Positions 1 through 64,000 of a DNA stretch of 64,000 bases are shown piece by piece. The stretch covers positions 1-64,000 of the forward strand of contig NZ_QGKS01000187.1 in assembly GCF_003172935.1 (NCBI RefSeq). Reading direction: 5' to 3'. The translations under genes and the position numbers were made by a program. Source of the stretch: Micromonospora sicca. Its GTDB lineage: Bacteria; Actinomycetota; Actinomycetes; Mycobacteriales; Micromonosporaceae. Every line of letters begins with the position of its first letter. Position 1 is the first letter of the stretch. The notes beneath the pieces were generated by a model, which was given only the letters and a program-made list of their open reading frames with translations, had not been told where the DNA came from and made no database searches.

Positions 1-2
1 GC

Positions 3-104
3 CACAACCAGTACCGCGTCAAGAAACCCGACGAACCAGGCGGCGTCCGCCACGACAGACCCGCCACGATCCGGCTCTACAAGCTCAGCCACCAAACTCC
101 ATGA
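3..104 (+). CDS. C-terminal end of an unidentified protein (partial at window edge)
   Basis: An open frame enters from the left edge and stops at a TGA at 102-104, giving about 33 residues rich in Lys, Arg and Pro that end in KLSHQTP. I do not recognise the family. The next gene begins only 33 bases further on and lacks its own N-terminus, so this may be the tail of a gene interrupted by a mobile element. It could also be chance. Confidence 0.25.
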   Translation, partial: HNQYRVKKPDEPGGVRHDRPATIRLYKLSHQTP

Positions 105-137
105 TCAACTTAGGCTACGCGGCATTGGGACAAGGAC

Positions 138-1151
138 GTGGAGATCCTTGCCCTGCGCCATCAGATCACGATGCTGGAGCGCCAACTGGGCAAGGAGAAA
201 GTGCGCTTCGACGCGAGCGATCGGGCGTTCCTGGCGGTCCTGCTGCACCGGCTGCCGCGCGACGTGCTGCGGCGGTTGCGGTTGCTAGTGCGCCCCGACA
301 CGGTGCTGCGCTGGCATCGCGATCTGCTGGCCCGCCGGCACGCAGCTGCCTCCCGGCCCAAGCGCCCGGGCCGGCCGCGCACGGTTCGTTCCATCCGTGC
401 CCTGGTGCTGCGCCTGGCTCGGAAAAATCCCAGCTGGGGCTACCGGCGTCTGCACGGCGAACTGCTGGTGCTGGGGGTAAAAATGGCCGCGTCGACCGTG
501 TGGGAGATCTTGCAGGAGGCCGGGATCGACCCGGCGCCCGAGCGGGCGGCCAGTACCTGGGCCGACTTCCTGCGCTCCCAAGCCGACGCCCTGCTGGCCT
601 GCGACTTCCTGGAAACGATCACCCTCACCGGGACACGGATGTACGTGTTCGCGGCGATCGAGCACGCCAGCCGCAGGATCCGGATCCTGGGAGCCACCGC
701 GCACCCGACCGCCTCCTGGGTGGTGCAAGCCGCGAAGAACCTCATCATGGACCTCGAGGACACCGGCTGCCGGGCACGCTTCATAATCCGCGACCGCGAC
801 GGCAAGTTCCCCGAGATGTTCGACGCCATCCTCGCCGACGCGGGCATCGACGTCGTACTCAGCGGCATCCAGATGCCAAGAATGAATTCAATCATGGAAC
901 GCTGGGTACAGACCTGCCGTCGCGAACTACTGGACCGCACCTTGATCCGGGGCCAGCGGCACCTGCTCCACGCGCTGCGCGAGTTCGAACAGTTCTACAA
1001 CGGACACCGCCCGCATCAGGGCATCGCCAACGCCCGCCCGCTGTACCCGTTGCCGGCGCTGGTCGCCGATCCGAACAAGATAACCCGCCTCGACATACGA
1101 CGACGCGATCGCCTCGGCGGCATCCTCTACGAGTACCGACATGCCGCCTGA
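138..1151 (+). CDS. IS481/IS3-type transposase (integrase-core DDE), probably N-terminally trimmed
   Basis: The product is a transposase with an integrase catalytic core. An N-terminal helical region (EILALRHQITMLERQL) and a KNPSWGYRRLHGEL segment precede an rve-type core. The likely catalytic residues are D156 (LLACDF), D219 (IIRDRD) and E254 (SIMERW), and the last two have the usual 35-residue spacing. A GHRPHQG motif follows. The assigned start is a GTG with no good ribosome-binding site. The frame stays open upstream for WDKD, a motif normally internal in this family, back to a TAG at 111, so the original N-terminus appears to be lost. I found no terminal repeats. The element is probably inactive unless it starts at the internal GTG. 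Confidence 0.8.
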   Translation: MEILALRHQITMLERQLGKEKVRFDASDRAFLAVLLHRLPRDVLRRLRLLVRPDTVLRWHRDLLARRHAAASRPKRPGRPRTVRSIRALVLRLARKNPSWGYRRLHGELLVLGVKMAASTVWEILQEAGIDPAPERAASTWADFLRSQADALLACDFLETITLTGTRMYVFAAIEHASRRIRILGATAHPTASWVVQAAKNLIMDLEDTGCRARFIIRDRDGKFPEMFDAILADAGIDVVLSGIQMPRMNSIMERWVQTCRRELLDRTLIRGQRHLLHALREFEQFYNGHRPHQGIANARPLYPLPALVADPNKITRLDIRRRDRLGGILYEYRHAA

Positions 1152-1207
1152 CCTGCGCGGACGAGGTTTCCGGCAAGGGCAGGGCTTCCTAGCTGCAAAT
1201 ATTTACG

Positions 1208-1250
1208 GTGGGCGATATTGGGATCGAACCAGTGACCTCTTCGGTGTGAA
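1208..1250 (-). other. 3' fragment of a tRNA-Val gene (possible attachment-site core)
   Basis: Read on the minus strand, this stretch ends in the acceptor sequence ATCGCCCAC preceded by a T-arm with GGTTCGATCC, a variable region and an anticodon-loop-like TTCACAC (CAC anticodon, valine). The 5' half of the tRNA is missing: the bases beyond 1250 do not pair with the anticodon 3' strand and there is no D-arm. A detached tRNA 3' end of about 43 bases is what integration of a tyrosine-integrase element leaves at one end. No integrase gene is visible beside it. Confidence 0.6.
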
Positions 1251-1311
1251 ACGGGACGCCACAGCGCCTTTGAGCAGCCAAAACGTCGAACCGCAGGTCC
1301 GGGCCATTGCC

Positions 1312-1361
1312 GTTCAGAGCAGTTCAACGCTGTTGAGTGCAGTTGCGCGCCGTTCAGTGCA
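1312..1361 (+). repeat. Five tandem 10-bp repeats (GTTSNNNSCN)
   Basis: The units are GTTCAGAGCA, GTTCAACGCT, GTTGAGTGCA, GTTGCGCGCC and GTTCAGTGCA, head to tail with no gaps. Each begins with GTT, at about one helical turn of spacing. They lie 60 bases from the tRNA fragment. Such phased arrays next to a tRNA 3' end resemble integrase or excisionase arm-binding sites; that role is an inference. The remainder of 1251-1482 shows no gene, only a weak GCCGGC inverted repeat near 1396-1417. Confidence 0.5.
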
Positions 1362-1482
1362 CCCTGCTGCTCCCAATCCGCTCCCCCATCCTTGAGCCGG
1401 CCCGGTAGCGCGCCGGCCGCAAACACGGGGCCCTCAGCGCCCTGCTAGACGGTCGAGAAGGTTAGTGCCCGACTCGCCGGGA

Positions 1483-2682
1483 CTACCTCAGGCTCCCATT
1501 CTGGATGACTGTCCGACGTTCGGGGCCCGCCCAAAGCACCGACGGCTCGTCGAAGGGATTTCCGTCTAGGATCACGAGGTCGGCCGTAGCACCGACCTCG
1601 ACGCGGCCGAGATCCTCACGGCAGATGATCTCGGCGTTGACCGAGGTCGCAGAGCGCAGTGCCGCCAGCGGCCCTTCGACCTCGACCTGGAGTCGAAGCC
1701 CGGTGAGTTGCTCGTCCTCGAGCACACCCATCAGGTCGCTTCCGAAGCCTATCGGTACGCCCGCGGCCCGGGCGCACTCGATCGCCCGCCGGCCGGCGTC
1801 CAGTACCTCGCGGTTCTTGGCCTGGGAGATCGGAGCGAGTCCGAGTTCCTCGCCGCGACGGTCCATCGCGTCATACGCCGCCAGGGTGGGCACGAGGAAC
1901 GCACCGTGCTCGGCCATCAGCTTGGCCGTGGGCGCGTCAAGGAGGTTGCCGTGTTCGATGGTGCGCACACCGTTCTCCACGGCGTGGGCGATCGCCTCCG
2001 GCGAATAGGCGTGCGCGGCGACGTAACTGCCGCGACGGGTCGCCTCGTCGGTCACCGCGCGGATCTCCTCCGGCGAGTACTGCGGGATGCGGATCGGGTC
2101 GGTTAGTGAGACGACTCCGCCCGAAGCCATGATCTTGGTGGCGTGGACGCCCCGCCGGAAGCGGTCGCGTACCGCACGGCGCAGGGCGTCTACTCCGTCC
2201 ACGATCTCCGCGATGTGGCTCCCGCACGCGCACAGGTCCAGGTCGCCCGGGCGGGAATCGCCGTGCCCGCCGGTCTGCGACAGCGCGGGGCCGGTGTATA
2301 GGTACCTCGGCGACGCGATGAGGCCCTGCGCGATGGCCTTGGCCAGGCCAGGATCTCCTCCAGCCACGTCACGTACGGTGGTGAACCCCCGTCCGAGTGC
2401 GGACGCGAGGCGTCGGGCGCCGGCCAGCGCGACGTAACTGAGCGGGCTGGACTCCAACGTGAGCAGGTCCAGGTCGGTGCCGTAGGCGTGGAAATGCGCG
2501 TCGATGAGGCCTGGGATGACGGTACCGCCACGCGCGTCGACCACCCGCTCGGCCGGCTGCCGTGCCCCGCCGATGTCGACGATGGTTCCGTCGACGACGT
2601 GGATCGGTCCGTCGGTCAACTCGGCCGACACCCCGTCGAAGATGGCCGCGTTGACGATGGTCAGGCTGCCGGGGGAGGTCAT
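1483..2682 (-). CDS. Metal-dependent amidohydrolase (prolidase/imidazolonepropionase-like)
   Basis: A 399-residue cytosolic amidohydrolase-superfamily enzyme. It has the N-terminal composite-domain strands (LTIVNAAIFDG), the metal-binding turn GLIDAHFHAYG (unusual HFH in place of HxH), a central KIMASGG segment carrying the bridging lysine, VAAHAYSPEA and IEHGN histidine motifs, and a C-terminal GFGSDLMG aspartate. Related enzymes hydrolyse Xaa-Pro or Xaa-hydroxyproline dipeptides, which would fit the surrounding cluster, but substrate cannot be read from the sequence. The ATG at 2682 overlaps the stop of the upstream LLM gene by four bases (ATGA), which supports this start and translational coupling. 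It is the last gene of the minus-strand operon. Confidence 0.85.
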   Translation of the reverse strand: MTSPGSLTIVNAAIFDGVSAELTDGPIHVVDGTIVDIGGARQPAERVVDARGGTVIPGLIDAHFHAYGTDLDLLTLESSPLSYVALAGARRLASALGRGFTTVRDVAGGDPGLAKAIAQGLIASPRYLYTGPALSQTGGHGDSRPGDLDLCACGSHIAEIVDGVDALRRAVRDRFRRGVHATKIMASGGVVSLTDPIRIPQYSPEEIRAVTDEATRRGSYVAAHAYSPEAIAHAVENGVRTIEHGNLLDAPTAKLMAEHGAFLVPTLAAYDAMDRRGEELGLAPISQAKNREVLDAGRRAIECARAAGVPIGFGSDLMGVLEDEQLTGLRLQVEVEGPLAALRSATSVNAEIICREDLGRVEVGATADLVILDGNPFDEPSVLWAGPERRTVIQNGSLR

Positions 2683-3311
2683 CCGACCGGCTCCGCGCTC
2701 CGCAGCCGTGCGGTGGCGAGGAGGTCCACCTCGAACGTGTCCGGGTGCACCAGGACACCGTACTCGCGGGCCGCCGCCGCCCGGGGGCCTGCGGCGGCAA
2801 CCGTCAGGGGCACCCGCGGATGCTGGACACAGCCGGGGATCTGCCGCGCGTCGACGGCGCTGAAACGCTCTCCCCTGACCGTGGTGACGTGGTGGGTGAG
2901 CAGATGGTCGAGCAGGCCGATCCATTCGGCGAACCGCTCGGTCCGTTCACGGCGATCCCGTGAAACATCCCCCAGAACCGTCGCGTCCGGGCCTTCGGTG
3001 CCCGCGCCCACCCCGACGTCGAGCCGCCCACCGCTGATCCGGTCGAGCGTCATGATCTCTTTCGCGAACGTGACCGGATGCCGGAAGTTCGGCGTCGCCA
3101 CCCGGGTACCCAACCGCACCCGAGTGGTGGCAACCGCGGCGGCGGCCAGCAGCGGAACACTGGCGTACCACGGCCGCTCCTTCAGCGCCGGCCAGCTCAG
3201 GTGGTCGTAGGTCCACACCGTACGCAAGCCGGCGCTCTCGGCGTGGACATCAGCGATGAAGGCAGCGGGTGGATCCCGGTCGGGAAGGACAAGCGCCGAC
3301 AGGGCGAGCAA
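2679..3311 (-). CDS. LLM-class flavin/F420-dependent oxidoreductase, short form
   Basis: A luciferase-like (beta/alpha)8 oxidoreductase. It shows VWTYDHLSWPAL near the N-terminus, the family signature TTRVRLGTRVATPNFRHPVTFAKE, and DRISGGRLDVGVGAG. The family usually runs to about 300 residues, and this protein has about 210, so the C-terminal part of the barrel is short or lost. I prefer the TTG start at 3311 because GGAGG lies six bases before it; an in-frame GTG at 3332 is upstream of that site. The role within hydroxyproline catabolism is unknown. It may act on a cyclic imine or be an accessory reductase. The stop overlaps the amidohydrolase start. Confidence 0.75.
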   Translation of the reverse strand: MLALSALVLPDRDPPAAFIADVHAESAGLRTVWTYDHLSWPALKERPWYASVPLLAAAAVATTRVRLGTRVATPNFRHPVTFAKEIMTLDRISGGRLDVGVGAGTEGPDATVLGDVSRDRRERTERFAEWIGLLDHLLTHHVTTVRGERFSAVDARQIPGCVQHPRVPLTVAAAGPRAAAAREYGVLVHPDTFEVDLLATARLRSAEPVG

Positions 3312-3515
3312 TTGTTTCCTCCGTTCGATCACATGGCATCGCGGTCGCCGGGCGCCGTGCCCGGGGGCAGGACGACCAGCGAACGCGCGGAGCGAGCATC
3401 GGCGACAAACATCGCCGGGGTGCTCTGATGAACCGACCCTCGTCGTGACAACCGGTCGCGAACAAGAGCGCGCCGACAGCGCCGGCCGGTCGGGAGGTAT
3501 CCGGCCGACTCGCGG

Positions 3516-4199
3516 TTATCGGCGTCGGGGTTCCTCGTCCCGACCTGCCCAACTGCCGCGCACGTGACCGATGTGCGCCTTCATCAACCGTTCCAGGCCC
3601 GAGCGGTCCTTCGCCGCGATGAGGTCGAGCATCTGAATGTGTTCCAACGCCGAGGTGCCCAGCTCGCCGCTCTCGGCGAGCCGGGTGAGCCCGAACAGCC
3701 GGGACCGGGCCCTCAGCTCGCCGACCAGCGAGACCAGGTGCGCATTGCCCATCAGTGACAGAAGTTCCAGATGGAAACGGCGGTCGTGCTCGATGTATGC
3801 GATGAGGTCCCTCTCCTGCGCCACGTCGACGATCCGCTGCGCCATCGGCCGTAGCCGCGCCAGGTCGTCAGCGGTCGCGATGTCGATCGCCTTGACGGTC
3901 GCGGGCACCTCGATCAGTTGCCGTATCTCCGTGATGTTGTCCAGTTCCTGGTCGGACAACTCGGTGACCCGGAAACCCTTGTTGCGCACGGTCTCGACGA
4001 GGCCTTCCTTGACCAGGTCGAGCATCGCCTCCCGGACCGGGGTGGGCGACACACCGAACTGCGCGGCGAGGGTCGGCGCGGAATAGACCTCGCCGGGTCG
4101 CATCTGGCCGGCAACGAGCGCGGCACGCAGGGCGTGGGCAACCCGGCCACGCACGCTGGGCCGCTCCTCCAAAAACGGCAGGTCCAACGACTCGGTCAT
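3516..4199 (-). CDS. GntR-family transcriptional regulator, FCD subfamily
   Basis: A 227-residue regulator. Residues about 10-75 form a winged helix-turn-helix (VAHALRAALVAGQMRPGE, AAQFGVSPTPVREAMLDL, GLVETVRNKGF). Residues about 85-215 form an FCD ligand domain with the metal-binding Asp/His pattern (EHDRRFHLELL). The C-terminus is RLMKAHIGHVRGSWAG. Its start overlaps the end of the upstream cyclodeaminase-family gene by four bases (ATGA), so it is co-transcribed with the pathway it probably controls. The inducer may be hydroxyproline or a pathway intermediate (inference). A fragment of a close relative is present at 12525-12597. The 204 bases between this gene and the LLM gene hold no other gene. 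Confidence 0.9.
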   Translation of the reverse strand: MTESLDLPFLEERPSVRGRVAHALRAALVAGQMRPGEVYSAPTLAAQFGVSPTPVREAMLDLVKEGLVETVRNKGFRVTELSDQELDNITEIRQLIEVPATVKAIDIATADDLARLRPMAQRIVDVAQERDLIAYIEHDRRFHLELLSLMGNAHLVSLVGELRARSRLFGLTRLAESGELGTSALEHIQMLDLIAAKDRSGLERLMKAHIGHVRGSWAGRDEEPRRR

Positions 4200-5143
4200 G
4201 ATGCACCTTCCTGCGGCCGCACATGAGATGCGGAAGTATCGAACACGGCTGACGCGACAACCAGATCTTCCCAGGCCATGCCGACGCTTTTGAAGAGGCT
4301 CGGCCCGGCGGTGGCGGTCTCGCCGCCTACCAACGCGGCCAGGCCCACCAACCCCGTCCGGGCCACCGCACCTTCGGCCATCGCCATGATGACGTCGCCC
4401 GCCTCCGCGCATGCCGAGGCAACCGATTCGACCACGACCACGCTGCGCCGGACCGTCTCGGTATCCACCTCGCGCGCGGTGGGCTCATGAGAGCCGCACG
4501 CAACCACCACGGCGTGATCGGCCAGCAGTCGACCGTCGAAGAGCGGCTCACGCGCCGTGGTGCAACAGGCGATGACATCGGCACCGGCCACCGCCGCGGC
4601 GGTCCCCGGTGCGGCGTCGAGGCCGAGTCCGCGCAGACGCTCCACGAATGCTCTCGTGCGATGCCCGTCTCTGCCCACGACACTCACCCGGCTGATCGGA
4701 CGAACCGCACGCACCGCTTCCACGTGACCCCATGCCTGCGGTCCCGTTCCGAAGAGTACGAGATGGTTCGCCTGCGGCACTGCCAGTCGGTCCACGGCCA
4801 CGGCGGATACCGCCGGCGTGCGGAGGTTGGTCAGTTCGGTGCCGTCGAGCAGCGCGATCGGCGTCAGCGTCGCTCCATCCATCAGCACGTAGACGGCTTG
4901 GATGCGGGGCAGCCCGATACGGGGATTTCCCGGCGCGGCGGTGGCGAGCTTGACCCCCACCCGACCTCCAACCTCGGCCGGCATCGACAGCACCTGTCCC
5001 GCAGTGAAGTCCGAGATACTGCGCGCTGCCGCCTGGTCGGGGTCGAGCCCGGCCACCAGCGCGGCCACGATCACGTCGATCGCGGCCGCCATCGGCAGCG
5101 CCCGCCGGATGGCGGTCGCGTCGATCATCGGCAGAGAAATCAC
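4196..5143 (-). CDS. Ornithine cyclodeaminase/mu-crystallin family ketimine reductase
   Basis: A 315-residue NAD(P)-dependent enzyme of the OCD/mu-crystallin family. The N-terminal half has GGRVGVKLATAAPGNP and the segment LLDGTELTNLRTPAVSAVA typical of the family. The Rossmann half starts at LVLFGTGPQAWGHVEAV. In hydroxyproline and proline-racemase clusters this family acts as a delta1-pyrroline-2-carboxylate reductase (LhpI-like), returning imine to proline. The exact reaction here is inferred from context. The GTG start at 5143 lacks a clear ribosome-binding site; the ATG a few codons later (MIDATAI) is an alternative. It lies between the aldehyde dehydrogenase and the GntR gene in the same operon. 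Confidence 0.85.
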   Translation of the reverse strand: MISLPMIDATAIRRALPMAAAIDVIVAALVAGLDPDQAAARSISDFTAGQVLSMPAEVGGRVGVKLATAAPGNPRIGLPRIQAVYVLMDGATLTPIALLDGTELTNLRTPAVSAVAVDRLAVPQANHLVLFGTGPQAWGHVEAVRAVRPISRVSVVGRDGHRTRAFVERLRGLGLDAAPGTAAAVAGADVIACCTTAREPLFDGRLLADHAVVVACGSHEPTAREVDTETVRRSVVVVESVASACAEAGDVIMAMAEGAVARTGLVGLAALVGGETATAGPSLFKSVGMAWEDLVVASAVFDTSASHVRPQEGAS

Positions 5144-5195
5144 CGCTGAGTCTCATTCGGTTGTCCCCGAGGCCGGCGCGGCCGGTCGCTGGTAC

Positions 5196-6578
5196 TCATG
5201 CGCGGACGGGGGCAGCGGCGGTGACGGTGTGCAGGGAAGTGTAGAACTCCTGCGCCGCCTTGCCTTGCTCCCGCGGGCCTAGGCTGGAATCGCGTTCCCC
5301 GCCGAACGGAAGGTAGAAGTCAACGCCGGTCGTTGGAGCGTTGATCTTGATCTGGCCGGCCGCCGACCCGTCGGCAAACCGCAGCGCGGCGTCCAGGTCG
5401 GCGGTGAACACCGAGGCAGCCAGCCCGTACCGCACGTTGTTGGCCGCCTCCAGCGCGTCGGCGACGCTATCGACCTGAGTCAACGCGCAGATTGGCCCGA
5501 ACACCTCCTCCCGCAGGAGCAGGTGATCGACCGGCAGGTTGTCGACGATCGTCGGCGCGACGAACCAGCCCGCGCCCGTACCTGCACGGCCGCCGGTGAG
5601 CACCCGACCGCCAGCGGCCGCGCCGCCGAGGCTCGCGTCGAGCACCCGGTCCCGCGCCCCCTGCTCGATGACCGGTCCGACGGTGGTGGTGGGATCGGCG
5701 GGGTCACCGCAGACCAGGGCTTCCGTCGCGGCGACCAGCGCGTCGGCGAACCGCGCCGCGTCACCGACCACGATCACTCTCTTGGTGGCGGTGCACTTCT
5801 GCCCTGCGTAGCCAAAGGCGGCGTAGGCGACCTGTCGCGCGACGGCTTCGACGTCGACGTCGGGCAACACGACGGACGGGTTCTGGCCGCCCATCTCGCA
5901 CTGCACCGGGACGCCGCGGGCGGCGGCGGCTGACGCGACGATCGAGCCGACCGCCGCGGACCCGGTGAAGGAGACCACGTCACTCGCCTCGATGACCGCC
6001 TGCCCGGCCTCGGCGTCGCCCGGCAGCACGGCGAGCAGCCCCTCGGGCAGATGCGGCGTGAGCAGTTCAGCAAGTCGCAACGCGGAGGCCGTGGCCTGCG
6101 GTGCCGGCTTGAGCAGAACGCCGTTGCCGAAGGCCAGTGCCGGCGCGGCCTTCCACAGCGGGATCGCCAGCGGAAAATTCCACGGTGTGACCAGGCCGGT
6201 CAGTCCCCGCGGGCGACGCCGGGTGTAGGCCAGCCCCGCCCCGCTGCTCGACTCGTGCACTGCGCCGACCGGGTCGAACACCTGCTGGGCGTAGTACCGC
6301 AGGATGGCCACGGAACGGGCCACCTCCCCGCGCGCCTCGGCGACCGGCTTGCCCACCTCACGGACCGCCAGCGCGGTCAACCCGTCGGCCGCGGCCGCCA
6401 CCGCGTCCGCCGCCGCATGTAGCGCGTTCGCCCGCTCGGCGGGAGTCGCGGCAGCCCATCCGCGCTGCGCGTCACGGGCGAGCCGGGCGGCCTTCGCGAC
6501 ATCGCCAGCGGTCGCCTCGGCCACCGACACGACGACGTCGTCTGGCTTCTGCGGAGATGCGGACTGCACGATGGACAC
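5196..6578 (-). CDS. Aldehyde dehydrogenase, probable 2,5-dioxopentanoate (2-oxoglutarate semialdehyde) dehydrogenase
   Basis: A 460-residue NAD(P)-dependent aldehyde dehydrogenase. Visible motifs are TGLVTPWNFPLAIPLWK (cofactor-binding), FTGSAAVGS, the general base E228 in CEMGGQN and the nucleophile C262 in GYAGQKCTATKR; the 34-residue spacing between them is canonical. REEVFGPI and the C-terminal PFGGERDSSLGPREQG are also typical. In the hydroxyproline pathway this enzyme makes 2-oxoglutarate from its semialdehyde. Its position next to the epimerase and DapA-like deaminase supports that role. I chose the GTG at 6578 because GGAG lies six bases upstream; the frame is open further but only as antisense to the epimerase gene. 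Confidence 0.9.
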   Translation of the reverse strand: MSIVQSASPQKPDDVVVSVAEATAGDVAKAARLARDAQRGWAAATPAERANALHAAADAVAAAADGLTALAVREVGKPVAEARGEVARSVAILRYYAQQVFDPVGAVHESSSGAGLAYTRRRPRGLTGLVTPWNFPLAIPLWKAAPALAFGNGVLLKPAPQATASALRLAELLTPHLPEGLLAVLPGDAEAGQAVIEASDVVSFTGSAAVGSIVASAAAARGVPVQCEMGGQNPSVVLPDVDVEAVARQVAYAAFGYAGQKCTATKRVIVVGDAARFADALVAATEALVCGDPADPTTTVGPVIEQGARDRVLDASLGGAAAGGRVLTGGRAGTGAGWFVAPTIVDNLPVDHLLLREEVFGPICALTQVDSVADALEAANNVRYGLAASVFTADLDAALRFADGSAAGQIKINAPTTGVDFYLPFGGERDSSLGPREQGKAAQEFYTSLHTVTAAAPVRA

Positions 6579-6613
6579 GATGAACTCCAAACGTTGATGA
6601 CAGCAGGCGTCGG

Positions 6614-7624
6614 CTACAGCAGGAAGCCGGCGGGGAACGGGTCGGTGGAGTCGAGGAAGTACTGGGCGGTGCCGGTGATCCAGGCCCGCCCAGTGACCGC
6701 CGGCAGCACCGCCGGCCGGTCGCCGATCATGGTCTGACCGAGCAGCCGGCCGATGAACCGGCTGCCGATGACCGACTCGTTGACGAAGTCGGTGTCCAGC
6801 GGCAGCTCGCCCCGCGCGTGCAGCTGGGCCATTCTCGCCGAGGTGCCCGTGCCACACGGTGAGCGGTCGAACCAGCCGGGATAGATCGCCATCGCGTGCC
6901 GCGAGTGTCGGGCGTCCGATCCGGGTGCAGCCAGGTAGACGTGATGGCAGCCGGCGATCTCCGGGTTTTCCGGATGCACCGGGTTCAGCTGCTCGGTGAC
7001 CGCGTCCATGATGGCCAGACCTGCGTCCAGCATCCGCTGGCGGACTTTGGCATCCCCGGGCGTGAACGCGATGTCGAGCTGGTCCAGCCCGAGGATGGCG
7101 TAGAAGTTGCCGCCGAACGCGAGGTCGAGGGTGACCGGGCCCAGGCCCGGCACCTCGACCGTCGCGTCCATCTCGTGCGCGTAGGACGCGACATTGCGCA
7201 GCGTCACCGACTCGGCGTGCCCGTCGCGGACCGCCACCTCGGCGACGACCAGCCCGGCGGGGGTGTCGAGCCGGATCTCGGTGACCGGTTCGGTGACCGT
7301 CACCATGCCCGTCTCTACCAGCACCGTGGCCACCCCGATGGTGCCATGTCCGCACATCGGGAGGCACCCACTCACCTCGATGTACAACACGCCCCAGTCG
7401 GCGTCCGGGCGGGTCGGCGGCTGCAGGATGGCCCCGCTCATCGCCGAGTGCCCGCGCGGCTCGTACATCAGCAGCGTGCGGATGTGGTCGAGGTTGTCGA
7501 GGAAATACTGGCGGCGTTCGAACATCGAGTTGCCGGGGATGGCACCGACGCCGCCGGTGATCACCCGGGTCGGCATGCCCTCGGTGTGCGAGTCGACGGC
7601 GTGGAAGACATGTGTGCTGCGCAT
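6614..7624 (-). CDS. 4-hydroxyproline 2-epimerase (proline racemase family)
   Basis: A 336-residue cofactor-independent epimerase that converts trans-4-hydroxy-L-proline to cis-4-hydroxy-D-proline. Both catalytic cysteines are present: C91 in LPMCGHGTIG and C257 in DRSPCGTGTSARMA. The N-terminal DSHTEGMPTRVI and GNSMFERRQYF segments are typical of the family. A cysteine in the second motif, rather than threonine, separates true racemases/epimerases from the dehydratases of this family. The neighbouring dehydrogenase subunits, DapA-like deaminase and aldehyde dehydrogenase make the hydroxyproline rather than proline assignment likely. It lies 17 bases after the DapA-like gene in the same operon. 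Confidence 0.93.
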   Translation of the reverse strand: MRSTHVFHAVDSHTEGMPTRVITGGVGAIPGNSMFERRQYFLDNLDHIRTLLMYEPRGHSAMSGAILQPPTRPDADWGVLYIEVSGCLPMCGHGTIGVATVLVETGMVTVTEPVTEIRLDTPAGLVVAEVAVRDGHAESVTLRNVASYAHEMDATVEVPGLGPVTLDLAFGGNFYAILGLDQLDIAFTPGDAKVRQRMLDAGLAIMDAVTEQLNPVHPENPEIAGCHHVYLAAPGSDARHSRHAMAIYPGWFDRSPCGTGTSARMAQLHARGELPLDTDFVNESVIGSRFIGRLLGQTMIGDRPAVLPAVTGRAWITGTAQYFLDSTDPFPAGFLL

Positions 7625-7641
7625 TGACTACTGCCCTTCCG

Positions 7642-8538
7642 CTACCGGCATCCGGCAGCGACCGCCTTCTCGGTGGCCTCTCGAACGATGCGTTCCTGCT
7701 CGTCGGTCAGCGGCGCTCGCGGTGGCCGGCACGGCCCGCCGTAGCGCCCGACGATGTCCATCGACAGCTTGATCGCCTGCACGAACTCGGTCTTCGAGTC
7801 CCAACGCAGAAGCGGGTGCAGCAGACGGTAAAGCGGCAGCGCCGTGGCCAGGTCGCCCGCGGCGACGGCGTTGAACATCTGCACGCAGGAACGCGGCAAC
7901 GCGTTAGGGTATCCGGAGATCCATCCGGGGGCCCCGGCGAGGACCAGTTCCAGGGTGACGTCGTCGGAACCGGCGAGAACATCCAGGTCCGGCGCCAGCT
8001 CGGCGATCTGGTAGAGCCGGCGGACGTCACCGGTGAACTCCTTGACGCCCACGATGAGACCCTCCCCGTGCAGCCGCGCGAGCAGAGCCGGCGTCAGGTC
8101 AACCTTGGTGTCGATCGGGTTGTTGTAGGCCACCACCGGTACGCCGGCATTGGCGACCTCCCGGTAGTGCTCGATGACAGCACGCTCGTCGGCGCGGTAC
8201 GCGTTCGGTGGCAGGAGCATCACCGTGGCGCAGCCGGCCTCTGCGGCGTCCTCTGCCCACCGCCGCGCTTCGGCGGCGCCGTAGGCGGCGACGCCGGGCA
8301 TCACGGTGAAGCCGTCCGGCGCCGCGTCCACGGCCGCACGCACGACCGAACGGCGCTCGCTATCGGTCAGGGTCTGGTACTCCCCCAGCGATCCGTTCGG
8401 GGTCACGCCGTCGCACCCCTCGGCGGCCAGCCACCGGACGTGCTCGGCGTAACGGTCGAGGTCGACCCCGAGCCGGTCGTCCATCGGTAGCGCCGTGGCC
8501 ACCAGCACGCCGTGCCAGGGCTTCTGTCGCGCTTGCAT
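7642..8538 (-). CDS. DapA-family lyase, probable delta1-pyrroline-4-hydroxy-2-carboxylate deaminase
   Basis: A roughly 298-residue class I aldolase-fold enzyme of the dihydrodipicolinate synthase/N-acetylneuraminate lyase family. The Schiff-base lysine is K166 (GVKEFTGD) and the conserved tyrosine is Y138 (VAYNNP). The substrate loop reads TPNGSLGEYQTL. In hydroxyproline clusters this family deaminates and dehydrates pyrroline-4-hydroxy-2-carboxylate to 2-oxoglutarate semialdehyde, the substrate of the dehydrogenase encoded downstream. Two ATGs are in frame. I chose 8538 because GGGAG sits five bases before it; the ATG at 8550 would place that site inside the gene. It is the first intact gene of the minus-strand operon. 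Confidence 0.88.
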   Translation of the reverse strand: MQARQKPWHGVLVATALPMDDRLGVDLDRYAEHVRWLAAEGCDGVTPNGSLGEYQTLTDSERRSVVRAAVDAAPDGFTVMPGVAAYGAAEARRWAEDAAEAGCATVMLLPPNAYRADERAVIEHYREVANAGVPVVAYNNPIDTKVDLTPALLARLHGEGLIVGVKEFTGDVRRLYQIAELAPDLDVLAGSDDVTLELVLAGAPGWISGYPNALPRSCVQMFNAVAAGDLATALPLYRLLHPLLRWDSKTEFVQAIKLSMDIVGRYGGPCRPPRAPLTDEQERIVREATEKAVAAGCR

Positions 8539-8589
8539 AGTTGCTCCCATCGTTGATGTTGAGGGCCCGACAGTCGTCGCGGGCGGGCC

Positions 8590-9186
8590 TCAGTCCCCGT
8601 TGTTGTCGTGTCGGTCGCGCGCCGAGGCTGCCGCGGCGCGCGCCGGTGGGCGGAACGTCTGTATCGGCTGTTGCGCCGTGGATTCGAGAAATCGCAGCAA
8701 CGTCGCTGTGCTGAAGCCGGTGGCGCCGAGGCCTCCGTGACGGTCGCTCCACGCAGGGCCGGCGATGTCCAGGTGTGCCCAGGCCGTCTGCAGCGGGACG
8801 AATCGCGAGAGGAACAGGGCAGCGGTGATCGCTCGCCCGTATTTGGTGCCGGGGAAGTTCTTCAGGTCCGCGATCTCGGAGCGCACCTGGTCGGCGTAGC
8901 GCTCGTCGAGCGGGAGCCGCCACACCGGCTCGCCCGCCTTGTCGGCCGCGCCCAGCACTCGGTCAGCGAGGTCGTCGTCATTGCTGAACAGGCCCGCGAC
9001 GGCGGGCCCAAGGGCCACGACACAGGACTCGGTCAACGTCGCGACGTCGATGATGACGTCGGGGGCCTCCTGCGCCGCCAACGTCAGCGCGTCGCAGAGC
9101 AGCACCCGCCCTTCGAAGTCGGTGTTGAGCACTTCGACGGTCAGGCCGCTGCGGGTTTCGACCGTGGATTTCCTGACACGGGCACC
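8590..9186 (-). pseudogene. C-terminal fragment of a leucyl aminopeptidase (M17, PepA-like)
   Basis: The frame encodes the C-terminal metal-binding half of an M17 leucine aminopeptidase. The signature NTDFEGR (normally NTDAEGR) supplies two metal ligands and is followed by VIIDVATLTE and a GTKYGRAITAALFLSRFV helix. The upstream catalytic-lysine region (GKGITFDTGG in the family) and the whole N-terminal domain are absent. The frame closes with a stop at 9187-9189 just before recognisable homology begins. About two thirds of the gene is therefore missing and the product should be inactive. It lies 51 bases upstream of the DapA-like gene and was probably once the first gene of that operon, supplying amino acids from peptides. 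Confidence 0.8.
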
Positions 9187-9321
9187 TCACTAGGTTGTGG
9201 GGGATGTCGACGACCTCGACGGATTCTTACCCCGGGCCCCCTCGACTGGAGTATCAGTACAATGTCACACTACAACGGCTTGGTCAATGACGTCGAGACG
9301 TCGCCACCACAGGAGCAGTAC

Positions 9322-9477
9322 ATGGCCGAACCCCCGGACAGGCCCCTCGCCGGCAGCAGCCACGAGCTCCCCGTCCCGCCCGCTCTAACGGCCTGTGCGC
9401 GCACGGACCGCGAGATCCGCCCGCACCCCGCGACCGGCGCCCTCGAGGTCATCACCGAACAGGCCCTCACGCCATGA
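9322..9477 (+). CDS. Small 51-residue protein coupled to the dehydrogenase operon
   Basis: A short proline-rich, acidic frame (MAEPPDRPLAGSSHELPVPP to EQALTP). AGGAG at 9311-9315 sits six bases before its ATG, and its TGA overlaps the ATG of the next gene (ATGA). An in-frame ATG at 9262 would give 71 residues but has no ribosome-binding site. I recognise no domain, signal peptide or membrane segment. It may be a small accessory or assembly protein for the dehydrogenase, or merely a leader for translational coupling. The 130 bases before it form the promoter region between the two divergent operons. Confidence 0.5.
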   Translation: MAEPPDRPLAGSSHELPVPPALTACARTDREIRPHPATGALEVITEQALTP

Positions 9478-10652
9478 CGACAACCGCGAGCGCCGACCTC
9501 GTCGTGATCGGCGCCGGGATCGTCGGGGCGGCGTGCGCCTACTACGCGGCACGCGAGGGCCTGTCGGTCACCGTCATCGAGCGCGGGCCGATCGTCAGCG
9601 GCACGACCGGCGCCGGCGAGGGGAACATTCTCGTCTCCGACAAGGAACCGGGCCCCGAACTCGACCTCGCGCTGCTGTCCAACCGCCAATGGCGCGAACT
9701 CTCCGACCTACCCCTGGATGGGCGGACGTTCGGCTCCGCGGTGGAGCTGGAATTCAAGGGTGGACTCGTGGTCGCCTCGAGCGACACGATTCTGAACAGC
9801 CTGGAGCGACTGGCGAGGGAGCAACGGGCGTTCGGCATAGAGGCCGTCGCCGTACCCCGCCACGAATTACGCGAGCATGAACCGCACCTCGCCGACGACC
9901 TCGCCGGCGGCTGCCTGTACCCCCAGGACCTGCAGGTACAACCGATGCTCGCCGCGGCGCACCTGCTCCGGCTGGCCCGCCTGTCCGGCACCAGCGTGCT
10001 GCCCCACGAACCGGTGACCGGTTACCTGCGCCGCGGGGACCGGGTCACCGGTGTCCGCACGCCGCGACGCGAGATCTCCGCCGGTGCCGTCCTCAACGCG
10101 ACCGGCACATGGGCGGGGGAACTCGCCGGTCTCGCCGGGGTCCGGGTGCCGGTGGCGCCGCGCCGGGGATTCATCCTGGTCACCGAGCCACTGCCCCCGC
10201 TGATCCGGCGCAAGGTGTACTTCGCCGACTACGTCGCCGACGTGGCCAGCGACTCCGCCGCCCTGCAGACCTCCACGGTCGTTGAGGGAACCCGCGCGGG
10301 CACGGTGCTGATCGGCGCCAGCCGGGAACGGGTGGGCTTCGACCGTACGATCTCTCTACCCGCTCTTCGGCAGCTCGCCGCCGGTGCCGTAGGGCTGTTT
10401 CCCATGCTCGGCGACGTCGCGGTGATGCGCGCCTACCGCGGATTCCGGCCCTACTGCCCCGACCACCTCCCGGTGATCGGGCCGGACCCGCGCGCCCCTG
10501 GCCTCTACCACGCATGCGGGCACGAGGGAGCCGGGATCGGGCTTTCCCTTGGTACTGGCCGGCTCATCGCGCAGACGCTGATCGGTGCCCCGCCCGACAT
10601 CGACCTGCATCCGTTCCGGCCCGACCGATTTGGTACGGAGGTTGCCGCGTGA
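9474..10652 (+). CDS. D-hydroxyproline dehydrogenase beta-like subunit (DAO-family FAD oxidoreductase)
   Basis: A 392-residue D-amino-acid-oxidase-fold flavoprotein, homologous to HcnC/glycine-oxidase-type subunits. It has an N-terminal FAD dinucleotide motif (DLVVIGAGIVGAACAYYAAR), an internal LNATGTWAGELAGLAG segment, and the C-terminal GHEGAGIGLSLGTGRLIA that closes over FAD. With the next two genes it forms the heteromeric D-hydroxyproline dehydrogenase known from hydroxyproline clusters, oxidising cis-4-hydroxy-D-proline to pyrroline-4-hydroxy-2-carboxylate and passing electrons on. The ATG overlaps the small upstream gene's stop, and its own TGA overlaps the GTG of the ferredoxin-like subunit. 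Confidence 0.88.
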   Translation: MTTTASADLVVIGAGIVGAACAYYAAREGLSVTVIERGPIVSGTTGAGEGNILVSDKEPGPELDLALLSNRQWRELSDLPLDGRTFGSAVELEFKGGLVVASSDTILNSLERLAREQRAFGIEAVAVPRHELREHEPHLADDLAGGCLYPQDLQVQPMLAAAHLLRLARLSGTSVLPHEPVTGYLRRGDRVTGVRTPRREISAGAVLNATGTWAGELAGLAGVRVPVAPRRGFILVTEPLPPLIRRKVYFADYVADVASDSAALQTSTVVEGTRAGTVLIGASRERVGFDRTISLPALRQLAAGAVGLFPMLGDVAVMRAYRGFRPYCPDHLPVIGPDPRAPGLYHACGHEGAGIGLSLGTGRLIAQTLIGAPPDIDLHPFRPDRFGTEVAA

Positions 10653-10918
10653 CCACTCCCTCCCAGTTCGAGATCTCCTTTGACAGCACGCCCATCCCGT
10701 GCCGAGAGGGCTGGACGGTTGGTGCGGCCCTTACGGCCGCCGGCATCCGGTCCTGGCGAACCACACGCCAGGGCCAGCGCGCCCGTGGCTTGTTCTGCGG
10801 CATAGGCATCTGCTTCGACTGCCTGGTCACCGTCAACGGACAACCTTCGCTGCGGGCCTGCCTCGTGCCAGCTCAACCGGGTGACCAGGTGCGCACCCAG
10901 GAAGGAACCGGGCGGTGA
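10649..10918 (+). CDS. (2Fe-2S)-binding small subunit of D-hydroxyproline dehydrogenase
   Basis: An 89-residue ferredoxin-like subunit (HcnA/SoxA N-terminal type). The cluster ligands are in GLFCGIGICFDCLV and the later RACL, giving the spacing C-x4-C-x2-C-xn-C. The N-terminal strand pair ISFDSTPIPCREGWTVGAAL is typical. It transfers electrons between the two flavoprotein subunits encoded on either side. It starts at a GTG that overlaps the previous stop (GTGA), and its TGA overlaps the next GTG, so the three subunits are translationally coupled. Confidence 0.88.
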   Translation: MTTPSQFEISFDSTPIPCREGWTVGAALTAAGIRSWRTTRQGQRARGLFCGIGICFDCLVTVNGQPSLRACLVPAQPGDQVRTQEGTGR

Positions 10919-12360
10919 ACCAGGACGCGTTCGATGTCGCGGTCGTCGGAGCCGGACCCGCCGGCCTCGCGGCGGCGCTGGCTGCGGCCGAGTCGGGAGT
11001 GACCGTGGCGCTCATCGACGCCGGAGTTGGCCCCGGCGGACAGTACTGGCGGTCGCCGGCCCCCGGCGCTGGCACGTTCAAGCCGAATACGCTGCACCAT
11101 TCGTGGCGCCGTTTCACCGACACCACGACCAGGTTGAGCGCACTGGCGTCGGCCGGGAGGGCCGTCCGCTTCGCCGGACATCACGTCTGGTCGATCGCGC
11201 AGGCCGATGACCGGTGGTCGCTGCACTGCAACGTCGGCGCGGAACCCCGCCAGCGTGATGCGCAGCCGCCGGTCACCATCCACGCGCGCCGACTCGTCCT
11301 CGCCACCGGCGCGTACGACAGGCAACTGCCGTTCCCCGGCTGGGACCTACCTGGTGTCATGACAGCCGGTGGGGTGCAATCGCTGCTGAAGGGCCACCTT
11401 GTCGTCGCTGGCGAGACGGTGGTGGTAGCCGGAACCGGCCCATTCCTCCTCCCGGTCGCCGTCGGCCTCGCCCGCTACGGCGCCCGGGTCGCAGCGGTCA
11501 TCGAAGCGAACACGCCTCTCGCGTTCACCCGCTCGCCCCGGGCGGTATTCGGCGCGATCAACAAGCTGGGCGAGGCGGCGACGTACGGCGTGGCACTCCT
11601 CCGGCACCGTGTCGCCGTTCGACACCGGCACGCCGTCATTCGAGCCTTCGGGAACGATCGGCTGGAGGGTGTAGTCGTCGCCCGGCTCGATAGGGACGGA
11701 CGACCGCTGGCAGATACGGAACGATCTGTGGCCTGCGATCTGCTCGCCGTCGGCTGGGGTTTCACCCCGCAGTTGGAGCTGCATCTGCAACTCGGCTGCG
11801 CGACCCGGATGGACGTCGACTCAAGTCTGATCGTCGACGTCGATGACAACCAGCAGACGACCGTCGAGGGAGTCTGGGCCGCTGGGGAATCCACCGGCGT
11901 CGGCGGGGCCGACCTCGCGTCGGTCGAAGGCATGATCGCCGGGTACGCCGTCGCCCGGTCGCTCGACGCCACTCCCGTCCGAAACGACGTGCCGCTGAGA
12001 AGGCGGCGGGGGGCGCTGCGCGAATTCGCGACGGTCATGCACCGGGTCTACTCCATTCCGGACGCGCTGCTCGACGATGTCGACGACGAGACCCTGGTGT
12101 GCCGATGCGAGGAGGTTACCGCCGGCAGCCTCCGGCGGGCGGTAGACGAATTGGGCGCGACTGACCCCCGTACCGTCAAACTGCTCGTCCGCCCCGGTAT
12201 GGGCTGGTGCCAGGGCCGCGTGTGCGGCTTCGCGACGGTATGCCTGACCGCTCGACACACTGGACGTGCTGCCGTTGACTCGGACATGCGGGCATTCGCG
12301 GACCGTCCGATCGCCACGCCCACTCCCCTCGGCAGCCTCGCCAGATTGGCCGACGACTGA
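10915..12360 (+). CDS. D-hydroxyproline dehydrogenase alpha-like subunit (FAD, BFD-like Fe-S)
   Basis: A 481-residue flavoprotein of the HcnB/SoxA type. The N-terminal FAD motif is VAVVGAGPAGLAAALAAAESG, followed by GPGGQYWR and a second dinucleotide motif at VVVAGTGPFLLPVAVGLAR. The C-terminal domain has four cysteines in LVCRCEEVTAGSL and GMGWCQGRVCG, a BFD-like [2Fe-2S] site. It is the NAD(P)- or acceptor-facing subunit that completes the three-subunit dehydrogenase. It is the last gene of the plus-strand operon. The 164 bases that follow hold only a short tail-like frame (see rejected items). Confidence 0.88.
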   Translation: MNQDAFDVAVVGAGPAGLAAALAAAESGVTVALIDAGVGPGGQYWRSPAPGAGTFKPNTLHHSWRRFTDTTTRLSALASAGRAVRFAGHHVWSIAQADDRWSLHCNVGAEPRQRDAQPPVTIHARRLVLATGAYDRQLPFPGWDLPGVMTAGGVQSLLKGHLVVAGETVVVAGTGPFLLPVAVGLARYGARVAAVIEANTPLAFTRSPRAVFGAINKLGEAATYGVALLRHRVAVRHRHAVIRAFGNDRLEGVVVARLDRDGRPLADTERSVACDLLAVGWGFTPQLELHLQLGCATRMDVDSSLIVDVDDNQQTTVEGVWAAGESTGVGGADLASVEGMIAGYAVARSLDATPVRNDVPLRRRRGALREFATVMHRVYSIPDALLDDVDDETLVCRCEEVTAGSLRRAVDELGATDPRTVKLLVRPGMGWCQGRVCGFATVCLTARHTGRAAVDSDMRAFADRPIATPTPLGSLARLADD

Positions 12361-12524
12361 CTCGAAAATCGGTCAGTGAGGGGGCAGGCGGTAGCGCCCG
12401 GCGAAGCGGAGAGGAGCGGGGCTTCGGCGTCGTTGGTGGTGTCAGACTGCGACGGATAGGTCCGGGCTGGGGTTGAGGGTGACCTTCTGGCCGGTGAGGT
12501 GTTCAAGTTGGCGGAGGCGGGGCC

Positions 12525-12597
12525 TCATCCTGCGGAGTCTTGCCAGGCCGGACCGGCCCACGTACCGCGGACATGTCCGATGTGCTGACGAATCAGG
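12525..12597 (-). pseudogene. C-terminal scrap of a GntR/FCD regulator
   Basis: The last 24 codons read SLIRQHIGHVRGTWAG followed by PAWQDSAG and a stop. This matches the C-terminus of the GntR regulator at 3516-4199 (LMKAHIGHVRGSWAG) closely. Nothing further upstream in this frame belongs to a regulator, because the sequence passes directly into the TauE fragment. It is the remnant of a second, related regulator that was lost in a deletion. Confidence 0.65.
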
Positions 12598-12919
12598 CTA
12601 GCAGTGGAACGAGCGCGGAGAACACCTCGGATGAGGTCGTCAGCAACAGGCCGCAGCCGACGGCCGCTCCGGCGACCGCCGTCGCTGACAGCGCCGCCCC
12701 CAGCTCCCGTTGCCCGGCAAGCTCCGTGCGGTAGCCGATCGTCCCGCCGAGATATCCGGGCCACAGCGCGACCGTGTTCGTGACGTTGGCCGTGACGCTC
12801 GGATAGCCGGCGGCGAGCAGCGTGGGGAAGGAGATGAGGGATCCGCCGCCCGCTACCGCGTTGACCCCTCCGCCGAGGAAGCCGGCGGCGGCGAGCATCA
12901 GGGCATCAGTGAGAGTCAC
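12593..12919 (-). pseudogene. N-terminal fragment of a TauE/SafE-family membrane permease
   Basis: A 108-residue frame with the family's N-terminal hallmark (AAAGFLGGGVNAVAGGGSLISFPTLL) and two further hydrophobic segments (NTVALWPGYLGGTIGYR, LGAALSATAVAGAAVGCGLLL). Family members are about 250 residues with eight membrane helices. This one ends at FSALVPLLA where it joins the GntR scrap, so it has lost its C-terminal half. The GTG start at 12919 lies nine bases after the stop of the gamma-glutamyltransferase-family gene, so it was the next gene of that operon. Intact members export or import sulphite, taurine-derived or other organic anions. Confidence 0.75.
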
Positions 12920-12928
12920 CGGGGGCGC

Positions 12929-14707
12929 TCAGCGTCCGACCGCGTAGCCCTGGCCGCCGCGCGGATTCGCGGCCGCCTTGAACCAGCCTCCCTCGCGCGC
13001 GACCGCGCTGAGCCGACCCAGCGACCACCCGTCGACCACGCGTACCTCATGCCCTCGCCGTCGCAGCTCCGCGATGACCGCGGGGTCCACTCGCTCCTCC
13101 ACGTACACGTGTCCCGGCTCGGCGTCGCGTGGATAGAACGAGCTCGGCACGTGCGTCGAATGGAAAGCTGGGGCGTCGATCGCCTCCTGGAGGCCCATCC
13201 GGCCATGCACCACGTTGAGAAAGAGGTGTAGAGACCACTGGTCCTGTTGATCGCCACCCGGCGTACCGAACGCCATCCACGGCCGTCCGTCACGGAGCGC
13301 GAAGGACGGGGTCAGGGTCGTGCGGGGACGGGCACCGCCACGCAGAGTCGCTGGCAGCCCCTCCTCCAGCCAGAACATCTGGCCTCGGGTGCTCAGGCAG
13401 AATCCCAGGCTCGGGATGGTCGGCGAGCTCTGCAGCCACCCGCCGCTCGGGGTAGCCGAGATCATCATGCCGTTGCGGTCGACCACGTCCAGGTGACACG
13501 TGTCCCCGCGGGTTTCCCCGTCCGCTGCGATGGTCGGCTCGCCTACCCCCGCCGCACTGTGGGACGAGGATGACGAGCGTGGGTACGCGGGCAGCCGTGC
13601 CGTTCGCCCGGCAGGGCTTCCCGGGCGGAGCTCGAACGATGCGCTCTCACCTATCAGGTCTCGCCGCTCGTCGGCGTACGCCGCGCTCAGCAGTTCCCGC
13701 AGCGGGACGTCGGTGAACCGTGGGTCGCCGTACCACGCCTCACGGTCCGCGAAGGCCAGCTTGCCGCACTCCGCAATGGCGTGAATCCAGTCGGCCGACA
13801 GCGGAGCCATGCCGTCCAGGTCGTAGCCGGCCAGCAGGGCGAGCTGCTGGAGGAAGACGGGCCCCTGACCCCATGGACCGGTCTTGCAGACGGTGTAACC
13901 GTGATAGTCGAAGGTGGTGGGCGGCTCGAGGGTGGGTTCCCAGGCGGCCAGGTCGTCGGCACTCAACAGCCCGCCGTGCCGGCGACCCGAGGTGTCCATC
14001 ACCTCGGCCCGTGCGCAGTACGCGCCGATCGCCTCGGCCACGAAGCCGCGGTACCACGCGTCGCGCGCCGCCCGGATCTGCACCTCGCGGCGGCCTCCGG
14101 CCGCCTCACCCTCCGCCACGATCCTGCGGTAGGTCTGGGCCAGCACCGGGTTGGCGAACGACTCACCGGCGCGCGGCACCCTACCCCCGGGCAGCCATGT
14201 CGCCGCCGACGTGGGCCATTCGGCGCGGAAGAATTCCTCGACGGTCGTCAACGCCTCCGATACGCGACCGAGCAGCGGGTGCCCCTTCTCGGCGTAATGG
14301 ATCGCGGGCTCCAGCACCTCGCGCAGGCGCCACGACCCCCACCGCTCGAGCAGGAGCAGCCACGCGCCGAACGCCCCGGGCACGACGGCGGGCAGCAGGC
14401 CGGTACCGGGCACGAGGTCCAGGCCCAGCCCCACAAACCGGCTGGCGCTCGCCGCGGCCGGTGCCACCCCCTGCCCGCAGATGACCGACACCTCCCCGGT
14501 CTCCTCCGACCAGAGCAGGATCGGCACCTCGCCGCCGGGCCCGTTGAGGTGAGGCTCGACGACCTGCAGGACGAATCCGGCCGCGACCGCCGCGTCGGCC
14601 GCGTTGCCTCCGCGCTCGAGCACACTCATGCCCGTCGCCGAGGCCAGCCAATGCGTGCTGGCGACCATGCCGAAGTCGCCGACGAGTTCAGGACGGGTGG
14701 TGAACAC
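12929..14707 (-). CDS. Gamma-glutamyltransferase-family Ntn hydrolase
   Basis: A 592-residue member of the gamma-glutamyltransferase family. The N-terminal subunit has GMSVLERGGNAADAAVAAGFVL and LNGPGGEVPILLW. The autocleavage and catalytic threonine is T403 in GDTCHLDVVDRNG. The small subunit has GARPRTTLTPSFALRDGRPWMAFGTPGGDQQ. These enzymes self-process and hydrolyse or transfer gamma-glutamyl or acyl amides. No secretion signal is visible, so it probably works on imported peptides in the cytosol. It starts at a GTG overlapping the end of the transporter ATPase gene by 20 bases, which ties it to the peptide importer. The exact substrate is unknown. Confidence 0.85.
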   Translation of the reverse strand: MFTTRPELVGDFGMVASTHWLASATGMSVLERGGNAADAAVAAGFVLQVVEPHLNGPGGEVPILLWSEETGEVSVICGQGVAPAAASASRFVGLGLDLVPGTGLLPAVVPGAFGAWLLLLERWGSWRLREVLEPAIHYAEKGHPLLGRVSEALTTVEEFFRAEWPTSAATWLPGGRVPRAGESFANPVLAQTYRRIVAEGEAAGGRREVQIRAARDAWYRGFVAEAIGAYCARAEVMDTSGRRHGGLLSADDLAAWEPTLEPPTTFDYHGYTVCKTGPWGQGPVFLQQLALLAGYDLDGMAPLSADWIHAIAECGKLAFADREAWYGDPRFTDVPLRELLSAAYADERRDLIGESASFELRPGSPAGRTARLPAYPRSSSSSHSAAGVGEPTIAADGETRGDTCHLDVVDRNGMMISATPSGGWLQSSPTIPSLGFCLSTRGQMFWLEEGLPATLRGGARPRTTLTPSFALRDGRPWMAFGTPGGDQQDQWSLHLFLNVVHGRMGLQEAIDAPAFHSTHVPSSFYPRDAEPGHVYVEERVDPAVIAELRRRGHEVRVVDGWSLGRLSAVAREGGWFKAAANPRGGQGYAVGR

Positions 14708-15732
14708 TGGTGACCTCTCCCTGTGACGCGTCGGGTCCGCCGTCCTCCGGCGTCACGAGGTGGCAGGCGACGGGGTGCTCCGCCGAGGTCACCCCGACCA
14801 ACGGCGGGACCTCGGTGGAGCAACGCGGCACCGCCACAGGACACCGCGTGTGGAACGGACAACCCGGCGGCGGCGCCGACGGGCTCGGTACGTCACCGGT
14901 GAGCACAATCCTGCTCGATCTGCGGCTGCTCGCGGGGTCCGCCACCGGAGCCGCCGAGAGCAGGGCCTGGGTGTAGGGATGCTGGGGATCCTTGAACAGG
15001 TCCGCACGCGACGCCGTCTCCACGATGCGTCCCAGGTACATCACGGCGACGCGATCGCTGATGAACTCCACGACGGACAGGTCGTGGGTGATGAACAGGC
15101 AGGAGAATCCCATGTCCCGCTGCAGGTCCAGGAGCAGGTTCACGATGGATGCCTGCACCGAGACGTCGAGGGCGGACACCGGCTCGTCGGCGACGACCAG
15201 CCGCGGTCCCAGGATCAGGGCGCGGGCCAGCGCGACGCGCTGCCGCTGCCCACCGGAGAGCTCGTGCGGGTAGCGTAGGCGCATCTGCTGGCGCAACCCG
15301 ACCCGCTCGAGCATCTCCCCCACGCGCCCGTCGCGCTCCCGGCGCGTGCCCTCACCGTGCTGGCGCAGCGGCTCCCCGACGATCTCCCCGACCGACATGC
15401 GCGGGTTCAGGGAAGAGTACGGATCCTGGAACACAATGTGCACGTCGCGCCGCAGCGGTCGCATCTCGCGCCGGCTGAGCGAGGAGATGTCCCGGCCCAG
15501 CAGGCGCATCGTCCCGGCGGTAGGTACGGTGAGACGGACCACGCACTTGCCGATCGTCGACTTGCCGCTGCCGGATTCACCGACCAGACCAAGCACCTCT
15601 CCGGCGCCGATGGTCAGGTCGACGCCGTCGACGGCGCGGACCACGTGCCGGCCACCGTGCAACCTCGACCCGCTGTGGTAGTGCTTCTTCAGGCCGGTGA
15701 CCTCAAGGACTGCGGAGTCATCATCACCGTGC
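14688..15732 (-). CDS. Oligopeptide/dipeptide ABC transporter ATPase (OppF/DppF-like)
   Basis: The second ATPase of the peptide importer, about 348 residues. Walker A is GLVGESGSGKSTIGKC, the signature is LSGGQRQRVALARAL, Walker B is RLVVADEPVSALD, and the switch histidine is in FITHDLSVV. The C-terminal oligopeptide-transporter extension contains GCPFHTRCPVAVPRC, an Fe-S-type cysteine pattern common in OppF/DppF. The GTG at 15732 overlaps the end of the OppD-like gene by nine bases; an upstream ATG at 15785 is also in frame but lies inside that gene. Confidence 0.92.
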
Positions 15733-16713
15733 ACTGTGACCTCCCGGTCCAGGGTGATAGCAGGCCACCAGGTGGCCGTCGGCAACTTCGCCCAGCGGCG
15801 GGCGTTCGAGGGTGCAGGCGCTCGTCGCTCGCGGGCAGCGGGAGTGGAACTGGCACTCGTCGGGGTCGGATGTCGGCGGGGGCACCATGCCCGGGATCTC
15901 GGTCAGCCGGCGCCTGCCCCCCTGGGTAACCGCCCGGGCGGGCAGCGCCCCGAGGAGCCCGACCGTGTAGGGGTGCTGCGGCCGGCTGAAGATCGCCTGG
16001 ACCGGGGCCTGTTCGACCCGACGACCGGAGTACATGACAACCACCCGATCGGCGACGTCCGCGACAACACCGAGGTCGTGGGTGATAAGAATGACCGCGG
16101 TGCCGAGGCTGTCCCGGAGGTTTTGAATGACGTCCAGGACCCCCGCCTGCACCGTCACGTCGAGGGCGGTCGTCGGCTCGTCGGCGAGGAGCACCTTGGG
16201 TTGGCACGCTACCGCTATGGCGATCATGACGCGTTGCCGCATCCCGCCGGAGAGCTGGTGCGGAAAGGACTGCACCCGCCGCCGCGGGTCCGGGATCCCC
16301 ACGAGCTCCAGCAGGTCGATCGCCCGAGCCGTGGCCTGCCGCCGGGACAGGCCCTCGTGCCGGCGCAGCACCTCACCGATCTGGTGCCCCACCGTGTACG
16401 CCGGGTTGAGCGACGTCATCGGCTCCTGGAAGACGACCGAGATCTCCTTGCCCCTGATCTCCTGCATCTGCCGCTCGGACAGGGCGGCGAGGTCGACGCC
16501 GTTGAGCCGGACGGAGCCGCCGAGGGTGAGGTCATCCCCGGACAGCAGGCGCGGGATCGACATGGCGGTCACGGACTTGCCACACCCCGACTCCCCCACC
16601 AGCGCCAGGATCTCGCCCGCCTCGAGCGTGAACGAGACGTCCTTGACGGCGATGACCGCGCCGTCCTCCGTGGCGAACTCCACGCGCAGGTGCTCCACCT
16701 CGAGCAGGCTCAA
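15724..16713 (-). CDS. Oligopeptide/dipeptide ABC transporter ATPase (OppD/DppD-like)
   Basis: The first ATPase of the peptide importer, 329 residues. Walker A is LVGESGCGKSVTAMS, the signature is LSGGMRQRVMIAIAVA, Walker B is KVLLADEPTTALD, and the switch histidine is in LITHDLGVVA. The C-terminal ECQFHSRCPRATSAC extension is typical of OppD. I place the start at a TTG (16713) because AAGGAG lies six bases upstream and the TTGA overlaps the permease stop by four bases. A longer open frame upstream is only antisense shadow of the permease. Confidence 0.92.
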   Translation of the reverse strand: MSLLEVEHLRVEFATEDGAVIAVKDVSFTLEAGEILALVGESGCGKSVTAMSIPRLLSGDDLTLGGSVRLNGVDLAALSERQMQEIRGKEISVVFQEPMTSLNPAYTVGHQIGEVLRRHEGLSRRQATARAIDLLELVGIPDPRRRVQSFPHQLSGGMRQRVMIAIAVACQPKVLLADEPTTALDVTVQAGVLDVIQNLRDSLGTAVILITHDLGVVADVADRVVVMYSGRRVEQAPVQAIFSRPQHPYTVGLLGALPARAVTQGGRRRLTEIPGMVPPPTSDPDECQFHSRCPRATSACTLERPPLGEVADGHLVACYHPGPGGHSAR

Positions 16714-17624
16714 CGTCCACTCCTTGGATCGAGTACGTCGCGCAGACCGTCGCCGAGCAGGTTGAACCCGAGGGTGACGAGGGCGATGGCGAGGCCGGGG
16801 AAGAGCGCGAGCAGCGGTGCCTGGGCAAGGTACGGCTGGGCATGGGTGAGCATGACTCCCCACGAGGGTGTCGGTGGCTGGACACCCAGACCCAGGAAAC
16901 TCAGGGTGGCTTCCCCGATGATGGCTGCGGGAATCGCCACCGTCGCCTGGACGATCAGCGCGTTGAGCGAATTGGGCAGCACGTAGCGGGCGATGATCGC
17001 GGCGTCGCGCGTCCCGTCGGCGATGGCTCCGGCCAGGAAGTCCTGCTCCCGGAGCATGAGCGCCTCGCCGCGGGCGATGCGCAGCACGGCGGGGAACTGC
17101 GCCACCGCCAGGGCGATGATGACGTTGCGCAGCGAGGCACCGAGGATGGCGGCGAGCCCGACGGCGAAGATCAGGAAGGGGAACGCCAGCATGACGTCGT
17201 TGAGCCGCATGATGATCGGATCGACCCAACCACGGTAGAACCCCGCGACAAGTCCGACGGGCACCCCGACGAGCATCGCCAGCGCGGTCGAGCAGACCCC
17301 GGCGAGCAGCGATACCCGCGCGCCTCCCGCTATCCGAGCGAACACGTCGCGCCCCAGATCGTCCGTGCCCATGGGATGGGCGAAGGACGGACCCTGCAGG
17401 ACCGCATCGAAGTGCTGTTCGCTGGGATCGCCGGCGACCAGCGGACCCATGAGGGCGAGCAGCAGGAACAGAAGCACGAAGGCGAGCCCGATGATGGCCA
17501 TCCGGCGGCGCAGGAACCGCTGGCGCAGCCGTCGCCAGCGCCGTGCCGGCTCGAGCACGGCGGCTTCCGGTGAACCGGCCTCCGCCGCGCCGGCGATGGT
17601 CGGCGGGTTGAAAGGATTGCTCAT
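16710..17624 (-). CDS. Peptide ABC transporter permease (OppC/DppC-like)
   Basis: A 304-residue inner-membrane permease. A cytoplasmic N-terminal tail is followed by a first membrane helix (MAIIGLAFVLLFLLLALMG), a periplasmic segment with HPMGTDDLGRDVFARI, and five further helices. The EAA cytoplasmic loop reads RIARGEALMLREQDFLAGAIADG and contacts the ATPases. Its start overlaps the stop of the upstream permease gene by four bases. Together with the DppB-like protein it forms the membrane pore of the peptide importer. Confidence 0.92.
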   Translation of the reverse strand: MSNPFNPPTIAGAAEAGSPEAAVLEPARRWRRLRQRFLRRRMAIIGLAFVLLFLLLALMGPLVAGDPSEQHFDAVLQGPSFAHPMGTDDLGRDVFARIAGGARVSLLAGVCSTALAMLVGVPVGLVAGFYRGWVDPIIMRLNDVMLAFPFLIFAVGLAAILGASLRNVIIALAVAQFPAVLRIARGEALMLREQDFLAGAIADGTRDAAIIARYVLPNSLNALIVQATVAIPAAIIGEATLSFLGLGVQPPTPSWGVMLTHAQPYLAQAPLLALFPGLAIALVTLGFNLLGDGLRDVLDPRSGR

Positions 17625-18574
17625 TCCGATGCTCCCGACAGGCGGAGGCGGGGATTCAGGTACGCGTAGGTGATGTCGACGAGCAGGTTCACCACCACGT
17701 AGCCGGTCACCGTGACCAATACGGCGCCCTGGATGACCGGGTAGTTGCGGGACAGCACGGCATCGACGGTGAGCTTGCCGAATCCCGGGATCACGAAGAT
17801 CTGCTCGGTCACCACCGCCCCGCTGATGAGCGCGCCCAGCTGCAGGCCGAGCACGGTGACCACCGTGGTCAGGCTGTTGCGCAACCCGTGGCGTATTTCG
17901 CGGCTCCGGCTGAGCCCCTTCGACCGCGCCGTGCGCACGTAGTCGGCGGACAGCTGGCCCAGCAGCGCCGACCGGGTCTGGCGCATGATGACGGCCGAGA
18001 GCCCGGTGCCGAGCACGAGTGCCGGTAGCACCATTCGGCGAACGTTCTCCACCGGATCCTCACCCAGGCCTACGAAGCCGGAGGCGGGCAGCACCCGCAG
18101 CTTGACGGCGAAGACGAGGATCGCGATCAGACCGAGCCAGAAATGCGGCACCGAGAGCCCGAACAGACCGAGCCCGGTCGCGACGTAGTCGGTCGATCGA
18201 CCGCGCCGCACCGCCGAGGCGATACCCGCCGAGACGCCGATGGCCAGGCCCACGAGAATGGCCAGGGAGGTCAGCTCCAGCGTGACGGGCAGGCGCTCGA
18301 CCAGGATGTCGGCGACCGGGATGCGGTCCTTGGTGGAGATCCCCAGGTTTCCCTGGAACGTCTGTGCGACGTAGTTCGCGTACTGCACGGGCAGCGGGGC
18401 GTCCAGGCCGAACTGCTCCCGTATCGCGGCGATGGTCGCGGCATCCGGGCTCTCGCCCGCTAGCACCAGTGCCGGGTCGCCGGGGAGCGCCCGGATGCCG
18501 AGGAAGACCATGATGCTGGCCAGGAACAGCACGATCAGCGAGGCGAGCGAACGCCGGAGAATGAATTGACCCAT
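17621..18574 (-). CDS. Peptide ABC transporter permease (OppB/DppB-like)
   Basis: A 317-residue inner-membrane permease beginning FILRRSLASLIVLFLASIMVFLGIR. The characteristic DppB N-terminal segment LPGDPALVLAGESPDAAT is followed by six membrane helices and the EAA loop YVRTARSKGLSRSREIRHGLRNSL. It is 37 bases downstream of the binding-protein gene and overlaps the next permease, so all five transporter genes and the gamma-glutamyltransferase-family gene form one operon. Confidence 0.92.
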   Translation of the reverse strand: MGQFILRRSLASLIVLFLASIMVFLGIRALPGDPALVLAGESPDAATIAAIREQFGLDAPLPVQYANYVAQTFQGNLGISTKDRIPVADILVERLPVTLELTSLAILVGLAIGVSAGIASAVRRGRSTDYVATGLGLFGLSVPHFWLGLIAILVFAVKLRVLPASGFVGLGEDPVENVRRMVLPALVLGTGLSAVIMRQTRSALLGQLSADYVRTARSKGLSRSREIRHGLRNSLTTVVTVLGLQLGALISGAVVTEQIFVIPGFGKLTVDAVLSRNYPVIQGAVLVTVTGYVVVNLLVDITYAYLNPRLRLSGASE

Positions 18575-18611
18575 TTACGTCGGTGTCTCCCTCGGTTAAA
18601 ACCGTGGTCCG

Positions 18612-20198
18612 TCAGCCGGTGAACGCGGCTGTCTTGAACCGCGCGATTCCGTCGCCGGGGTACACGACGCCCGTGAGTTTCGAGGACAGCCCGAGGAACC
18701 AGCGCTCGTGGTAGAGGTAGATGATCGAACGCAGCTGCGCGTTGCGGGCCAACGCCTCCGTGTAGATCTTCTGGCGCTCGGCGTCGTCGCTCGCCTGCGC
18801 CCCGCGCTTGATCAGGTCGTCAAACGCGGGGTCGCTCAGCCCGCCGAAGTTGTTCGACCCGCCGGTGCCGACCAGGTCGCCCAGATTGCCGTCAGGGTCG
18901 ATGCGCCCGGACCACCCGATGAGGAACGCGTCGAAGTCACCGGCGCGCGCCGCGGCGAGCGAGGAGACGAACTCCGACTGGCGGATCCGCACGTCGAAGC
19001 CGACCTTCTTCGCCATCGACTGGATGACCTCGGCGAGTTTCTGGTCGGCGGGCCGTGCCGGCACGAGCAGATTCACCGGGATTGGCAGCTTCTCGCCGGA
19101 TGCCTCGACAATCTGCCGTGCCCTCTCCGGGTCGTACGGCGTGCACTTGGCGTCGGCGGGCCGGAACCGGCTCTGCAACGGCAACGGGAGGCAATCCACG
19201 GCGTTCTGCCCGGCGAACACCACCTTGTTCATGGCATCGCGGTCCAGGCTCAGCTCCAGCGCCTCGCGCAGCTGCGGGGAGCGGCCGAGAGGGGTGTTGA
19301 CCCGGCCGGCCGGCGCGGCGGTGCCGGCCACGTTGCCGACATTGATGGAAAGCCCCTGGTAGCCGATGGCGCTGATGTCGCGCAGCGTGACGTCCGGGTT
19401 GGACTTGAGCTGCAGGGCATCGGTGGGCGCCAGGCGCTCCGCCGCCTGGACGTCTCCGGACTGGAGGTTCGCGGCGCGGACGTTCGGGTCGGAGACGATC
19501 CGATAGGTCACGCCGCTTAGGTGCACCTTGTCCGCGTCGTAGTAGTTCGTCGACTTGGTGAAGCGGATCTCGCTGCCCGAGGTGCGGCTCTCGAACTTGA
19601 ACGGGCCGACGCAGACCGGGCTGGTGCCAAACTTGTCCCCAAGCTTCTTCAGCGCCGTTGGCGACATGATGAGTCCAGCCCGGTCGGCGAGCTGGGCGCC
19701 GAGCGGGCTGAACGGGCGGGAGAGCGTGATCTGCACCGTCGCCGGATCCAGTGCCGTCACCGTCTTCACGGCTGCGAGCTCCTTCACCCGCGCCGACCCC
19801 TTCAGCGTCCGGTGCCGGTCAAGCGAGATCTTCACCGCCTCGGCGTCGAAGGGGGTGCCGTCATTGAAGGTGACGCCCTTGCGCAGGGGGATGGTCACGG
19901 TGAGAGCGTCGGCGGACACCTTTGGCAGTTCCGCAGCGAGCTGAGGGACGAGATTGAGTTTGTCGTCGGCGTCGTAGAGCTTCTCGCAGAAGCTCGTGAA
20001 GACGACCCGGGCGACGAAGGTGTTGGCCAGCGTGGGATCCAGCACGTCGGGCTCGTCCGAGAGGGCGAAGACGACCGTCCCGCCGGTCTTCACCGTACCG
20101 TCCCCGGCCCCGCCGGAACCACCGCCGGGTGTGGAGCAGGCCGCGGCGGGCAGTGCGAGGGACAGCGCGAGGGGGAGAGACAGCAACCGTAGGCGCAT
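18612..20198 (-). CDS. Peptide ABC transporter substrate-binding lipoprotein (family 5)
   Basis: A 528-residue extracytoplasmic solute-binding protein of family 5 (OppA/DppA). The signal peptide MRLRLLSLPLALSLALPAAAC ends in a lipobox, so the protein is anchored through its cysteine. Typical segments are VFALSDEPDVLDPTLANTFV, FNDGTPFDAEAVKISLDRH and GPFKFESRTSG. I chose the ATG at 20198 because it begins the signal peptide and GGAG precedes it; an in-frame ATG at 20270 would add 24 non-signal residues and overlap the operator. It heads the transporter operon and is probably controlled by the palindrome 47 bases upstream. Confidence 0.92.
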   Translation of the reverse strand: MRLRLLSLPLALSLALPAAACSTPGGGSGGAGDGTVKTGGTVVFALSDEPDVLDPTLANTFVARVVFTSFCEKLYDADDKLNLVPQLAAELPKVSADALTVTIPLRKGVTFNDGTPFDAEAVKISLDRHRTLKGSARVKELAAVKTVTALDPATVQITLSRPFSPLGAQLADRAGLIMSPTALKKLGDKFGTSPVCVGPFKFESRTSGSEIRFTKSTNYYDADKVHLSGVTYRIVSDPNVRAANLQSGDVQAAERLAPTDALQLKSNPDVTLRDISAIGYQGLSINVGNVAGTAAPAGRVNTPLGRSPQLREALELSLDRDAMNKVVFAGQNAVDCLPLPLQSRFRPADAKCTPYDPERARQIVEASGEKLPIPVNLLVPARPADQKLAEVIQSMAKKVGFDVRIRQSEFVSSLAAARAGDFDAFLIGWSGRIDPDGNLGDLVGTGGSNNFGGLSDPAFDDLIKRGAQASDDAERQKIYTEALARNAQLRSIIYLYHERWFLGLSSKLTGVVYPGDGIARFKTAAFTG

Positions 20199-20244
20199 GG
20201 GGGCTCCAAGGGGTAGGACGACGCGGGCTGCCAGTAGTTCGTCG

Positions 20245-20256
20245 ACTGTATACAGT
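20245..20256. promoter_or_regulatory. Perfect 12-bp palindrome, likely GntR/FCD operator
   Basis: ACTGTATACAGT reads the same on both strands. It lies 47 bases upstream of the peptide-binding lipoprotein start, between that gene and the frameshifted gntR gene. A second copy of the core CTGTATAC occurs before the gntR gene at 21005-21016. FCD-type GntR regulators commonly bind short palindromes of this kind. Binding by the adjacent regulator is inferred. Confidence 0.6.
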
Positions 20257-20311
20257 ATGTCACACGGCACTGGGCGGATAAGGTAACGAATGCGTAACGA
20301 GCGCGACGTCC

Positions 20312-20997
20312 CTAGTGCTCAGTGCCTGTGCGTAGCTTCGCAATCGCGGCGAGGAAGGACTCCTGCGCCGCCGCGACGTGGCTGCGCGCGGCGGCCTCGG
20401 CGGCGTCCTCGTCGCCGGACGTGATCGCCTCCAGCACGGCTGCGTGCTCCCGCCACGAGTGCGGGGCCCGCTTGGCGGCCGTCCGCAGGAAGACCCACTG
20501 AGCACGCTGCAGCACCGGCGCGGCGACGAGCTCGAGGTAGGCGTTGCCGGCCGCCTGCGCCACCGTCACGTGGAACGCGGTGTTGAGGGACGCCACCTGA
20601 TCCAGGTCATTCGCCTCGTGCTGGCGCGCGCCTGCGCCAGCACCTCCTCGAGCCGGCGCAGCCCGTCCGGGTTGCGCTTACGCGCCGCGATCCGCGCCGC
20701 CACCCCCTCTACGGCGAGGCGCAGATCGAAGAGCTCCTGCGCCTCCTCGGCGGTGAGTAGCGAGACGGTCGCCCCTCGGCGCGGGAGGACCTCGACCAAG
20801 CCCTCGGCGGCCAGCACACGCAGCGCCTCGCGTACCGGATTGCGCGACACGCCGAAGGTGGCCGCCAGCGCCTCCTCGACCAGGCGCTGACCGGGAGCCA
20901 ATGCTCCAGACAGGATACGGCTGCGCAGTTCGGCGCAGACCGCCTCGGCGAGGGACTGGTGGCTCTCCCCCAGTCGCTGGATCCGCGGCATACTCAT
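20312..20997 (-). pseudogene. GntR-family (FCD) regulator interrupted by a frameshift
   Basis: The first part, from the ATG at 20997, encodes a winged helix-turn-helix (LRSRILSGALAPGQRLVEEA, AATFGVSRNPVREALRVLAA) and the start of an FCD domain. The frame then runs off near 20621-20635. The rest of the FCD domain (LNTAFHVTVAQAAGNAYLEL to the C-terminus) continues in another frame to 20312. The break sits in CTGGCGCGCGCCTGCGCCAG, a hairpin-forming GC run, so a one-base indel or a sequencing error are both possible. If real, the regulator lacks its ligand domain. It faces the divergent acetamidase gene and has an operator-like site seven bases before its start. Confidence 0.8.
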
Positions 20998-21004
20998 CCC
21001 GCAT

Positions 21005-21016
21005 TCTGTATACGGA
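21005..21016. promoter_or_regulatory. Imperfect palindrome (TCTGTATACGGA), second GntR-type operator
   Basis: Ten of twelve positions are self-complementary, and the central CTGTATAC matches the perfect palindrome at 20245. It lies just before the gntR start and 65 bases upstream of the divergent acetamidase/formamidase gene. That position suits autoregulation and control of both genes. The function is inferred from position and sequence match. Confidence 0.5.
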
Positions 21017-21080
21017 CTTCGTCGGTGACACCCTCGTGCTGTGGCACGAGCCGCCCGCCCATACGACACAGGGAGCGCCC

Positions 21081-22007
21081 ATGCGTTTGAGCCGCGACCG
21101 GCACCATCTGAGCTGGGACTCCCGGATCGAACCCGCGGCGTACATCGAGTCCGGGCAGGAGCTCGAGGTCGAGCTCGCCAACTCCTCCGGCGGGCAGCTG
21201 CACCCGGGTTCGCGAGACGCCGACCTACTCGCCCTCGACTTCACCCGGGTCAATCCCGTCACGGGGCCGATCTACGTGCGCGGCGCGGCTCCGGGGGACG
21301 GGCTCAAGGTCACCATCCTCGACATCGCCCTCGAGGACTGGGGATGGACTGCCAACATCCCGGGCTTCGGGCTACTCGCCGAGGATTTTCCCGACCCGCG
21401 ACTCGTGCTCTCCCGTGTGCGTGGCGACGAGGTCGAGGTCGACATCGGCGCGTGCCTCCCGCTGACGCCCATGATCGGCACCCTCGGCGTGGCCCACGCG
21501 ACTCCCGGCCCGCACTCGCTCGTGCCCCCCACCCGGTTCGGGGGGAACATGGACATCCGCCACCTCTCCCGCGGCTCCACCGTCCTTTTGCCGGTCGCGG
21601 TCGAGGGTGCGCTGTTGTCCCTCGGTGACACCCACGCGGCCATGGGCGACGGGGAGGTCTGCGGCACAGGGGTCGAGACCGCGTCGGTCGTCCGACTCTC
21701 GGTCGAGGTAGTGCCGGGCGCCGCTCCGCCGTTCCCGGTGCTCCAGGCGCGGCCCGGGCACCGTTCCGGAGACGCGCTCGTCACCACCGGGATCGGACCG
21801 GACCTGCAACGCTGCGCCCGGGACGCGACCCGCGGGATGGTCGACATCGTGGTCGCCCGCACCGGCATCGCCCCGGTCGACGCCTACCTGCTCTGCAGCC
21901 TGACCGGCGACCTCGTCATCTCCGAGATCGTCGACGTGCCGCACTGGGTGGTGACCATGCACCTTCCCCTACCGGTCCTCGGCACGCTCGCCAGGCGGCC
22001 CGCCTGA
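21081..22007 (+). CDS. Acetamidase/formamidase family protein
   Basis: A 308-residue FmdA/AmdA-family amidohydrolase. Typical segments are the N-terminal HHLSWDSRIEPAAYIESGQE, GPIYVRGAAPGDGLKVTIL, GGNMDIRHLSRGSTVLLPV and the signature LGDTHAAMGDGEVCGTGVE. Members hydrolyse formamide, acetamide or other short amides to release ammonia. The ATG at 21081 has GGGAG five bases upstream. It is transcribed away from the gntR gene and shares its operator region, so it is probably part of the same amide/peptide-nitrogen regulon as the transporter. The natural substrate is unknown. Confidence 0.88.
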   Translation: MRLSRDRHHLSWDSRIEPAAYIESGQELEVELANSSGGQLHPGSRDADLLALDFTRVNPVTGPIYVRGAAPGDGLKVTILDIALEDWGWTANIPGFGLLAEDFPDPRLVLSRVRGDEVEVDIGACLPLTPMIGTLGVAHATPGPHSLVPPTRFGGNMDIRHLSRGSTVLLPVAVEGALLSLGDTHAAMGDGEVCGTGVETASVVRLSVEVVPGAAPPFPVLQARPGHRSGDALVTTGIGPDLQRCARDATRGMVDIVVARTGIAPVDAYLLCSLTGDLVISEIVDVPHWVVTMHLPLPVLGTLARRPA

Positions 22008-22051
22008 TCCGTCCCGTAGGTGTCGGGGCGGTGCCGATGCCCCTATGTTTG

Positions 22052-22252
22052 TCAAGCTGTTCGGGGAAACTCGGTGGTGGGGTTGAGCTGTCGGATCAGG
22101 TTGTAGATTTCGCGGGCGACGTAGCGTTTGACGCAGCGGATGGCTTAGCGGCGGGTGAGGCCTTGGGCGGTGCGTCGGTCGAGGTAGTCGCGGGTGCGTT
22201 GGTCGCAGCGTGATCGGGTCAGGGCGATGCGGTAGAGGGCGGCGTTGCGCGG
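22052..22252 (-). pseudogene. C-terminal remnant of an IS110-family transposase with an in-frame stop
   Basis: Read on the minus strand, RNAALYRIALTRSRCDQRTRDYLDRRTAQGLTRR is followed by a TAA and then AIRCVKRYVAREIYNLIRQLNPTTEFP. Together these match the C-terminal region of IS110-type transposases. The stop replaces a residue at the normally charged joint, and the rest of the gene is missing. It is a dead fragment unrelated in sequence to the intact IS110 copy 440 bases away. Confidence 0.65.
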
Positions 22253-22690
22253 GGGTCTGTCATTCCTGAAGGAGTGGGGCCGTGTCAACCCTTTTTGGTC
22301 GGACTGCTGCGACCGGTTTGTGCTGATTCCCGGCTCGGTGCAGGCAAACGCCGGTAAGGGGTAGGGGTCAAGGCTCGACCGGAGGTCGACCGCGTCAGCG
22401 GCTTGGTCTTGACGCCGATCCCGTGCGGCGCAGAATCGGTGCGCCGGGAGACACACGCTCAGCTGGTGAAGTTGTGGGGGTGTGGCCGTGTTCTTCACCG
22501 TCCATAATGTGGACGAGTTGACAAGCCGGGAGGTCCCGGTGCCGGTCATTCCTTCGCCACGCGGGTCTGCCCTGGTGGCATGAAGTGAAACGGCCGCGGC
22601 CAGGCGGGGTCAATCAAATCACTCGACCACGCCGGAGGGGGGTCAGACAGACCACGACCTCGCGCCTGGCCGCGCCGGGACTGGGGGTGT
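22253..22690. other. Non-coding stretch between IS fragments
   Basis: No frame here has recognisable similarity or a ribosome-binding site. The sequence includes short runs that could be the outer end of the neighbouring IS110 element, but no inverted or direct repeat delimits it. I see nothing functional. Confidence 0.4.
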
Positions 22691-23716
22691 TCATGCAAGT
22701 CGGGTGGCCAGGCAGCGGATGTGTCCGTCGCGGAGGCCGTAGAAGACGAGGGTGAGTAGTTCGCGGGCGGCGGCGACCTTGGCGATGTTGTTGCCTCGCC
22801 GGGCAGCGAGCCGGGCCTTGGTGGCGGCGAGGGGCCCGTGGTGGACGCGCTGGACGGCCTCGACCGCGGCCCAGCGGACGAGGTTGTTGCCCTGCTTGGT
22901 GATGCGCCCACGGTGGACTTTCGTGTCCGACTCGCGGTGCCGGGGTGTCATGCCGGCCCAGGAGCACAGCTGCTGCGGACGGGTGAACCGGGTGACATCG
23001 CCGATCTCGGCGACGAACACCGCGCCCAGCACCGGGCCCACGCCGGGCAGTGCCTGGACCGCCCAGAACCCCGCGTGGTGCTTCAACTCGGCGCTGATCC
23101 GCTTGCCGACCTGGTCGATCTCGAAGGTGTACGCGTCGATCAGCCGGAGCAGGGACAGCACGCGGGCCTGGAACGGTGGATCGAGCCGCAGCTCGTCGAG
23201 CTGCCGCCGGCCGGCCGCGCCGAACATGTCCGAGGGCGCCAGGGTGACGCCCTGCCGGGCGAGCACGGCGTGGACCTGCGCCTTGAGCCCGGAACGCAAC
23301 GCGACGAGCTTGGCCCGATGCCGCACAGACTCCCGCAACGCCCGCACCTGCGGCGGCGCGATCCACGCCTCTGGCAGGCGGCCCATGCGTAGCAGGTCGG
23401 CCAGGTCCGCGGCGTCACGCTCGTCGTTCTTCACCCGCCGGTAGGCGAAGCCTTTCACCCCGAGCGGGTGAGCCAGGTGCACCGTGGCGCCGGCGTCGGC
23501 GAGGACGTCCGCGGCCCAGTACCAGCCATAGGTGGCCTCCAACACCACCTCCGGGGCCTCGCCCCACGAGCCAACCTGCGCGGCGAACTCGACCGGGTCG
23601 CTGGCGATACGCACCACCGGTCCGATCCGCTCGCCGTCCGGAGTCATCCGCACGATCACGCTGCGCCGCCGATGCAGATCTATCCCCACATACTGCCGGC
23701 CGTCATACTCGTCCAC
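22691..23716 (-). CDS. IS110-family transposase
   Basis: An intact 341-residue transposase of the DEDD type. The N-terminal catalytic region has YVGIDLHRRR, LEATYGWYW and VKNDERDAADLADLLRMG, which supply the four acidic residues. The C-terminal Transposase_20 region has LPGVGPVLGAVFVAEIGD and SWAGMTPRHRES with the conserved serine. I chose the GTG at 23716 because GGAGG lies five bases before it; an ATG at 23749 is also in frame. IS110 elements carry no terminal inverted repeats, so the ends cannot be placed. Confidence 0.9.
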   Translation of the reverse strand: MDEYDGRQYVGIDLHRRRSVIVRMTPDGERIGPVVRIASDPVEFAAQVGSWGEAPEVVLEATYGWYWAADVLADAGATVHLAHPLGVKGFAYRRVKNDERDAADLADLLRMGRLPEAWIAPPQVRALRESVRHRAKLVALRSGLKAQVHAVLARQGVTLAPSDMFGAAGRRQLDELRLDPPFQARVLSLLRLIDAYTFEIDQVGKRISAELKHHAGFWAVQALPGVGPVLGAVFVAEIGDVTRFTRPQQLCSWAGMTPRHRESDTKVHRGRITKQGNNLVRWAAVEAVQRVHHGPLAATKARLAARRGNNIAKVAAARELLTLVFYGLRDGHIRCLATRLA

Positions 23717-23847
23717 AGGGGCCTCCTTCGTCGTGGTACGTCGTGACAACCCCAGGGAAACCCCTGACCAGGGTGACTGTCACGAGGAGCGGAGGCCCCG
23801 CTCCTTCATCGCATCAAGTTAACGGCTGATCTTGGTTGTTGAGGTGG

Positions 23848-24054
23848 TCAGTCGTTGGACGGGGTGAGCCGGCCCTCGAAGGCGATCTGGAACGCGTTCA
23901 ACGGTGCCTTCCAGCGCATGGTCCACCGGCGGCGGCCGGCGCCGGTCGGGTCGAGGCTCATCAGCGCCATGTACACGCCCTTGAGTGCGGCGGCCTCGTT
24001 CGGGAAGTGCCGACGGGCGCGGACGGCCTTGCGGATGCGGGCGTTCACCGAGAC
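23848..24054 (-). pseudogene. C-terminal remnant of an IS256-family (Mutator) transposase
   Basis: The minus frame reads VSVNARIRKAVRARRHFPNE, then LMSLDPTGAGRRRWTMRWK and LNAFQIAFEGRLT to the stop. This is the C-terminus of IS256-type transposases. The segment that should lie directly upstream in the protein instead appears on the opposite strand at 24041-24116, so the gene is broken by an inversion or by joining of two copies. Confidence 0.75.
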
Positions 24055-24116
24055 CTGGGGCCGCAAGTACCCGGCGATCGTCAAGCTGTGGGAGAACGCC
24101 TGGGCCGAGTTCGTCC
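24041..24116 (+). pseudogene. Internal IS256 transposase piece in inverted orientation
   Basis: The plus frame reads AFTETWGRKYPAIVKLWENA then WAEFV, the stretch that normally lies about 20 residues before the C-terminal part found at 23848-24054 on the other strand. It overlaps that piece by about 14 bases at the turn-around point and ends exactly where the IS6 left terminal repeat begins (24117). Confidence 0.65.
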
Positions 24117-24936
24117 GGCGCCGTTGCATTGTGGGATCGGCGGACGTGTCGAACCGGTATCGAATCCGCGGTCAGATCGCTTGGGCGAGTTCGGTGAACG
24201 CCGCGGCGACCCGCGTAGCCGGTGGGGCGTCGATTCCGAGTTCGTAGTGGCCGCGTCGTAGGTTCTGCATGAAGGCGTGTCCGGCGATGATCACCTGCGC
24301 TGTCTTGTCGGTCCGCAGCCCGCGCATCGGTCTTAACCGCTGTTTGAGCCGGCTGTGATCGGCCTCGATCGGATTATTGGCGTACCGCTCGACGTGGTGC
24401 CACGCGGACGGGATCAGCTCGTCAAGCACGCCCGGGTAGATCGCGGCGGCGTCGGTGACCACCTCGCTGGGTGTCACCTTCAGCGTGGCCAGGGCACGAC
24501 GGAAGAACCGCCGGGCCGCATCAGCGTCCCGGCGGGCCGAGACCAGCACGTCGATGACCTGCCCATACTGGTCAACTGCCCGGTACACGTACCGCCACAC
24601 ACCGTTGACCTTGACGTACGTCTCGTCGACGAACCATCGATCACGCGGTGAGTGGCGGCAGAATCGGGCCGCGTCGGCCAGCAGCGGCGTGAAGCGTTGC
24701 ACCCACCGGTAGACGGTGACGTGGTCGACCTCGATGCCGCGTTCGACCAGCAGTTCCTCCACATCGCGGTAGGACAGGTTGTAGCGCAGGTACCAGCGGA
24801 CCGCGACCACGATCACCTCGGCCGGGAACCGGAACCCGGCGAACGCCGACGTCGGCGGCAGCCAGGGGCGAGGACGGGTTGATGGCTTCACCGGTCAAGC
24901 CTGCCTCGATCTTGCCAACGCTCAATGCAACGGAGC
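24117..24936 (-). mobile_element. IS6-family insertion sequence, 820 bp, complete with terminal repeats
   Basis: The ends are imperfect 15-bp inverted repeats: GGCGCCGTTGCATTG at 24117-24131 and, on the opposite strand, GGCTCCGTTGCATTG at 24922-24936 (one mismatch). One transposase gene fills the element. The flanking 8-mers (GTTCGTCC on the left, CCCATGCG on the right) do not match, so there is no target duplication. That is expected if the copy took part in cointegrate resolution or an adjacent deletion. It has landed in an IS256 remnant. Confidence 0.8.
24172..24891 (-). CDS. IS6-family DDE transposase
   Basis: A 239-residue transposase beginning at a GTG. An N-terminal helix-turn-helix (NLSYRDVEELLVERGIEV) precedes the DDE core. 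The acidic residues are seen in RWFVDETYVKV, VVTDAAAIYP and NNPIEADHSRLKQRLRPMRG. Length and motifs are full for the family, so the element may still be active. Replicative transposition by this family produces cointegrates, which can explain local rearrangements. Confidence 0.9.
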   Translation of the reverse strand: MKPSTRPRPWLPPTSAFAGFRFPAEVIVVAVRWYLRYNLSYRDVEELLVERGIEVDHVTVYRWVQRFTPLLADAARFCRHSPRDRWFVDETYVKVNGVWRYVYRAVDQYGQVIDVLVSARRDADAARRFFRRALATLKVTPSEVVTDAAAIYPGVLDELIPSAWHHVERYANNPIEADHSRLKQRLRPMRGLRTDKTAQVIIAGHAFMQNLRRGHYELGIDAPPATRVAAAFTELAQAI

Positions 24937-25076
24937 CCCCATGCGGCCGGCTCGGTTCCTTCGTCCGTCGTGGTCACCTACTGCCTACGTACAGGGAGGC
25001 ACAACGAAGGACCGGGGTTCCCCCTCTGGACCGGACACCCTGAGCCCAGACAGTGGTCTGGGGGAAGGATGTCCTG

Positions 25077-25250
25077 GTGCCCCGTCCGTCGAAGTACCCC
25101 GAGCAGTTCCGCCTGGATGCGGTTGAGCTGGTCCGCTCGTCACCGGGCCGGTCACTGCGTGAGATCGGCCGAGAACTCGGCGTCAACCACGAGACCCTCC
25201 GCGGCTGGGTCAACGCCGCCAAGCGTGCCGAGCAGAACATCGCCGGCCGT
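25077..25250 (+). pseudogene. N-terminal fragment of an IS3-family OrfA
   Basis: About 58 codons from a GTG preceded by GGGGAAGGA encode a helix-turn-helix (PRPSKYPEQFRLDAVELVRS, LREIGRELGVNHETLRGWVN). Similarity then ends abruptly and the frame continues as the antisense of the neighbouring SWIM gene. OrfB and the rest of the element are absent. The junction near 25250-25270 marks a deletion that also cut the SWIM gene. Confidence 0.75.
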
Positions 25251-25979
25251 GACAGCGGCGCCCAGAAGCTCCCAAGCGCGGGCTGCGGCGTCAGCGGCCA
25301 GCCTGGCGATCTCCGCGCTGGTGATGCCGGCGGCAGCCGGTGGCGCCGCGCGTAGAGGCACCGGCACGCCGGGCTGAGCAGGCGGCGGCGCGGGCGGCGG
25401 CAGCGGCGCGACCGGGCGGAGGAAAGCCTCTCTGGCCAGCATCCCCGAGGGCGGTGTCCATGCGGACTGCCGCCGGTCGCGCAGGGCGTCGAGCACCTCG
25501 TCCCGCATCCGTCCGCGAAGCAGCAGCACCGCGAAGGGGTCCGCGTCGAGCAGGTCGGCAGTCAGGTAGCACACCGCGGCAGCGTGCTTGCACAGCTCGG
25601 CCTGGTCTGGGCACGAACACACGCACCGCAGGTCGCCCGCGCCGGGGAGCAGGTCGAGCTCGGCGCCGACACCCGGCGCGAGATCCCCCGCCAGCAGCGC
25701 CGCGACGTGACCGACCTGGGCCGACATCGCCTCGAACACCCGCGCCCAGCCCGCGGCGTCGAGCACGGGCACATTGATGATCACTGAATAGGGTCGCGGC
25801 CCGCCGCCGGACACGAGCGCACCGACGGCACCCGGCGTGATGACCAGGTCGTGTACTCGGTTGCCGCGGACGTACGCCCGGCCGTGGATCAGCCGATCGG
25901 GGTCGAGCCGCGCCCGGGCGGTGAGCGCCTCCACCCAGGCCTTGCCCCACCAGGTCCGGCCATGCGTCGGGTACGTCAC
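25152..25979 (-). CDS. SWIM zinc-finger protein, 3' end replaced
   Basis: The protein begins TYPTHGRTWWGKAWVEAL, typical of actinobacterial SWIM proteins. Its zinc site is CVCSCPDQAELCKHAAAV (C-x-C-xn-C-x-H) around residue 125, thought to bind DNA or protein. A proline-rich linker and a short helical stretch follow. The last 35-40 residues before the stop at 25152 are encoded by antisense of the IS3 OrfA fragment, so the natural C-terminus is lost. The GTG start overlaps the SNF2 gene stop by four bases (GTGA). SWIM proteins are commonly encoded next to SNF2 helicases and are presumed to work with them. Confidence 0.8.
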   Translation of the reverse strand: MTYPTHGRTWWGKAWVEALTARARLDPDRLIHGRAYVRGNRVHDLVITPGAVGALVSGGGPRPYSVIINVPVLDAAGWARVFEAMSAQVGHVAALLAGDLAPGVGAELDLLPGAGDLRCVCSCPDQAELCKHAAAVCYLTADLLDADPFAVLLLRGRMRDEVLDALRDRRQSAWTPPSGMLAREAFLRPVAPLPPPAPPPAQPGVPVPLRAAPPAAAGITSAEIARLAADAAARAWELLGAAVTAGDVLLGTLGGVDPAAEGLVVDAEFSADLTQ

Positions 25980-28657
25980 GCAGACCCCAGGGTGACCAGG
26001 TCGGCGAGGTCGGCGGTGGACAGGTCGGCCAGCCAGTGCTCCCCGGCACCGACCACCGACTCGGCCAGAACCCGCTTGTCCGCGAGCATGGTGGCGATCC
26101 GGTCCTCGACGGTGCCCTCCGCGATGAGCCGGTGCACCTGCACCGGCCGGTCCTGCCCGATCCGGTACGCCCGGTCGGTGGCCTGGTCCTCCACGGCCGG
26201 GTTCCACCACCGGTCATAGTGCACGACGTGGGTCGCCCTGGTGAGGTTGAGCCCGACGCCGCCGGCCTTGAGGGACAGCAGGAACACCGGCGCCGTGCCG
26301 GCCTGGAAGTCGGCCACCACCTCGTCCCGGTCGGCCGTCTGTCCGCTCAGGAACAGGGTGGGGATCCCCCGCGCGGCCAGGTGCCGCTCGATCAGGCGGC
26401 ACATCTGCACGTACTGGCTGAAGACCAGCGCCGATTCGCCCTCGGCCAGGACCACGTCCAGCAGGTCGTCGAGCGCCGCGAGCTTGCCGGACCGGCCACC
26501 TGTCGGCCCCTGCTCATGCAGGTAGTGGGCGGGGTGGTTGCAGATCTGCTTCAGCCCCGTGAGCAGCTTGACGATCAGCGCGCGCCGCTGCAGGCCACCG
26601 CTGGCCTCGATGTCGGCCAGGCTCTGCGCGACCACCGCGCGGTACAGCGACGCCTGCTCGGCGGTCAGCGGCACGATGCGATCGGTTTCGGTCTTGGCCG
26701 GCAGTTCCGGCGCGATGCCGGGGTCGGACTTGCGCCGCCGCAGCAGGAACGGCCGGATCAGCCGGGCCAGCCGCTCGGTCGTGGCGGGATCGCGGTTGCG
26801 CTCGACAGGCACCGCCATGGTGCTGGTGAACCGCGACAGTGAGCCGAGCAGCCCCGGCGTCGTCCAGTCGAGGATCGACCAGAGCTCGGAGAGCTTGTTC
26901 TCCACGGGCGTGCCGGTCAGCGCCAGCCGCGCGGTCGCGGGCAGCGACCGCAGCTGCCGGGCCGTCTGCGACAGCGGGTTCTTCACGTACTGGGCTTCGT
27001 CCGCGACGATCAGCCCCCAGCCCACCTCGGCGAGCGCGGCCGCGTCGGCGCGCACGATGCCGTACGTGACGAGCACGATCTCGTTCTTGGCGAGGTCCAT
27101 CAGGTGCCGCTCACCGCCGTGGTACCGGCGCACCGGCACGCCCGGGGCGAACCGCCTGATCTCGCGCTCCCAGTTGCCGAGCAGCGTGGTCGGGCACACG
27201 ACCAGGGTCGGCCCGCGGCCCTGCCGGTGCAGATGCAGCGCGATGACTTGGATGGTCTTGCCGAGGCCCATGTCGTCGGCGAGGCAGCCGCCCAGCCCCG
27301 ACTCGGTCATGCCGGCCAGCCAGCTGAGCCCTCGCTGCTGGTACGGCCGCAGCGTGCCGGCCAGGTCCGCCGGCACCGGCGTGTCCGGCAGTTCGGCGAG
27401 CATGCCGGTCATCGCACGCAACGCGCCGGTCGGCTCGAACTCGACCCAGTCCCCGTCCAGGTCGAGGCCGCCTGACAGCGCCGCCGCCAACGCCTCGATC
27501 CCGGTGAGCGGCCGCCGCGGGCGCCGCAGGCGTGCCAGCACCTCGTGGTCCACCCGGACCCACTGGCCCCGCAACCGGACCAGGGACCTCTTGGCCTGGG
27601 CGAGCTGCGCCAGCTCCTCCTCGGTCAGCGCCTCCCCGCCGACCGTCGGCCGCCAGGTGAAATTCAGCATTGCGTCGAGCGTGAACGCCGCTTCGGCGAC
27701 CCGGTCCGGCTTGGGGGTCGCCACCGCGCGCAGCGCGAGCGGCTCGCCGAGCAGCTCCACGGGCACGAGCACCTCGATACCCGCGCCGGAGAGCGTCTCG
27801 ACCGCGCCGAGCAGGTCCGTGATCGTGTCGTCGGCTGCCTCGATCGGCCGCGGCGAACGCTGGTCGAGCAGCCCGGCCATGGGCGGCCAGAGCCGGGCGC
27901 CGCGGTGCAGGGCGGTGAGCATCGCGGTGTCCGGTGCCGGGCCGAACCGCGCGGCCACGGCCGGCGGCGCGTGCCACAACCGGTCCGCCTCGATGAGCAG
28001 GCTCGGGTCGCTGGCGCTGCGCAGCCACACCCCGATCTCGTACGGGCCGTCCGGCGCCACCGGCAAGGCCACCCGCAGCACCGTTCGGGCCGTCTCGTCT
28101 GGCCGCAGCCAGCCCAGCGGGCCGCGGACCTTCACCGGGGCGTGCTGGGTGAACGGTCCGTCCACGCCTGATCGTGCCAGTGTGTCCGCCAGGGCGTCCC
28201 ACCAGTCACGGATCAGCGCCTGCGGCTCGGGCACCCGTACCGGTGGCCAGCTGTCGGGCAGCACGATGCAGTGCCCCTCGGGCGGCATCGCCGCGGCCAG
28301 CGCGTGCAGCCGGTCGGCGTCGGCAGCCGCGAGCGGTCCGATCCGCCACGAGCCGAACCCTGCTGCGGTCACCGCGGGCGACAGCCGGCCGCGGGCCACG
28401 AGGTCCAGCCCGGCGAGCGTCGCCGCGGACCACGCCGCCACCGAGGGGCTCGCCTGCCGTACCGACAGCAGCTGCGCGACGGCCTCGGCGACCGTCAGCA
28501 GTCGCACGAGCGTCGGGCGCCGGTGCAGACGCGCCGCCGGACCGTGGAAGAGCTCGATCGTGTCGGGCCCGGTGATGGCCGGACCCCATACCGCGAGCCG
28601 GCCGGCCCGGGGAAGTTCGTGCGGCCGGAACACCGCGTGGTGCGAGGGGCCGAACAC
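25976..28657 (-). CDS. SNF2-family DEAD-box-like helicase/translocase
   Basis: An 893-residue ATP-dependent DNA translocase. The N-terminal 400 residues form the bacterial SNF2-associated region. RecA domain 1 begins around residue 445 with LRPYQQRGLSWLAGM, Walker A GCLADDMGLGKTIQV, VVCPTTLLGNWEREI and the DEAQ box (IVADEAQYVKN). RecA domain 2 has ALVFSQYVQMCRLIERHL, LLSLKAGGVGLNLT and the arginine-finger motif TDRAYRIGQDRPVQVHRL. I chose the GTG at 28657, nine bases after GAGGAGG and four bases beyond the upstream stop. It would move along or remodel DNA or protein-DNA complexes for the module encoded by this operon. Confidence 0.9.
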   Translation of the reverse strand: MFGPSHHAVFRPHELPRAGRLAVWGPAITGPDTIELFHGPAARLHRRPTLVRLLTVAEAVAQLLSVRQASPSVAAWSAATLAGLDLVARGRLSPAVTAAGFGSWRIGPLAAADADRLHALAAAMPPEGHCIVLPDSWPPVRVPEPQALIRDWWDALADTLARSGVDGPFTQHAPVKVRGPLGWLRPDETARTVLRVALPVAPDGPYEIGVWLRSASDPSLLIEADRLWHAPPAVAARFGPAPDTAMLTALHRGARLWPPMAGLLDQRSPRPIEAADDTITDLLGAVETLSGAGIEVLVPVELLGEPLALRAVATPKPDRVAEAAFTLDAMLNFTWRPTVGGEALTEEELAQLAQAKRSLVRLRGQWVRVDHEVLARLRRPRRPLTGIEALAAALSGGLDLDGDWVEFEPTGALRAMTGMLAELPDTPVPADLAGTLRPYQQRGLSWLAGMTESGLGGCLADDMGLGKTIQVIALHLHRQGRGPTLVVCPTTLLGNWEREIRRFAPGVPVRRYHGGERHLMDLAKNEIVLVTYGIVRADAAALAEVGWGLIVADEAQYVKNPLSQTARQLRSLPATARLALTGTPVENKLSELWSILDWTTPGLLGSLSRFTSTMAVPVERNRDPATTERLARLIRPFLLRRRKSDPGIAPELPAKTETDRIVPLTAEQASLYRAVVAQSLADIEASGGLQRRALIVKLLTGLKQICNHPAHYLHEQGPTGGRSGKLAALDDLLDVVLAEGESALVFSQYVQMCRLIERHLAARGIPTLFLSGQTADRDEVVADFQAGTAPVFLLSLKAGGVGLNLTRATHVVHYDRWWNPAVEDQATDRAYRIGQDRPVQVHRLIAEGTVEDRIATMLADKRVLAESVVGAGEHWLADLSTADLADLVTLGSA

Positions 28658-28661
28658 CTGC

Positions 28662-29909
28662 TCAGGCCTCCTCTGGAATGCCTTCCAGGTCGACGTCCTC
28701 GCGGTAGTCGGAGTCCATCTGCACCGCCACCGTGTCGGGCTGGAACGCAGGGTCCAGCCGGACGAGGTCCCACTCGTTGATCCACGCGCGAATGTACTGC
28801 CGCATCCGGGTGGCACCGAGACGTTCGAGGCCCGCGATATCGGGCGGGTTCCACCCGAACGCCGTGCCGTGCAGCTCCTTCAACCGGCCATACGCCCGGT
28901 CGAGTTCGGCCGCGTCGGGCGGCGTGAGCAGCGTCATCTCGCGGTCGATGATGCGCATGCCGGCCTGGGCGCGGTTGGACAGCGCCAGCGCGTCCGGGGT
29001 CTGCCGGTCACGCAGCCTGGCCGGCACGTTCTCGCGGTCCTTCTTGCCGGTGATGACGGCCGCCTCGAAGTCGTCGGTCATCGCCAGCACGGCGGCGACG
29101 GGCAGGCCGGGCACCTGATGGTCGCCCTGCACCCACCGGGCGATCTCGGCGTACGACTTGGCGCGCTGCAGCAGCGAGTAGCGTCCCACCAGTTCGACCT
29201 CGTCGAACAGGAACAGCCAGCCCGCCCCACCGGCGGCGGTGAACAGCCGGGCCGCGAACCGCAGCCGCTGCTCGGCCAGGTCCTTGGCGGACACCGGGGA
29301 CAGCGCCACCGGGCCCTCTCCCGCCGCCTTCAGCCGGCGGCGCAGGTCGGGCACGCTGATCGGGTCACCAGACCAGAACCGGACCAGCTTCTCGGCGAAC
29401 TCCGGATCAAGATCGCGGATCTTTCCGTACAGCGAGAGCGTGGCGGCGAACCGCTCGTTGAGCCCGGCGGCAGGGGACAGCGACCATCGCAACAGCTCGG
29501 CGAAGCCGCGCCCGTCGACATCGAGCGCCGCGGCGGCGCCGGCGATCGCCGGCCCGCTCCCCCCGGCCACGACGGCACAGTCTGCGGCGGCGCTGAACAC
29601 CTTCGCCCGGTCGTGCAGCGGCGTCTCCTTGCTGATGACCACTCGGCTGACCGCGAAGCCCTCGTCAAGGGCCAGGCGCATGAGATGCTCGAGCAGATGC
29701 GACTTGCCCGAACCGAAGCCGCCGCCGATCAGCATGCCGCTCGCACGGCCCTCACGGGTCGTGCCGAGCAGGTCGAGGAAGCGGTCCTCGATCTCAGTCT
29801 GGCCGGAGCCGAGCATCGCCACCGCGTCCAGGCACGGCACGCCCGCCCGCAGCGCCTCTATCGCCCGCCGGTGGCTGACCGACGGCTCCGTGGTGGTCAA
29901 CGCGGTCAT
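28662..29909 (-). CDS. BREX BrxD-like P-loop ATPase (DUF2791 type)
   Basis: A 415-residue ATP-binding protein. Walker A is MLIGGGFGSGKSHLLEHLMR around residue 65, followed by VVISKETPLHDRAKVF. Walker B is WLFLFDEVELVGRYSLLQRA near residue 232, and a sensor-like AVLAMTDDF follows. This arrangement matches the BREX-type ATP-binding proteins (BrxD) that occur with helicases in phage-defence loci. The core BREX genes pglX, pglZ and brxC are absent here. Its start overlaps the upstream gene's stop (ATGA) and it ends four bases before the SNF2 start, so the two should be made together. Family assignment is by motif; the role in defence is inferred. Confidence 0.75.
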   Translation of the reverse strand: MTALTTTEPSVSHRRAIEALRAGVPCLDAVAMLGSGQTEIEDRFLDLLGTTREGRASGMLIGGGFGSGKSHLLEHLMRLALDEGFAVSRVVISKETPLHDRAKVFSAAADCAVVAGGSGPAIAGAAAALDVDGRGFAELLRWSLSPAAGLNERFAATLSLYGKIRDLDPEFAEKLVRFWSGDPISVPDLRRRLKAAGEGPVALSPVSAKDLAEQRLRFAARLFTAAGGAGWLFLFDEVELVGRYSLLQRAKSYAEIARWVQGDHQVPGLPVAAVLAMTDDFEAAVITGKKDRENVPARLRDRQTPDALALSNRAQAGMRIIDREMTLLTPPDAAELDRAYGRLKELHGTAFGWNPPDIAGLERLGATRMRQYIRAWINEWDLVRLDPAFQPDTVAVQMDSDYREDVDLEGIPEEA

Positions 29910-30931
29910 CGGACGGCCTCCAGTCGTACGTCGAGACGGATCAGCGCGGCGAACGGGTTCGCCCGGTGCCGGTCGCGCACCTCGTCGGCCACGCGCAGGT
30001 GCAGCGCGCTGTACGCGGGCAGGCCGCGCGCCTCGTCGATGACCAGTTCCGGCGGCAGCAGCACCGCGACGAACAGGCCCGCGAGCTCGTCGGTCGCGTC
30101 GATGAGCTGCCGCAGGAGCTCGTACGCGTCGAGCGTGGCGGCCTTGGAGTAGTAGTGGCCGTCGCGTTCCTCGGCCGCCGGCCGGCGCGCGACCGCCACC
30201 CGCTCCAGGTCGATCAGCAGCACGGTGCCGCTGCGACCGGCCCGGCGCACCCACTGGCTCAGCGACGTCAGCATCGCCCGCGCGTTGTGCCTGGCGATCT
30301 TCGTGTGCAGCAGCACGGATCGCAGCTGCGCGGCCGGCACCTTCTCGCCCTGCAGCCAGCCGAGCACGGCCAGCCGATCGGCCTGGGTCACGTCGCCGTG
30401 CGCCATCACGGCCTGGCACAGCCGGTACATCGCCACCCGGAACTCGTGCGCCAGCGCGCTGTCCTTGAGCACCGCCCGCTCCAGCGCCCGCCGCACGCTG
30501 CGGTACAGCTCACTGCTGTCGATCTCATGGTGGGCGGCGACCACCGCGACGTCGAGCTCAGCGACGCCGGAGCCCGGCGCAGGGAAGCCCGCCTGCCGGT
30601 AAGCCTCGGTCAGCACCGTTGCCGCCAGCGCCATCCAGTCGACCTGCCTGGCGACGGCGAAGAACAGCTGATCCATCAGATGGACCCGGGTCACGGCGCT
30701 GTCCACGGTGACGTACACGAACCCGCCCGCGCCGGCGGTGCACCGCTGCGCCAGCCCGCGGTCGAACCTCTTGGCGATGTCGTCGTCGCCGGTGACGACC
30801 AGCCGCACCGCCGTCCCGCCGAGCGAGATGTAGGTGTGCAGGTATTCGGCCGCGACGAAGTCGAGGTACTCGTCGATGTGGTGCACCCCACCGCCACCGG
30901 GCAGCTCGGACCGCTGCTGCGGCAGGCTCAT
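29906..30931 (-). CDS. P-loop-like protein without an intact Walker A, partner of the BrxD-like ATPase
   Basis: A 341-residue protein whose layout resembles the adjacent BrxD-like ATPase. It has an N-terminal hydrophobic strand pair where Walker A should be (YISLGGTAVRLVVTGDDDIA), with no GKS/GKT, then FVYVTVDSAVTRVHLMDQLF. A Walker-B-like GTVLLIDLERVAVARRP lies about residue 235. LFVAVLLPPELVIDEARGLP matches the sensor region of the neighbour. I read it as a degenerate ATPase subunit that may assemble with the active one. It is not a family I can name with certainty. Both ends overlap neighbouring genes by four bases. Confidence 0.6.
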   Translation of the reverse strand: MSLPQQRSELPGGGGVHHIDEYLDFVAAEYLHTYISLGGTAVRLVVTGDDDIAKRFDRGLAQRCTAGAGGFVYVTVDSAVTRVHLMDQLFFAVARQVDWMALAATVLTEAYRQAGFPAPGSGVAELDVAVVAAHHEIDSSELYRSVRRALERAVLKDSALAHEFRVAMYRLCQAVMAHGDVTQADRLAVLGWLQGEKVPAAQLRSVLLHTKIARHNARAMLTSLSQWVRRAGRSGTVLLIDLERVAVARRPAAEERDGHYYSKAATLDAYELLRQLIDATDELAGLFVAVLLPPELVIDEARGLPAYSALHLRVADEVRDRHRANPFAALIRLDVRLEAVR

Positions 30932-31722
30932 CGGTCGGCCTCGGCCTTGGTGAACGAGACACCCCAGTACCGCTGGCGCTGGCCGCTGCGGGCCACGGTG
31001 GTCAACACGCCGCTGGTCTTCGTGCCGGTGCTCGCCGACCAGCGCAGCTGCCGGGCGCTGCGCGCGGTGGCCGTGACCCCGCTCTGATCCAGCAGGTACA
31101 GGTCACGGGCGAACTCCTGCTTCGTGTACTCCTTGGCCTGCCCGGGCAGCATCGTCAGCACGCGCCACACGTCGACCAGCCTGACGACCGCGTCCGGGCT
31201 CTTGCCGGCCTCGGCCACGACCAGCTCGTACGCGGCGCACAGGCTGTCCAGGAACGGCTCCGGCTTGAACCGGGGCGCCCGCTGCTGCGCCGCGGCCAGA
31301 ACGCCGACCAGCACCGACGGCCGCAGCCGCCGCTCGCGTACCTTGTCCACCTCCACCGAGGCGTCGGCCACGAGCACCCGTACGAGTGACGGGTAGCACA
31401 TGAGCTGATCGTCCTCCTCATACATCGCCACGCCGGCCGCCTCGGCGGCGGCGAGCAGCTCGGTCGTGTACTCGCCGGACGACAGGTACCCCTGCTCGTC
31501 GATGTCGAACGCCGTACGCAGATCGGCCGCCGCCGCGACGAAATCGGCGGCGAGCGACTCGGCCGCGGACGTGGCTTTGCGCAGGTCACGCAGCTGTCCG
31601 GCCTTCGCCGCGGTCCGGGCCTTCCGCAACTGGGCGGTCGCTGTCGCCAGCACCTTCAATGCCGCGTCGGCCTGCCGCTCGGCGGCGGCGAGCGTCGACT
31701 CGAGCGAACTTGCATCTGTCAT
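30928..31722 (-). CDS. Helical/coiled-coil protein, first gene of the BREX-like operon
   Basis: A 264-residue soluble protein of unknown family. Residues 1-75 are alanine-rich heptads (LESTLAAAERQADAALKVLA, AAESLAADFVAAAADLR), a likely coiled coil. The C-terminal half is mixed and ends with SARQLRWSASTGTKTSGVLT and a basic patch (RSGQRQRYWG). It has GGGAGG five bases before the ATG and overlaps the next gene by four bases. Its position as first gene suggests a structural or sensor subunit. The 300 bases upstream (31723-32021) carry no gene and must hold the operon promoter, though I could not pick one. Confidence 0.6.
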   Translation of the reverse strand: MTDASSLESTLAAAERQADAALKVLATATAQLRKARTAAKAGQLRDLRKATSAAESLAADFVAAAADLRTAFDIDEQGYLSSGEYTTELLAAAEAAGVAMYEEDDQLMCYPSLVRVLVADASVEVDKVRERRLRPSVLVGVLAAAQQRAPRFKPEPFLDSLCAAYELVVAEAGKSPDAVVRLVDVWRVLTMLPGQAKEYTKQEFARDLYLLDQSGVTATARSARQLRWSASTGTKTSGVLTTVARSGQRQRYWGVSFTKAEADR

Positions 31723-32021
31723 GCGGACCTCCCTGATATCGGCGACCGCCGTCTCGGCTGGTCAGGTGACGCCGCGGCCCCCACGACAAGATAATCCATC
31801 CTCGCCGGATCGCCGCCGCGAGCCTCGTGCGGCTCCGGGGAGCCGCCGGCAGGTCGGGCGATCGCGCTGGTGGGGCGGGGTGGCGCCGATGAGGTCGAGT
31901 GTGGACGCCCCGGCGTGGCGGAAACCTCGTCATCGAGCCCGCGGTGTGCCGGCGACGTGGCCCCGGCCCGTCCTTGTTCCCCAGCTCGACCGTCAGTTAC
32001 AATGGCAGGCCTCGTCGGAGG

Positions 32022-32150
32022 TTAGTGCGATGTCAGCTGCCCGGAAAGCCGACCATGCAGCTTCTGGCTGGGACGGTTGAGGCCAATGATCTCGGTGTCG
32101 ACCCCGTGCCGGGCGTACTTGGCGGTGACCTGGTCCCGGCGCTGACAGCG
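32022..32150 (-). pseudogene. C-terminal (STAS-domain) scrap of a SulP-type anion transporter
   Basis: The minus frame reads DQVTAKYARHGVDTEIIGLN then RPSQKLHGRLSGQLTSH and a TAA. This is the closing helix-strand-helix of the STAS domain in SulP transporters. Nothing upstream continues the gene. It is a relic, called by pattern recognition of a short stretch. Confidence 0.45.
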
Positions 32151-32276
32151 GTCATTCCGTTGATCTAGTTGTCATCGGCGGCAGTAGATCTCGCCACACA
32201 GAGCCTGACCGCATATCAGCAGGTCAAGGCCGTGTTGGTCGGGCAGTCGCCCTCGATAAACCCGTGAGAACATGGC

Positions 32277-32302
32277 GGCGCGACGCGACTTTGCGTCGCG
32301 CC
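32277..32302. terminator. Strong hairpin, 10-bp perfect stem (possible terminator)
   Basis: GGCGCGACGC, a six-base loop, then GCGTCGCGCC. No T-run follows. It lies in non-coding relic sequence only six bases from a second hairpin at 32308-32330. It may be a terminator or a structured relic end of a mobile element. Confidence 0.4.
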
Positions 32303-32307
32303 GTCGC

Positions 32308-32330
32308 GTTCATCCCTGAAGCGGATGAAC
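32308..32330. repeat. Second hairpin, 8-bp perfect stem
   Basis: GTTCATCC, a seven-base loop (CTGAAGC), then GGATGAAC. It is adjacent to the hairpin at 32277-32302. The pair has no obvious gene to serve; 32331-32580 shows no recognisable gene. Confidence 0.4.
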
Positions 32331-32580
32331 GGCGCCTTGACCCCCAGTAGTCCGGTGGCCCAACGGCATGCTCACGCACATTTACCCAGGTCGCCTGAAG
32401 CATAAACCGGCCGAGTAAAGGAGTCGTCGCACCACTCCCCCGCCACCATCGACTTCCCTGCCGTCCAACAGACAGACGAGCAGCGCGTGACTTCGCCGCT
32501 GGTCGGCGTACGGGAACCGGCCGGCTGTCGTGGGAGTTCATGTCGGAGGGGCAACGGCAACCGGACATCCATGGTCATCA

Positions 32581-32766
32581 TCAGAGAAGACTTGCAACTG
32601 GCGCCCCGGTAGCGAGCGACATGACCGTGGTCTGGATGTTGTTGGTGGCGTCCGGGTCCAGGTAGGTGAACTCGGTGGGGTAGCCCAGCCGGTCGGTGTA
32701 CGACTTGGTGGTCCAGTGCCACTTCGGGTCGTCACCGGTCTGCGGGTAGTTGTAGACGATGCTGGT
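32581..32766 (-). pseudogene. Fragment resembling an RHS/YD-repeat protein
   Basis: The minus frame reads IVYNYPQTGDDPKWHW, then TKSYTDRLGYPTEFTYLDP and a stop after APVASLL. The TDRLGxPTxFTY core resembles YD repeats of RHS-type secreted toxins or wall proteins. It joins directly, in a different frame, to a VOC-like fragment at 32768-32855. Identification rests on a short motif. Confidence 0.35.
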
Positions 32767-32767
32767 G

Positions 32768-32855
32768 CCAGGCCGAGTCGTTCGTAGAACGAGCGAGAGG
32801 CGGAGACGTCTGCCCGACCCGTGATGCTCAACCAGCTCGCAGGCGAGGGTGACAT
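32768..32855 (-). pseudogene. Fragment resembling a VOC/glyoxalase-fold protein
   Basis: The minus frame reads WLSITGRADVSASRSFYERLGL, matching the first strand and helix of vicinal-oxygen-chelate proteins (x-x-D-V-x-x-S-x-x-F-Y-x-x-L-G). Similarity stops at 32767 where the RHS-like fragment begins. It is a 29-codon relic. Confidence 0.4.
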
Positions 32856-32891
32856 CCCAATCGGGTCCTACGTGCACCGGGAGGTAGAGGC

Positions 32892-33455
32892 ATGGCAAAG
32901 CTGATCTACGTAACTAATGTGTCGCTTGACGGCTATATCGAGGACGAAAGGGGAGCCTTCGACTGGTTCCCGCCCGACGACGAGGTATTCACGTTCACCA
33001 CCAACCTCCTGCGGTCGGTGGGTACTTTCCTTTACGGGCGGCGCCTGTACGAAACGATGGCTGTCTGGGAAACCGACGCTGCTCTAGCCGCGCAGTCCGG
33101 CCTCATGGCTGACTTCGCGAGCGCCTGGCAAGCGGCGAACAAGGTCGTCTACTCCACGACTCTCACCGCGGCGTCGACGGCCGTCACCAGCTTGGAGCGC
33201 CGTTTCGACCCCGCCGTCGTACACCAGCTGAAGGCCACGGCCGGCAGGGATATCACCGTTGGAGGCGCCAACCTGGCGGCGCAAGCCATGCGGGCTGGGC
33301 TGGTTGACGAGTGTCAGTTATTCGTCTGGCCCACGGCCGTCGGAGGCGGCAAGCCGGGGCTGCCTACTGGCGTGCGCGCCGACTTCGCGCTCCTCGACGA
33401 GCGCCGGTTCCAAAACGGCGTCGTTCACCTCCGTTACCGCACTCTCGGCCACTAA
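32892..33455 (+). CDS. RibD/dihydrofolate-reductase-fold protein
   Basis: A 187-residue cytosolic protein of the RibD C-terminal/DHFR-like family. It begins with the characteristic KLIYVTNVSLDGYIEDERGAF and has GTFLYGRRLYETMAVWETD, the NADPH-binding segment DITVGGANLAAQAMRAGLVDE and a C-terminal DERRFQNGVVHLRY. Stand-alone members are reductases of unknown substrate, often in variable regions. GGGAGG lies six bases before the ATG. The gene looks intact although surrounded by relics. The 150 bases after it are non-coding. Confidence 0.85.
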   Translation: MAKLIYVTNVSLDGYIEDERGAFDWFPPDDEVFTFTTNLLRSVGTFLYGRRLYETMAVWETDAALAAQSGLMADFASAWQAANKVVYSTTLTAASTAVTSLERRFDPAVVHQLKATAGRDITVGGANLAAQAMRAGLVDECQLFVWPTAVGGGKPGLPTGVRADFALLDERRFQNGVVHLRYRTLGH

Positions 33456-33607
33456 CCAGGGTTACCACCCTGATCCGGGCGCTGCGGCCTGGGTGACGCC
33501 CGCCCACCATCCGCCGCATGTGACCCGTGCGTCCGCAGGCTGTTTCCCAAGCATCGGAGGTCCATCGCATGACCGAGTGAACCCTTCTCGGCATGAGTAG
33601 CCCTGTG

Positions 33608-34837
33608 TCAAGCGGCGGCCGTGAGTACGGCTTGCAGAGCTCGGTGGCGGGTGGGGTCGTAGGCGACGCCGTCTTGCCAGCAACGCCAGATGACGTGCAG
33701 CCATGCGCGGGCGAGGATGCGGGTCGCGTGGGGATGGTCGTGGCCCCGGGCTCGGGCCCGCTGGTAGAGGTCAGCGGCCCAGGGGTTGGCGTGGTGGGAG
33801 TCGCCGGCGAAGTCGATGACCGCGCCACGGAGTTGTTTGTCGACGGCCCAGCGGAAGCTGACGACTTTCACCTTGCCGGACTGCCTCGTCGAGGGCGCGG
33901 CCCCGGCCAGACAGGTGAGTGCTTCCGGCGTCGGGAAACGGCCGCGGGCGTCACCGATCTCAGCCAGGAGCCTGGCCGCTCGCACGATCCCTGCCCGGGG
34001 CAGGGACGTGAACACCACCGCGTCTGGGTGCTGCAGCAACTGGATCGCGATCTGCTCTTCCAACGCGCTGATCTGTTCTCGCAGGGCGGTGAGCCCGGCC
34101 ACCAGCGCGGCGGTGACGTGCGCCCGGGCGGTGGCTTCAGCACCGGTGGTGCCGCGGGTAGCCGCGGCCAGGTGGGCGTGCAGCAGCCCGGCTCGTGCCG
34201 GGTTGGGGTAGGAGACGCTGCGCAGCCAGTTCTGCAGTCGGCGTGGCGACAGCCAGTCGACCTGCTCCTGGGTCGTGAACCGGGCGAGGAAGCTCAGGGT
34301 GATGGCGGAGTCGATATCGCGGAACAGCCCGATCGCCGCGGGCAGAACGTGTTCGAGGTGGGCGCGCAGCTGATTCGCCATCGCGACACGGGCGGCGATG
34401 AGGTCCTTGCGGGCGCGGACGGTCATCCGCAACGTGAGCGTCGCGGGAGAGTCCACGGTGAGGGGACGCAGGCGGTGGCGGTCGGTGCGGACGGTGTCGG
34501 CCAGGACGTAGGCGTCGAAGCGGTCGTCCTTGTTGCCGGCTGCGCCGTAGCGGCGGCGCAGGTGCTTGATCTGGTTCGGGGCGATCACGAAAACCGTGAT
34601 CCCTGCCTCGAGGAGAGCGTCGACGATGGGCCCGTCGGGACGTTCGATACCGACCTCGGCCACGCCGGTCTGCTGCAGGCATCGCAGCAGCTTCCGCAGG
34701 CCCGCAGCGGTGTGCTCGACGAGCATCCGTTGAACCTCGACACCGTCGGGGCCGACGATCGCGAGGGCGTGTTCGGTGCTGGCCCAGTCGACGCCCGCGG
34801 TGGGCCGGCGCGTCGGCGGGTTGTGTTCGACACTCAT
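33608..34837 (-). CDS. IS110-family transposase, second type
   Basis: A 409-residue intact transposase. The DEDD core shows AGVDWASTEHALAIV, GIERPDGPIVDALL and GNKDDRFDAYVLADTV. The C-terminal Transposase_20 part has FTSLPRAGIVRAARLLAEIGD and CLAGAAPSTRQSG with the catalytic serine. AAGGAGG precedes the ATG at 34837; upstream in-frame codons lie before that site. It belongs to a different IS110 branch from the copy at 22691-23716. Element ends cannot be set. Confidence 0.9.
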   Translation of the reverse strand: MSVEHNPPTRRPTAGVDWASTEHALAIVGPDGVEVQRMLVEHTAAGLRKLLRCLQQTGVAEVGIERPDGPIVDALLEAGITVFVIAPNQIKHLRRRYGAAGNKDDRFDAYVLADTVRTDRHRLRPLTVDSPATLTLRMTVRARKDLIAARVAMANQLRAHLEHVLPAAIGLFRDIDSAITLSFLARFTTQEQVDWLSPRRLQNWLRSVSYPNPARAGLLHAHLAAATRGTTGAEATARAHVTAALVAGLTALREQISALEEQIAIQLLQHPDAVVFTSLPRAGIVRAARLLAEIGDARGRFPTPEALTCLAGAAPSTRQSGKVKVVSFRWAVDKQLRGAVIDFAGDSHHANPWAADLYQRARARGHDHPHATRILARAWLHVIWRCWQDGVAYDPTRHRALQAVLTAAA

Positions 34838-35591
34838 GGTGTCCTCCTTGCTGTTGCAGCAGCAGGTGGGCACCTGGTGGTCTCAGGACACGTAAGCCGG
34901 TCGCTCACTGATCGGCGCTCGATGGCGCTCAGCCCTGTCGCCGGTCGTCCGTGTCCTGGGGCCACCGGGCCCCGCAGAACTCATGCTGGACCTATCACGG
35001 TCGAGCGGACGAGGCGGTGGCCCGGTGGGGACCAGGTGCACCGGCGACTCGATATTGCCGGCACCAAATACGGTGCCCCACGAAACCGCCGACAGAAAGA
35101 GTCTGTCCAGTGAGCGGGCGTCGCCGGCCTGTGAAGCGGAGTCTTCGATGCTGATGCTTTCGGGCGCGACGAAGGGGTCATCGGACAGGAGACCCTGGCC
35201 AGGCGGTTGGCCGTGGCATTCGAGCCAGATGGGCCTCAGCATCGGAGAGGGTCAGGACGGTGTTCCGCTGCTGTGAGTCGATGGGACGGGGCTCGGCTCA
35301 CCGTAACCCGCATCGGCGATGACGACCACAGCCTCATCGACGAAGGTCAAGAGCAGTCACGGCACTACCAGAAGGCTCCCTGACCAGCACCGTCGCGGCC
35401 GCGCTCGCGTGAACCGGCGGCGTTCGGCCCGGACCGCGCGGACCTGGACGGCATCGGCCCCGCGCCTCCGGAACCTTGTACGTTGCGAAACGATGTGGCA
35501 ATCTGATCGCAACAGGGCCTGAGCGAGTCCAGTCCACCCTCACGCCAACAACCCGCTGTCGCCTCCTAACAGGACCAAAGTGGTCGCAAAA
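34838..35591. other. Non-coding or degenerate stretch upstream of the arabinan locus
   Basis: About 750 bases without a convincing gene. Open frames on either strand lack ribosome-binding sites and recognisable domains. A short plus frame ending at about 35378 (LTVTRIGDDDHSLIDEGQEQ) may be a coding relic. The region probably represents the outer flank of the IS110 insertion plus eroded sequence. Confidence 0.4.
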
Positions 35592-35607
35592 ATGTTAACG
35601 CTAACAT
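35592..35607. promoter_or_regulatory. LacI-type operator upstream of the GH62 gene
   Basis: ATGTTAACGCTAACAT is a near-perfect palindrome with the central CG typical of LacI-family sites. An identical 16-mer occurs at 37703 and a perfect version at 52538. It lies 218 bases before the GH62 start. A regulator responding to arabinose or arabino-oligosaccharides is inferred. Confidence 0.75.
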
Positions 35608-35824
35608 CGGCCCCCCGCGGACGACCTCGAGCCCCGTGAAGTGGTTGATCGCGGCCCGCAGACCGCCCGCGTGGCGGCCGTGCGGAACCGCCAGCCCTGA
35701 TCCGTTCCCCGCAGCAGAGATCAAGCACGATCCATCCCGACGACGGCGGAGACGCCTCGTTGCCTCCGGCAATCGCTGGCGAAGTCCCCCAGCCAGCGGC
35801 CTACCAAGGACAGGAGTTATCCAG

Positions 35825-37462
35825 GTGAGAGTGAAGAAGACCCCCCGTATTCGTTCGTTAGCTCTTGCCGTCGTCATGACGCTGGCGCCGCTCGGGGCGG
35901 TATCGACCCAAGCTGCTCCCGCCAGCGCTGCCACCGGGAGTCCCTTGGCGAGTGCCGACGGCGCGCCGCCGGCTCCCAGTTCGTCGACGACGTGTGCCCT
36001 TCCCACCACATATCGCTGGACCTCCACGGGGCCACTCGCCACCCCCAAGGCGGCCTGGGTCTCGCTCAAGGACTTCACCACCGTCGAATACAACGGCCAG
36101 CATCTCGTCTACGCGACCACCCACGACACCGGCACGCGGTGGGGCTCGATGAACTTCGGCCTCTTCGACGACTGGTCCGACATGGCCACCGCCACCCAGA
36201 ACACGATGACCTCGTCCACCGTGGCTCCGACGCTGTTCTACTTCGCGCCGAAGGACATCTGGGTCCTGGCCTACCAGTGGGGCGCGACTCCCTTCAGCTA
36301 CCGGACGTCGAACGACCCGACCAACCCCAACGGATGGTCCGCCGCGAGGCCGCTGTTCTCCGGGCGCATCGCCAACTCCGGCACCGGCCCCATCGACCAG
36401 ACGCTCATCGGCGACGACAAGAACATGTACCTGTTCTTCGCCGGGGACAACGGCAACATCTACCGGGCCAGCATGCCGATCGAGAACTTCCCGGGCGACT
36501 TCGGCACCACCGCGCCCATCATCATGTCCGACACGAGGAACAACCTGTTCGAGGCGGTCCAGGTCTACAAGGTCCAGGGCCAGGACCAGTACCTCATGAT
36601 CGTCGAGGCGATCGGCGCCAACGGGCGGTACTTCCGGTCGTTCACCGCCACCAGCCTCGACGGTGAGTGGACCCCGCAGGCCGTGGCCGAGAGCAGCCCC
36701 TTCGCCGGCAAGGCCAACAGCGGTGCCACCTGGACCAACGACATCAGCCACGGCGAGCTGATCCGCACCAACCCCGACCAGACCATGACCATCGACCCGT
36801 GCAACCTGCAGCTGCTCTACCAGGGTCGCGACCCCAGCTCCGGCGGTGACTATGGCCTCCTGCCCTACCGGCCCGGCCTGCTCACGCTGAAGAAGACCGA
36901 CCCGACCCTTGCCGTCGACTCGCAGCCCGTCGACTGGGGTACCGCGGCCACCGTCACCGTCACCGTCACCGCGGACGACGGCTCACCGGTCACCGGCACC
37001 GTCGAGCTGTCCGAAGGCGACACCGCACGGGGCTCGGCCACGCTGGACGGAAACAGCGCGACGTTCACCCTGCCGGCCGGGCTGGCGGGCGGCGAACACA
37101 CGCTGACCGTCTCGTACTCGGGCAACGCCTACGTCAAGGCGGCCCAGACCACCTTCACCGTCACCGTCAACCTGCCCAACGCGTGGAACTCGTCGACGGT
37201 CTACCACGAGGGTGACAAGGTCACCTACAACGGCCGGGTCTACCTCGCCAGCTGGTACACCCGCAACCAGGCGCCAGGCAATCCTTACGGCCCGTGGCAG
37301 GAACTGGCCCTGACCGAGGATGGCGCCACTGTCTGGACCGCATCCCGGATCTTCACCGCCGGCGACACCGTGACCCACCAGGGCCACGTGTACCGGGCGA
37401 AGTGGTGGACCCGCAACCAGGCCCCCGGCGACCGTTACGGCCCGTGGACGCTCGTCGACTGA
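35825..37462 (+). CDS. Secreted GH62 alpha-L-arabinofuranosidase with Ig-like domain and two CBM5/12 modules
   Basis: A 545-residue secreted enzyme that removes arabinofuranose side chains from arabinoxylan or arabinan. A basic signal peptide (residues 1-37) ends near APASA. The GH62 five-bladed propeller (about 50-360) shows [41 protein letters not shown] and the late [10 protein letters not shown] glutamate motif. An Ig-like repeat (about 365-450) precedes two aromatic carbohydrate-binding modules of CBM5/12 type ([20 protein letters not shown] and [20 protein letters not shown]), each with WxTRNQAPG. AGGAG lies eight bases before the GTG start. CBM5/12 usually binds chitin or cellulose, an uncommon partner for GH62. 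Confidence 0.9.
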
Positions 37463-37500
37463 CGGCGCCCGGCAGGCGGTCAGAAAGGCTGGTGACGTAG

Positions 37501-37544
37501 AGAGAGCCCGGCCCAGCCCCGATCGGGGCTGGGCCAGGCTCTCT
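37501..37544 (+). terminator. Strong hairpin terminator after the GH62 gene
   Basis: A 20-base stem (AGAGAGCCCGGCCCAGCCCC against its near-perfect complement, one mismatch) with a GATC loop. It lies 38 bases after the GH62 stop, as expected for intrinsic termination in actinomycetes, though without a U-tract. Confidence 0.85.
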
Positions 37545-37657
37545 GCTGTGGAGCGGCATCGTGCGTCGACGGCAGCACCGGCTGACCGGCGGGTCGCCGG
37601 CCACGCGCACCCGGGATGCTTTGGGAGCGTGACCACCGAATTCAGGTGGACACGTCG

Positions 37658-37690
37658 ATTGACACTAATGTGTCGATGATGTTTCAATAA
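37658..37690 (+). promoter_or_regulatory. Conserved promoter-like block before the first GH54 gene
   Basis: ATTGACACTA, a short spacer, then GATGTTTCAATAA. The block reappears on the minus strand at 52566-52597 before the GH43 gene with one base less in the spacer. In both places a LacI-type palindrome follows after exactly 12 bases. TTGACA could be a -35 element; no clear -10 consensus is seen, so the start site is uncertain. Confidence 0.55.
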
Positions 37691-37702
37691 GTTGACCGAC
37701 AA

Positions 37703-37718
37703 ATGTTAACGCTAACAT
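37703..37718. promoter_or_regulatory. LacI-type operator before the first GH54 gene
   Basis: ATGTTAACGCTAACAT, identical to the site at 35592. It lies 12 bases after the conserved promoter-like block, so bound repressor would block transcription of the GH54-GH54-GH127 series. Confidence 0.75.
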
Positions 37719-37815
37719 CTTCGTCAATAGCCCGCTAATCAACGTCGGACACCCTGCCTGCTCAGGCCACTCCCCCGTGCCCGGATATTCGAACGGCAGC
37801 CTGCCAACCGGAACT

Positions 37816-37829
37816 GGTTAGCGCTAACA
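37816..37829. promoter_or_regulatory. Second, weaker LacI-type site in the GH54 leader
   Basis: GGTTAGCGCTAACA keeps the palindromic TTAGCGCTAA core, with one outer position differing from the consensus TGTTARCGYTAACA. Being about 100 bases from the site at 37703, it could allow DNA looping by a tetrameric repressor. The region 37545-38065 otherwise shows no gene. Confidence 0.6.
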
Positions 37830-38065
37830 GTCATGCCCTTTGGAATGCCGCCCAGAGGAGAGCGATTCCCGCATGATGCAATTCCGCCGCGGTTCGCAGA
37901 AACCCCCACCACTGCGCCCGCCGAACGGACGGCCCCGAGGACCACCGCCACAGGGGTGGCGCGGCCATAGCTCCACGAGACCCCCATGCGGCCCAGTCCA
38001 GACCCCACCTCGACCCAGCCCCCAGACCGACTCGATCGGCAGACGACGGATCGGAGCCAACCCCC

Positions 38066-41000
38066 ATGTTCAGATCCTCTACCCGACGGGTACCGCCCCT
38101 GCTCGCCGCCGCCGCGGCGATGGCGCTCACGCTGCTCGGCACCACCTTCACGATGCCACCGGCGGCGGAGGCCACGCAGGCCGCCCCGGCTCGACCGCAG
38201 GGACCGTGCGACGTCTACGCCGCCGGCGGCACCCCCTGCGTCGCCGCGCACAGCACCACCCGGGCGATGTACGCCTCCTACAACGGCCCGCTATACCAGG
38301 TTCGTCGACTGTCGGACAACGCGGTCAGGGACATCGGCATCGTCCAGCCCGTCGCCCGGCCGTTCGCGGACGCGGGCGGCTACGCAGACGCGGCCGCACA
38401 GGATGCGTTCTGCGCCGACACGACCTGCTTCATCACCGTCCTCTATGACCAGTCCCCCATGCACAACGACCTCACTCAGGCCCCCCGCGGTGGGTTCAGC
38501 GGCCCGGCCCTGGGCGGCTTCAACAACCTCCCGATCGCCGACATGGCGCCGATCACCGTCGGCGGCCACAAGGCGTACGGGATCTTCATCGAGCCGGGCA
38601 TGGGCCTGCGGAACAACGACACCAGGGGTGTCGCGGTCGACGACCAGCCGCAGGGGCAGTACTGGGTCATCAACGGCCAGCACTACAACAGTGGCTGCTG
38701 CTACGACTACGGCAACGCCGAGATCGACAGCCGCGACGACGGCAACGGCACGATGGAGACCACCTACTACGGCAACGCCACCGCCTGGTACCGCGGTAGC
38801 GGAGCCGGTCCGTGGATCATGACGGACCAGGAGAACAACCTGGTGGGTTGCGTCAACCCGGGTAGCACCTCCAAGGTCTGCGCGGACCTGCCGAGCATCA
38901 ACTGGCGGTTCGTGACCGCCATGGCCAAGGGCGAGCCGCACCACTGGGCCTCGCTGGGCGGCGACGCCCAGCAGGGCCCTCTGTCGACCATGTTCGACGG
39001 GCCGCGCATCAACGCCACCTATGACCCGATGCGCAAGCAGGGGGCCATCCTCCTGGGCAACGGTGGCGACAACAGCAACGGGTCGCAGGGCACCTTCTAT
39101 GAGGGCGCGATGACGACCGGGTACCCGTCGGACGCCGTCGACCAGCAGATCCAGGACAACGTCGTGGCCGCCAAATACGACGTGCAGCGGCTGCGCATCG
39201 CGCCGGCGTCGGCGGTCTCCACCCCGCCCGGGCTCCAGACCTTCGCTCCCGGGTCCTCGCAGGACACCACTGTGACGTTCACCAACACCACCGGCTCCGC
39301 GGCGGTGGGCGTGAAGCTGAGCATTTCCCTGCCCGACAAGCAGTGGACCTCCGTCGTCCCGGGCACCACGGACACCTCGGTGACGTTCGAGGACCCGGTC
39401 GCACCCGGCGCGAGCGTGAGCGCGACCTTCAAGGTCACCTCGGGACCGGCCCCCTTCAACGGCGACCTGACCGGCAACGCCTGGTGGACGAGCCCGACGA
39501 AGGGCGGGCGGCAGTCCGAGACGACGGTCGAGAAGGTGCGGAACGTCAGCCCGATCAAGATCAACGAATTCCGCACCGGCAGCACCGGCAACTCGACCAA
39601 CGCGTACATCGAGCTCTACAACGCCGGCGCCGCCGACATCGACATCTCGAACTGGACCCTGACCCAGCACCCGGCCCAGCAGGCCACCTTCTCCACGGTG
39701 ACCGTCCCGGCCGGCACCACGCTGCCGGGCCACGGCTTCTATCTGCTCGGCCTGGCCAACTCCGGGCTGGCGGCCCCCGCCGCCGGCGGCGACACCACCG
39801 TCAACGTCAGGAGCACGACCGGGTTGGCGGCCGGCCACCAGATCGCCGTCGACACCGGCGCCGGCGCGGAGACCCGCACGATCGTCAGCGTCGGGACGGC
39901 CGCCACCGGCAACACCACCCTGTGGCAGCCCCTCCCCGACGGTCCGGTCGTCACGATCCCCGCCGGCTCGACCAACGTGCCCGTCACCAGCGTGTCCGGC
40001 TTCACCGTGGGCCAGAAGATCGGCCTCGGCTTCGGCGCCAACCACGAGGTGGCCACGGTGACCGCGGTCGGCAGGCAGGGCACCCAGGGGCTCCTGTCGG
40101 CGGACGCGCACGTGGGCGACACCAGGATCAGGATGTCCTCGACCGCCAACATCTCGGTCGGTGACCGGATCCGGTTGGACATCGACAGCCCCGGCCACGG
40201 GATCGAGTACGTCACGGTCACTGCGGTCGGCACCTCCGGCGCGAACGGCACCGGCATCACCATCGCCGAGCCGCTGCGGTTCGAGCACGCGTCCAACCTC
40301 CCCTACAGCGTGCGGGGAACCGGGGTCAGCTTCACGCCGGCGTCGCGCTTCCCGCACTCGAGCAACGAGCCGGTGCAGGCGCTCGGCAGCGGCATCACCC
40401 TCGACGAGCCCCTCGCCAACGCCCACGCCGTCAACGCGCCGGTGCGTGACACCGCGGTGGCGAACGCCGGCTACCCGGGGACGCCGGCACCGCACCAGTG
40501 GTTCGGCGGCCCGGCCCTCGCCAGCGCCGGCAACATGGTGCTGCGGGACACCCAGCAGCTGGTCGTCGACAGCCTCAACTACGGAAGCCTCGTCGACCCG
40601 TGGACCGCCGAGGGCTACCAGGCGACCTCCGGGGCGGGGCAGAGCGGCTGCCGAGTGAGCAACCCGGGCACGACGGGCGCCAACGGGCGCAGCGCCGCCC
40701 GCTTCCCCGACGGCAACGACACCGACAGCAACTGCGGGGACTTCCAGACGGCGAGCGGGCCCACGCCCGGGGCGTCCAACGACGTCAGCTTCACCCTCTC
40801 GCCGGGTCCCCGCGTCTCGCTGCAGACGACGGCGCCCAGTGGCTCCTCGAACTATCTCCAGCACGGCTCCACCACCACCAGCGTGGTGACCGGCCCGGTG
40901 ACGGCGGCCAGCCCGAACGCCGACAAGCAGAACGCGACCTTCGTGAAGGCGGCCGGCCTGGCCAACCCGAGCTGCTTCTCGTTCGAGGCGGTCAACCGGC

Positions 41001-41278
41001 CCGGAAACTACCTGCGGCACCAGGGCTTCGTGGTCTCCCTCCAGCCCGACGACGGCAGCACCCTGTTCTCCCAGGACGCCACCTTCTGCCAGGTGGCGGG
41101 CAACAACGGGCGGGGCGCCTCGTTCCAGTCGGTGAACTTCTCGACGCGGTATCTGCGCGACTACAACGGCGGCGTCTACCTCGCCGGCCCGCCCGGCACC
41201 AACGAGTGGGACACCAGCGTCTCGTTCGCCGACGACACGAGCTGGCTGGTCGCCACGCCATGGGCCCCGGCACCGTGA
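38066..41278 (+). CDS. Secreted GH54 alpha-L-arabinofuranosidase with NEW3, LTD and CBM42 domains
   Basis: A 1,070-residue secreted enzyme. After a signal peptide (about 1-42) comes the ArfB catalytic domain (about 45-380): CDVYAAGGTPCVAAHSTTRA, NSGCCYDYGN, the presumed nucleophile E256 in WIMTDQENN and the presumed acid/base D335 in LGNGGDNSNG, by comparison with the fungal AkAbfB enzyme. A NEW3-like beta-sandwich (about 385-485) follows, then a lamin-tail domain (about 490-900) interrupted by beta-rich repeats. A C-terminal AbfB/CBM42 arabinose-binding module closes the protein (LQTTAPSGSSNYLQHG, NYLRHQGFVVSL). It removes terminal arabinofuranose from arabinan or arabinoxylan outside the cell. 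Confidence 0.9.
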   Translation: MFRSSTRRVPPLLAAAAAMALTLLGTTFTMPPAAEATQAAPARPQGPCDVYAAGGTPCVAAHSTTRAMYASYNGPLYQVRRLSDNAVRDIGIVQPVARPFADAGGYADAAAQDAFCADTTCFITVLYDQSPMHNDLTQAPRGGFSGPALGGFNNLPIADMAPITVGGHKAYGIFIEPGMGLRNNDTRGVAVDDQPQGQYWVINGQHYNSGCCYDYGNAEIDSRDDGNGTMETTYYGNATAWYRGSGAGPWIMTDQENNLVGCVNPGSTSKVCADLPSINWRFVTAMAKGEPHHWASLGGDAQQGPLSTMFDGPRINATYDPMRKQGAILLGNGGDNSNGSQGTFYEGAMTTGYPSDAVDQQIQDNVVAAKYDVQRLRIAPASAVSTPPGLQTFAPGSSQDTTVTFTNTTGSAAVGVKLSISLPDKQWTSVVPGTTDTSVTFEDPVAPGASVSATFKVTSGPAPFNGDLTGNAWWTSPTKGGRQSETTVEKVRNVSPIKINEFRTGSTGNSTNAYIELYNAGAADIDISNWTLTQHPAQQATFSTVTVPAGTTLPGHGFYLLGLANSGLAAPAAGGDTTVNVRSTTGLAAGHQIAVDTGAGAETRTIVSVGTAATGNTTLWQPLPDGPVVTIPAGSTNVPVTSVSGFTVGQKIGLGFGANHEVATVTAVGRQGTQGLLSADAHVGDTRIRMSSTANISVGDRIRLDIDSPGHGIEYVTVTAVGTSGANGTGITIAEPLRFEHASNLPYSVRGTGVSFTPASRFPHSSNEPVQALGSGITLDEPLANAHAVNAPVRDTAVANAGYPGTPAPHQWFGGPALASAGNMVLRDTQQLVVDSLNYGSLVDPWTAEGYQATSGAGQSGCRVSNPGTTGANGRSAARFPDGNDTDSNCGDFQTASGPTPGASNDVSFTLSPGPRVSLQTTAPSGSSNYLQHGSTTTSVVTGPVTAASPNADKQNATFVKAAGLANPSCFSFEAVNRPGNYLRHQGFVVSLQPDDGSTLFSQDATFCQVAGNNGRGASFQSVNFSTRYLRDYNGGVYLAGPPGTNEWDTSVSFADDTSWLVATPWAPAP

Positions 41279-41326
41279 GGCACCGCCCGCACGACTGATC
41301 GACCCTCACGATCGATCGGGTTCGAC

Positions 41327-41366
41327 CGCTTCCGGTGCCCACCGGCGTCGGTGGGCACCGGAAGCG
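41327..41366 (+). terminator. Hairpin terminator after the first GH54 gene
   Basis: CGCTTCCGGTGCCCACCG and its exact complement around a GCGT-centred loop form an 18-base stem. It lies about 50 bases after the stop. The stem shares CTTCCGGTG with the hairpin after the second GH54 gene, consistent with duplication of gene plus terminator. Confidence 0.8.
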
Positions 41367-41411
41367 CCCGTCCCACCCACCACAGGACTTGCGAAGAGGA
41401 GCTGTCGCGAC

Positions 41412-44126
41412 ATGGTCAGACCCCCCACTCGCCCCGCACGCACGAGAACCCTCGCCGCGCGTACCGCCGTGGCGCTCGCGCTGGTCGGCACGATGCTGAC
41501 GATGGCGCCGGCGGCGCAGGCCACGAAGCCGACCGCCCCGCCCAGAGCAGAGGGGCCGTGTGACATCTACGCCGCGGGCGGCACGCCCTGCGTCGCCGCG
41601 CACAGCTCCACCCGTGCCCTGTACGCGTCCTACGACGGCCCGCTCTACCAGGTCCGGCGCACCTCCGACAACGCCGTCAGGGACATCGGCGTGGTCGCCC
41701 CCGTCGCGCTGCCGTTCGCCGACGCCGGCGGATACGCGGACGCGGCCGCGCAGGACGCGTTCTGCGCGGACACGCTCTGCCTGATCACGGTCATCTACGA
41801 CCAGTCCGGCAAGGGCAACCACCTCTACCAGGCGCCCCCCGGCACCTTCCGCGGCCCCGACGTGGGCGGCTACAACACCCTCTCGATCGCCGACATGGCG
41901 CCGGTCACGATCGGCGGCCACAAGGCGTACGGCGTCTACATCATCCCGGGCATGGGGTACCGCAACAACGACGCCTCGTACCTCGCGAAGGAGGACGAGC
42001 CGGAGGGCATCTACACCGTCTTCGACGGCACCCACTACGACAGCGGCTGCTGCTACAACTACGGCAACACCTCGACCAACAGCCGCGCGGTGGGCACCGG
42101 CACCATGGAGACGGTCTATTTCGGCACCGCCACCGCCTGGGGGCGCGGCACCGGCCCCGGCCCGTGGATCATGTCGGACATGGAGGCCGGCCTGTTCACC
42201 GGATACAACGCCCGGCAGAACGACGCAGCGCCGACCATCGACGGCTGGCGCTTCGTGACGGGCGTGGTCAACGGTGGTGGCGGCAACCAGTGGGACCTGC
42301 GCGGCGGCAACGCGCAGCAGGGCTTGCTGACCACGTATTACAGCGGGATCCGTCCCGGCTCCCTCACCAACAGCAACTACTTCCCGATGCACCGGCGGGG
42401 CGGCATCCAGCTCGGCAACGGCGGCGACAACGGCAACGGTTCGGCCGGCACCTTCTATGAGGGTGTGATGACGACCGGATACCCGACCGACACCACGGTC
42501 GACGCCGTCCAGGCCAACGTCGTCGCCGCCAGGTACGACGTGCAGCGGCTCAGCCTGTCGCGAGCCACCACGTTCACCCCGGGCACGGCGCAGGAGGTCA
42601 CCCAGACGTTCACGAACACCACGGGCTCGACCGCGGTGGGCGTCAAGTTGAGCCTCTCCGCGCCGGCCGGGTGGACCGCCGTGGTCAAGGGCACCGACGA
42701 CAGCTCCGTGACCTTCGAGGAACCGGTCGCGCCCGGCGCGAGCGTGAGCGCGACCTTCACCATCACCTCGGCGACGACCAGTGCCGGTCATCTGACGGGC
42801 CGGGCCCAGTGGACCAACCCGACCCGCGGCGGCCGGCAGTCGACGGTCACCAGCCAGGCGGTGCGCAGCGCCCTCCCGGTCCGGGTCAACGAGGTCCGGT
42901 TCCGCACCAGCAGCAACGCGACCGACCAGTTCGTCGAGCTCTACAACGCCTCCGCCGACGAGGTCGACCTCTCCAACTGGACCCTGACCAACACCCCGAG
43001 CGGCTCGGCCGCCGTCACGCTGGCCACGATCCCGGCCGGGACGAAGCTGGCGAGCGGCGCCTACTACCTGCTCGGCCTCTCCGGCTCGGGGCTGGCGGCT
43101 CCCGCCGCCGCGGGTGCGGCCACTGTCAACGTCCGGAGCACCACCGGCCTCGCCGCCGGCCAGCAGATCGAGATCGGCACCGGCTCCGCCCGGGAGACCC
43201 GTACGGTCGTCGGCGTGGGCTCGGCGGCCACCGCCGCGACCACCCTGTTCGTGCCGGTCACCCACGGTTCGATCACGATCCCCGCCGGGTCGACCAACCT
43301 CCCGGTCACCAGCGCGGCGGGCTTCACCGTCGGCCAGCAGATCGGCATCGACGCGGGCGCCGGCTACGAGCAGGCCACCGTCACCTCGGTCGGCAAGGCG
43401 GCCACGCAGACGACCCTGTCGGCGCCGGCTGCCGCGGGCGCGACCAACCTCAAGGTCGCGGCCAACGCCAACCTGACCGTCGGCGACACCCTGACGGTGG
43501 ACGCCGGGGAATACAAGGAGACGGTCACGGTCGCGGCGATCGGCACCACCGGCGCCAACGGCACCGGCATCGAGCTGGCCGCGCCGCTGCGGTTCGCCCA
43601 CCGGTCGGCCGTCGACGTGGCCGGCCGCGGTACGGGCGTCAGCTTCTGGCCGCCGACCGGCCGGCCGCACAGCAGCGGCGTGTCGGTGCAGGCGCTGGGC
43701 GCCGGCATCACCCTCGACCAGCCCCTCGCCAACGACCACCCGACCGGCGCACCCCTGGTCAGCCCCCAGATCACCACGGCGGGCTACCAGGGGTCACCGG
43801 CACCCGACCAGTGGTTCGGTGGCAGCCTCTCGGTCAGCGCCGGCTCGATCGCGCTGCGGGACGCCACCGGCTCGGTGGTCGTCGACGCCATCGTCTACGG
43901 CTCCCAGCAGAGCAGCTCGAGCGGTAACGGCACGATCACCAGCCCGGAGCTCGCCGTCCTGGAGGCCGACCAGGGCGGTGGCGGCTGCATTGCGGTGGTG
44001 GCCGGCGCGGCCGCCAACCCGGGCCGGAGCAACGCCCGCTGGCCCGACGGCAGCGACACCGACAGCCTCTGCCGCGACTTCGTCACCACCACGATCCCCA
44101 CGCCCGGCGCGGTCAACACCAGATAG
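41412..44126 (+). CDS. Secreted GH54 alpha-L-arabinofuranosidase with NEW3 and LTD domains, no CBM42
   Basis: A 904-residue paralogue of the preceding gene. The signal peptide is about 1-38. The ArfB domain keeps CDIYAAGGTPCVAAHSSTRA, DSGCCYNYGN, the presumed nucleophile E258 (WIMSDMEAG) and acid/base D339 (LGNGGDNGNG). NEW3 and an interrupted lamin-tail domain follow as in the first copy. The CBM42 module is missing; the protein ends soon after SDTDSLCRDFVTTTIPTPGA. AGAGGAG lies about ten bases before the ATG. The two copies probably arose by tandem duplication and now differ in substrate targeting. Confidence 0.9.
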   Translation: MVRPPTRPARTRTLAARTAVALALVGTMLTMAPAAQATKPTAPPRAEGPCDIYAAGGTPCVAAHSSTRALYASYDGPLYQVRRTSDNAVRDIGVVAPVALPFADAGGYADAAAQDAFCADTLCLITVIYDQSGKGNHLYQAPPGTFRGPDVGGYNTLSIADMAPVTIGGHKAYGVYIIPGMGYRNNDASYLAKEDEPEGIYTVFDGTHYDSGCCYNYGNTSTNSRAVGTGTMETVYFGTATAWGRGTGPGPWIMSDMEAGLFTGYNARQNDAAPTIDGWRFVTGVVNGGGGNQWDLRGGNAQQGLLTTYYSGIRPGSLTNSNYFPMHRRGGIQLGNGGDNGNGSAGTFYEGVMTTGYPTDTTVDAVQANVVAARYDVQRLSLSRATTFTPGTAQEVTQTFTNTTGSTAVGVKLSLSAPAGWTAVVKGTDDSSVTFEEPVAPGASVSATFTITSATTSAGHLTGRAQWTNPTRGGRQSTVTSQAVRSALPVRVNEVRFRTSSNATDQFVELYNASADEVDLSNWTLTNTPSGSAAVTLATIPAGTKLASGAYYLLGLSGSGLAAPAAAGAATVNVRSTTGLAAGQQIEIGTGSARETRTVVGVGSAATAATTLFVPVTHGSITIPAGSTNLPVTSAAGFTVGQQIGIDAGAGYEQATVTSVGKAATQTTLSAPAAAGATNLKVAANANLTVGDTLTVDAGEYKETVTVAAIGTTGANGTGIELAAPLRFAHRSAVDVAGRGTGVSFWPPTGRPHSSGVSVQALGAGITLDQPLANDHPTGAPLVSPQITTAGYQGSPAPDQWFGGSLSVSAGSIALRDATGSVVVDAIVYGSQQSSSSGNGTITSPELAVLEADQGGGGCIAVVAGAAANPGRSNARWPDGSDTDSLCRDFVTTTIPTPGAVNTR

Positions 44127-44144
44127 CGCCGGCAACCGCTGACA

Positions 44145-44182
44145 ACTTCCGGTGTCCGCCTGACGCGGCGGGCACCGGAAGT
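44145..44182 (+). terminator. Hairpin terminator after the second GH54 gene
   Basis: ACTTCCGGTGTCCGCC pairs with GGCGGGCACCGGAAGT across a six-base loop, with one G-U pair. It follows the stop by 18 bases and resembles the hairpin at 41327-41366. Confidence 0.8.
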
Positions 44183-44285
44183 CTCGGGCGTGCGGTCCCG
44201 CACTGCGTCCGCACGCCCGGCGACCGGTCCCGCGCAGCCGTGGGCCGGTCGCCACGCACCCTCTCCCCAACCTTCAGGAGGCATC

Positions 44286-47024
44286 GTGTCATCTGGATCA
44301 CTCAGTCGACGCCGGCTGTTGCAGGCCGCCGGTATCGCCGCCACCGCCTCGGCCACCGGCGCCTTCGCCGTGGGCACTCCGGCGAACGCGGCCGTACGGC
44401 CGGCCCGGCCGGACCTCGGGGCCGGCGCCCTCCCGTTCGACCTCACCCAGGTACGCCTGACCCCCGGCCGCTGGCTGGACAACCAGACCCGCACCGTGAA
44501 CTATCTGCGCTTCGTCGACGTGGACCGGCTGCTCTACAACTTCCGCGCCAATCACGGCCTGCCCACCGGCGACGCCGCCCCGAACGGTGGCTGGGACAGC
44601 CCGACGTTCCCGTTCCGCACCCACATGCAGGGGCACTTCCTGACCGCCTGGGCCCAGGCGTGGGCGGTGCTCGGCGACACCACCTGCCGGGACAAGGCCG
44701 ACCAGATGGTCGCCGAGCTGGCGAAGTGCCAGGCCAACAACGCCGCCGCCGGGTTCAACCCGGGATATCTGTCCGGCTTCCCGGAGTCGGACTTCACCGC
44801 CCTGGAGGCACGGACGCTGCGCAACGGCAACGTGCCGTACTACTGCATCCACAAGACCCTGGTGGGTCTGCTCGACGTCTGGGTGCACCTGGGCAACACC
44901 CAGGCCCGCGACGTGCTCCTGGCGCTGGCCGGCTGGGTCGACGAGCGCACCGGCCGGCTCACCGCCGCCCAGATGCAGGCCATGCTGGGCACCGAGTTCG
45001 GCGGTATGAACGCCGTACTGGCCGACCTCTACCAGCAGACCGGCGACGACCGCTGGCTCGCCGTCGCCCAGCGCTTCGACCACGCCGCCGTGTTCAACCC
45101 GCTCGCCGCCAACCGGGACCAGCTCAACGGGCTGCACGCCAACACCCAGGTGCCGAAGTGGATCGGCGCGGCCCGCGAGTTCAAGGCCACCGGCACCACC
45201 CGCTACCGCGACATCGCCAGCAACGCCTGGGACATCACGGTCGGCGCCCACACGTACGCCATCGGCGGCAACAGCCAGGCCGAGCACTTCCGGGCCCCGA
45301 ACGCCATCGCCGGATACCTGCGCCAGGACACCTGCGAGGCGTGCAACACCTACAACATGCTCAAGCTGACACGGGAACTGTGGCTGCTGGACCCGGACCG
45401 GGTCGCCTACTTCGACTACTACGAGCGGGCCCTGCTCAACCACCTCATCGGTCAGCAGAATCCGGCCGACGAGCACGGCCACATCACGTACTTCACGCCG
45501 CTGAACCCCGGTGGCCGCCGCGGTGTGGGGCCGGCCTGGGGCGGTGGCACCTGGAGCACGGACTACGACTCCTTCTGGTGCTGCCAGGGCACCGGCATCG
45601 AGACCAACAGCAAGCTGTCGGACTCCATCTACTTCCACAACGGCAGCACCCTGACGGTGAACCTGTTCCTGCCGTCGAGGCTGGTCTGGTCGCAGCGCGG
45701 CATCGTGGTGGAGCAGCAGACCTCCTATCCGGTCAGCGACACCACCACCCTCACCGTGCGCGGCAACGTCAGGGAGTCGTGGACGATGCGCATCCGGATC
45801 CCGGCCTGGACCAGCGGGGCCAGCATCCAGGTCAACGGCGCGGCGCAGGACATCGCCACCACACCCGGGACGTACGCCAGCCTCACCCGGTCCTGGTCGC
45901 CGGGGGACGTCGTCGCGGTCCGCCTGCCGATGCGGGTCGTGCTGGAGGCCACCAACGACAACGCCGACATCGCCGCGATCACGTACGGCCCGGTGGTCCT
46001 CTCGGGCAACTACGGTGACGCCGCCCTGAGCGGCCTGCCGTCCCTCGACCCCGCCTCGATCACCCGCACCAGCTCCAGCGTGCTCGCGTTCACGGCCACC
46101 GCGAACGGGAGCACGGTCGACCTCGGGCCGTTCTACGACGCCCACGGGCACAACTACACCGTCTACTGGGCCACCGGTCCGGGTGGCGAGAGCCCGCCGA
46201 GCTTCCGCCTGGTCAACGCCGGCACCGGCCTGGTCCTGGGCATCCGGGACATGTCGCTGGCCGACGGCGGGCTGGCGCTGCAGTGGGGTGACACCGGGAC
46301 CGCCGACCACGACTGGCAGCTCGTCGTCGACGGGAACGCCCTCCGGCTGCGCAACGTCAACAGCGGCAAGGTCCTCGGCGTGGAGAACATGTCCACCGCC
46401 GACAACGCCCGCGTCCTGCAGTGGAGCGACAACGGCACCGCCGACCACCTGTGGACCGTGGTGGACGTGGGCGACGGGTCCCACAAGCTGCGCAACGTGC
46501 ACACCGGCAAGCTGCTCGCCATTCTCAACGCGTCGACCGCCTGGGGCGCGCAGGCGGTGCAGGACCAGGACAACGGCACGCCGGACAACCAGTGGCGGTT
46601 CGTGCCCAACGGCGCCTGCCGCATCCAGAACCGGGCCAGCGGGCTGGTGCTCGGGGTGCAGAACCTGTCGACCGCCGACGGCGCCCCGGTCATCCAGCGG
46701 GGTGACACGGGCGCCGCCGACCACCGCTGGACCGCCGTCGTGGACACCAACGGCTACCTGCGGCTGCGCAACGCGCACAGCGGCAAGGTCCTCGGTGTCG
46801 AGGGTGACGCCGGCAGCGACGGGGCCCGCGTCGTGCAGTGGGCCGACAACGGCGCCGGCGACCACCGGTGGCGGCTGCGCTACGGCACCGGCGGCTACTT
46901 CCGGATCCAGTGCGCCGTCGGCGGCCGGGTCCTCGGCGTCACGGACGCCTCCACGGCCGCCGGTGCGCAGGTCGTGCTCGGGGACGACAACAGCGCCACC
47001 GATCACCTCTGGCGCTTCATCTGA
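44286..47024 (+). CDS. Secreted GH127/GH146 beta-L-arabinofuranosidase with ricin-B lectin domains
   Basis: A 912-residue protein with a twin-arginine-type signal (SRRRLLQAAGIAATASATGA). The DUF1680 catalytic domain (about 50-620) includes GHFLTAWAQAWAVLGD, the zinc/catalytic set E351-x-C353 (CEACNTYNMLKL) and C432-C433 (FWCCQGTG). These match the Glu-x-Cys and Cys-Cys ligands of HypBA1, where one cysteine is the nucleophile. TYNMLKL is common in the GH146 branch. The C-terminal region (about 638-912) holds six QW-type lectin repeats, two ricin-B trefoils. GH127 enzymes release beta-linked arabinofuranose, including from hydroxyproline-linked arabinosides. AGGAGG lies four bases before the GTG start. 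Confidence 0.88.
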   Translation: MSSGSLSRRRLLQAAGIAATASATGAFAVGTPANAAVRPARPDLGAGALPFDLTQVRLTPGRWLDNQTRTVNYLRFVDVDRLLYNFRANHGLPTGDAAPNGGWDSPTFPFRTHMQGHFLTAWAQAWAVLGDTTCRDKADQMVAELAKCQANNAAAGFNPGYLSGFPESDFTALEARTLRNGNVPYYCIHKTLVGLLDVWVHLGNTQARDVLLALAGWVDERTGRLTAAQMQAMLGTEFGGMNAVLADLYQQTGDDRWLAVAQRFDHAAVFNPLAANRDQLNGLHANTQVPKWIGAAREFKATGTTRYRDIASNAWDITVGAHTYAIGGNSQAEHFRAPNAIAGYLRQDTCEACNTYNMLKLTRELWLLDPDRVAYFDYYERALLNHLIGQQNPADEHGHITYFTPLNPGGRRGVGPAWGGGTWSTDYDSFWCCQGTGIETNSKLSDSIYFHNGSTLTVNLFLPSRLVWSQRGIVVEQQTSYPVSDTTTLTVRGNVRESWTMRIRIPAWTSGASIQVNGAAQDIATTPGTYASLTRSWSPGDVVAVRLPMRVVLEATNDNADIAAITYGPVVLSGNYGDAALSGLPSLDPASITRTSSSVLAFTATANGSTVDLGPFYDAHGHNYTVYWATGPGGESPPSFRLVNAGTGLVLGIRDMSLADGGLALQWGDTGTADHDWQLVVDGNALRLRNVNSGKVLGVENMSTADNARVLQWSDNGTADHLWTVVDVGDGSHKLRNVHTGKLLAILNASTAWGAQAVQDQDNGTPDNQWRFVPNGACRIQNRASGLVLGVQNLSTADGAPVIQRGDTGAADHRWTAVVDTNGYLRLRNAHSGKVLGVEGDAGSDGARVVQWADNGAGDHRWRLRYGTGGYFRIQCAVGGRVLGVTDASTAAGAQVVLGDDNSATDHLWRFI

Positions 47025-47050
47025 TCGCGGCGCCCTGAACGCCAGTGACG

Positions 47051-47073
47051 GCGGCCCGGCGATGCCGGGCCGC
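47051..47073. terminator. Bidirectional hairpin terminator
   Basis: GCGGCCCGGC, loop GAT, GCCGGGCCGC: a perfect 10-base stem between the convergent ends of the GH127 gene and the GH43 gene. It can serve both strands. Confidence 0.85.
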
Positions 47074-47090
47074 CGCGACTGTCATGTCGA

Positions 47091-49493
47091 TCAGCCGCAG
47101 GAGCGGGCCGGGTAGCTCGCCTGGTACGACGCCGAGACGGGCTCGCCGTCGACGGTCGCGGTGGCGGTCACCGTCACCACACCCGCCGGCACGGCGGCCG
47201 CGTCGGTGGGGAACGACCGGAACTTGTCCTTGCCGGGCGGCACCGACCCGAACGGGCGCGTCCCGTACGCCGACTCCGCCGAGGCCGTCACGTGGATCGC
47301 CTCGTTGTTCGCGGCCCGGACCGTCACCATGACCTTCTCGCCGACGCACCGGGTGTCCGCCGTGACGGACAGGTCCAGCGGCGGTACGGCCTCGAACGCC
47401 CAGGAGTCGATCTCGAAGAGGTCGTCCCCGGCCGGGCCGCGGTAGGTGAAGTAGACGTCGTGAACGCCGGTGGCGCCCTGCAGGTCGGCGGTCACCTCGG
47501 CCCATTCGCCGGTCGGGGTGTCGACCGGGATGGTGCCGACCACCGGGCCGCCCGCGTTGTCCAGCCGCACCTCGATGCTGCCGCCGGCGGCCAGCGCCCG
47601 CACCTTGGCCGTCACGCTGGCCGCGCCGTCGGCGCCGAAGTCGACCGCCGACAGCGCCGTCCAGTCTCCCTCGTCGATGTCACGCACCACCAGGTTCGGC
47701 GCCGCGGTGCCGAACTCGGCGGAGGCGCCGTCGACCTTGCCGGTGGCGATGCCCTTGCTCCAGCCCAGGGTCTCGGCCTCGAACACCCGGTAGGGGTTGA
47801 AGTTCCGCACCTGGTCCACGCCGGCGTAGTCGCCGACGACCTGCTGGATGGTGCCGTCCGGGTTGAAGGTCAGCTCCTGGATGTGCGGGCTGCGGTAGCC
47901 CTGGGTGGTGTTGCCGTTGATGCGCTTGTTCAGCGTCGGGGCGTGGTAGGTGAAGTAGTACTTGCCCTCGAACTCGAACACCGACTGGTGGTTGTTGCCG
48001 CCGGTGCCAGCGCCGAAGAACTGCGACTGGTTGGGGAACAGCACGCCCGCGTAGGTCTCCTTCGGCCACGACATCGGGTTGTCGGAGATCATGTAGCCGA
48101 TCTGGCCGCCGCCGGGGTAGCCCGGAACCCGCGGCTGGTTGCCACCGAAGTCGTTCCCGCCGAAGTGCGAGGAGTACGAGAAGTAGTACTTGCCCTCGCG
48201 CTTGAACACGTGGCCGGCCTCGAAGGCGACCGGAGCGTCGACCACGGCCGCCCGCCCCTCGGTGGCGACCATGTTGTCGTTCAGCTTGATGCTGCGGATG
48301 TTCTTCGGGTTGTTGAAGCGCTCGACCGCCGGCATGCTCGTCGACGCCGGGCCGCCACCGAAGTAGAGGTACGCCTGGCCGTCGTCGTCCACGAGCGGCG
48401 CCGGGTCGAACTTCCACGCCACGTCCTCGGCGCCCGGAGTGCTGCCGTTGATCAGGGTGCTGGTGCGCTCGCTGGTCCACGGGCCGAGCGGCGACTTGCC
48501 CGTGATCACGTTGGAGGAGCCGCCGCCGTTGGCGTAGTAGAGGAAGAACTTCTCCTCGCCGTTGACGACCTTCTTGGCGATGCCGGGCGCCCACGAGTTG
48601 CCGGTGAACGGCGCGACGCCGTTCGGGCCGGCCACCTGGATCTCGCCGTGGTCGGTCCAGTTCACCAGGTCAGCCGAGGAGATCACGGTGATCTGGTTGA
48701 TGTCGCCGTAGTTGATGCCCGGGGAGACGCCGGTGGCCGGGTTGGGGGCGTAGCCCTGGGTGTCGTTGGTCATGTAGAGGTAGACCCGGCCGTCGTGCAC
48801 GAAGCCGAACCCGTCGGCGCCGAACTTGTGCCCGATGAGCGGGTTGTGCTCGCCGGGGAGCTTGCCGACCACCTCGATGGTCTTCGATACGACGTACTCC
48901 TGGAGGGTCACGTCGTCGACCTTGAAGTTCATCAGGTGGGTGTCCGGCGCGGTCGACGGGTTCGCCGTCCACGGGGTCTCGACGAAGATCCGCGCCGTGC
49001 TGACGTTCTGCCCGGCGGGAATCGTGAAGGTGCCCTGGATGAGCCCCCACTGTCCGCGCGGCACGGTGACGGTGCCGAGGTTGGTGTAGGTGGAGCCGCC
49101 GTAGTGCATGGTGATGAAGAACTGCTTGGTCGCCGGGCTGTTCGGGTTCTCGTACTTCACCCGCGCCGTGACCAGGTAGGTCTTGCCCGCCTGCACCTTG
49201 CCGGAGAGGTTCTGCATCGGGCCGGATCCGGTGGTGCTGCGGTTGGTCACGAGTACCGCGCCCGTGCCGGAGTAGGCGTCCGTCGTGGTCGACAGCGTGG
49301 CGGTGTCCGAGGCGTTGCCGTCGTTCGCGAACCAGCTGGCGAGGCCGTCCTCGAACCCACCGTTCACGATGAGGTTCGGGCTGGCGGCCTGGACGGGCGC
49401 CGCCGCGACGGCGGCGGATCCCACCGCCAGGGTGAGGGCCGCCGCGACGGCCGTGATCCGTCGTCGGGACGATCTCAGCAATCGGTGTTCCAA
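47091..49493 (-). CDS. Secreted GH43 glycosidase with CBM4/9, CBM6 and a cysteine-framed C-terminal module
   Basis: An 800-residue secreted enzyme, probably an arabinofuranosidase or arabinan/xylan-acting GH43. The signal peptide (about 1-36) ends near APVQA. A CBM4/9 domain (about 38-190, NLIVNGGFEDGLASW) precedes the five-bladed propeller (about 200-540). Its acidic motifs are NPLIGHKFGADGFGFV, WKFDPAPLVDDDGQAYLYFG and VAFEAGHVFKREGKYYFSYS. A CBM6-like domain (about 590-700, RVFEAETLGWSKG) and a roughly 90-residue module bounded by cysteines (DTRCVGEKV to PARSC) follow. I chose the TTG at 49493 because AAGGAG lies seven bases upstream and it starts the signal peptide. Confidence 0.88.
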   Translation of the reverse strand: MEHRLLRSSRRRITAVAAALTLAVGSAAVAAAPVQAASPNLIVNGGFEDGLASWFANDGNASDTATLSTTTDAYSGTGAVLVTNRSTTGSGPMQNLSGKVQAGKTYLVTARVKYENPNSPATKQFFITMHYGGSTYTNLGTVTVPRGQWGLIQGTFTIPAGQNVSTARIFVETPWTANPSTAPDTHLMNFKVDDVTLQEYVVSKTIEVVGKLPGEHNPLIGHKFGADGFGFVHDGRVYLYMTNDTQGYAPNPATGVSPGINYGDINQITVISSADLVNWTDHGEIQVAGPNGVAPFTGNSWAPGIAKKVVNGEEKFFLYYANGGGSSNVITGKSPLGPWTSERTSTLINGSTPGAEDVAWKFDPAPLVDDDGQAYLYFGGGPASTSMPAVERFNNPKNIRSIKLNDNMVATEGRAAVVDAPVAFEAGHVFKREGKYYFSYSSHFGGNDFGGNQPRVPGYPGGGQIGYMISDNPMSWPKETYAGVLFPNQSQFFGAGTGGNNHQSVFEFEGKYYFTYHAPTLNKRINGNTTQGYRSPHIQELTFNPDGTIQQVVGDYAGVDQVRNFNPYRVFEAETLGWSKGIATGKVDGASAEFGTAAPNLVVRDIDEGDWTALSAVDFGADGAASVTAKVRALAAGGSIEVRLDNAGGPVVGTIPVDTPTGEWAEVTADLQGATGVHDVYFTYRGPAGDDLFEIDSWAFEAVPPLDLSVTADTRCVGEKVMVTVRAANNEAIHVTASAESAYGTRPFGSVPPGKDKFRSFPTDAAAVPAGVVTVTATATVDGEPVSASYQASYPARSCG

Positions 49494-49582
49494 GGCACTT
49501 CTCCTTGATCTGAGGGTAAACCGGAAGCGGTTCCTGGGCGCCCAGGCGCGGTTGCGGTACGGCCCGGCGGGGTTCGGGGTAC

Positions 49583-49620
49583 GGGAGAGGGGGCGGCCTC
49601 CCCGGGCCGCCCTCTCTCCC
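49583..49620 (-). terminator. Hairpin terminator between the two GH43 genes
   Basis: GGGAGAGGGGGCGGCC pairs, with a mismatch, to GGGCCGCCCTCTCTCCC across a five-base loop. It follows the stop of the upstream GH43 gene (49626) by a few bases on the minus strand and separates it from the next GH43 gene. Confidence 0.75.
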
Positions 49621-49625
49621 CTCAC

Positions 49626-52526
49626 TCACTCGCAGGCGCGCGCCGCGTACGGCGCCCGCACCGTCACCTCGGCCGGTTCGCCCTGGTAGCTGGCGGAACC
49701 GACCACGGTGACCTCACCGGCCGGCACGCTCCTCGCGTTGCTGGGGAACGACCGGGCCTTCTCCTTGCCGGGCGGCACCGCCCCGAAGGGCCGCGTCCCG
49801 TACGCCGAGTCCGCCGAGGCCACCACGTGCATCGCCTCGCCGTTGCTCACCCGTACCGTCACCATGACCTTGTCGCCGACGCACCGGGTGTCCGCCACCG
49901 CGGTGACGTCCAGCGACGGCTTCTCGATCTTGAGGACGCCCAGCCGGGCCAGCTGGTAGCTGAGCGCCCGCTCCGGCGCGTCGATCTGGTTCTGGGTGCC
50001 GAACGCGCCGGCCCGGGCCGCCTTCGCGTCGGCCAGCGCGGCCTGCATCGCGGCCCAGGCGTCCGTCGGGTAGTAGTGCCGGTCGAGCGTCCCGGCGTGG
50101 GCGATGGCCGCGTCGAGGTCGCTGGTGTCGAGCGGCCGACCCTGCGCGGTCAGCGTGTCGCTGAGCAGGTAGTTGTCGAAGTCGACGTGCCCGCCCTTCT
50201 CCTGGGTCGCGTAGTTGAACAGGCCCACCCGGTGGCCCATGAAGTGCGCGAGGCTGCCGTCGAGCGTCTGCGGACCGACCCGGTTGCCCAGCTGGTGCCA
50301 GGTCAGCCCGTCGAGGCTGTAGTAGAAGGTCGTCCAGAGCTGTCCGACCGGCGAGGCGAAGTCGAGGTCCGCCTTCACGTACACCTCGCTCGCGTCACCG
50401 AGGGAAACCGCCGTGCCGGGTAGGAAGTTCTCCAGCGTGGCCTGGTCGAGGTCGACCGCGAACGGCTGTCCCCGGTTGACGACGCCCAGCGTGTTCACCC
50501 CGCCGGAGCGCTTGACCGCCACGTACGAGAAGCCACGGTTGTAGGCGGCCAGGCCCACGACGTCCCCGTTCTTCATGCCGGAGATGTCCATCCGGGTCTC
50601 GACCGACTGCCGGGGCCCGAAGGTGCGCTGCGACAGGATGTTGCGGGCCTCCTCGAACCAGGCCAGCTCGGCCCGGTTGGACAGCTTGGTGTAGATGTAC
50701 TTGCCGGTGACCACCTTGCCGTTGGTCAGGCGCAGCCACCCGTCCCGGTCGGTCAGCGACCAGTACCGGTTGTCCGGGGCGTGGTTCCACTCCCACGGCA
50801 GGTCCAGCCGCGACCCGTTGGGGGCGATCTCCTCCTTGGTCGGGTATTCGGCCGTCACCGGCTGCCCGACGATCGATACGTCGTCGATCAGGTAGTCAAC
50901 GCTCGACGAGGGCGGCTGCGGGTTGGCCCACGGCGTCTCCACCGCGAACTTGAAGTTGTTCAGGTTCGCCGTCGTGGGCACGGTGTACTGGGCCGACACC
51001 GTGGTCCACTGCCCGATCGGCACGCTCCGGGACGCCATCGTCTGCACGCCCGCGCCCCAGTCGGCGACCAGGTTGAACGTGATGCTGTTGGGGCCGGTGG
51101 CGTACTTGACCTTCGCCGACACGGTGTAGGTCACGCCGTGCTGCATCCTGCCGTTGAGGAACTGGTTGGGACCGGAGCCGTTGAGCGTACGGTTGCTCAC
51201 CTTCAGCGCCGCCGATCCGGTGGCCGGACCGGTCGAGTCCAGGCTGATCGTCGCGCCGAACTGGGTGCCCCACGGCGCGACCGAGCCGGACTCGAAGCCG
51301 GGGTTCTGCACGAGCTCGACACCGAGGAGCGAGTCGTCGTACGTGGGCGGCGTCGGGATCGTCCACTCCTCGTCCTGGTACGCCTTGTGCGGCGCGTCGT
51401 TGGCGAAGTCGTCCGAGGTGACGATGCTCTTCTGCCGCTCGAACAGTTCCTCGGCCGGGCTGAGCTTGATCGGCTTGTCGAATCCGCCGTTGACCGGCAC
51501 GACGCCGTTGGTGCCGAAGGTCGGCCAACCGTCCTGCCAGGTGGCCGGGATGAGCGCCGGGATCCGCCCGATCGGGAAGGTGTCGCGGAAGAACATGCCG
51601 TACCAGTCGGTCGCGCCGCCCGGGCGGGAGATCGGCACCAGGCTGCCCTGCGCGAAGCCGTTGGAGTTGAGCACCCCGCGCGCCTCGTAGGTGTTCACGC
51701 CGCCGGCGGAGGTGTAGCGCCCGAGCAGTTCCTTGGAGCGGAACATGACGACCTGGCGGCCCTGGCCGGAGGGCCAGGTGATGATGACGGCGTAGTAGTA
51801 GCCGTCGATGTAGTAGAACTGGGCGCCCTCGAACAGCCCGCCGATGAAGGGCCGGCCGGCGTAGTTGTTCGCGGTGAAGATGTTGGGGTAGTCCTGCTCG
51901 ATGGCCGTCAGGTTCGAGTTGAGGCGTACGGCGCTGGTGCCGCCGGAGCCGTAGAAGATGTAGGGCGTGCCGTCGACGTCGAAGAAGAGCGAGGGGTCGT
52001 GCAGGCCGCGCCCGAGCGGGGTGCGCTGCCACGAGCCGTTGTCGATGTCGTCGGTGCGGTAGAGGTAGGCACCGCCGAGGTTGTTGGTGTTGAAGACGAC
52101 ATAGAACGTGCCGTCGTGGTAGCGCAGCGACGGCGCCCACTGGCCCTGGCCGTACGAGTTCTGCCCGTTGCGCAGCGAGAACGCGTCGCCGATGCTCGCC
52201 CGGTCAAAGACGTAGTTGACGATCTGCCAGTTCACCAGGTCGTAGGACTTCATGATCGGCGCGCCGGGGCTCAGGTGCATCGTCGTGCTGATCATGTAGT
52301 AGATGTCGCGGCCCTCGTCGTTCTCCGCGGCCGGGACCCGCTCCACGCCGATGTCCGGCACGTCGGAGTTCAGAAGCGGCACAGAGTAGGTGCCGTCACC
52401 CTTGTCGGTGGACGTGTACGACGACTTGGGTGACCAGGCGTCGGCGGCCTGTGCGGCGCCGGCGGGCGCTACGAGCGCCGCGCAGAGCAGCACCGCCCCG
52501 ACCCTGGACATCCATCCTTTACCCAT
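49626..52526 (-). CDS. Secreted GH43 beta-xylosidase/arabinofuranosidase-like multidomain enzyme
   Basis: A 966-residue secreted enzyme. The signal peptide (1-28) ends at GAAQA. The GH43 propeller (about 35-365) has VPDIGVERV, the family segment YYMISTTMHLSPGAPIMKS, LHDPSLFFDVDGTPYIFYG and a glutamate in FEGAQFYYIDGYYY. A CBM4/9 domain (about 405-550, NPGFESGSVAPWG), a C-terminal beta-sandwich typical of GH43 xylosidases (about 555-790), a FIVAR-like helical repeat (DLDAAIAHAGTLDRHYYPTD) and the same cysteine-framed module as in the neighbour (DTRCVGDKV to AARAC) follow. GGGAG lies five bases before the ATG. A perfect operator sits 12 bases upstream of the start codon. Confidence 0.88.
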   Translation of the reverse strand: MGKGWMSRVGAVLLCAALVAPAGAAQAADAWSPKSSYTSTDKGDGTYSVPLLNSDVPDIGVERVPAAENDEGRDIYYMISTTMHLSPGAPIMKSYDLVNWQIVNYVFDRASIGDAFSLRNGQNSYGQGQWAPSLRYHDGTFYVVFNTNNLGGAYLYRTDDIDNGSWQRTPLGRGLHDPSLFFDVDGTPYIFYGSGGTSAVRLNSNLTAIEQDYPNIFTANNYAGRPFIGGLFEGAQFYYIDGYYYAVIITWPSGQGRQVVMFRSKELLGRYTSAGGVNTYEARGVLNSNGFAQGSLVPISRPGGATDWYGMFFRDTFPIGRIPALIPATWQDGWPTFGTNGVVPVNGGFDKPIKLSPAEELFERQKSIVTSDDFANDAPHKAYQDEEWTIPTPPTYDDSLLGVELVQNPGFESGSVAPWGTQFGATISLDSTGPATGSAALKVSNRTLNGSGPNQFLNGRMQHGVTYTVSAKVKYATGPNSITFNLVADWGAGVQTMASRSVPIGQWTTVSAQYTVPTTANLNNFKFAVETPWANPQPPSSSVDYLIDDVSIVGQPVTAEYPTKEEIAPNGSRLDLPWEWNHAPDNRYWSLTDRDGWLRLTNGKVVTGKYIYTKLSNRAELAWFEEARNILSQRTFGPRQSVETRMDISGMKNGDVVGLAAYNRGFSYVAVKRSGGVNTLGVVNRGQPFAVDLDQATLENFLPGTAVSLGDASEVYVKADLDFASPVGQLWTTFYYSLDGLTWHQLGNRVGPQTLDGSLAHFMGHRVGLFNYATQEKGGHVDFDNYLLSDTLTAQGRPLDTSDLDAAIAHAGTLDRHYYPTDAWAAMQAALADAKAARAGAFGTQNQIDAPERALSYQLARLGVLKIEKPSLDVTAVADTRCVGDKVMVTVRVSNGEAMHVVASADSAYGTRPFGAVPPGKEKARSFPSNARSVPAGEVTVVGSASYQGEPAEVTVRAPYAARACE

Positions 52527-52537
52527 CGGGCTCCCCT

Positions 52538-52553
52538 ATGTTAACGTTAACAT
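52538..52553. promoter_or_regulatory. Perfect LacI-type operator (ATGTTAACGTTAACAT)
   Basis: A fully symmetric 16-base palindrome immediately before the GH43 start (minus strand) and 307 bases from the divergent sugar-binding-protein gene. It is the best copy of the consensus in the window. Occupancy would overlap the transcription start region of the GH43 gene. Confidence 0.8.
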
Positions 52554-52565
52554 CAGCGCACAAAA

Positions 52566-52597
52566 TTATTGAAACATTCACGACATATAGTGTCAAT
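52566..52597 (-). promoter_or_regulatory. Conserved promoter-like block before the GH43 gene
   Basis: On the minus strand: ATTGACACTA, TATGTCG, then TGAATGTTTCAATAA, followed after 12 bases by the operator at 52538. It aligns to 37658-37690 with one gap. The shared block and spacing suggest a common promoter design for this regulon. The rest of 52598-52790 holds no gene. Confidence 0.55.
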
Positions 52598-52797
52598 GGC
52601 CCTGGCGGACGACGGCTCCCACCAGCGAGGAGGCCGACCGGTGGCCGGCCGTACCGGTCGACACCGAGCGTCGCCCATGCGCGGCAAGGCCCGAGCTTTC
52701 GGACTCTCCCCGCCGTCCTGATCGGACTTCGCGGCCCTGCCGGCGCCCGATTTCCCGCTCGTTACCCCAGTGTTATGTGCGGGTGTTGACGGTACAG

Positions 52798-52813
52798 ATG
52801 TGAACGCAAACAC
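52798..52813. promoter_or_regulatory. Degenerate LacI-type site before the sugar transporter
   Basis: TGTGAACGCAAACA matches the consensus TGTTAACGCTAACA at 12 of 14 positions, 47 bases before the binding-protein start. It would place the importer under the same regulator, probably with weaker binding. Confidence 0.5.
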
Positions 52814-52859
52814 TGGCCGGTGCGGCGGCAAGCGCGAGTTCCACAGAGGGGAGAACTCA

Positions 52860-53999
52860 GTGAAGCGAAAGTTTTTGGCCGCTCTCGGCGGTGCCGTGCT
52901 GGCGATCAGCCTGGCGGCCTGCGGCGGCGAGGGCGCGGGCGGTGGGAGCGGTACCGGCGACAAGAAGCCGGCCGACCTCACCATCGGGGTGTCGATGCCG
53001 ACCCAGACGTCGGAGCGGTGGATCGCCGACGGCAACTCGGTGAAGAAGAAGCTGCAGGCCAAGGGCTACAAGGTGGACCTGCAGTATGCGGGCGACGACA
53101 TCCCCACCCAGTCCCAGCAGGTGGACCAGATGATCACCCAGGGGGCCGACGTCCTGATCATCGCCGCCATTGACGGCACGGCGCTCAGCGGCCAACTACA
53201 GGCGGCAGCCGACGCGAACATCCCGGTGATCTCGTACGACCGGTTGATCCGGGACAGCAAGAACGTCGACTTCTATGTCAGCTTCGACAACTACAAGGTC
53301 GGCGTGGCCCAGGCCGAGGCGCTGCTGACCGGGCTCGGCCTGCACAACAAGGACGGCTCGAAGGGCTCGGCGAAGGGGCCCTTCAACATCGAGCTCTTCG
53401 CCGGCTCGCTCGACGACAACAACGCCCACTTCTTCTTCAACGGGGCGATGGACACGCTCAAGCCGTTCCTGGACGACGGCACGCTCGTGGTCAAGTCGCG
53501 CCAGACCAAGATCGAGCAGGTGGCCATCCTGCGCTGGCAGCAGGAGACCGCGCAGAAGCGGATGGAGGACCTGCTGACCTCCACCTACCACGACGGTTCG
53601 AAGGTCAGCGGCGTCCTGTCACCGTTCGACGGGCTGTCCCGCGGCATCATCACCGCCCTGCAGAACGCCGGCTACGGCACCGCCGCCAACCGGATGCCGG
53701 TGATCACCGGCCAGGACGCGGAGATCGCCTCGGTCAAGCTGATCGACGACGGGGTCCAGAGCTCCACCATCTTCAAGGACACCCGCCTGCTGGCCGAGCA
53801 GGCCGCCATCGCGGCCGAGGCGTTCCTGAAGGACAAGAAGCCCGAGGCCAACGACACCAAGACCTACGACAACGGGGTCAAGGTCGTGCCGTCGTACCTG
53901 CTGCCGGTGGTGACGGTCTACAAGGACGACATCAAGCAGGCGCTCGTCGACACCGGCTACTACACGGCGGAGGAGGTCGCCGCCGGCCAGGTCAAGTGA
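52860..53999 (+). CDS. Sugar ABC transporter substrate-binding lipoprotein (ChvE/multiple-sugar type)
   Basis: A 379-residue lipoprotein with signal KFLAALGGAVLAISLAAC (lipobox LAAC). The periplasmic-binding fold is of the ribose/ChvE class: TIGVSMPTQTSERWIADGN, GADVLIIAAIDGTALSGQL, NIPVISYDRLIRDSKNVDFY and PVITGQDAEIASVKLI. Homologues bind arabinose, xylose, galactose or glucose. The operator upstream and nearby arabinose genes make L-arabinose the likely ligand. I chose the GTG at 52860, six bases after GGGGAG; it starts the signal peptide. It is the first gene of a three-gene importer operon. Confidence 0.9.
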   Translation: MKRKFLAALGGAVLAISLAACGGEGAGGGSGTGDKKPADLTIGVSMPTQTSERWIADGNSVKKKLQAKGYKVDLQYAGDDIPTQSQQVDQMITQGADVLIIAAIDGTALSGQLQAAADANIPVISYDRLIRDSKNVDFYVSFDNYKVGVAQAEALLTGLGLHNKDGSKGSAKGPFNIELFAGSLDDNNAHFFFNGAMDTLKPFLDDGTLVVKSRQTKIEQVAILRWQQETAQKRMEDLLTSTYHDGSKVSGVLSPFDGLSRGIITALQNAGYGTAANRMPVITGQDAEIASVKLIDDGVQSSTIFKDTRLLAEQAAIAAEAFLKDKKPEANDTKTYDNGVKVVPSYLLPVVTVYKDDIKQALVDTGYYTAEEVAAGQVK

Positions 54000-54092
54000 C
54001 GCCGCCGGTCGGGCCCGGCGGTGACCGCCACCGCCGGGCCCGCCGAGGCCCGGAGCGTTCGCGTACGACCCAGACGACGAGGACACGCAGCC

Positions 54093-55627
<1,535 letters not shown>

Positions 55628-55631
<4 letters not shown>

Positions 55632-56875
55632 CCAGCACCAAGCCCGCCGCGTCGGAGCGCACGGCGTCGGAGAGCGCCCCGGCCGCCGCGCTGCACACCG
55701 GGACCAGCGACCCCCGTACGCTGATCATGCGCAACCTGCGGCAGAGCGGCATCTATGTCGCGTTCGTCGTCATCGTGGCGCTGTTCGCGATCCTGACCGA
55801 CGGGGTGTCGCTGAGCCCGGGCAACATCACGAACATCGTCCTGCAGTATTCGTACATCCTCGTGCTCGCCATCGGCATGGTCATCGTGATCATCGCCGGC
55901 CACATCGACCTGTCGGTGGGATCGGTGGTCGCGCTCACCGGCGCGGTCTCCGCCGTGCTGGTCATCCAGCAGGGCCAGCCCTGGTGGCTCGGCGTGCTCG
56001 CCGCTCTCGCGGTCGGCGTCGCGGTGGGGGCCTGGCACGGCTTCTGGGTGGCCTACGTCGGCATGCCGGCGTTCATCGTCACCCTCGCCGGCATGCTGCT
56101 GTTCCGCGGGCTCACGCTGCGGGTGCTCGACAACATCTCGCTGTCGCCGTTCCCGGCGGAATACCAGCGGGTCGCGAACGGCTTCCTCAACGGCCTGATC
56201 GGCGGCCAGGGCTACGACGCCTTCACCCTGCTCATCGCGGCCCTCGCCGTGGCGGGCTACGCGGTCGGCCAGTTCCGCACCCGGGTCGCCCGGATCCGCT
56301 ACCAGCAGCCGGTCGAGTCGTTCCCGCTGTTCGTGGCGCGGGTGGTGCTGGTCGGCGCGATCGTCATGTACTTCGCCTGGCAGTTGGCCCACGCGCGCGG
56401 CCTGCCGATCGTGCTGATCATCCTGGCGGTGCTGGTGCTCGGCTACGGGCTGATGACCCGGCGCACCGTGTTCGGTCGCCAGGTCTATGCGATCGGCGGC
56501 AACCTTCCGGCCGCGATGCTGTCCGGGGTCAAGGTCCGCACGGTGAACTTCTGGCTCTTCGTCAACATGGGCTTCCTCGCCGGGGTCGCCGGGGTCATCT
56601 ACTCCTCCCGGGCCAACGGCGCCCAGCCCGCCGCCGGCAACATGTTCGAGCTGGACGCGATCGCGGCGGCGTTCATCGGCGGCGCGGCGGTCGCCGGTGG
56701 CGTGGGCACCGTCGTCGGCGCCATGGTCGGCGGCCTGATCATGGCGGTGATGAGCAACGGCATGCAGCTGATGGGCGTCGAGCAGTCCACCCAGTCGGTG
56801 GTCAAGGGCCTGGTGCTGCTGCTGGCCGTGGCGTTCGACATCTACAACAAGCGGCGGGCAGGCGCCGCCCGGTGA
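55628..56875 (+). CDS. Sugar ABC transporter permease (MmsB/GguB type)
   Basis: A 415-residue integral membrane protein with about ten hydrophobic segments. A hydrophilic N-terminal tail of about 45 residues is followed by [40 protein letters not shown], the family motif [38 protein letters not shown] and [21 protein letters not shown]. It forms the membrane channel for the imported pentose or hexose. It ends 21 bases from the convergent galM-like gene. Confidence 0.92.
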
Positions 56876-56896
56876 GCTGCCGGACCCGGCGGGACG

Positions 56897-57928
56897 TCAG
56901 CGGGCGCCGAGCCGCCAGGTGGTGACCGAGCGGTACGTCTCGCCGGGCCGCAGCACCGGCGAGGGGAGCGCGGGCTGGTTCGGGGCCTCCGGGTACCGCT
57001 GGGTCTCCAGCGCGACGGCGTCCCCCTGCCGCAGCAGCGCGCCGTCGCGGCCCACCAGGGTGCCGTCGAGGCGGTTGCCGGCGTACACCTGAAGTGACGG
57101 CTGGTCGGTGCTCACCTCGAGGTAGCGTCCGCTGGCCGGGTGCTCCAGCCGCGCCGCCCGGCGCATGCCGTCGCCCCGCAGGTGGTAGGCGTGGTCGATG
57201 CCGGCCGCCCCCAGGACCTGCGGGTGGTTGCGGCGGGTCCGGTCGCCGATCGCGGCCGGCGCGGTGAGGTCGAACGGCGTTCCCGCGACGGGTTCCAGGC
57301 GTCCGAGCGGGATGGCCCGGTCGTCGACCGGCAGGTAGGCGTCGGCGTCCACGGTCAGCAGGTGGTCGTCGACGCTGCCCGACCCGGCGAGGTTGAGGTA
57401 GGCGTGGTTGGTCAGGCTGACCACGGTCGGCGCGGCGCAGGTCGCGGAGAGCTCCACGGTGACGGTGTCCGCCGTCACCCGGTAGCCGGCGCGGGCCGTC
57501 AACTCGCCGGGGAACCCCTGGTCGCCGTCGGGGCTGACGAGTTCCAGGGTGAGGGCGTCGGCGGCCTGCTCGACGACGGTCCACAGCCGCAGGTGGAAGC
57601 CGTCCGTGCCGCCGTGCAGGCAGGTGCCGCCCTCGTTGGTGGTGAGCGGATACGTGGTCCCGTCGAGGGTGAAGCGGCCGCCGGCGATGCGGTTGGCGTA
57701 CCGGCCCACGGTCGCGCCCAGGTAAGGGTTGCGCGGGGACAGGTAGGACGCCACGTCGCAGTAGCCGAGCACCACGTCGACGCGCTGCCCGTCCCGAGAT
57801 GGCATCCGCAGTCGCTGCACGGTGGCGCCGAGGTCGAGCACGGTGAGCTCCAGCCCGGACCCCCCACCCAGGGTGTACGCCGTGACGTCGCGTCCGTCGG
57901 GCATCGTCCCGAACCGTGCGGTGGGCAT
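56897..57928 (-). CDS. galM: Aldose 1-epimerase (mutarotase)
   Basis: A 343-residue cytosolic galactose-mutarotase-fold enzyme. Motifs include NPYLGATVGRYANRIAGGRF, a catalytic histidine in SLTNHAYLNLAG, GIDHAYHLRG and YAGNRLDG, and a glutamate in VALETQRYPEAPNQP. It interconverts sugar anomers, which may speed entry of arabinose into the isomerase. It has AGGAG seven bases before the ATG. It lies 95 bases after araA, separated by a hairpin, and is the last gene of the ara operon. Confidence 0.9.
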   Translation of the reverse strand: MPTARFGTMPDGRDVTAYTLGGGSGLELTVLDLGATVQRLRMPSRDGQRVDVVLGYCDVASYLSPRNPYLGATVGRYANRIAGGRFTLDGTTYPLTTNEGGTCLHGGTDGFHLRLWTVVEQAADALTLELVSPDGDQGFPGELTARAGYRVTADTVTVELSATCAAPTVVSLTNHAYLNLAGSGSVDDHLLTVDADAYLPVDDRAIPLGRLEPVAGTPFDLTAPAAIGDRTRRNHPQVLGAAGIDHAYHLRGDGMRRAARLEHPASGRYLEVSTDQPSLQVYAGNRLDGTLVGRDGALLRQGDAVALETQRYPEAPNQPALPSPVLRPGETYRSVTTWRLGAR

Positions 57929-57963
57929 GGGGTCTCCTGGGGCTGGCCGGGGTGCGGGCTGGG

Positions 57964-58005
57964 TCCGGTGGCGCTGGCGGGGTTCCGGACACCAGCGCCA
58001 CCGGA
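57964..58005 (-). terminator. Hairpin between araA and galM
   Basis: TCCGGTGGCGCTGG pairs perfectly with CCAGCGCCACCGGA (14 bp) around a 14-base loop. It may attenuate readthrough from araA or stabilise the upstream transcript, giving lower galM expression. Confidence 0.55.
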
Positions 58006-58023
58006 GTCGGTGCGGGCCGAGGG

Positions 58024-59535
58024 CTACAGCCGGGCCGCGAGGCGGTGGTAAGCGGCGCTCCACCGCAGCTCACGCCGGATGTTCTCGGGGGTGGCGCCGG
58101 CGTCGATGACGACCAGTTCGGTGCCCAGCATCTCGGCCAGGTCGCGGAACTCGGCGGTGCCCACCGCCGTGGACAGCACCGTGTGGTGCGGCCCACCGGC
58201 GAGCAGCCAGCACTCGGCCGAGGTCGACAGGGTGGGCTGGGGCTTCCAGACGGCGCACGCGACGGGCAGCTTGGGCAGCGCCGCGTCGGGCTCCACGACG
58301 TCGACCTCGTTGAGGGTCAGCCGGAACCGCTCGCCCAGGTCGCTGATGCCCACCACCACGGCCGGGCCGGGGGCGGCGGTGAAGCGCAGCCGGACCGGGT
58401 CCTCGCGGTTGCCGATGCCGAGCGGGTGGATCTCCAGGGTGGGCTTCTGCCCGGCGATGGTGGGGCAGACCTCGAGCATGTGCGCGCCGAGGATCTTCTC
58501 CTGCCCGGGCACCAGGTGGTAGGTGTAGTCCTCCATGAAGCTGGTGCCGCCGGCCCGGCCGGCCGCCATCGCCTTGGTGGTGCGGAGCAGCACCGAGGTC
58601 TTCCAGTCGCCCTCGCCGCCGAACCCGTAGCCGTCGGCCATCAGCCGCTGCACGGCCAGGCCGGGCAGTTGCCGCAGCCCGCCCAGGTCCTCGAAGTTGG
58701 TGGTGAAGGCCTTGAACCCGCCGTCGGTGAGGAAGGTCCGCAGGCCGGCCTCGATCCGGGCGCCGTAGCGGAGTGACTCGTGCCGGTCCCCGCCGGGGCG
58801 CAGCTCGGCCGCGACGTCGTAGGCGTCCAGGTATTCCCCCACCAGGTCGTCCACCGCCGCGTCGGGGGTCTGGTCGACGACGTCGACCAGCTCGTTGACC
58901 CCGTACGTGTTGACCGAGACCCCGAAGCGCAGCTGCGCCTCGACCTTGTCGCCCTCGGTGACGGCGACGTCGCGCATGTTGTCGCCGAACCGGGCCAGGC
59001 GCAGCGTCCGCAGCTCGTGCGCGCCCAGGGCGGCGCGGGCCCAGGCGGCGACCCGCTCGACGATGGCCGGGTTGCTGACGTGCCCCGCGACGATCTTGCG
59101 GGCGACGCCGAGCCGGGCGGTGATGAAGCCGAACTCCCGGTCGCCGTGGGCGGCCTGGTTCAGGTTCATGAAGTCCATGTCGATGGTGGACCACGGCAGT
59201 TCGGCGCCCGCCTGGGTGTGCAGGTGCAGCATCGGCTTGCGCAGCGCGTCCATGCCCGCGATCCACATCTTCGCCGGCGAGAAGGTGTGCATCCAGGTGA
59301 TCACGCCGACGCAGCGGGCCGCGGCGTTGGCCTCCAGCACCCGGGCGTGGATGGCGGCCGCGTCGGTGAGGACCGGCTGCCAGACCACCCTGGCGGGCAG
59401 GGCGCCGCTGCCGTCGAGCTGCTTGGCGATGGCCTGCGACTGCTCGGCCACCTGGCGCAGCGTCTCCTCGCCGTAGAGGTGCTGGCTGCCGGTCAGGAAC
59501 CACAGCTCGGGGGCGTGGTGGGGATCAGCGGACAT
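58024..59535 (-). CDS. araA: L-arabinose isomerase
   Basis: A 503-residue enzyme converting L-arabinose to L-ribulose, of full family length. It starts [20 protein letters not shown] and shows [36 protein letters not shown], the metal-ligand regions [17 protein letters not shown] and FMEDYTYHL, and the histidine segments GAHMLEVCP and [10 protein letters not shown]. It lies 30 bases after araD in the operon araB-araD-araA-galM. Confidence 0.95.
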
Positions 59536-59565
59536 GGGAGGTCTCCTCGGGGTGGCCGGCGCCGG

Positions 59566-60243
59566 TCAGCGCTGGCCGTAGACGTTCTGGTAGCGGTCGA
59601 ACAGGGAGTCGACGTCCCGCTCGGCGATCGGCGGCGGCCGGCCGAGCTGACGCGCGATGTGGACGGTACGAGCGACGTCCTCGCACATCACGGCGGCCTT
59701 GACGGCGGCCTTGGCCGACTTGCCGATCGTGAACACGCCGTGGTTGCGCATGAGCACCGCCGGGGACCGGCTCCCGGCGAGGGTCTCGACGATCCCGTGC
59801 CCGATGGAGTCGTCGCCGATGAGCGCGAACGGGCCGACCGGGATGTCGCCGCCGAACTCGTCGGCCATCATGGTGAGCACGCACGGGATCGGCTCGCCGC
59901 GGGCCGCCCACGCGGTGGCGTAGGTGGAGTGGGTGTGCACCACCCCGCCGACGTGTGGCATGTGCCGGTAGACGTATGCCTGGGCGTCGGTGTCGGACGA
60001 CGGCGCGTGGTCGCCCTCGACGACCCGGCCGTGCAGGTCGCAGACCACCATGTTCTCCGGGGTCAGCTCGTCGTAGGCCACCCCGCTGGGCTTGATGACC
60101 AGCAGGTCCCGGCCAGGTACCCGGGCCGACACGTTGCCCGCGGTCCACACCACCAGCTCGTAGCGGGTCAGCTGGGCGTGCAGCCGGCAGACCTCCTCGC
60201 GCAGGTTCCGGATGGTCACGTCGACGTCGGTCAGGACGGTCAC
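59566..60243 (-). CDS. araD: L-ribulose-5-phosphate 4-epimerase
   Basis: A 225-residue class II aldolase-family epimerase making D-xylulose 5-phosphate. The zinc site is VVHTHSTYATAWAARG plus MRNHGVFTIGKSAKAAV. WTAGNVSARVPG and LVIKPSGVAYDELT are the phosphate-binding segments. It starts at a GTG three bases after the araB stop, so the two are translated from one message. Confidence 0.93.
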   Translation of the reverse strand: MTVLTDVDVTIRNLREEVCRLHAQLTRYELVVWTAGNVSARVPGRDLLVIKPSGVAYDELTPENMVVCDLHGRVVEGDHAPSSDTDAQAYVYRHMPHVGGVVHTHSTYATAWAARGEPIPCVLTMMADEFGGDIPVGPFALIGDDSIGHGIVETLAGSRSPAVLMRNHGVFTIGKSAKAAVKAAVMCEDVARTVHIARQLGRPPPIAERDVDSLFDRYQNVYGQR

Positions 60244-60246
60244 GTC

Positions 60247-61692
60247 TCAGGCCTCCTCTCGACCGGCGGCGGTCAGGGCGGAGCGCCGCATCTCCTTGAG
60301 CCGCTTCATGACCGGGTTCGCGCCCCGGCCGAAGCAGTCGTGCAGCACCAGGTACTCGGCGAACAGCGCGTCGTAGGCCGCAGCCCGCTCCTCGTCGGGC
60401 ACGAACGCGCCCCGGGTGACGCGCCCCATGGCCTTGGCCGCGCTGGTGATGCCGGAGTACGCGCCGGCGGCCACCGCGGCGTGGATCGCCGAGCCGAGTG
60501 CGGGCCCCTGCTCGGAGCCGAGGACCGACAGCGGCATCCGGGTCACGTCGGCGTAGATCTGCATGAGCAGCCGGTTCTTCGTCAGGCCACCGGCGATGAC
60601 CAGCTCCTCGACAGGCACGCCGCTGGCCCGGAACGTCTCCAGGATGACCCGGGTGCCGAAGGCGGTCGCCTCGAGCAGCGCCCGGTAGACGTCCTCCGGG
60701 CGGGTGGCCAGGGTCTGCCCGACGACGACCCCGGACAGCTCGTGGTCGACGAGGACAGAGCGGTTGCCGCTGTGCCAGTCGAGCGCGAGCAGCCCGTGCT
60801 CACCGACCGCCTGGCGGGCCGCCTTCTCGGTGAGCAGCTCGTGCACGGAGATGCCCCGCTCCTGCGCCTCGGCGGCGTACACCGCCGGCACGCCGGTGCG
60901 AGTGAACCAGCCGAAGATGTCACCGACGCCGGACTGCCCGGCCTCGTAGCCCCACAGGCCGGGGATGATCCCGCCGTCCACGACGCCGCACATGCCGGGC
61001 ACCTCGCGCAGCACGGTGCCCGACATGACGTGGCAGGTGGAGGTGCCCATGATCGCCACCATCCGACCGGCCTCGGTGGCCTGGGCGGCGGGCGCCGTGA
61101 CGTGGGCGTCGACGTTGCCGACGGCCACCGCGATCCCCTCCGGCAGGCCGGTCCAGGCGGCCGCCTCGGCGGTGAGCCGGCCGGCCGCCTCGCCGAGCTG
61201 GCCGACGGGGTGCTCGAGCTTGTCGACCACGAACCGCTCGAAGCCGGGGTTGAGCGCGGCGAGGAAGTCCGGCGGCGGGTACGCCCCGTCCTGCAGGATG
61301 CCCTTGTAGCCGGCGGTGCAGGCGTTGCGGACGTAGCCGCCGCAGAGCTGCCAGACGATCCAGTCCGCGGCCTCCACCCAGCGCTCGGTGGCGGCGTACA
61401 CCTCCGGGTCCTCCTCGAGGACCTGCAACGCCTTGGCGAACTCCCACTCGGAGGAGATCAGGCCGCCGTAGCGCGGCAGCCACGCCTCCCCGCGCCGGCG
61501 GGCCAGCTCGTTGATCCGGTCGGCCTGCCCCTGGGCGGCGTGGTGCCGCCACAGCTTGACGTACGCGTGCGGCCGGCGGGCGTACTGCGGCAGCTCGCAC
61601 AGCGGGGTGCCGTCGGCGGTGGTCGGCAGCACGGTGCAGGCGGTGAAGTCGGTGGCGATGCCGATGACGTCGGCTGACGGCGACACCGCGCC
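60247..61692 (-). pseudogene. araB: Ribulokinase, 5'-truncated
   Basis: From about SPSADVIGIATDFTACTVLP onward the frame is a normal FGGY-family ribulokinase: RPHAYVKLWRHHAAQGQADR, the catalytic-region VGNVDAHVTAPAAQ, MGTSTCHVMSG and the C-terminal VIAGGLTKNRLLMQIYADV. The first 80-90 residues, including the N-terminal phosphate-binding loop (DFGTxSGR), are missing. The frame runs instead into antisense of a glycosidase fragment and finds no plausible start. Unless a second kinase exists, L-ribulose could not be phosphorylated. The araB promoter is also lost, so expression of araD and araA is uncertain. Confidence 0.85.
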
Positions 61693-62026
61693 CACGTACA
61701 TCAGGGGCTTCGGGACCGTCTTCCACATCTCTGCCGCGCAGACCGAGTGGAAGGAACTCGGCCGCACCTTCACCAAGGACAACGCGGTGCAGTACACGCT
61801 GGAATACAAGGACATCGCCACGAACACGTGGCGGCCGCTGGTCGACAGGAGCACGAACACCACCGCCTACACGGCCGACTACGTCACCTTCGACCGGGTG
61901 CTGACGAACGCGGTCCGGCTGAAGATCCTGGGTACGACCGAGAACGTCAAGGTCGGCGTCCACGAGCTCAACGTGTTCGGCGAGAACTACAACCTGGCTG
62001 CCTCGAAGGGCATGATCACCCCTTAG
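61693..62026 (+). pseudogene. C-terminal fragment of a secreted glycosidase (F5/8 type C domain)
   Basis: The plus frame reads VFHISAAQTEWKELGRTFTK then YTLEYKDIATNTWRPLVDRS, NAVRLKILGTTENVKVGVHE and LNVFGENYNLAASKG to a TAG. This is the discoidin-like carbohydrate-binding domain found at the end of large secreted glycosidases. The rest of that gene is absent; upstream sequence is antisense to araB. It faces the truncated araB head to head, so two unrelated partial genes meet near 61690-61715. Confidence 0.7.
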
Positions 62027-62043
62027 CCAGAAGCAGTACGCAG

Positions 62044-62077
62044 GGAGCGGGCGAGATCAACCGATCTCGCCCGCTCC
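62044..62077. terminator. Bidirectional hairpin terminator
   Basis: GGAGCGGGCGAGATC, loop AACC, GATCTCGCCCGCTCC: a perfect 15-base stem followed by TTGT. It lies between the convergent ends of the glycosidase fragment and the last GH43 gene. Confidence 0.88.
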
Positions 62078-62092
62078 TTGTCTGTGCTCGCG

Positions 62093-64000
62093 TTACCGCA
62101 CCGTCAGGTTCTGGTAGTTGGCGGCGTGGGGCTGGTAGGTCGGGTTGCCGGAGTAGGCGACGTGGACCTTGTAGTTCCCGGGCGCCAGATCGGCGGTCGG
62201 CAGGGTGACGATCGCCTCGCCGTCCGCCAGCGGCACGACCTTCTCAGCACCGCCGAAGGTGACGGTGACCTCGCCGGTCGGGACGGGAGCCTCCTGGTTC
62301 TGCGCGCCCGCCGGCCCGACGGTCACGTTCAGGCTGAACGTGTCCCCGCGGACGACCGACGCCGGCGCGGCATTCGCGTGGACCGTGACGGCGGCCGGCC
62401 CGGCGGGCACATTGACCGACGCCGCGCCTTCCGACGCCTTCAGGTAGTCGAAGCCGAGGTACTCGGCCTTGACCGTCCGGGCGCCCGCGGGCAGACCCGC
62501 CGGCAGCGTGACCGTGGCCGCGCCGTCGTCCAGGTAGGCGAGCTGCGACCACGAGCCGACGCTGAACCGCACCTGACCGCCGATCTCGAACCCGTCGGCG
62601 GCCTTGACCGTGGCGGTGGCCGTGGCCGTCTGGGCCCCGCTCGCGTACGGCTGGACAGCCACCTCGGTGGTGGTCGCGACGTCGCTGTTCGGGATCTTGC
62701 GGATGTCGTTCCACTCGCGGAGGGTGAGCGGGATGACGGTGCCGTGGCGCGGACGGACGACACCCGCGTTGATCATCGTGATCGACTTGGCGTTCCAGGT
62801 CGGGGCCTCGATGTTCTCGTGGCACGCGGCCTGGTATCCACCGCCGTTCGTGTAGCGGTCACCCCAGAGGTAGAACTGGTTGGGGCAGGAGGTGTCACCG
62901 GGGTTGGCCTTGAAGATGACAGGCCCCTCATAGCCCTGGTTGGCAACCCAGGTCGTGCGGCCCAGAGCCGGAGCGACCAGCTGCCAGTTGTCGATGTTGC
63001 TGTCCACGAAGTCGGTGTTCTTCTCCGAGAAGATGTCCGAGCCCTGGTTGCCGGCCTCGTTCTTGGTCACCCGGTAGTAGTAGTCACCGACCTTGATCGC
63101 GGTGGTGTCGATCCGCGACTTGGGAGCCGGGTTCTGCCAGACCTTGGGAGCGGAGAACGTCTTGAAGTCGCGCGTCGTGGCGTACCACATCTGCGCGTTC
63201 CCCTGACCGGTGCGGTTCACCGGGTCGTTCCACAGCGACTGCGCCCAGAAGACGACGTAGGCGCCGATCTCGTCGACCCACAGCGACTCGGGTGCGAAGG
63301 CGTTGCCCGCGTTGTCGGGCGCGACCTTCACGTGCCGCTGAGGAGTCCAGTGCACGAGGTCGTGCGACTCGAACACCTCGATGTACTGGGTGTCGTTGAT
63401 GGCGTATCCGCCCTGGTCGTACCAGTTCAGGTCGGTGGCGATCATGTAGTACGTGTCGCCGTCGGGCGAGCGGACGATGTGCGGGTCGCGGAGGCCCTGG
63501 TCGCCCAGCTGAGAGATGAGCGACGGCTGGCCTCCGGTCAGACCGGTCCAGTCCAGAGCGGTGTTCCCGTTGGACGTGGCGAACATGATCTGCTCGCCGT
63601 CGGCGATTCCCTCACCCTTGAAGTAGCCCATGAAGTACCGCTCGTATCCCTCGGTGCGGGGCATGGCGGTGATGGTCACCGGAAACGACTTCGTCTGCGA
63701 GGTTGACCCCTTGGTGATGGTCGCCGTCAGGGTCGCGGCGACATCCGGACGGCCGAAGGCCGGGCGGGTCACCTTACCGGTCGGGGTGACGAGGTCGCTG
63801 GTCGACTTCCAGGTGATCGTGGAGCCGAACTCGCCCTTGGCCGGGAGGTTGATGTTTCCGCGTACGTCGTTGGTGCCGTACAGGGTGAGGTCGAGCTTGT
63901 CCCGGTCGACCGCCTGCGCGTCGTCGAACTCGGCCTTCACCACGACGGGGATCTCCCGGGTGATGACCTCGTTGGCGCCCTTTCGGACGGTCGCCGTGAG
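62093..64000 (-). CDS. Secreted GH43 family enzyme with Ig-like domains (5' end beyond window)
   Basis: About 635 residues are visible and the frame stays open to the window edge, so the N-terminus and signal are missing. An atrophied bacterial Ig-like domain (ITREIPVVVKAEFDD to KSFPVTITAMP) comes first. The GH43 propeller follows: GLRDPHIVRSPDGDTYYMIA, FESHDLVHWTPQRHV, FAPESLWVDEIGAYVVFWAQ and GPVIFKANPGDTSCPNQFYL. Two to three C-terminal Ig-like repeats (about 175 residues) end in LTVR. Domain makeup suggests an arabinan- or arabinoside-acting enzyme. It lies in the same locus but beyond the broken araB junction, so its link to the ara operon may be secondary. Confidence 0.85.
   Translation of the reverse strand, partial: LTATVRKGANEVITREIPVVVKAEFDDAQAVDRDKLDLTLYGTNDVRGNINLPAKGEFGSTITWKSTSDLVTPTGKVTRPAFGRPDVAATLTATITKGSTSQTKSFPVTITAMPRTEGYERYFMGYFKGEGIADGEQIMFATSNGNTALDWTGLTGGQPSLISQLGDQGLRDPHIVRSPDGDTYYMIATDLNWYDQGGYAINDTQYIEVFESHDLVHWTPQRHVKVAPDNAGNAFAPESLWVDEIGAYVVFWAQSLWNDPVNRTGQGNAQMWYATTRDFKTFSAPKVWQNPAPKSRIDTTAIKVGDYYYRVTKNEAGNQGSDIFSEKNTDFVDSNIDNWQLVAPALGRTTWVANQGYEGPVIFKANPGDTSCPNQFYLWGDRYTNGGGYQAACHENIEAPTWNAKSITMINAGVVRPRHGTVIPLTLREWNDIRKIPNSDVATTTEVAVQPYASGAQTATATATVKAADGFEIGGQVRFSVGSWSQLAYLDDGAATVTLPAGLPAGARTVKAEYLGFDYLKASEGAASVNVPAGPAAVTVHANAAPASVVRGDTFSLNVTVGPAGAQNQEAPVPTGEVTVTFGGAEKVVPLADGEAIVTLPTADLAPGNYKVHVAYSGNPTYQPHAANYQNLTVR

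Follow-up and report, generated by a model that had tools for sequence, protein, structure and literature searches.

A patchily distributed three-gene unit with an apparently divided ORC/Cdc6-like ATPase, a candidate loader of exchangeable helicases, coupled to an SNF2-SWIM pair in Micromonospora sicca

The window (the whole 64,000-nucleotide stretch of Micromonospora sicca DNA that was analysed) carries a module of five minus-strand genes in the order P1-P2-P3-P4-P5 (25152-31722), in which the stable unit is P1-P2-P3 and not the five-gene set. Catalysis looks split between P2 and P3, and the helicase that follows the triad is exchanged from locus to locus. We consider it somewhat more probable than the contrary (roughly 55%) that the triad is an ATP-driven, DNA-binding helicase loader or activator with swappable SF2 helicases, serving in defence against phages or plasmids. 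The genes of the module and the neighbouring transposase are as follows.

P1, 30928-31722, minus strand: 264 aa, helical hairpin and probable winged helix, first gene of the triad
P2, 29906-30931, minus strand: 341 aa, predicted BrxC/BrxD-family pseudo-ATPase
P3, 28662-29909, minus strand: 415 aa, predicted BrxC/BrxD-family AAA+ ATPase
P4, 25976-28657, minus strand: 893 aa, SNF2 translocase (DUF3670, SNF2 and Helicase_C)
P5, 25152-25979, minus strand: 275 aa, SWIM zinc-finger protein (CxC...CxH)
IS6/IS240-type transposase, 24172-24891, minus strand: PF13610 match (1.7e-47), flank downstream of P5, outside the module

An ATGA overlap joins P1 with P2 and also P2 with P3, the gap between P3 and P4 is 4 nt, and P4 and P5 overlap by GTGA; the coordinates and coupling of these co-directional genes agree with the sequence-only reading made earlier. 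The same five-gene order, which that reading suggested searching for in other actinomycetes, was found in Catenulispora pinisilvae (locus L039), with identities to the window of 72% for P1, 73% for P3, 61% for P4, and 45% for P5. Since the order is repeated there, the five genes are not a chance run of open reading frames. The IS6/IS240-type element is bounded by 15-nt inverted ends (24117-24131 and 24923-24937, 93% complementary). Of the IS6/IS3 flank proposed earlier the IS6 part stands, but the second IS piece in the window flanks is an IS110-type transposase, and IS3 was not confirmed. On the other side of the module, where gene relics had been suspected, a RibD_C protein and an open 506-aa frame are located, and relics were not established. 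The ten flank ORFs scanned with Pfam comprise metabolic genes and IS elements, and the window copy is not in a defence island. Empty-site searches with the flanks did not fix the insertion point of the module.

Relatives were found in a number of 177, of which 80 were kept, and 83 distinct homologous loci were compared. Where there is upstream room, P2 is present in 71/71 loci and P1 in 70/71; in 5 loci P2 and P3 are a single fused protein, and the triad is known from at least nine named phyla. The view of all five genes as one unit is thus replaced by a conserved P1-P2-P3, next to which the SNF2-SWIM pair is independent. The triad is patchy and not a core locus, as the check proposed with the earlier reading now shows: a P1 search of 101 genomes matched only the window's own, and P1 occurs in 4/394 genomes of the class (own genome included, one match weak). 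At the sensitivities applied, viral contigs, plasmids and phages yielded no P3 relatives. No description of the triad was found in titles and abstracts of the searched literature, nor any paper there linking DUF2791 to defence or to BrxD/BREX.

Judged by their matches to PF10923 (BrxC/BrxD family, cut-off 22.2), P2 (1.1e-15, 57.9 bits) and P3 (8.1e-17, 61.7 bits) are both relatives of BrxC/BrxD-family (ORC/Cdc6-like) ATPases, which bears out the family assigned earlier to the ATPase. The Walker A of P3 is GGGFGSGKSH and its Walker B is DEVE, with DExE conserved in 78/78 P3 proteins. P2 had been described as P-loop-like; it is a relative without the P-loop, as Walker A is found in 0/73 P2 proteins, and the window P2 lacks Walker A and the Walker B Glu and keeps RGxxxYxALxxR. 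The loss of motifs is complementary, with RGxxxYxALxxR present in 73/73 P2 and 0/78 P3 proteins, and in the single-protein SngB the P-loop, DE and RGxxxYxALxxR occur together (4/4 aligned). An arginine finger of P3's own is possible, as residue 298 of P3 is R or K in 76/78 proteins. In the tree, P2, P3, SngB and the BrxD-like proteins form one separate clade each.

In the model of a fused P2-P3 protein, the P3 half was matched by VIA-align to a chain of the BrxC-BrxB-PglZ complex (Z 11.0), archaeal Orc2 (10.9) and the BrxC dimer (10.4), these matches to BrxC-complex and archaeal Orc/Cdc6 chains (10.4-11.0) spanning 246-295 residues, and also to TnsC and MuB (9.1-10.4) and to RdrA, all at middling Z, where the tool itself urges caution and common arrangements score likewise. 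P3 thus unites the AAA+ fold (VIA-align, fused model) with intact Walker A/B, as is characteristic of ORC/Cdc6-type AAA+ proteins. Foldseek returned nothing at E <= 0.001 for the fused model (best match RdrA, 2.9e-3), and a P3 profile nothing at E <= 0.01 among PDB sequences.

P1 does not reach the cut-off of any family in Pfam, NCBIfam or PADLOC. Its AF2 model (pLDDT 94.7) consists of an N-terminal helical hairpin (residues 7-71) and a C-terminal region (153-260) that is probably a winged helix. Residues 151-263 match the C-terminal part of ORC chains weakly (12 of the 50 matches listed, with Z 5.2-6.3, in the range where common arrangements also score), and the part of ORC1 aligned with P1 is its winged helix. 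A Foldseek search with P1 gave nothing at E <= 0.001. Compared with solved structures, the P1 sequence is matched only inside residues 5-104, mostly by designed coiled coils; this segment is the helical hairpin and its end. P1 was also considered as a SngA relative and rejected, with no TerB match in Pfam and no profile match to the SngA of L043 (one sequence).

A same-strand SF2 helicase lies within 1.3 kb downstream of the triad in 30/66 loci, and none is present within this distance in the other 36. These helicases differ in kind (SNF2, SNF2-Mrr nuclease, XPB/ResIII-like): of the 30 scanned, 16 match SNF2, 14 the XPB C-terminal model and 9 Mrr_cat, and the helicase of locus L108 is SNF2 plus Mrr. 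In the window, P4 has intact helicase motifs and scores 1165.6 bits over nearly the full NCBIfam profile NF058637 (SCO1167/SCO6262; cut-off 1200), while P5 matches PF04434 (8.9e-05, 22.4 bits, cut-off 19.6) with its SWIM motif at residue 119. P4-P5 appears to be a divergent branch of the SCO1167/SCO6262 SNF2 and SWIM pair. This is a widespread, independent actinomycete pair, standing alone in most searched genomes of the genus and with an SNF2 gene directly upstream at 50/52 SWIM places (61 genomes, own included). Its gene names are absent from the titles and abstracts of the ten papers that a literature search listed.

Some relatives of the module are found beside defence genes. Shango adjoins the triad by profile in L043 and was found in three genomes of the neighbour scan (L043, L044, and L095 by layout), whereas a call in L041 is based on gene clustering only; the four Shango-adjacent cases come from related Actinomycetota and are therefore not independent. 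In L095 the triad has Wadjet III JetA, JetC and JetD as neighbours, and in L117 a neighbour matches an Argonaute-associated TIR model. Type I MTase, AbiEii and PrimPol matches also occur in the neighbour-genome scan, at positions not fixed relative to the triad. A ten-protein scan for Wadjet or type I neighbours yielded a weak mad3 match only, and the mad3 model is about equally frequent in neighbours and controls (4 and 3, a small comparison). The defence setting claimed earlier holds for some relatives but not for the window. As to the chromatin-remodelling role also considered earlier, the analysis turned up nothing that speaks for it or against it.

We infer that P1-P2-P3 assemble into a three-gene ORC/Cdc6-like DNA machine. 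P3 would bind ATP, and P2, a dead paralogue, would give the arginine-finger side of P3's site in trans, so that the two would be one obligate hetero-ATPase; P1 would contribute the winged-helix DNA-binding part. The ATP-bound triad may act at a DNA feature of the invading element and then load or activate an SF2 helicase or translocase, which in some relatives bears an Mrr nuclease. In the window, an SNF2-SWIM pair would have been captured from the common actinomycete stock, and would be expected to strip or block invader DNA and not to cut it. More tentatively, and with odds that we place below even, P1-P2-P3 may be an undescribed, phylum-spanning immune "origin recognition complex in pieces": two genes would share the active site of an obligate hetero-ATPase, and this would serve as a general loader whose effectors, helicases or helicase-nucleases, can be exchanged. 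In one Actinomycetota branch the dedicated helicase would have been lost, with lone triads borrowing the near-universal SNF2-SWIM in trans, and the window lineage would have re-captured such a pair in cis.

The strongest competitor, although unlikely, is a horizontally moving module of DNA repair or replication restart. The helicase would be loaded by the ORC-like triad where host DNA is damaged or stalled, and the triad would not be dedicated to countering invaders. The ORC/Cdc6-like fold, the 36 loci without a close downstream helicase, the stand-alone SNF2-SWIM in most searched genomes of the genus and the metabolic surroundings of the window copy would all suit it; very patchy presence, Mrr nuclease on 9/30 scanned helicases, and Shango, Wadjet and Argonaute-associated TIR neighbours at some loci speak against it. 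It is improbable that an immigrant triad came to lie by chance next to a resident SNF2-SWIM pair and that the two are functionally unconnected. The pair is on its own in most relatives, the six stretches with the nearest pairs lack P1, P2 and P3 altogether, and the union recurs in only one other of 84 loci. However, that one is in Catenulispora, which is sister to the window in both the P3 and the P4 tree (SH-aLRT 99 each), the genes overlap, and an SF2 helicase closely follows the triad in 30/66 loci.

P3 could also be a TnsC/MuB-like ATPase that selects targets for a mobile element, on which the helicase would be a passenger, as the TnsC and MuB fold matches and the IS elements beside the window copy might suggest; yet no transposase occurs among the annotated neighbour clusters of at least 3 loci (most smaller clusters and single genes being unannotated), and we give this very little credence. 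Least credible is a BREX locus that degenerated or was stripped, losing pglX, pglZ and brxC and leaving BrxD with a helicase. The module had been called BREX-related, and P2 and P3 do match PF10923, but against the BrxD equivalog (cut-off 350 bits) P3 reaches only 54 and P2 48.3 bits. P3 and the BrxD-like proteins (a set not confirmed as members of BREX loci) fall in separate clades, and decay would not give a triad order kept in 70/71 loci and nine named phyla. The genome has a single PglZ-family match, on contig C355, and none is on the contig of the window (C222). A BREX remnant was rejected on these grounds. The ten flank ORFs scanned with Pfam show no BREX family, BrxC/PglY and PglX included.

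With a divided ATPase site, DNA binding by a third protein and an exchanged helicase, the loader idea becomes directly testable, including which helicases each triad accepts and which DNA it marks. It would also offer a possible role for the SNF2-SWIM pair carried by most genomes of the genus.

The module is neither BREX nor Shango. In both of these systems an ORC-like ATPase is paired with a helicase. Shango (SngABC) is a three-gene system with tested anti-phage activity (PMC10250203). It resembles the module in that its BrxD-family ATPase (SngB) has an SF2 helicase as neighbour along with a single accessory protein, and some genomes carry it next to the triad. It differs in having SngA with TerB_N/TerB_C, to which P1 has no match, one SngB in place of the P2/P3 split (with separate clades), and a SngC-type helicase from another SF2 branch; P3 matches the SngB model at 1.4e-05, versus 7.8e-166 for a true SngB. 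In type 2 BREX, the ORC/Cdc6 AAA+ ATPase BrxD likewise forms a tightly linked dyad with the SF2 helicase BrxHI; PMC12839542 proposes a loader role and calls the role of BrxD uncharacterized. Here, however, the window contig has no PglZ, there are two ATPase paralogues plus P1, and the BrxD equivalog score falls short. PbeABCD interferes without cutting (PMC6459918), and in one scanned locus the triad is followed by a ResIII-type helicase whose best match is PbeA (1.8e-57). PbeABCD otherwise differs, with an SMC-like PbeC, small PbeB and PbeD (PMC6459918) and no ORC-like triad, and identity with it was rejected. Zorya ZorD and other SNF2-Mrr helicase-nucleases have a parallel in the SNF2-Mrr protein of L108 and in the Mrr_cat matches, but ZorA/B are not among the annotated triad neighbours. 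The nearest counterpart of P4-P5 is the SCO1167/SCO6262 and SWIM pair itself, which normally stands alone, whereas in the window it is coupled to the triad.

The five genes of the unit (P1 to P5, in order) are open frames on one strand:

31722-30928, minus strand, P1, open frame
30931-29906, minus strand, P2, open frame
29909-28662, minus strand, P3, open frame
28657-25976, minus strand, P4, open frame
25979-25152, minus strand, P5, open frame

The P1/P2 and P2/P3 junctions are ATGA overlaps, P4 and P5 overlap at GTGA, and 4 nt separate P3 from P4, so the coordinates and the coupling proposed in the sequence-only reading are borne out. P2 and P3 match the Pfam BrxC/BrxD family (57.9 and 61.7 bits, cut-off 22.2) and stay far under the cut-off of 350 of the NCBI true-BrxD model (48.3 and 54 bits); their matches to the model of the Shango component SngB are weak (1e-5 to 1e-6). 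P4, an SNF2 translocase with intact helicase motifs, scores 1165.6 bits for the SCO1167/SCO6262 family, slightly short of that model's 1200-bit cut-off, and P5 carries a SWIM finger (motif at residue 119). P1 matches no family above cut-off in the family-model searches.

Among 101 genomes searched (own and 100 relatives), P1 is present only in the window's own, and it is found in 4 of 394 genomes of the class, own included (one match at just E 7e-4); the locus is therefore patchy. Searching one genome per species with five aligned P3 proteins gave 177 relatives from 414 candidate stretches. The best 80 relatives, without the more remote ones, and four loci fetched earlier make up the 84 loci examined (83 distinct; L-numbers below). 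Where at least 2 kb of sequence precedes P3 (71 loci), P2 is always upstream of it or fused to it, and P1 lies upstream in 70 of these, the sole exception being L104, where a tandem fused P2-P3 copy intervenes. The conserved unit is three genes, P1-P2-P3 (the triad). The P3 tree has 77 rows, of which 49 are labelled Actinomycetota and the others include eight further named phyla; many loci are metagenome bins. P2 and P3 form a single protein in five loci (L090, L094, L096, L104, L106), all in Nitrospirae- or Nitrospinota-labelled bins; L104 holds two such copies in tandem. One gene cluster follows the fusion (a histidine kinase where scanned, in L090 and L104), and a small second one is also present in three of the five.

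The motifs of the ATPase site are divided between P2 and P3. In P2 proteins Walker A and DExE are both absent (0/73) and RGxxxYxALxxR is universal (73/73); P3 proteins carry DExE (78/78) and mostly the strict GxxxxGK[ST] (69/78), the Walker lysine being kept in all 77 that have a letter at that alignment column, and lack RGxxxYxALxxR (0/78). SngB (4/4 in the alignment) has RGxxxYxALxxR and the Walker motifs together in one protein. Judging from its position and general knowledge of AAA+ proteins, RGxxxYxALxxR is presumably an arginine finger that P2 retains and that probably acts in trans on the ATP of P3; residue 298 of P3, R or K in 76/78, counts against a finger supplied by P2. A 60-protein tree, which carries a long-branch warning, sets P2, P3, SngB and BrxD-like proteins each apart on one side of a branch (SH-aLRT 100); its BrxD-like members are search hits with unchecked placement in BREX loci.

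A model of the naturally fused P2-P3 protein of L090 reached a pLDDT of 89.8 and a pTM of 0.89. Foldseek gave no match to it at E <= 0.001 (best RdrA, 2.9e-3); in a second fold search its P3 half aligned over 295 residues with one chain from the BrxC-BrxB-PglZ complex (Z 11.0), and also with archaeal Orc2 (10.9), Cdc6/Orc1 (10.8) and a BrxC dimer (10.4), TnsC and RdrA also being among the matches. The P1 model, built from 60 homologues (mean pLDDT 94.7), combines a long hairpin of helices (residues 7-71) with two mixed alpha/beta parts, and has no Foldseek match at E <= 0.001. In 12 of the 50 rows listed, its C-terminal part aligns with that of ORC chains at Z 5.2-6.3, a range where the tool warns of a possibly common arrangement; in ORC1 this part is the winged helix.

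The helicase beside the triad is variable. Among the 66 distinct loci that extend at least 2 kb downstream, a broad profile grown from P4 recognised an SF2 helicase in 30, on the same strand and no more than 1.3 kb downstream; 36 have none at that place, three of them (L057, L084, L113) having a divergent SNF2-type gene upstream instead. Thirty triad helicases were scanned, a set without the window in which L074 and L092 replace L039 and L082 of the 30-locus count; SNF2 matches 16 of them, the XPB C-terminal model 14, and 9 have an Mrr domain. A ~190-aa protein separates P3 from the helicase in 11 loci and follows P3 at the contig end in a twelfth, and one of ~540 aa (median) lies upstream of P1 in 13 loci having a ResIII-type helicase. 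These two families (12 and 13 loci; representatives L108:3887-4465, after P3, and L069:6908-8254, upstream of P1) gave no family match for the one member scanned of each, and look like additional parts of triad variants. On the P3 tree, the four layouts need 8 changes, versus a shuffled mean of 29.3.

The SNF2-SWIM pair also occurs apart from the triad. Of 61 genomes including the window's own, 43 have the SWIM protein and 56 the SNF2 protein, with the SNF2 gene directly upstream at 50 of 52 SWIM places; a second copy, of the ordinary kind, is present in the window's genome (contig C540). The window P4 groups with that of Catenulispora pinisilvae (99), and next with a copy in genome G064, one of a set of second copies found also in genus members G006 and G026 and separate from the ordinary genus copies. 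P1, P2 and P3 are absent from six stretches around such pairs and around the own second copy. On the P3 tree the sequences of the window and Catenulispora pair as sisters (99), nested in a 33-row clade; 26 of its other rows have no helicase close downstream and 5 are not scorable; because of this nesting, the window's pair looks re-captured.

The defence-island setting proposed for the unit did not hold. By the ten flanking ORFs scanned, the unit sits between an IS6/IS240-type transposase and one of IS110 type; one flank has amidase and ABC-transporter genes, the other a RibD_C protein, a 506-aa unknown and glycosidases. The IS6/IS240-type element (24117-24937, ~820 bp, 15-nt inverted ends) is apparently intact and lies ~210 bp after the SWIM gene. 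Seven of 61 genus genomes, the own among them, encode the 506-aa protein (33593-35113), which has no family and is ~80% identical in two of them. The own genome's only PglZ-family hit is on another contig (C355:31872-32381), where a BREX-type locus may lie.

In relatives the triad can lie in a defence island, next to known defence systems. Shango lies beside it in L043 (SngA 5.8e-49, SngB 7.8e-166, SngC 5.8e-263), a layout shared by L044 and L095, and by L041 on gene clustering alone. In L095 Wadjet III lies on the other side (JetA 9e-119, JetC 3e-276, JetD 1e-82; no model match at the JetB place), so that Shango, triad and Wadjet III stand in a row (L095:2447-19098, Actinoplanes subtropicus). 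In L117 (1-6089), whose contig starts inside P2, a protein matching an Argonaute-associated TIR model (1.3e-124) and a 507-aa gene come after P3 and its SNF2 helicase. In a small comparison of 112 triad neighbours with 111 genes elsewhere in the same 19 genomes (E <= 1e-15), the families listed (25 of 49) for neighbours include SngA, SngB and SngC (3 each), mad3 (4), mad2 (3), DpdF (3), and Wadjet, type I methyltransferase, AbiEii and PrimPol models; those listed for controls (25 of 31) include PD-T4-6 (many models, 1 each), mad3 (3), DpdF (1), mad6, MkoA, GlgB, a kinase and a CARF. No P3 relatives were found in the viral contigs, plasmids or phages searched. Since the Shango cases come from related bacteria, the defence neighbours back a defence role without proving it; that the triad serves repair, the main rival, we consider unlikely.

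In the preferred reading, a defence loader (probability about 0.55 as a whole), P1-P2-P3 would assemble as an ATP-dependent DNA-binding loader that places a helicase onto foreign DNA; in the window version, stripping or blocking that DNA would fall to the SNF2-SWIM pair. The literature searched, which lacks most subscription papers, yielded nothing on the triad itself. Published work describes BrxD as an ORC/Cdc6 ATPase in a dyad with BrxHI, possibly its loader (PMC12839542), and Shango (TerB, helicase, ATPase) gives phage protection (PMC10250203). The triad is proposed to work similarly to BrxD-BrxHI and to Shango, but is a member of neither BREX nor Shango.
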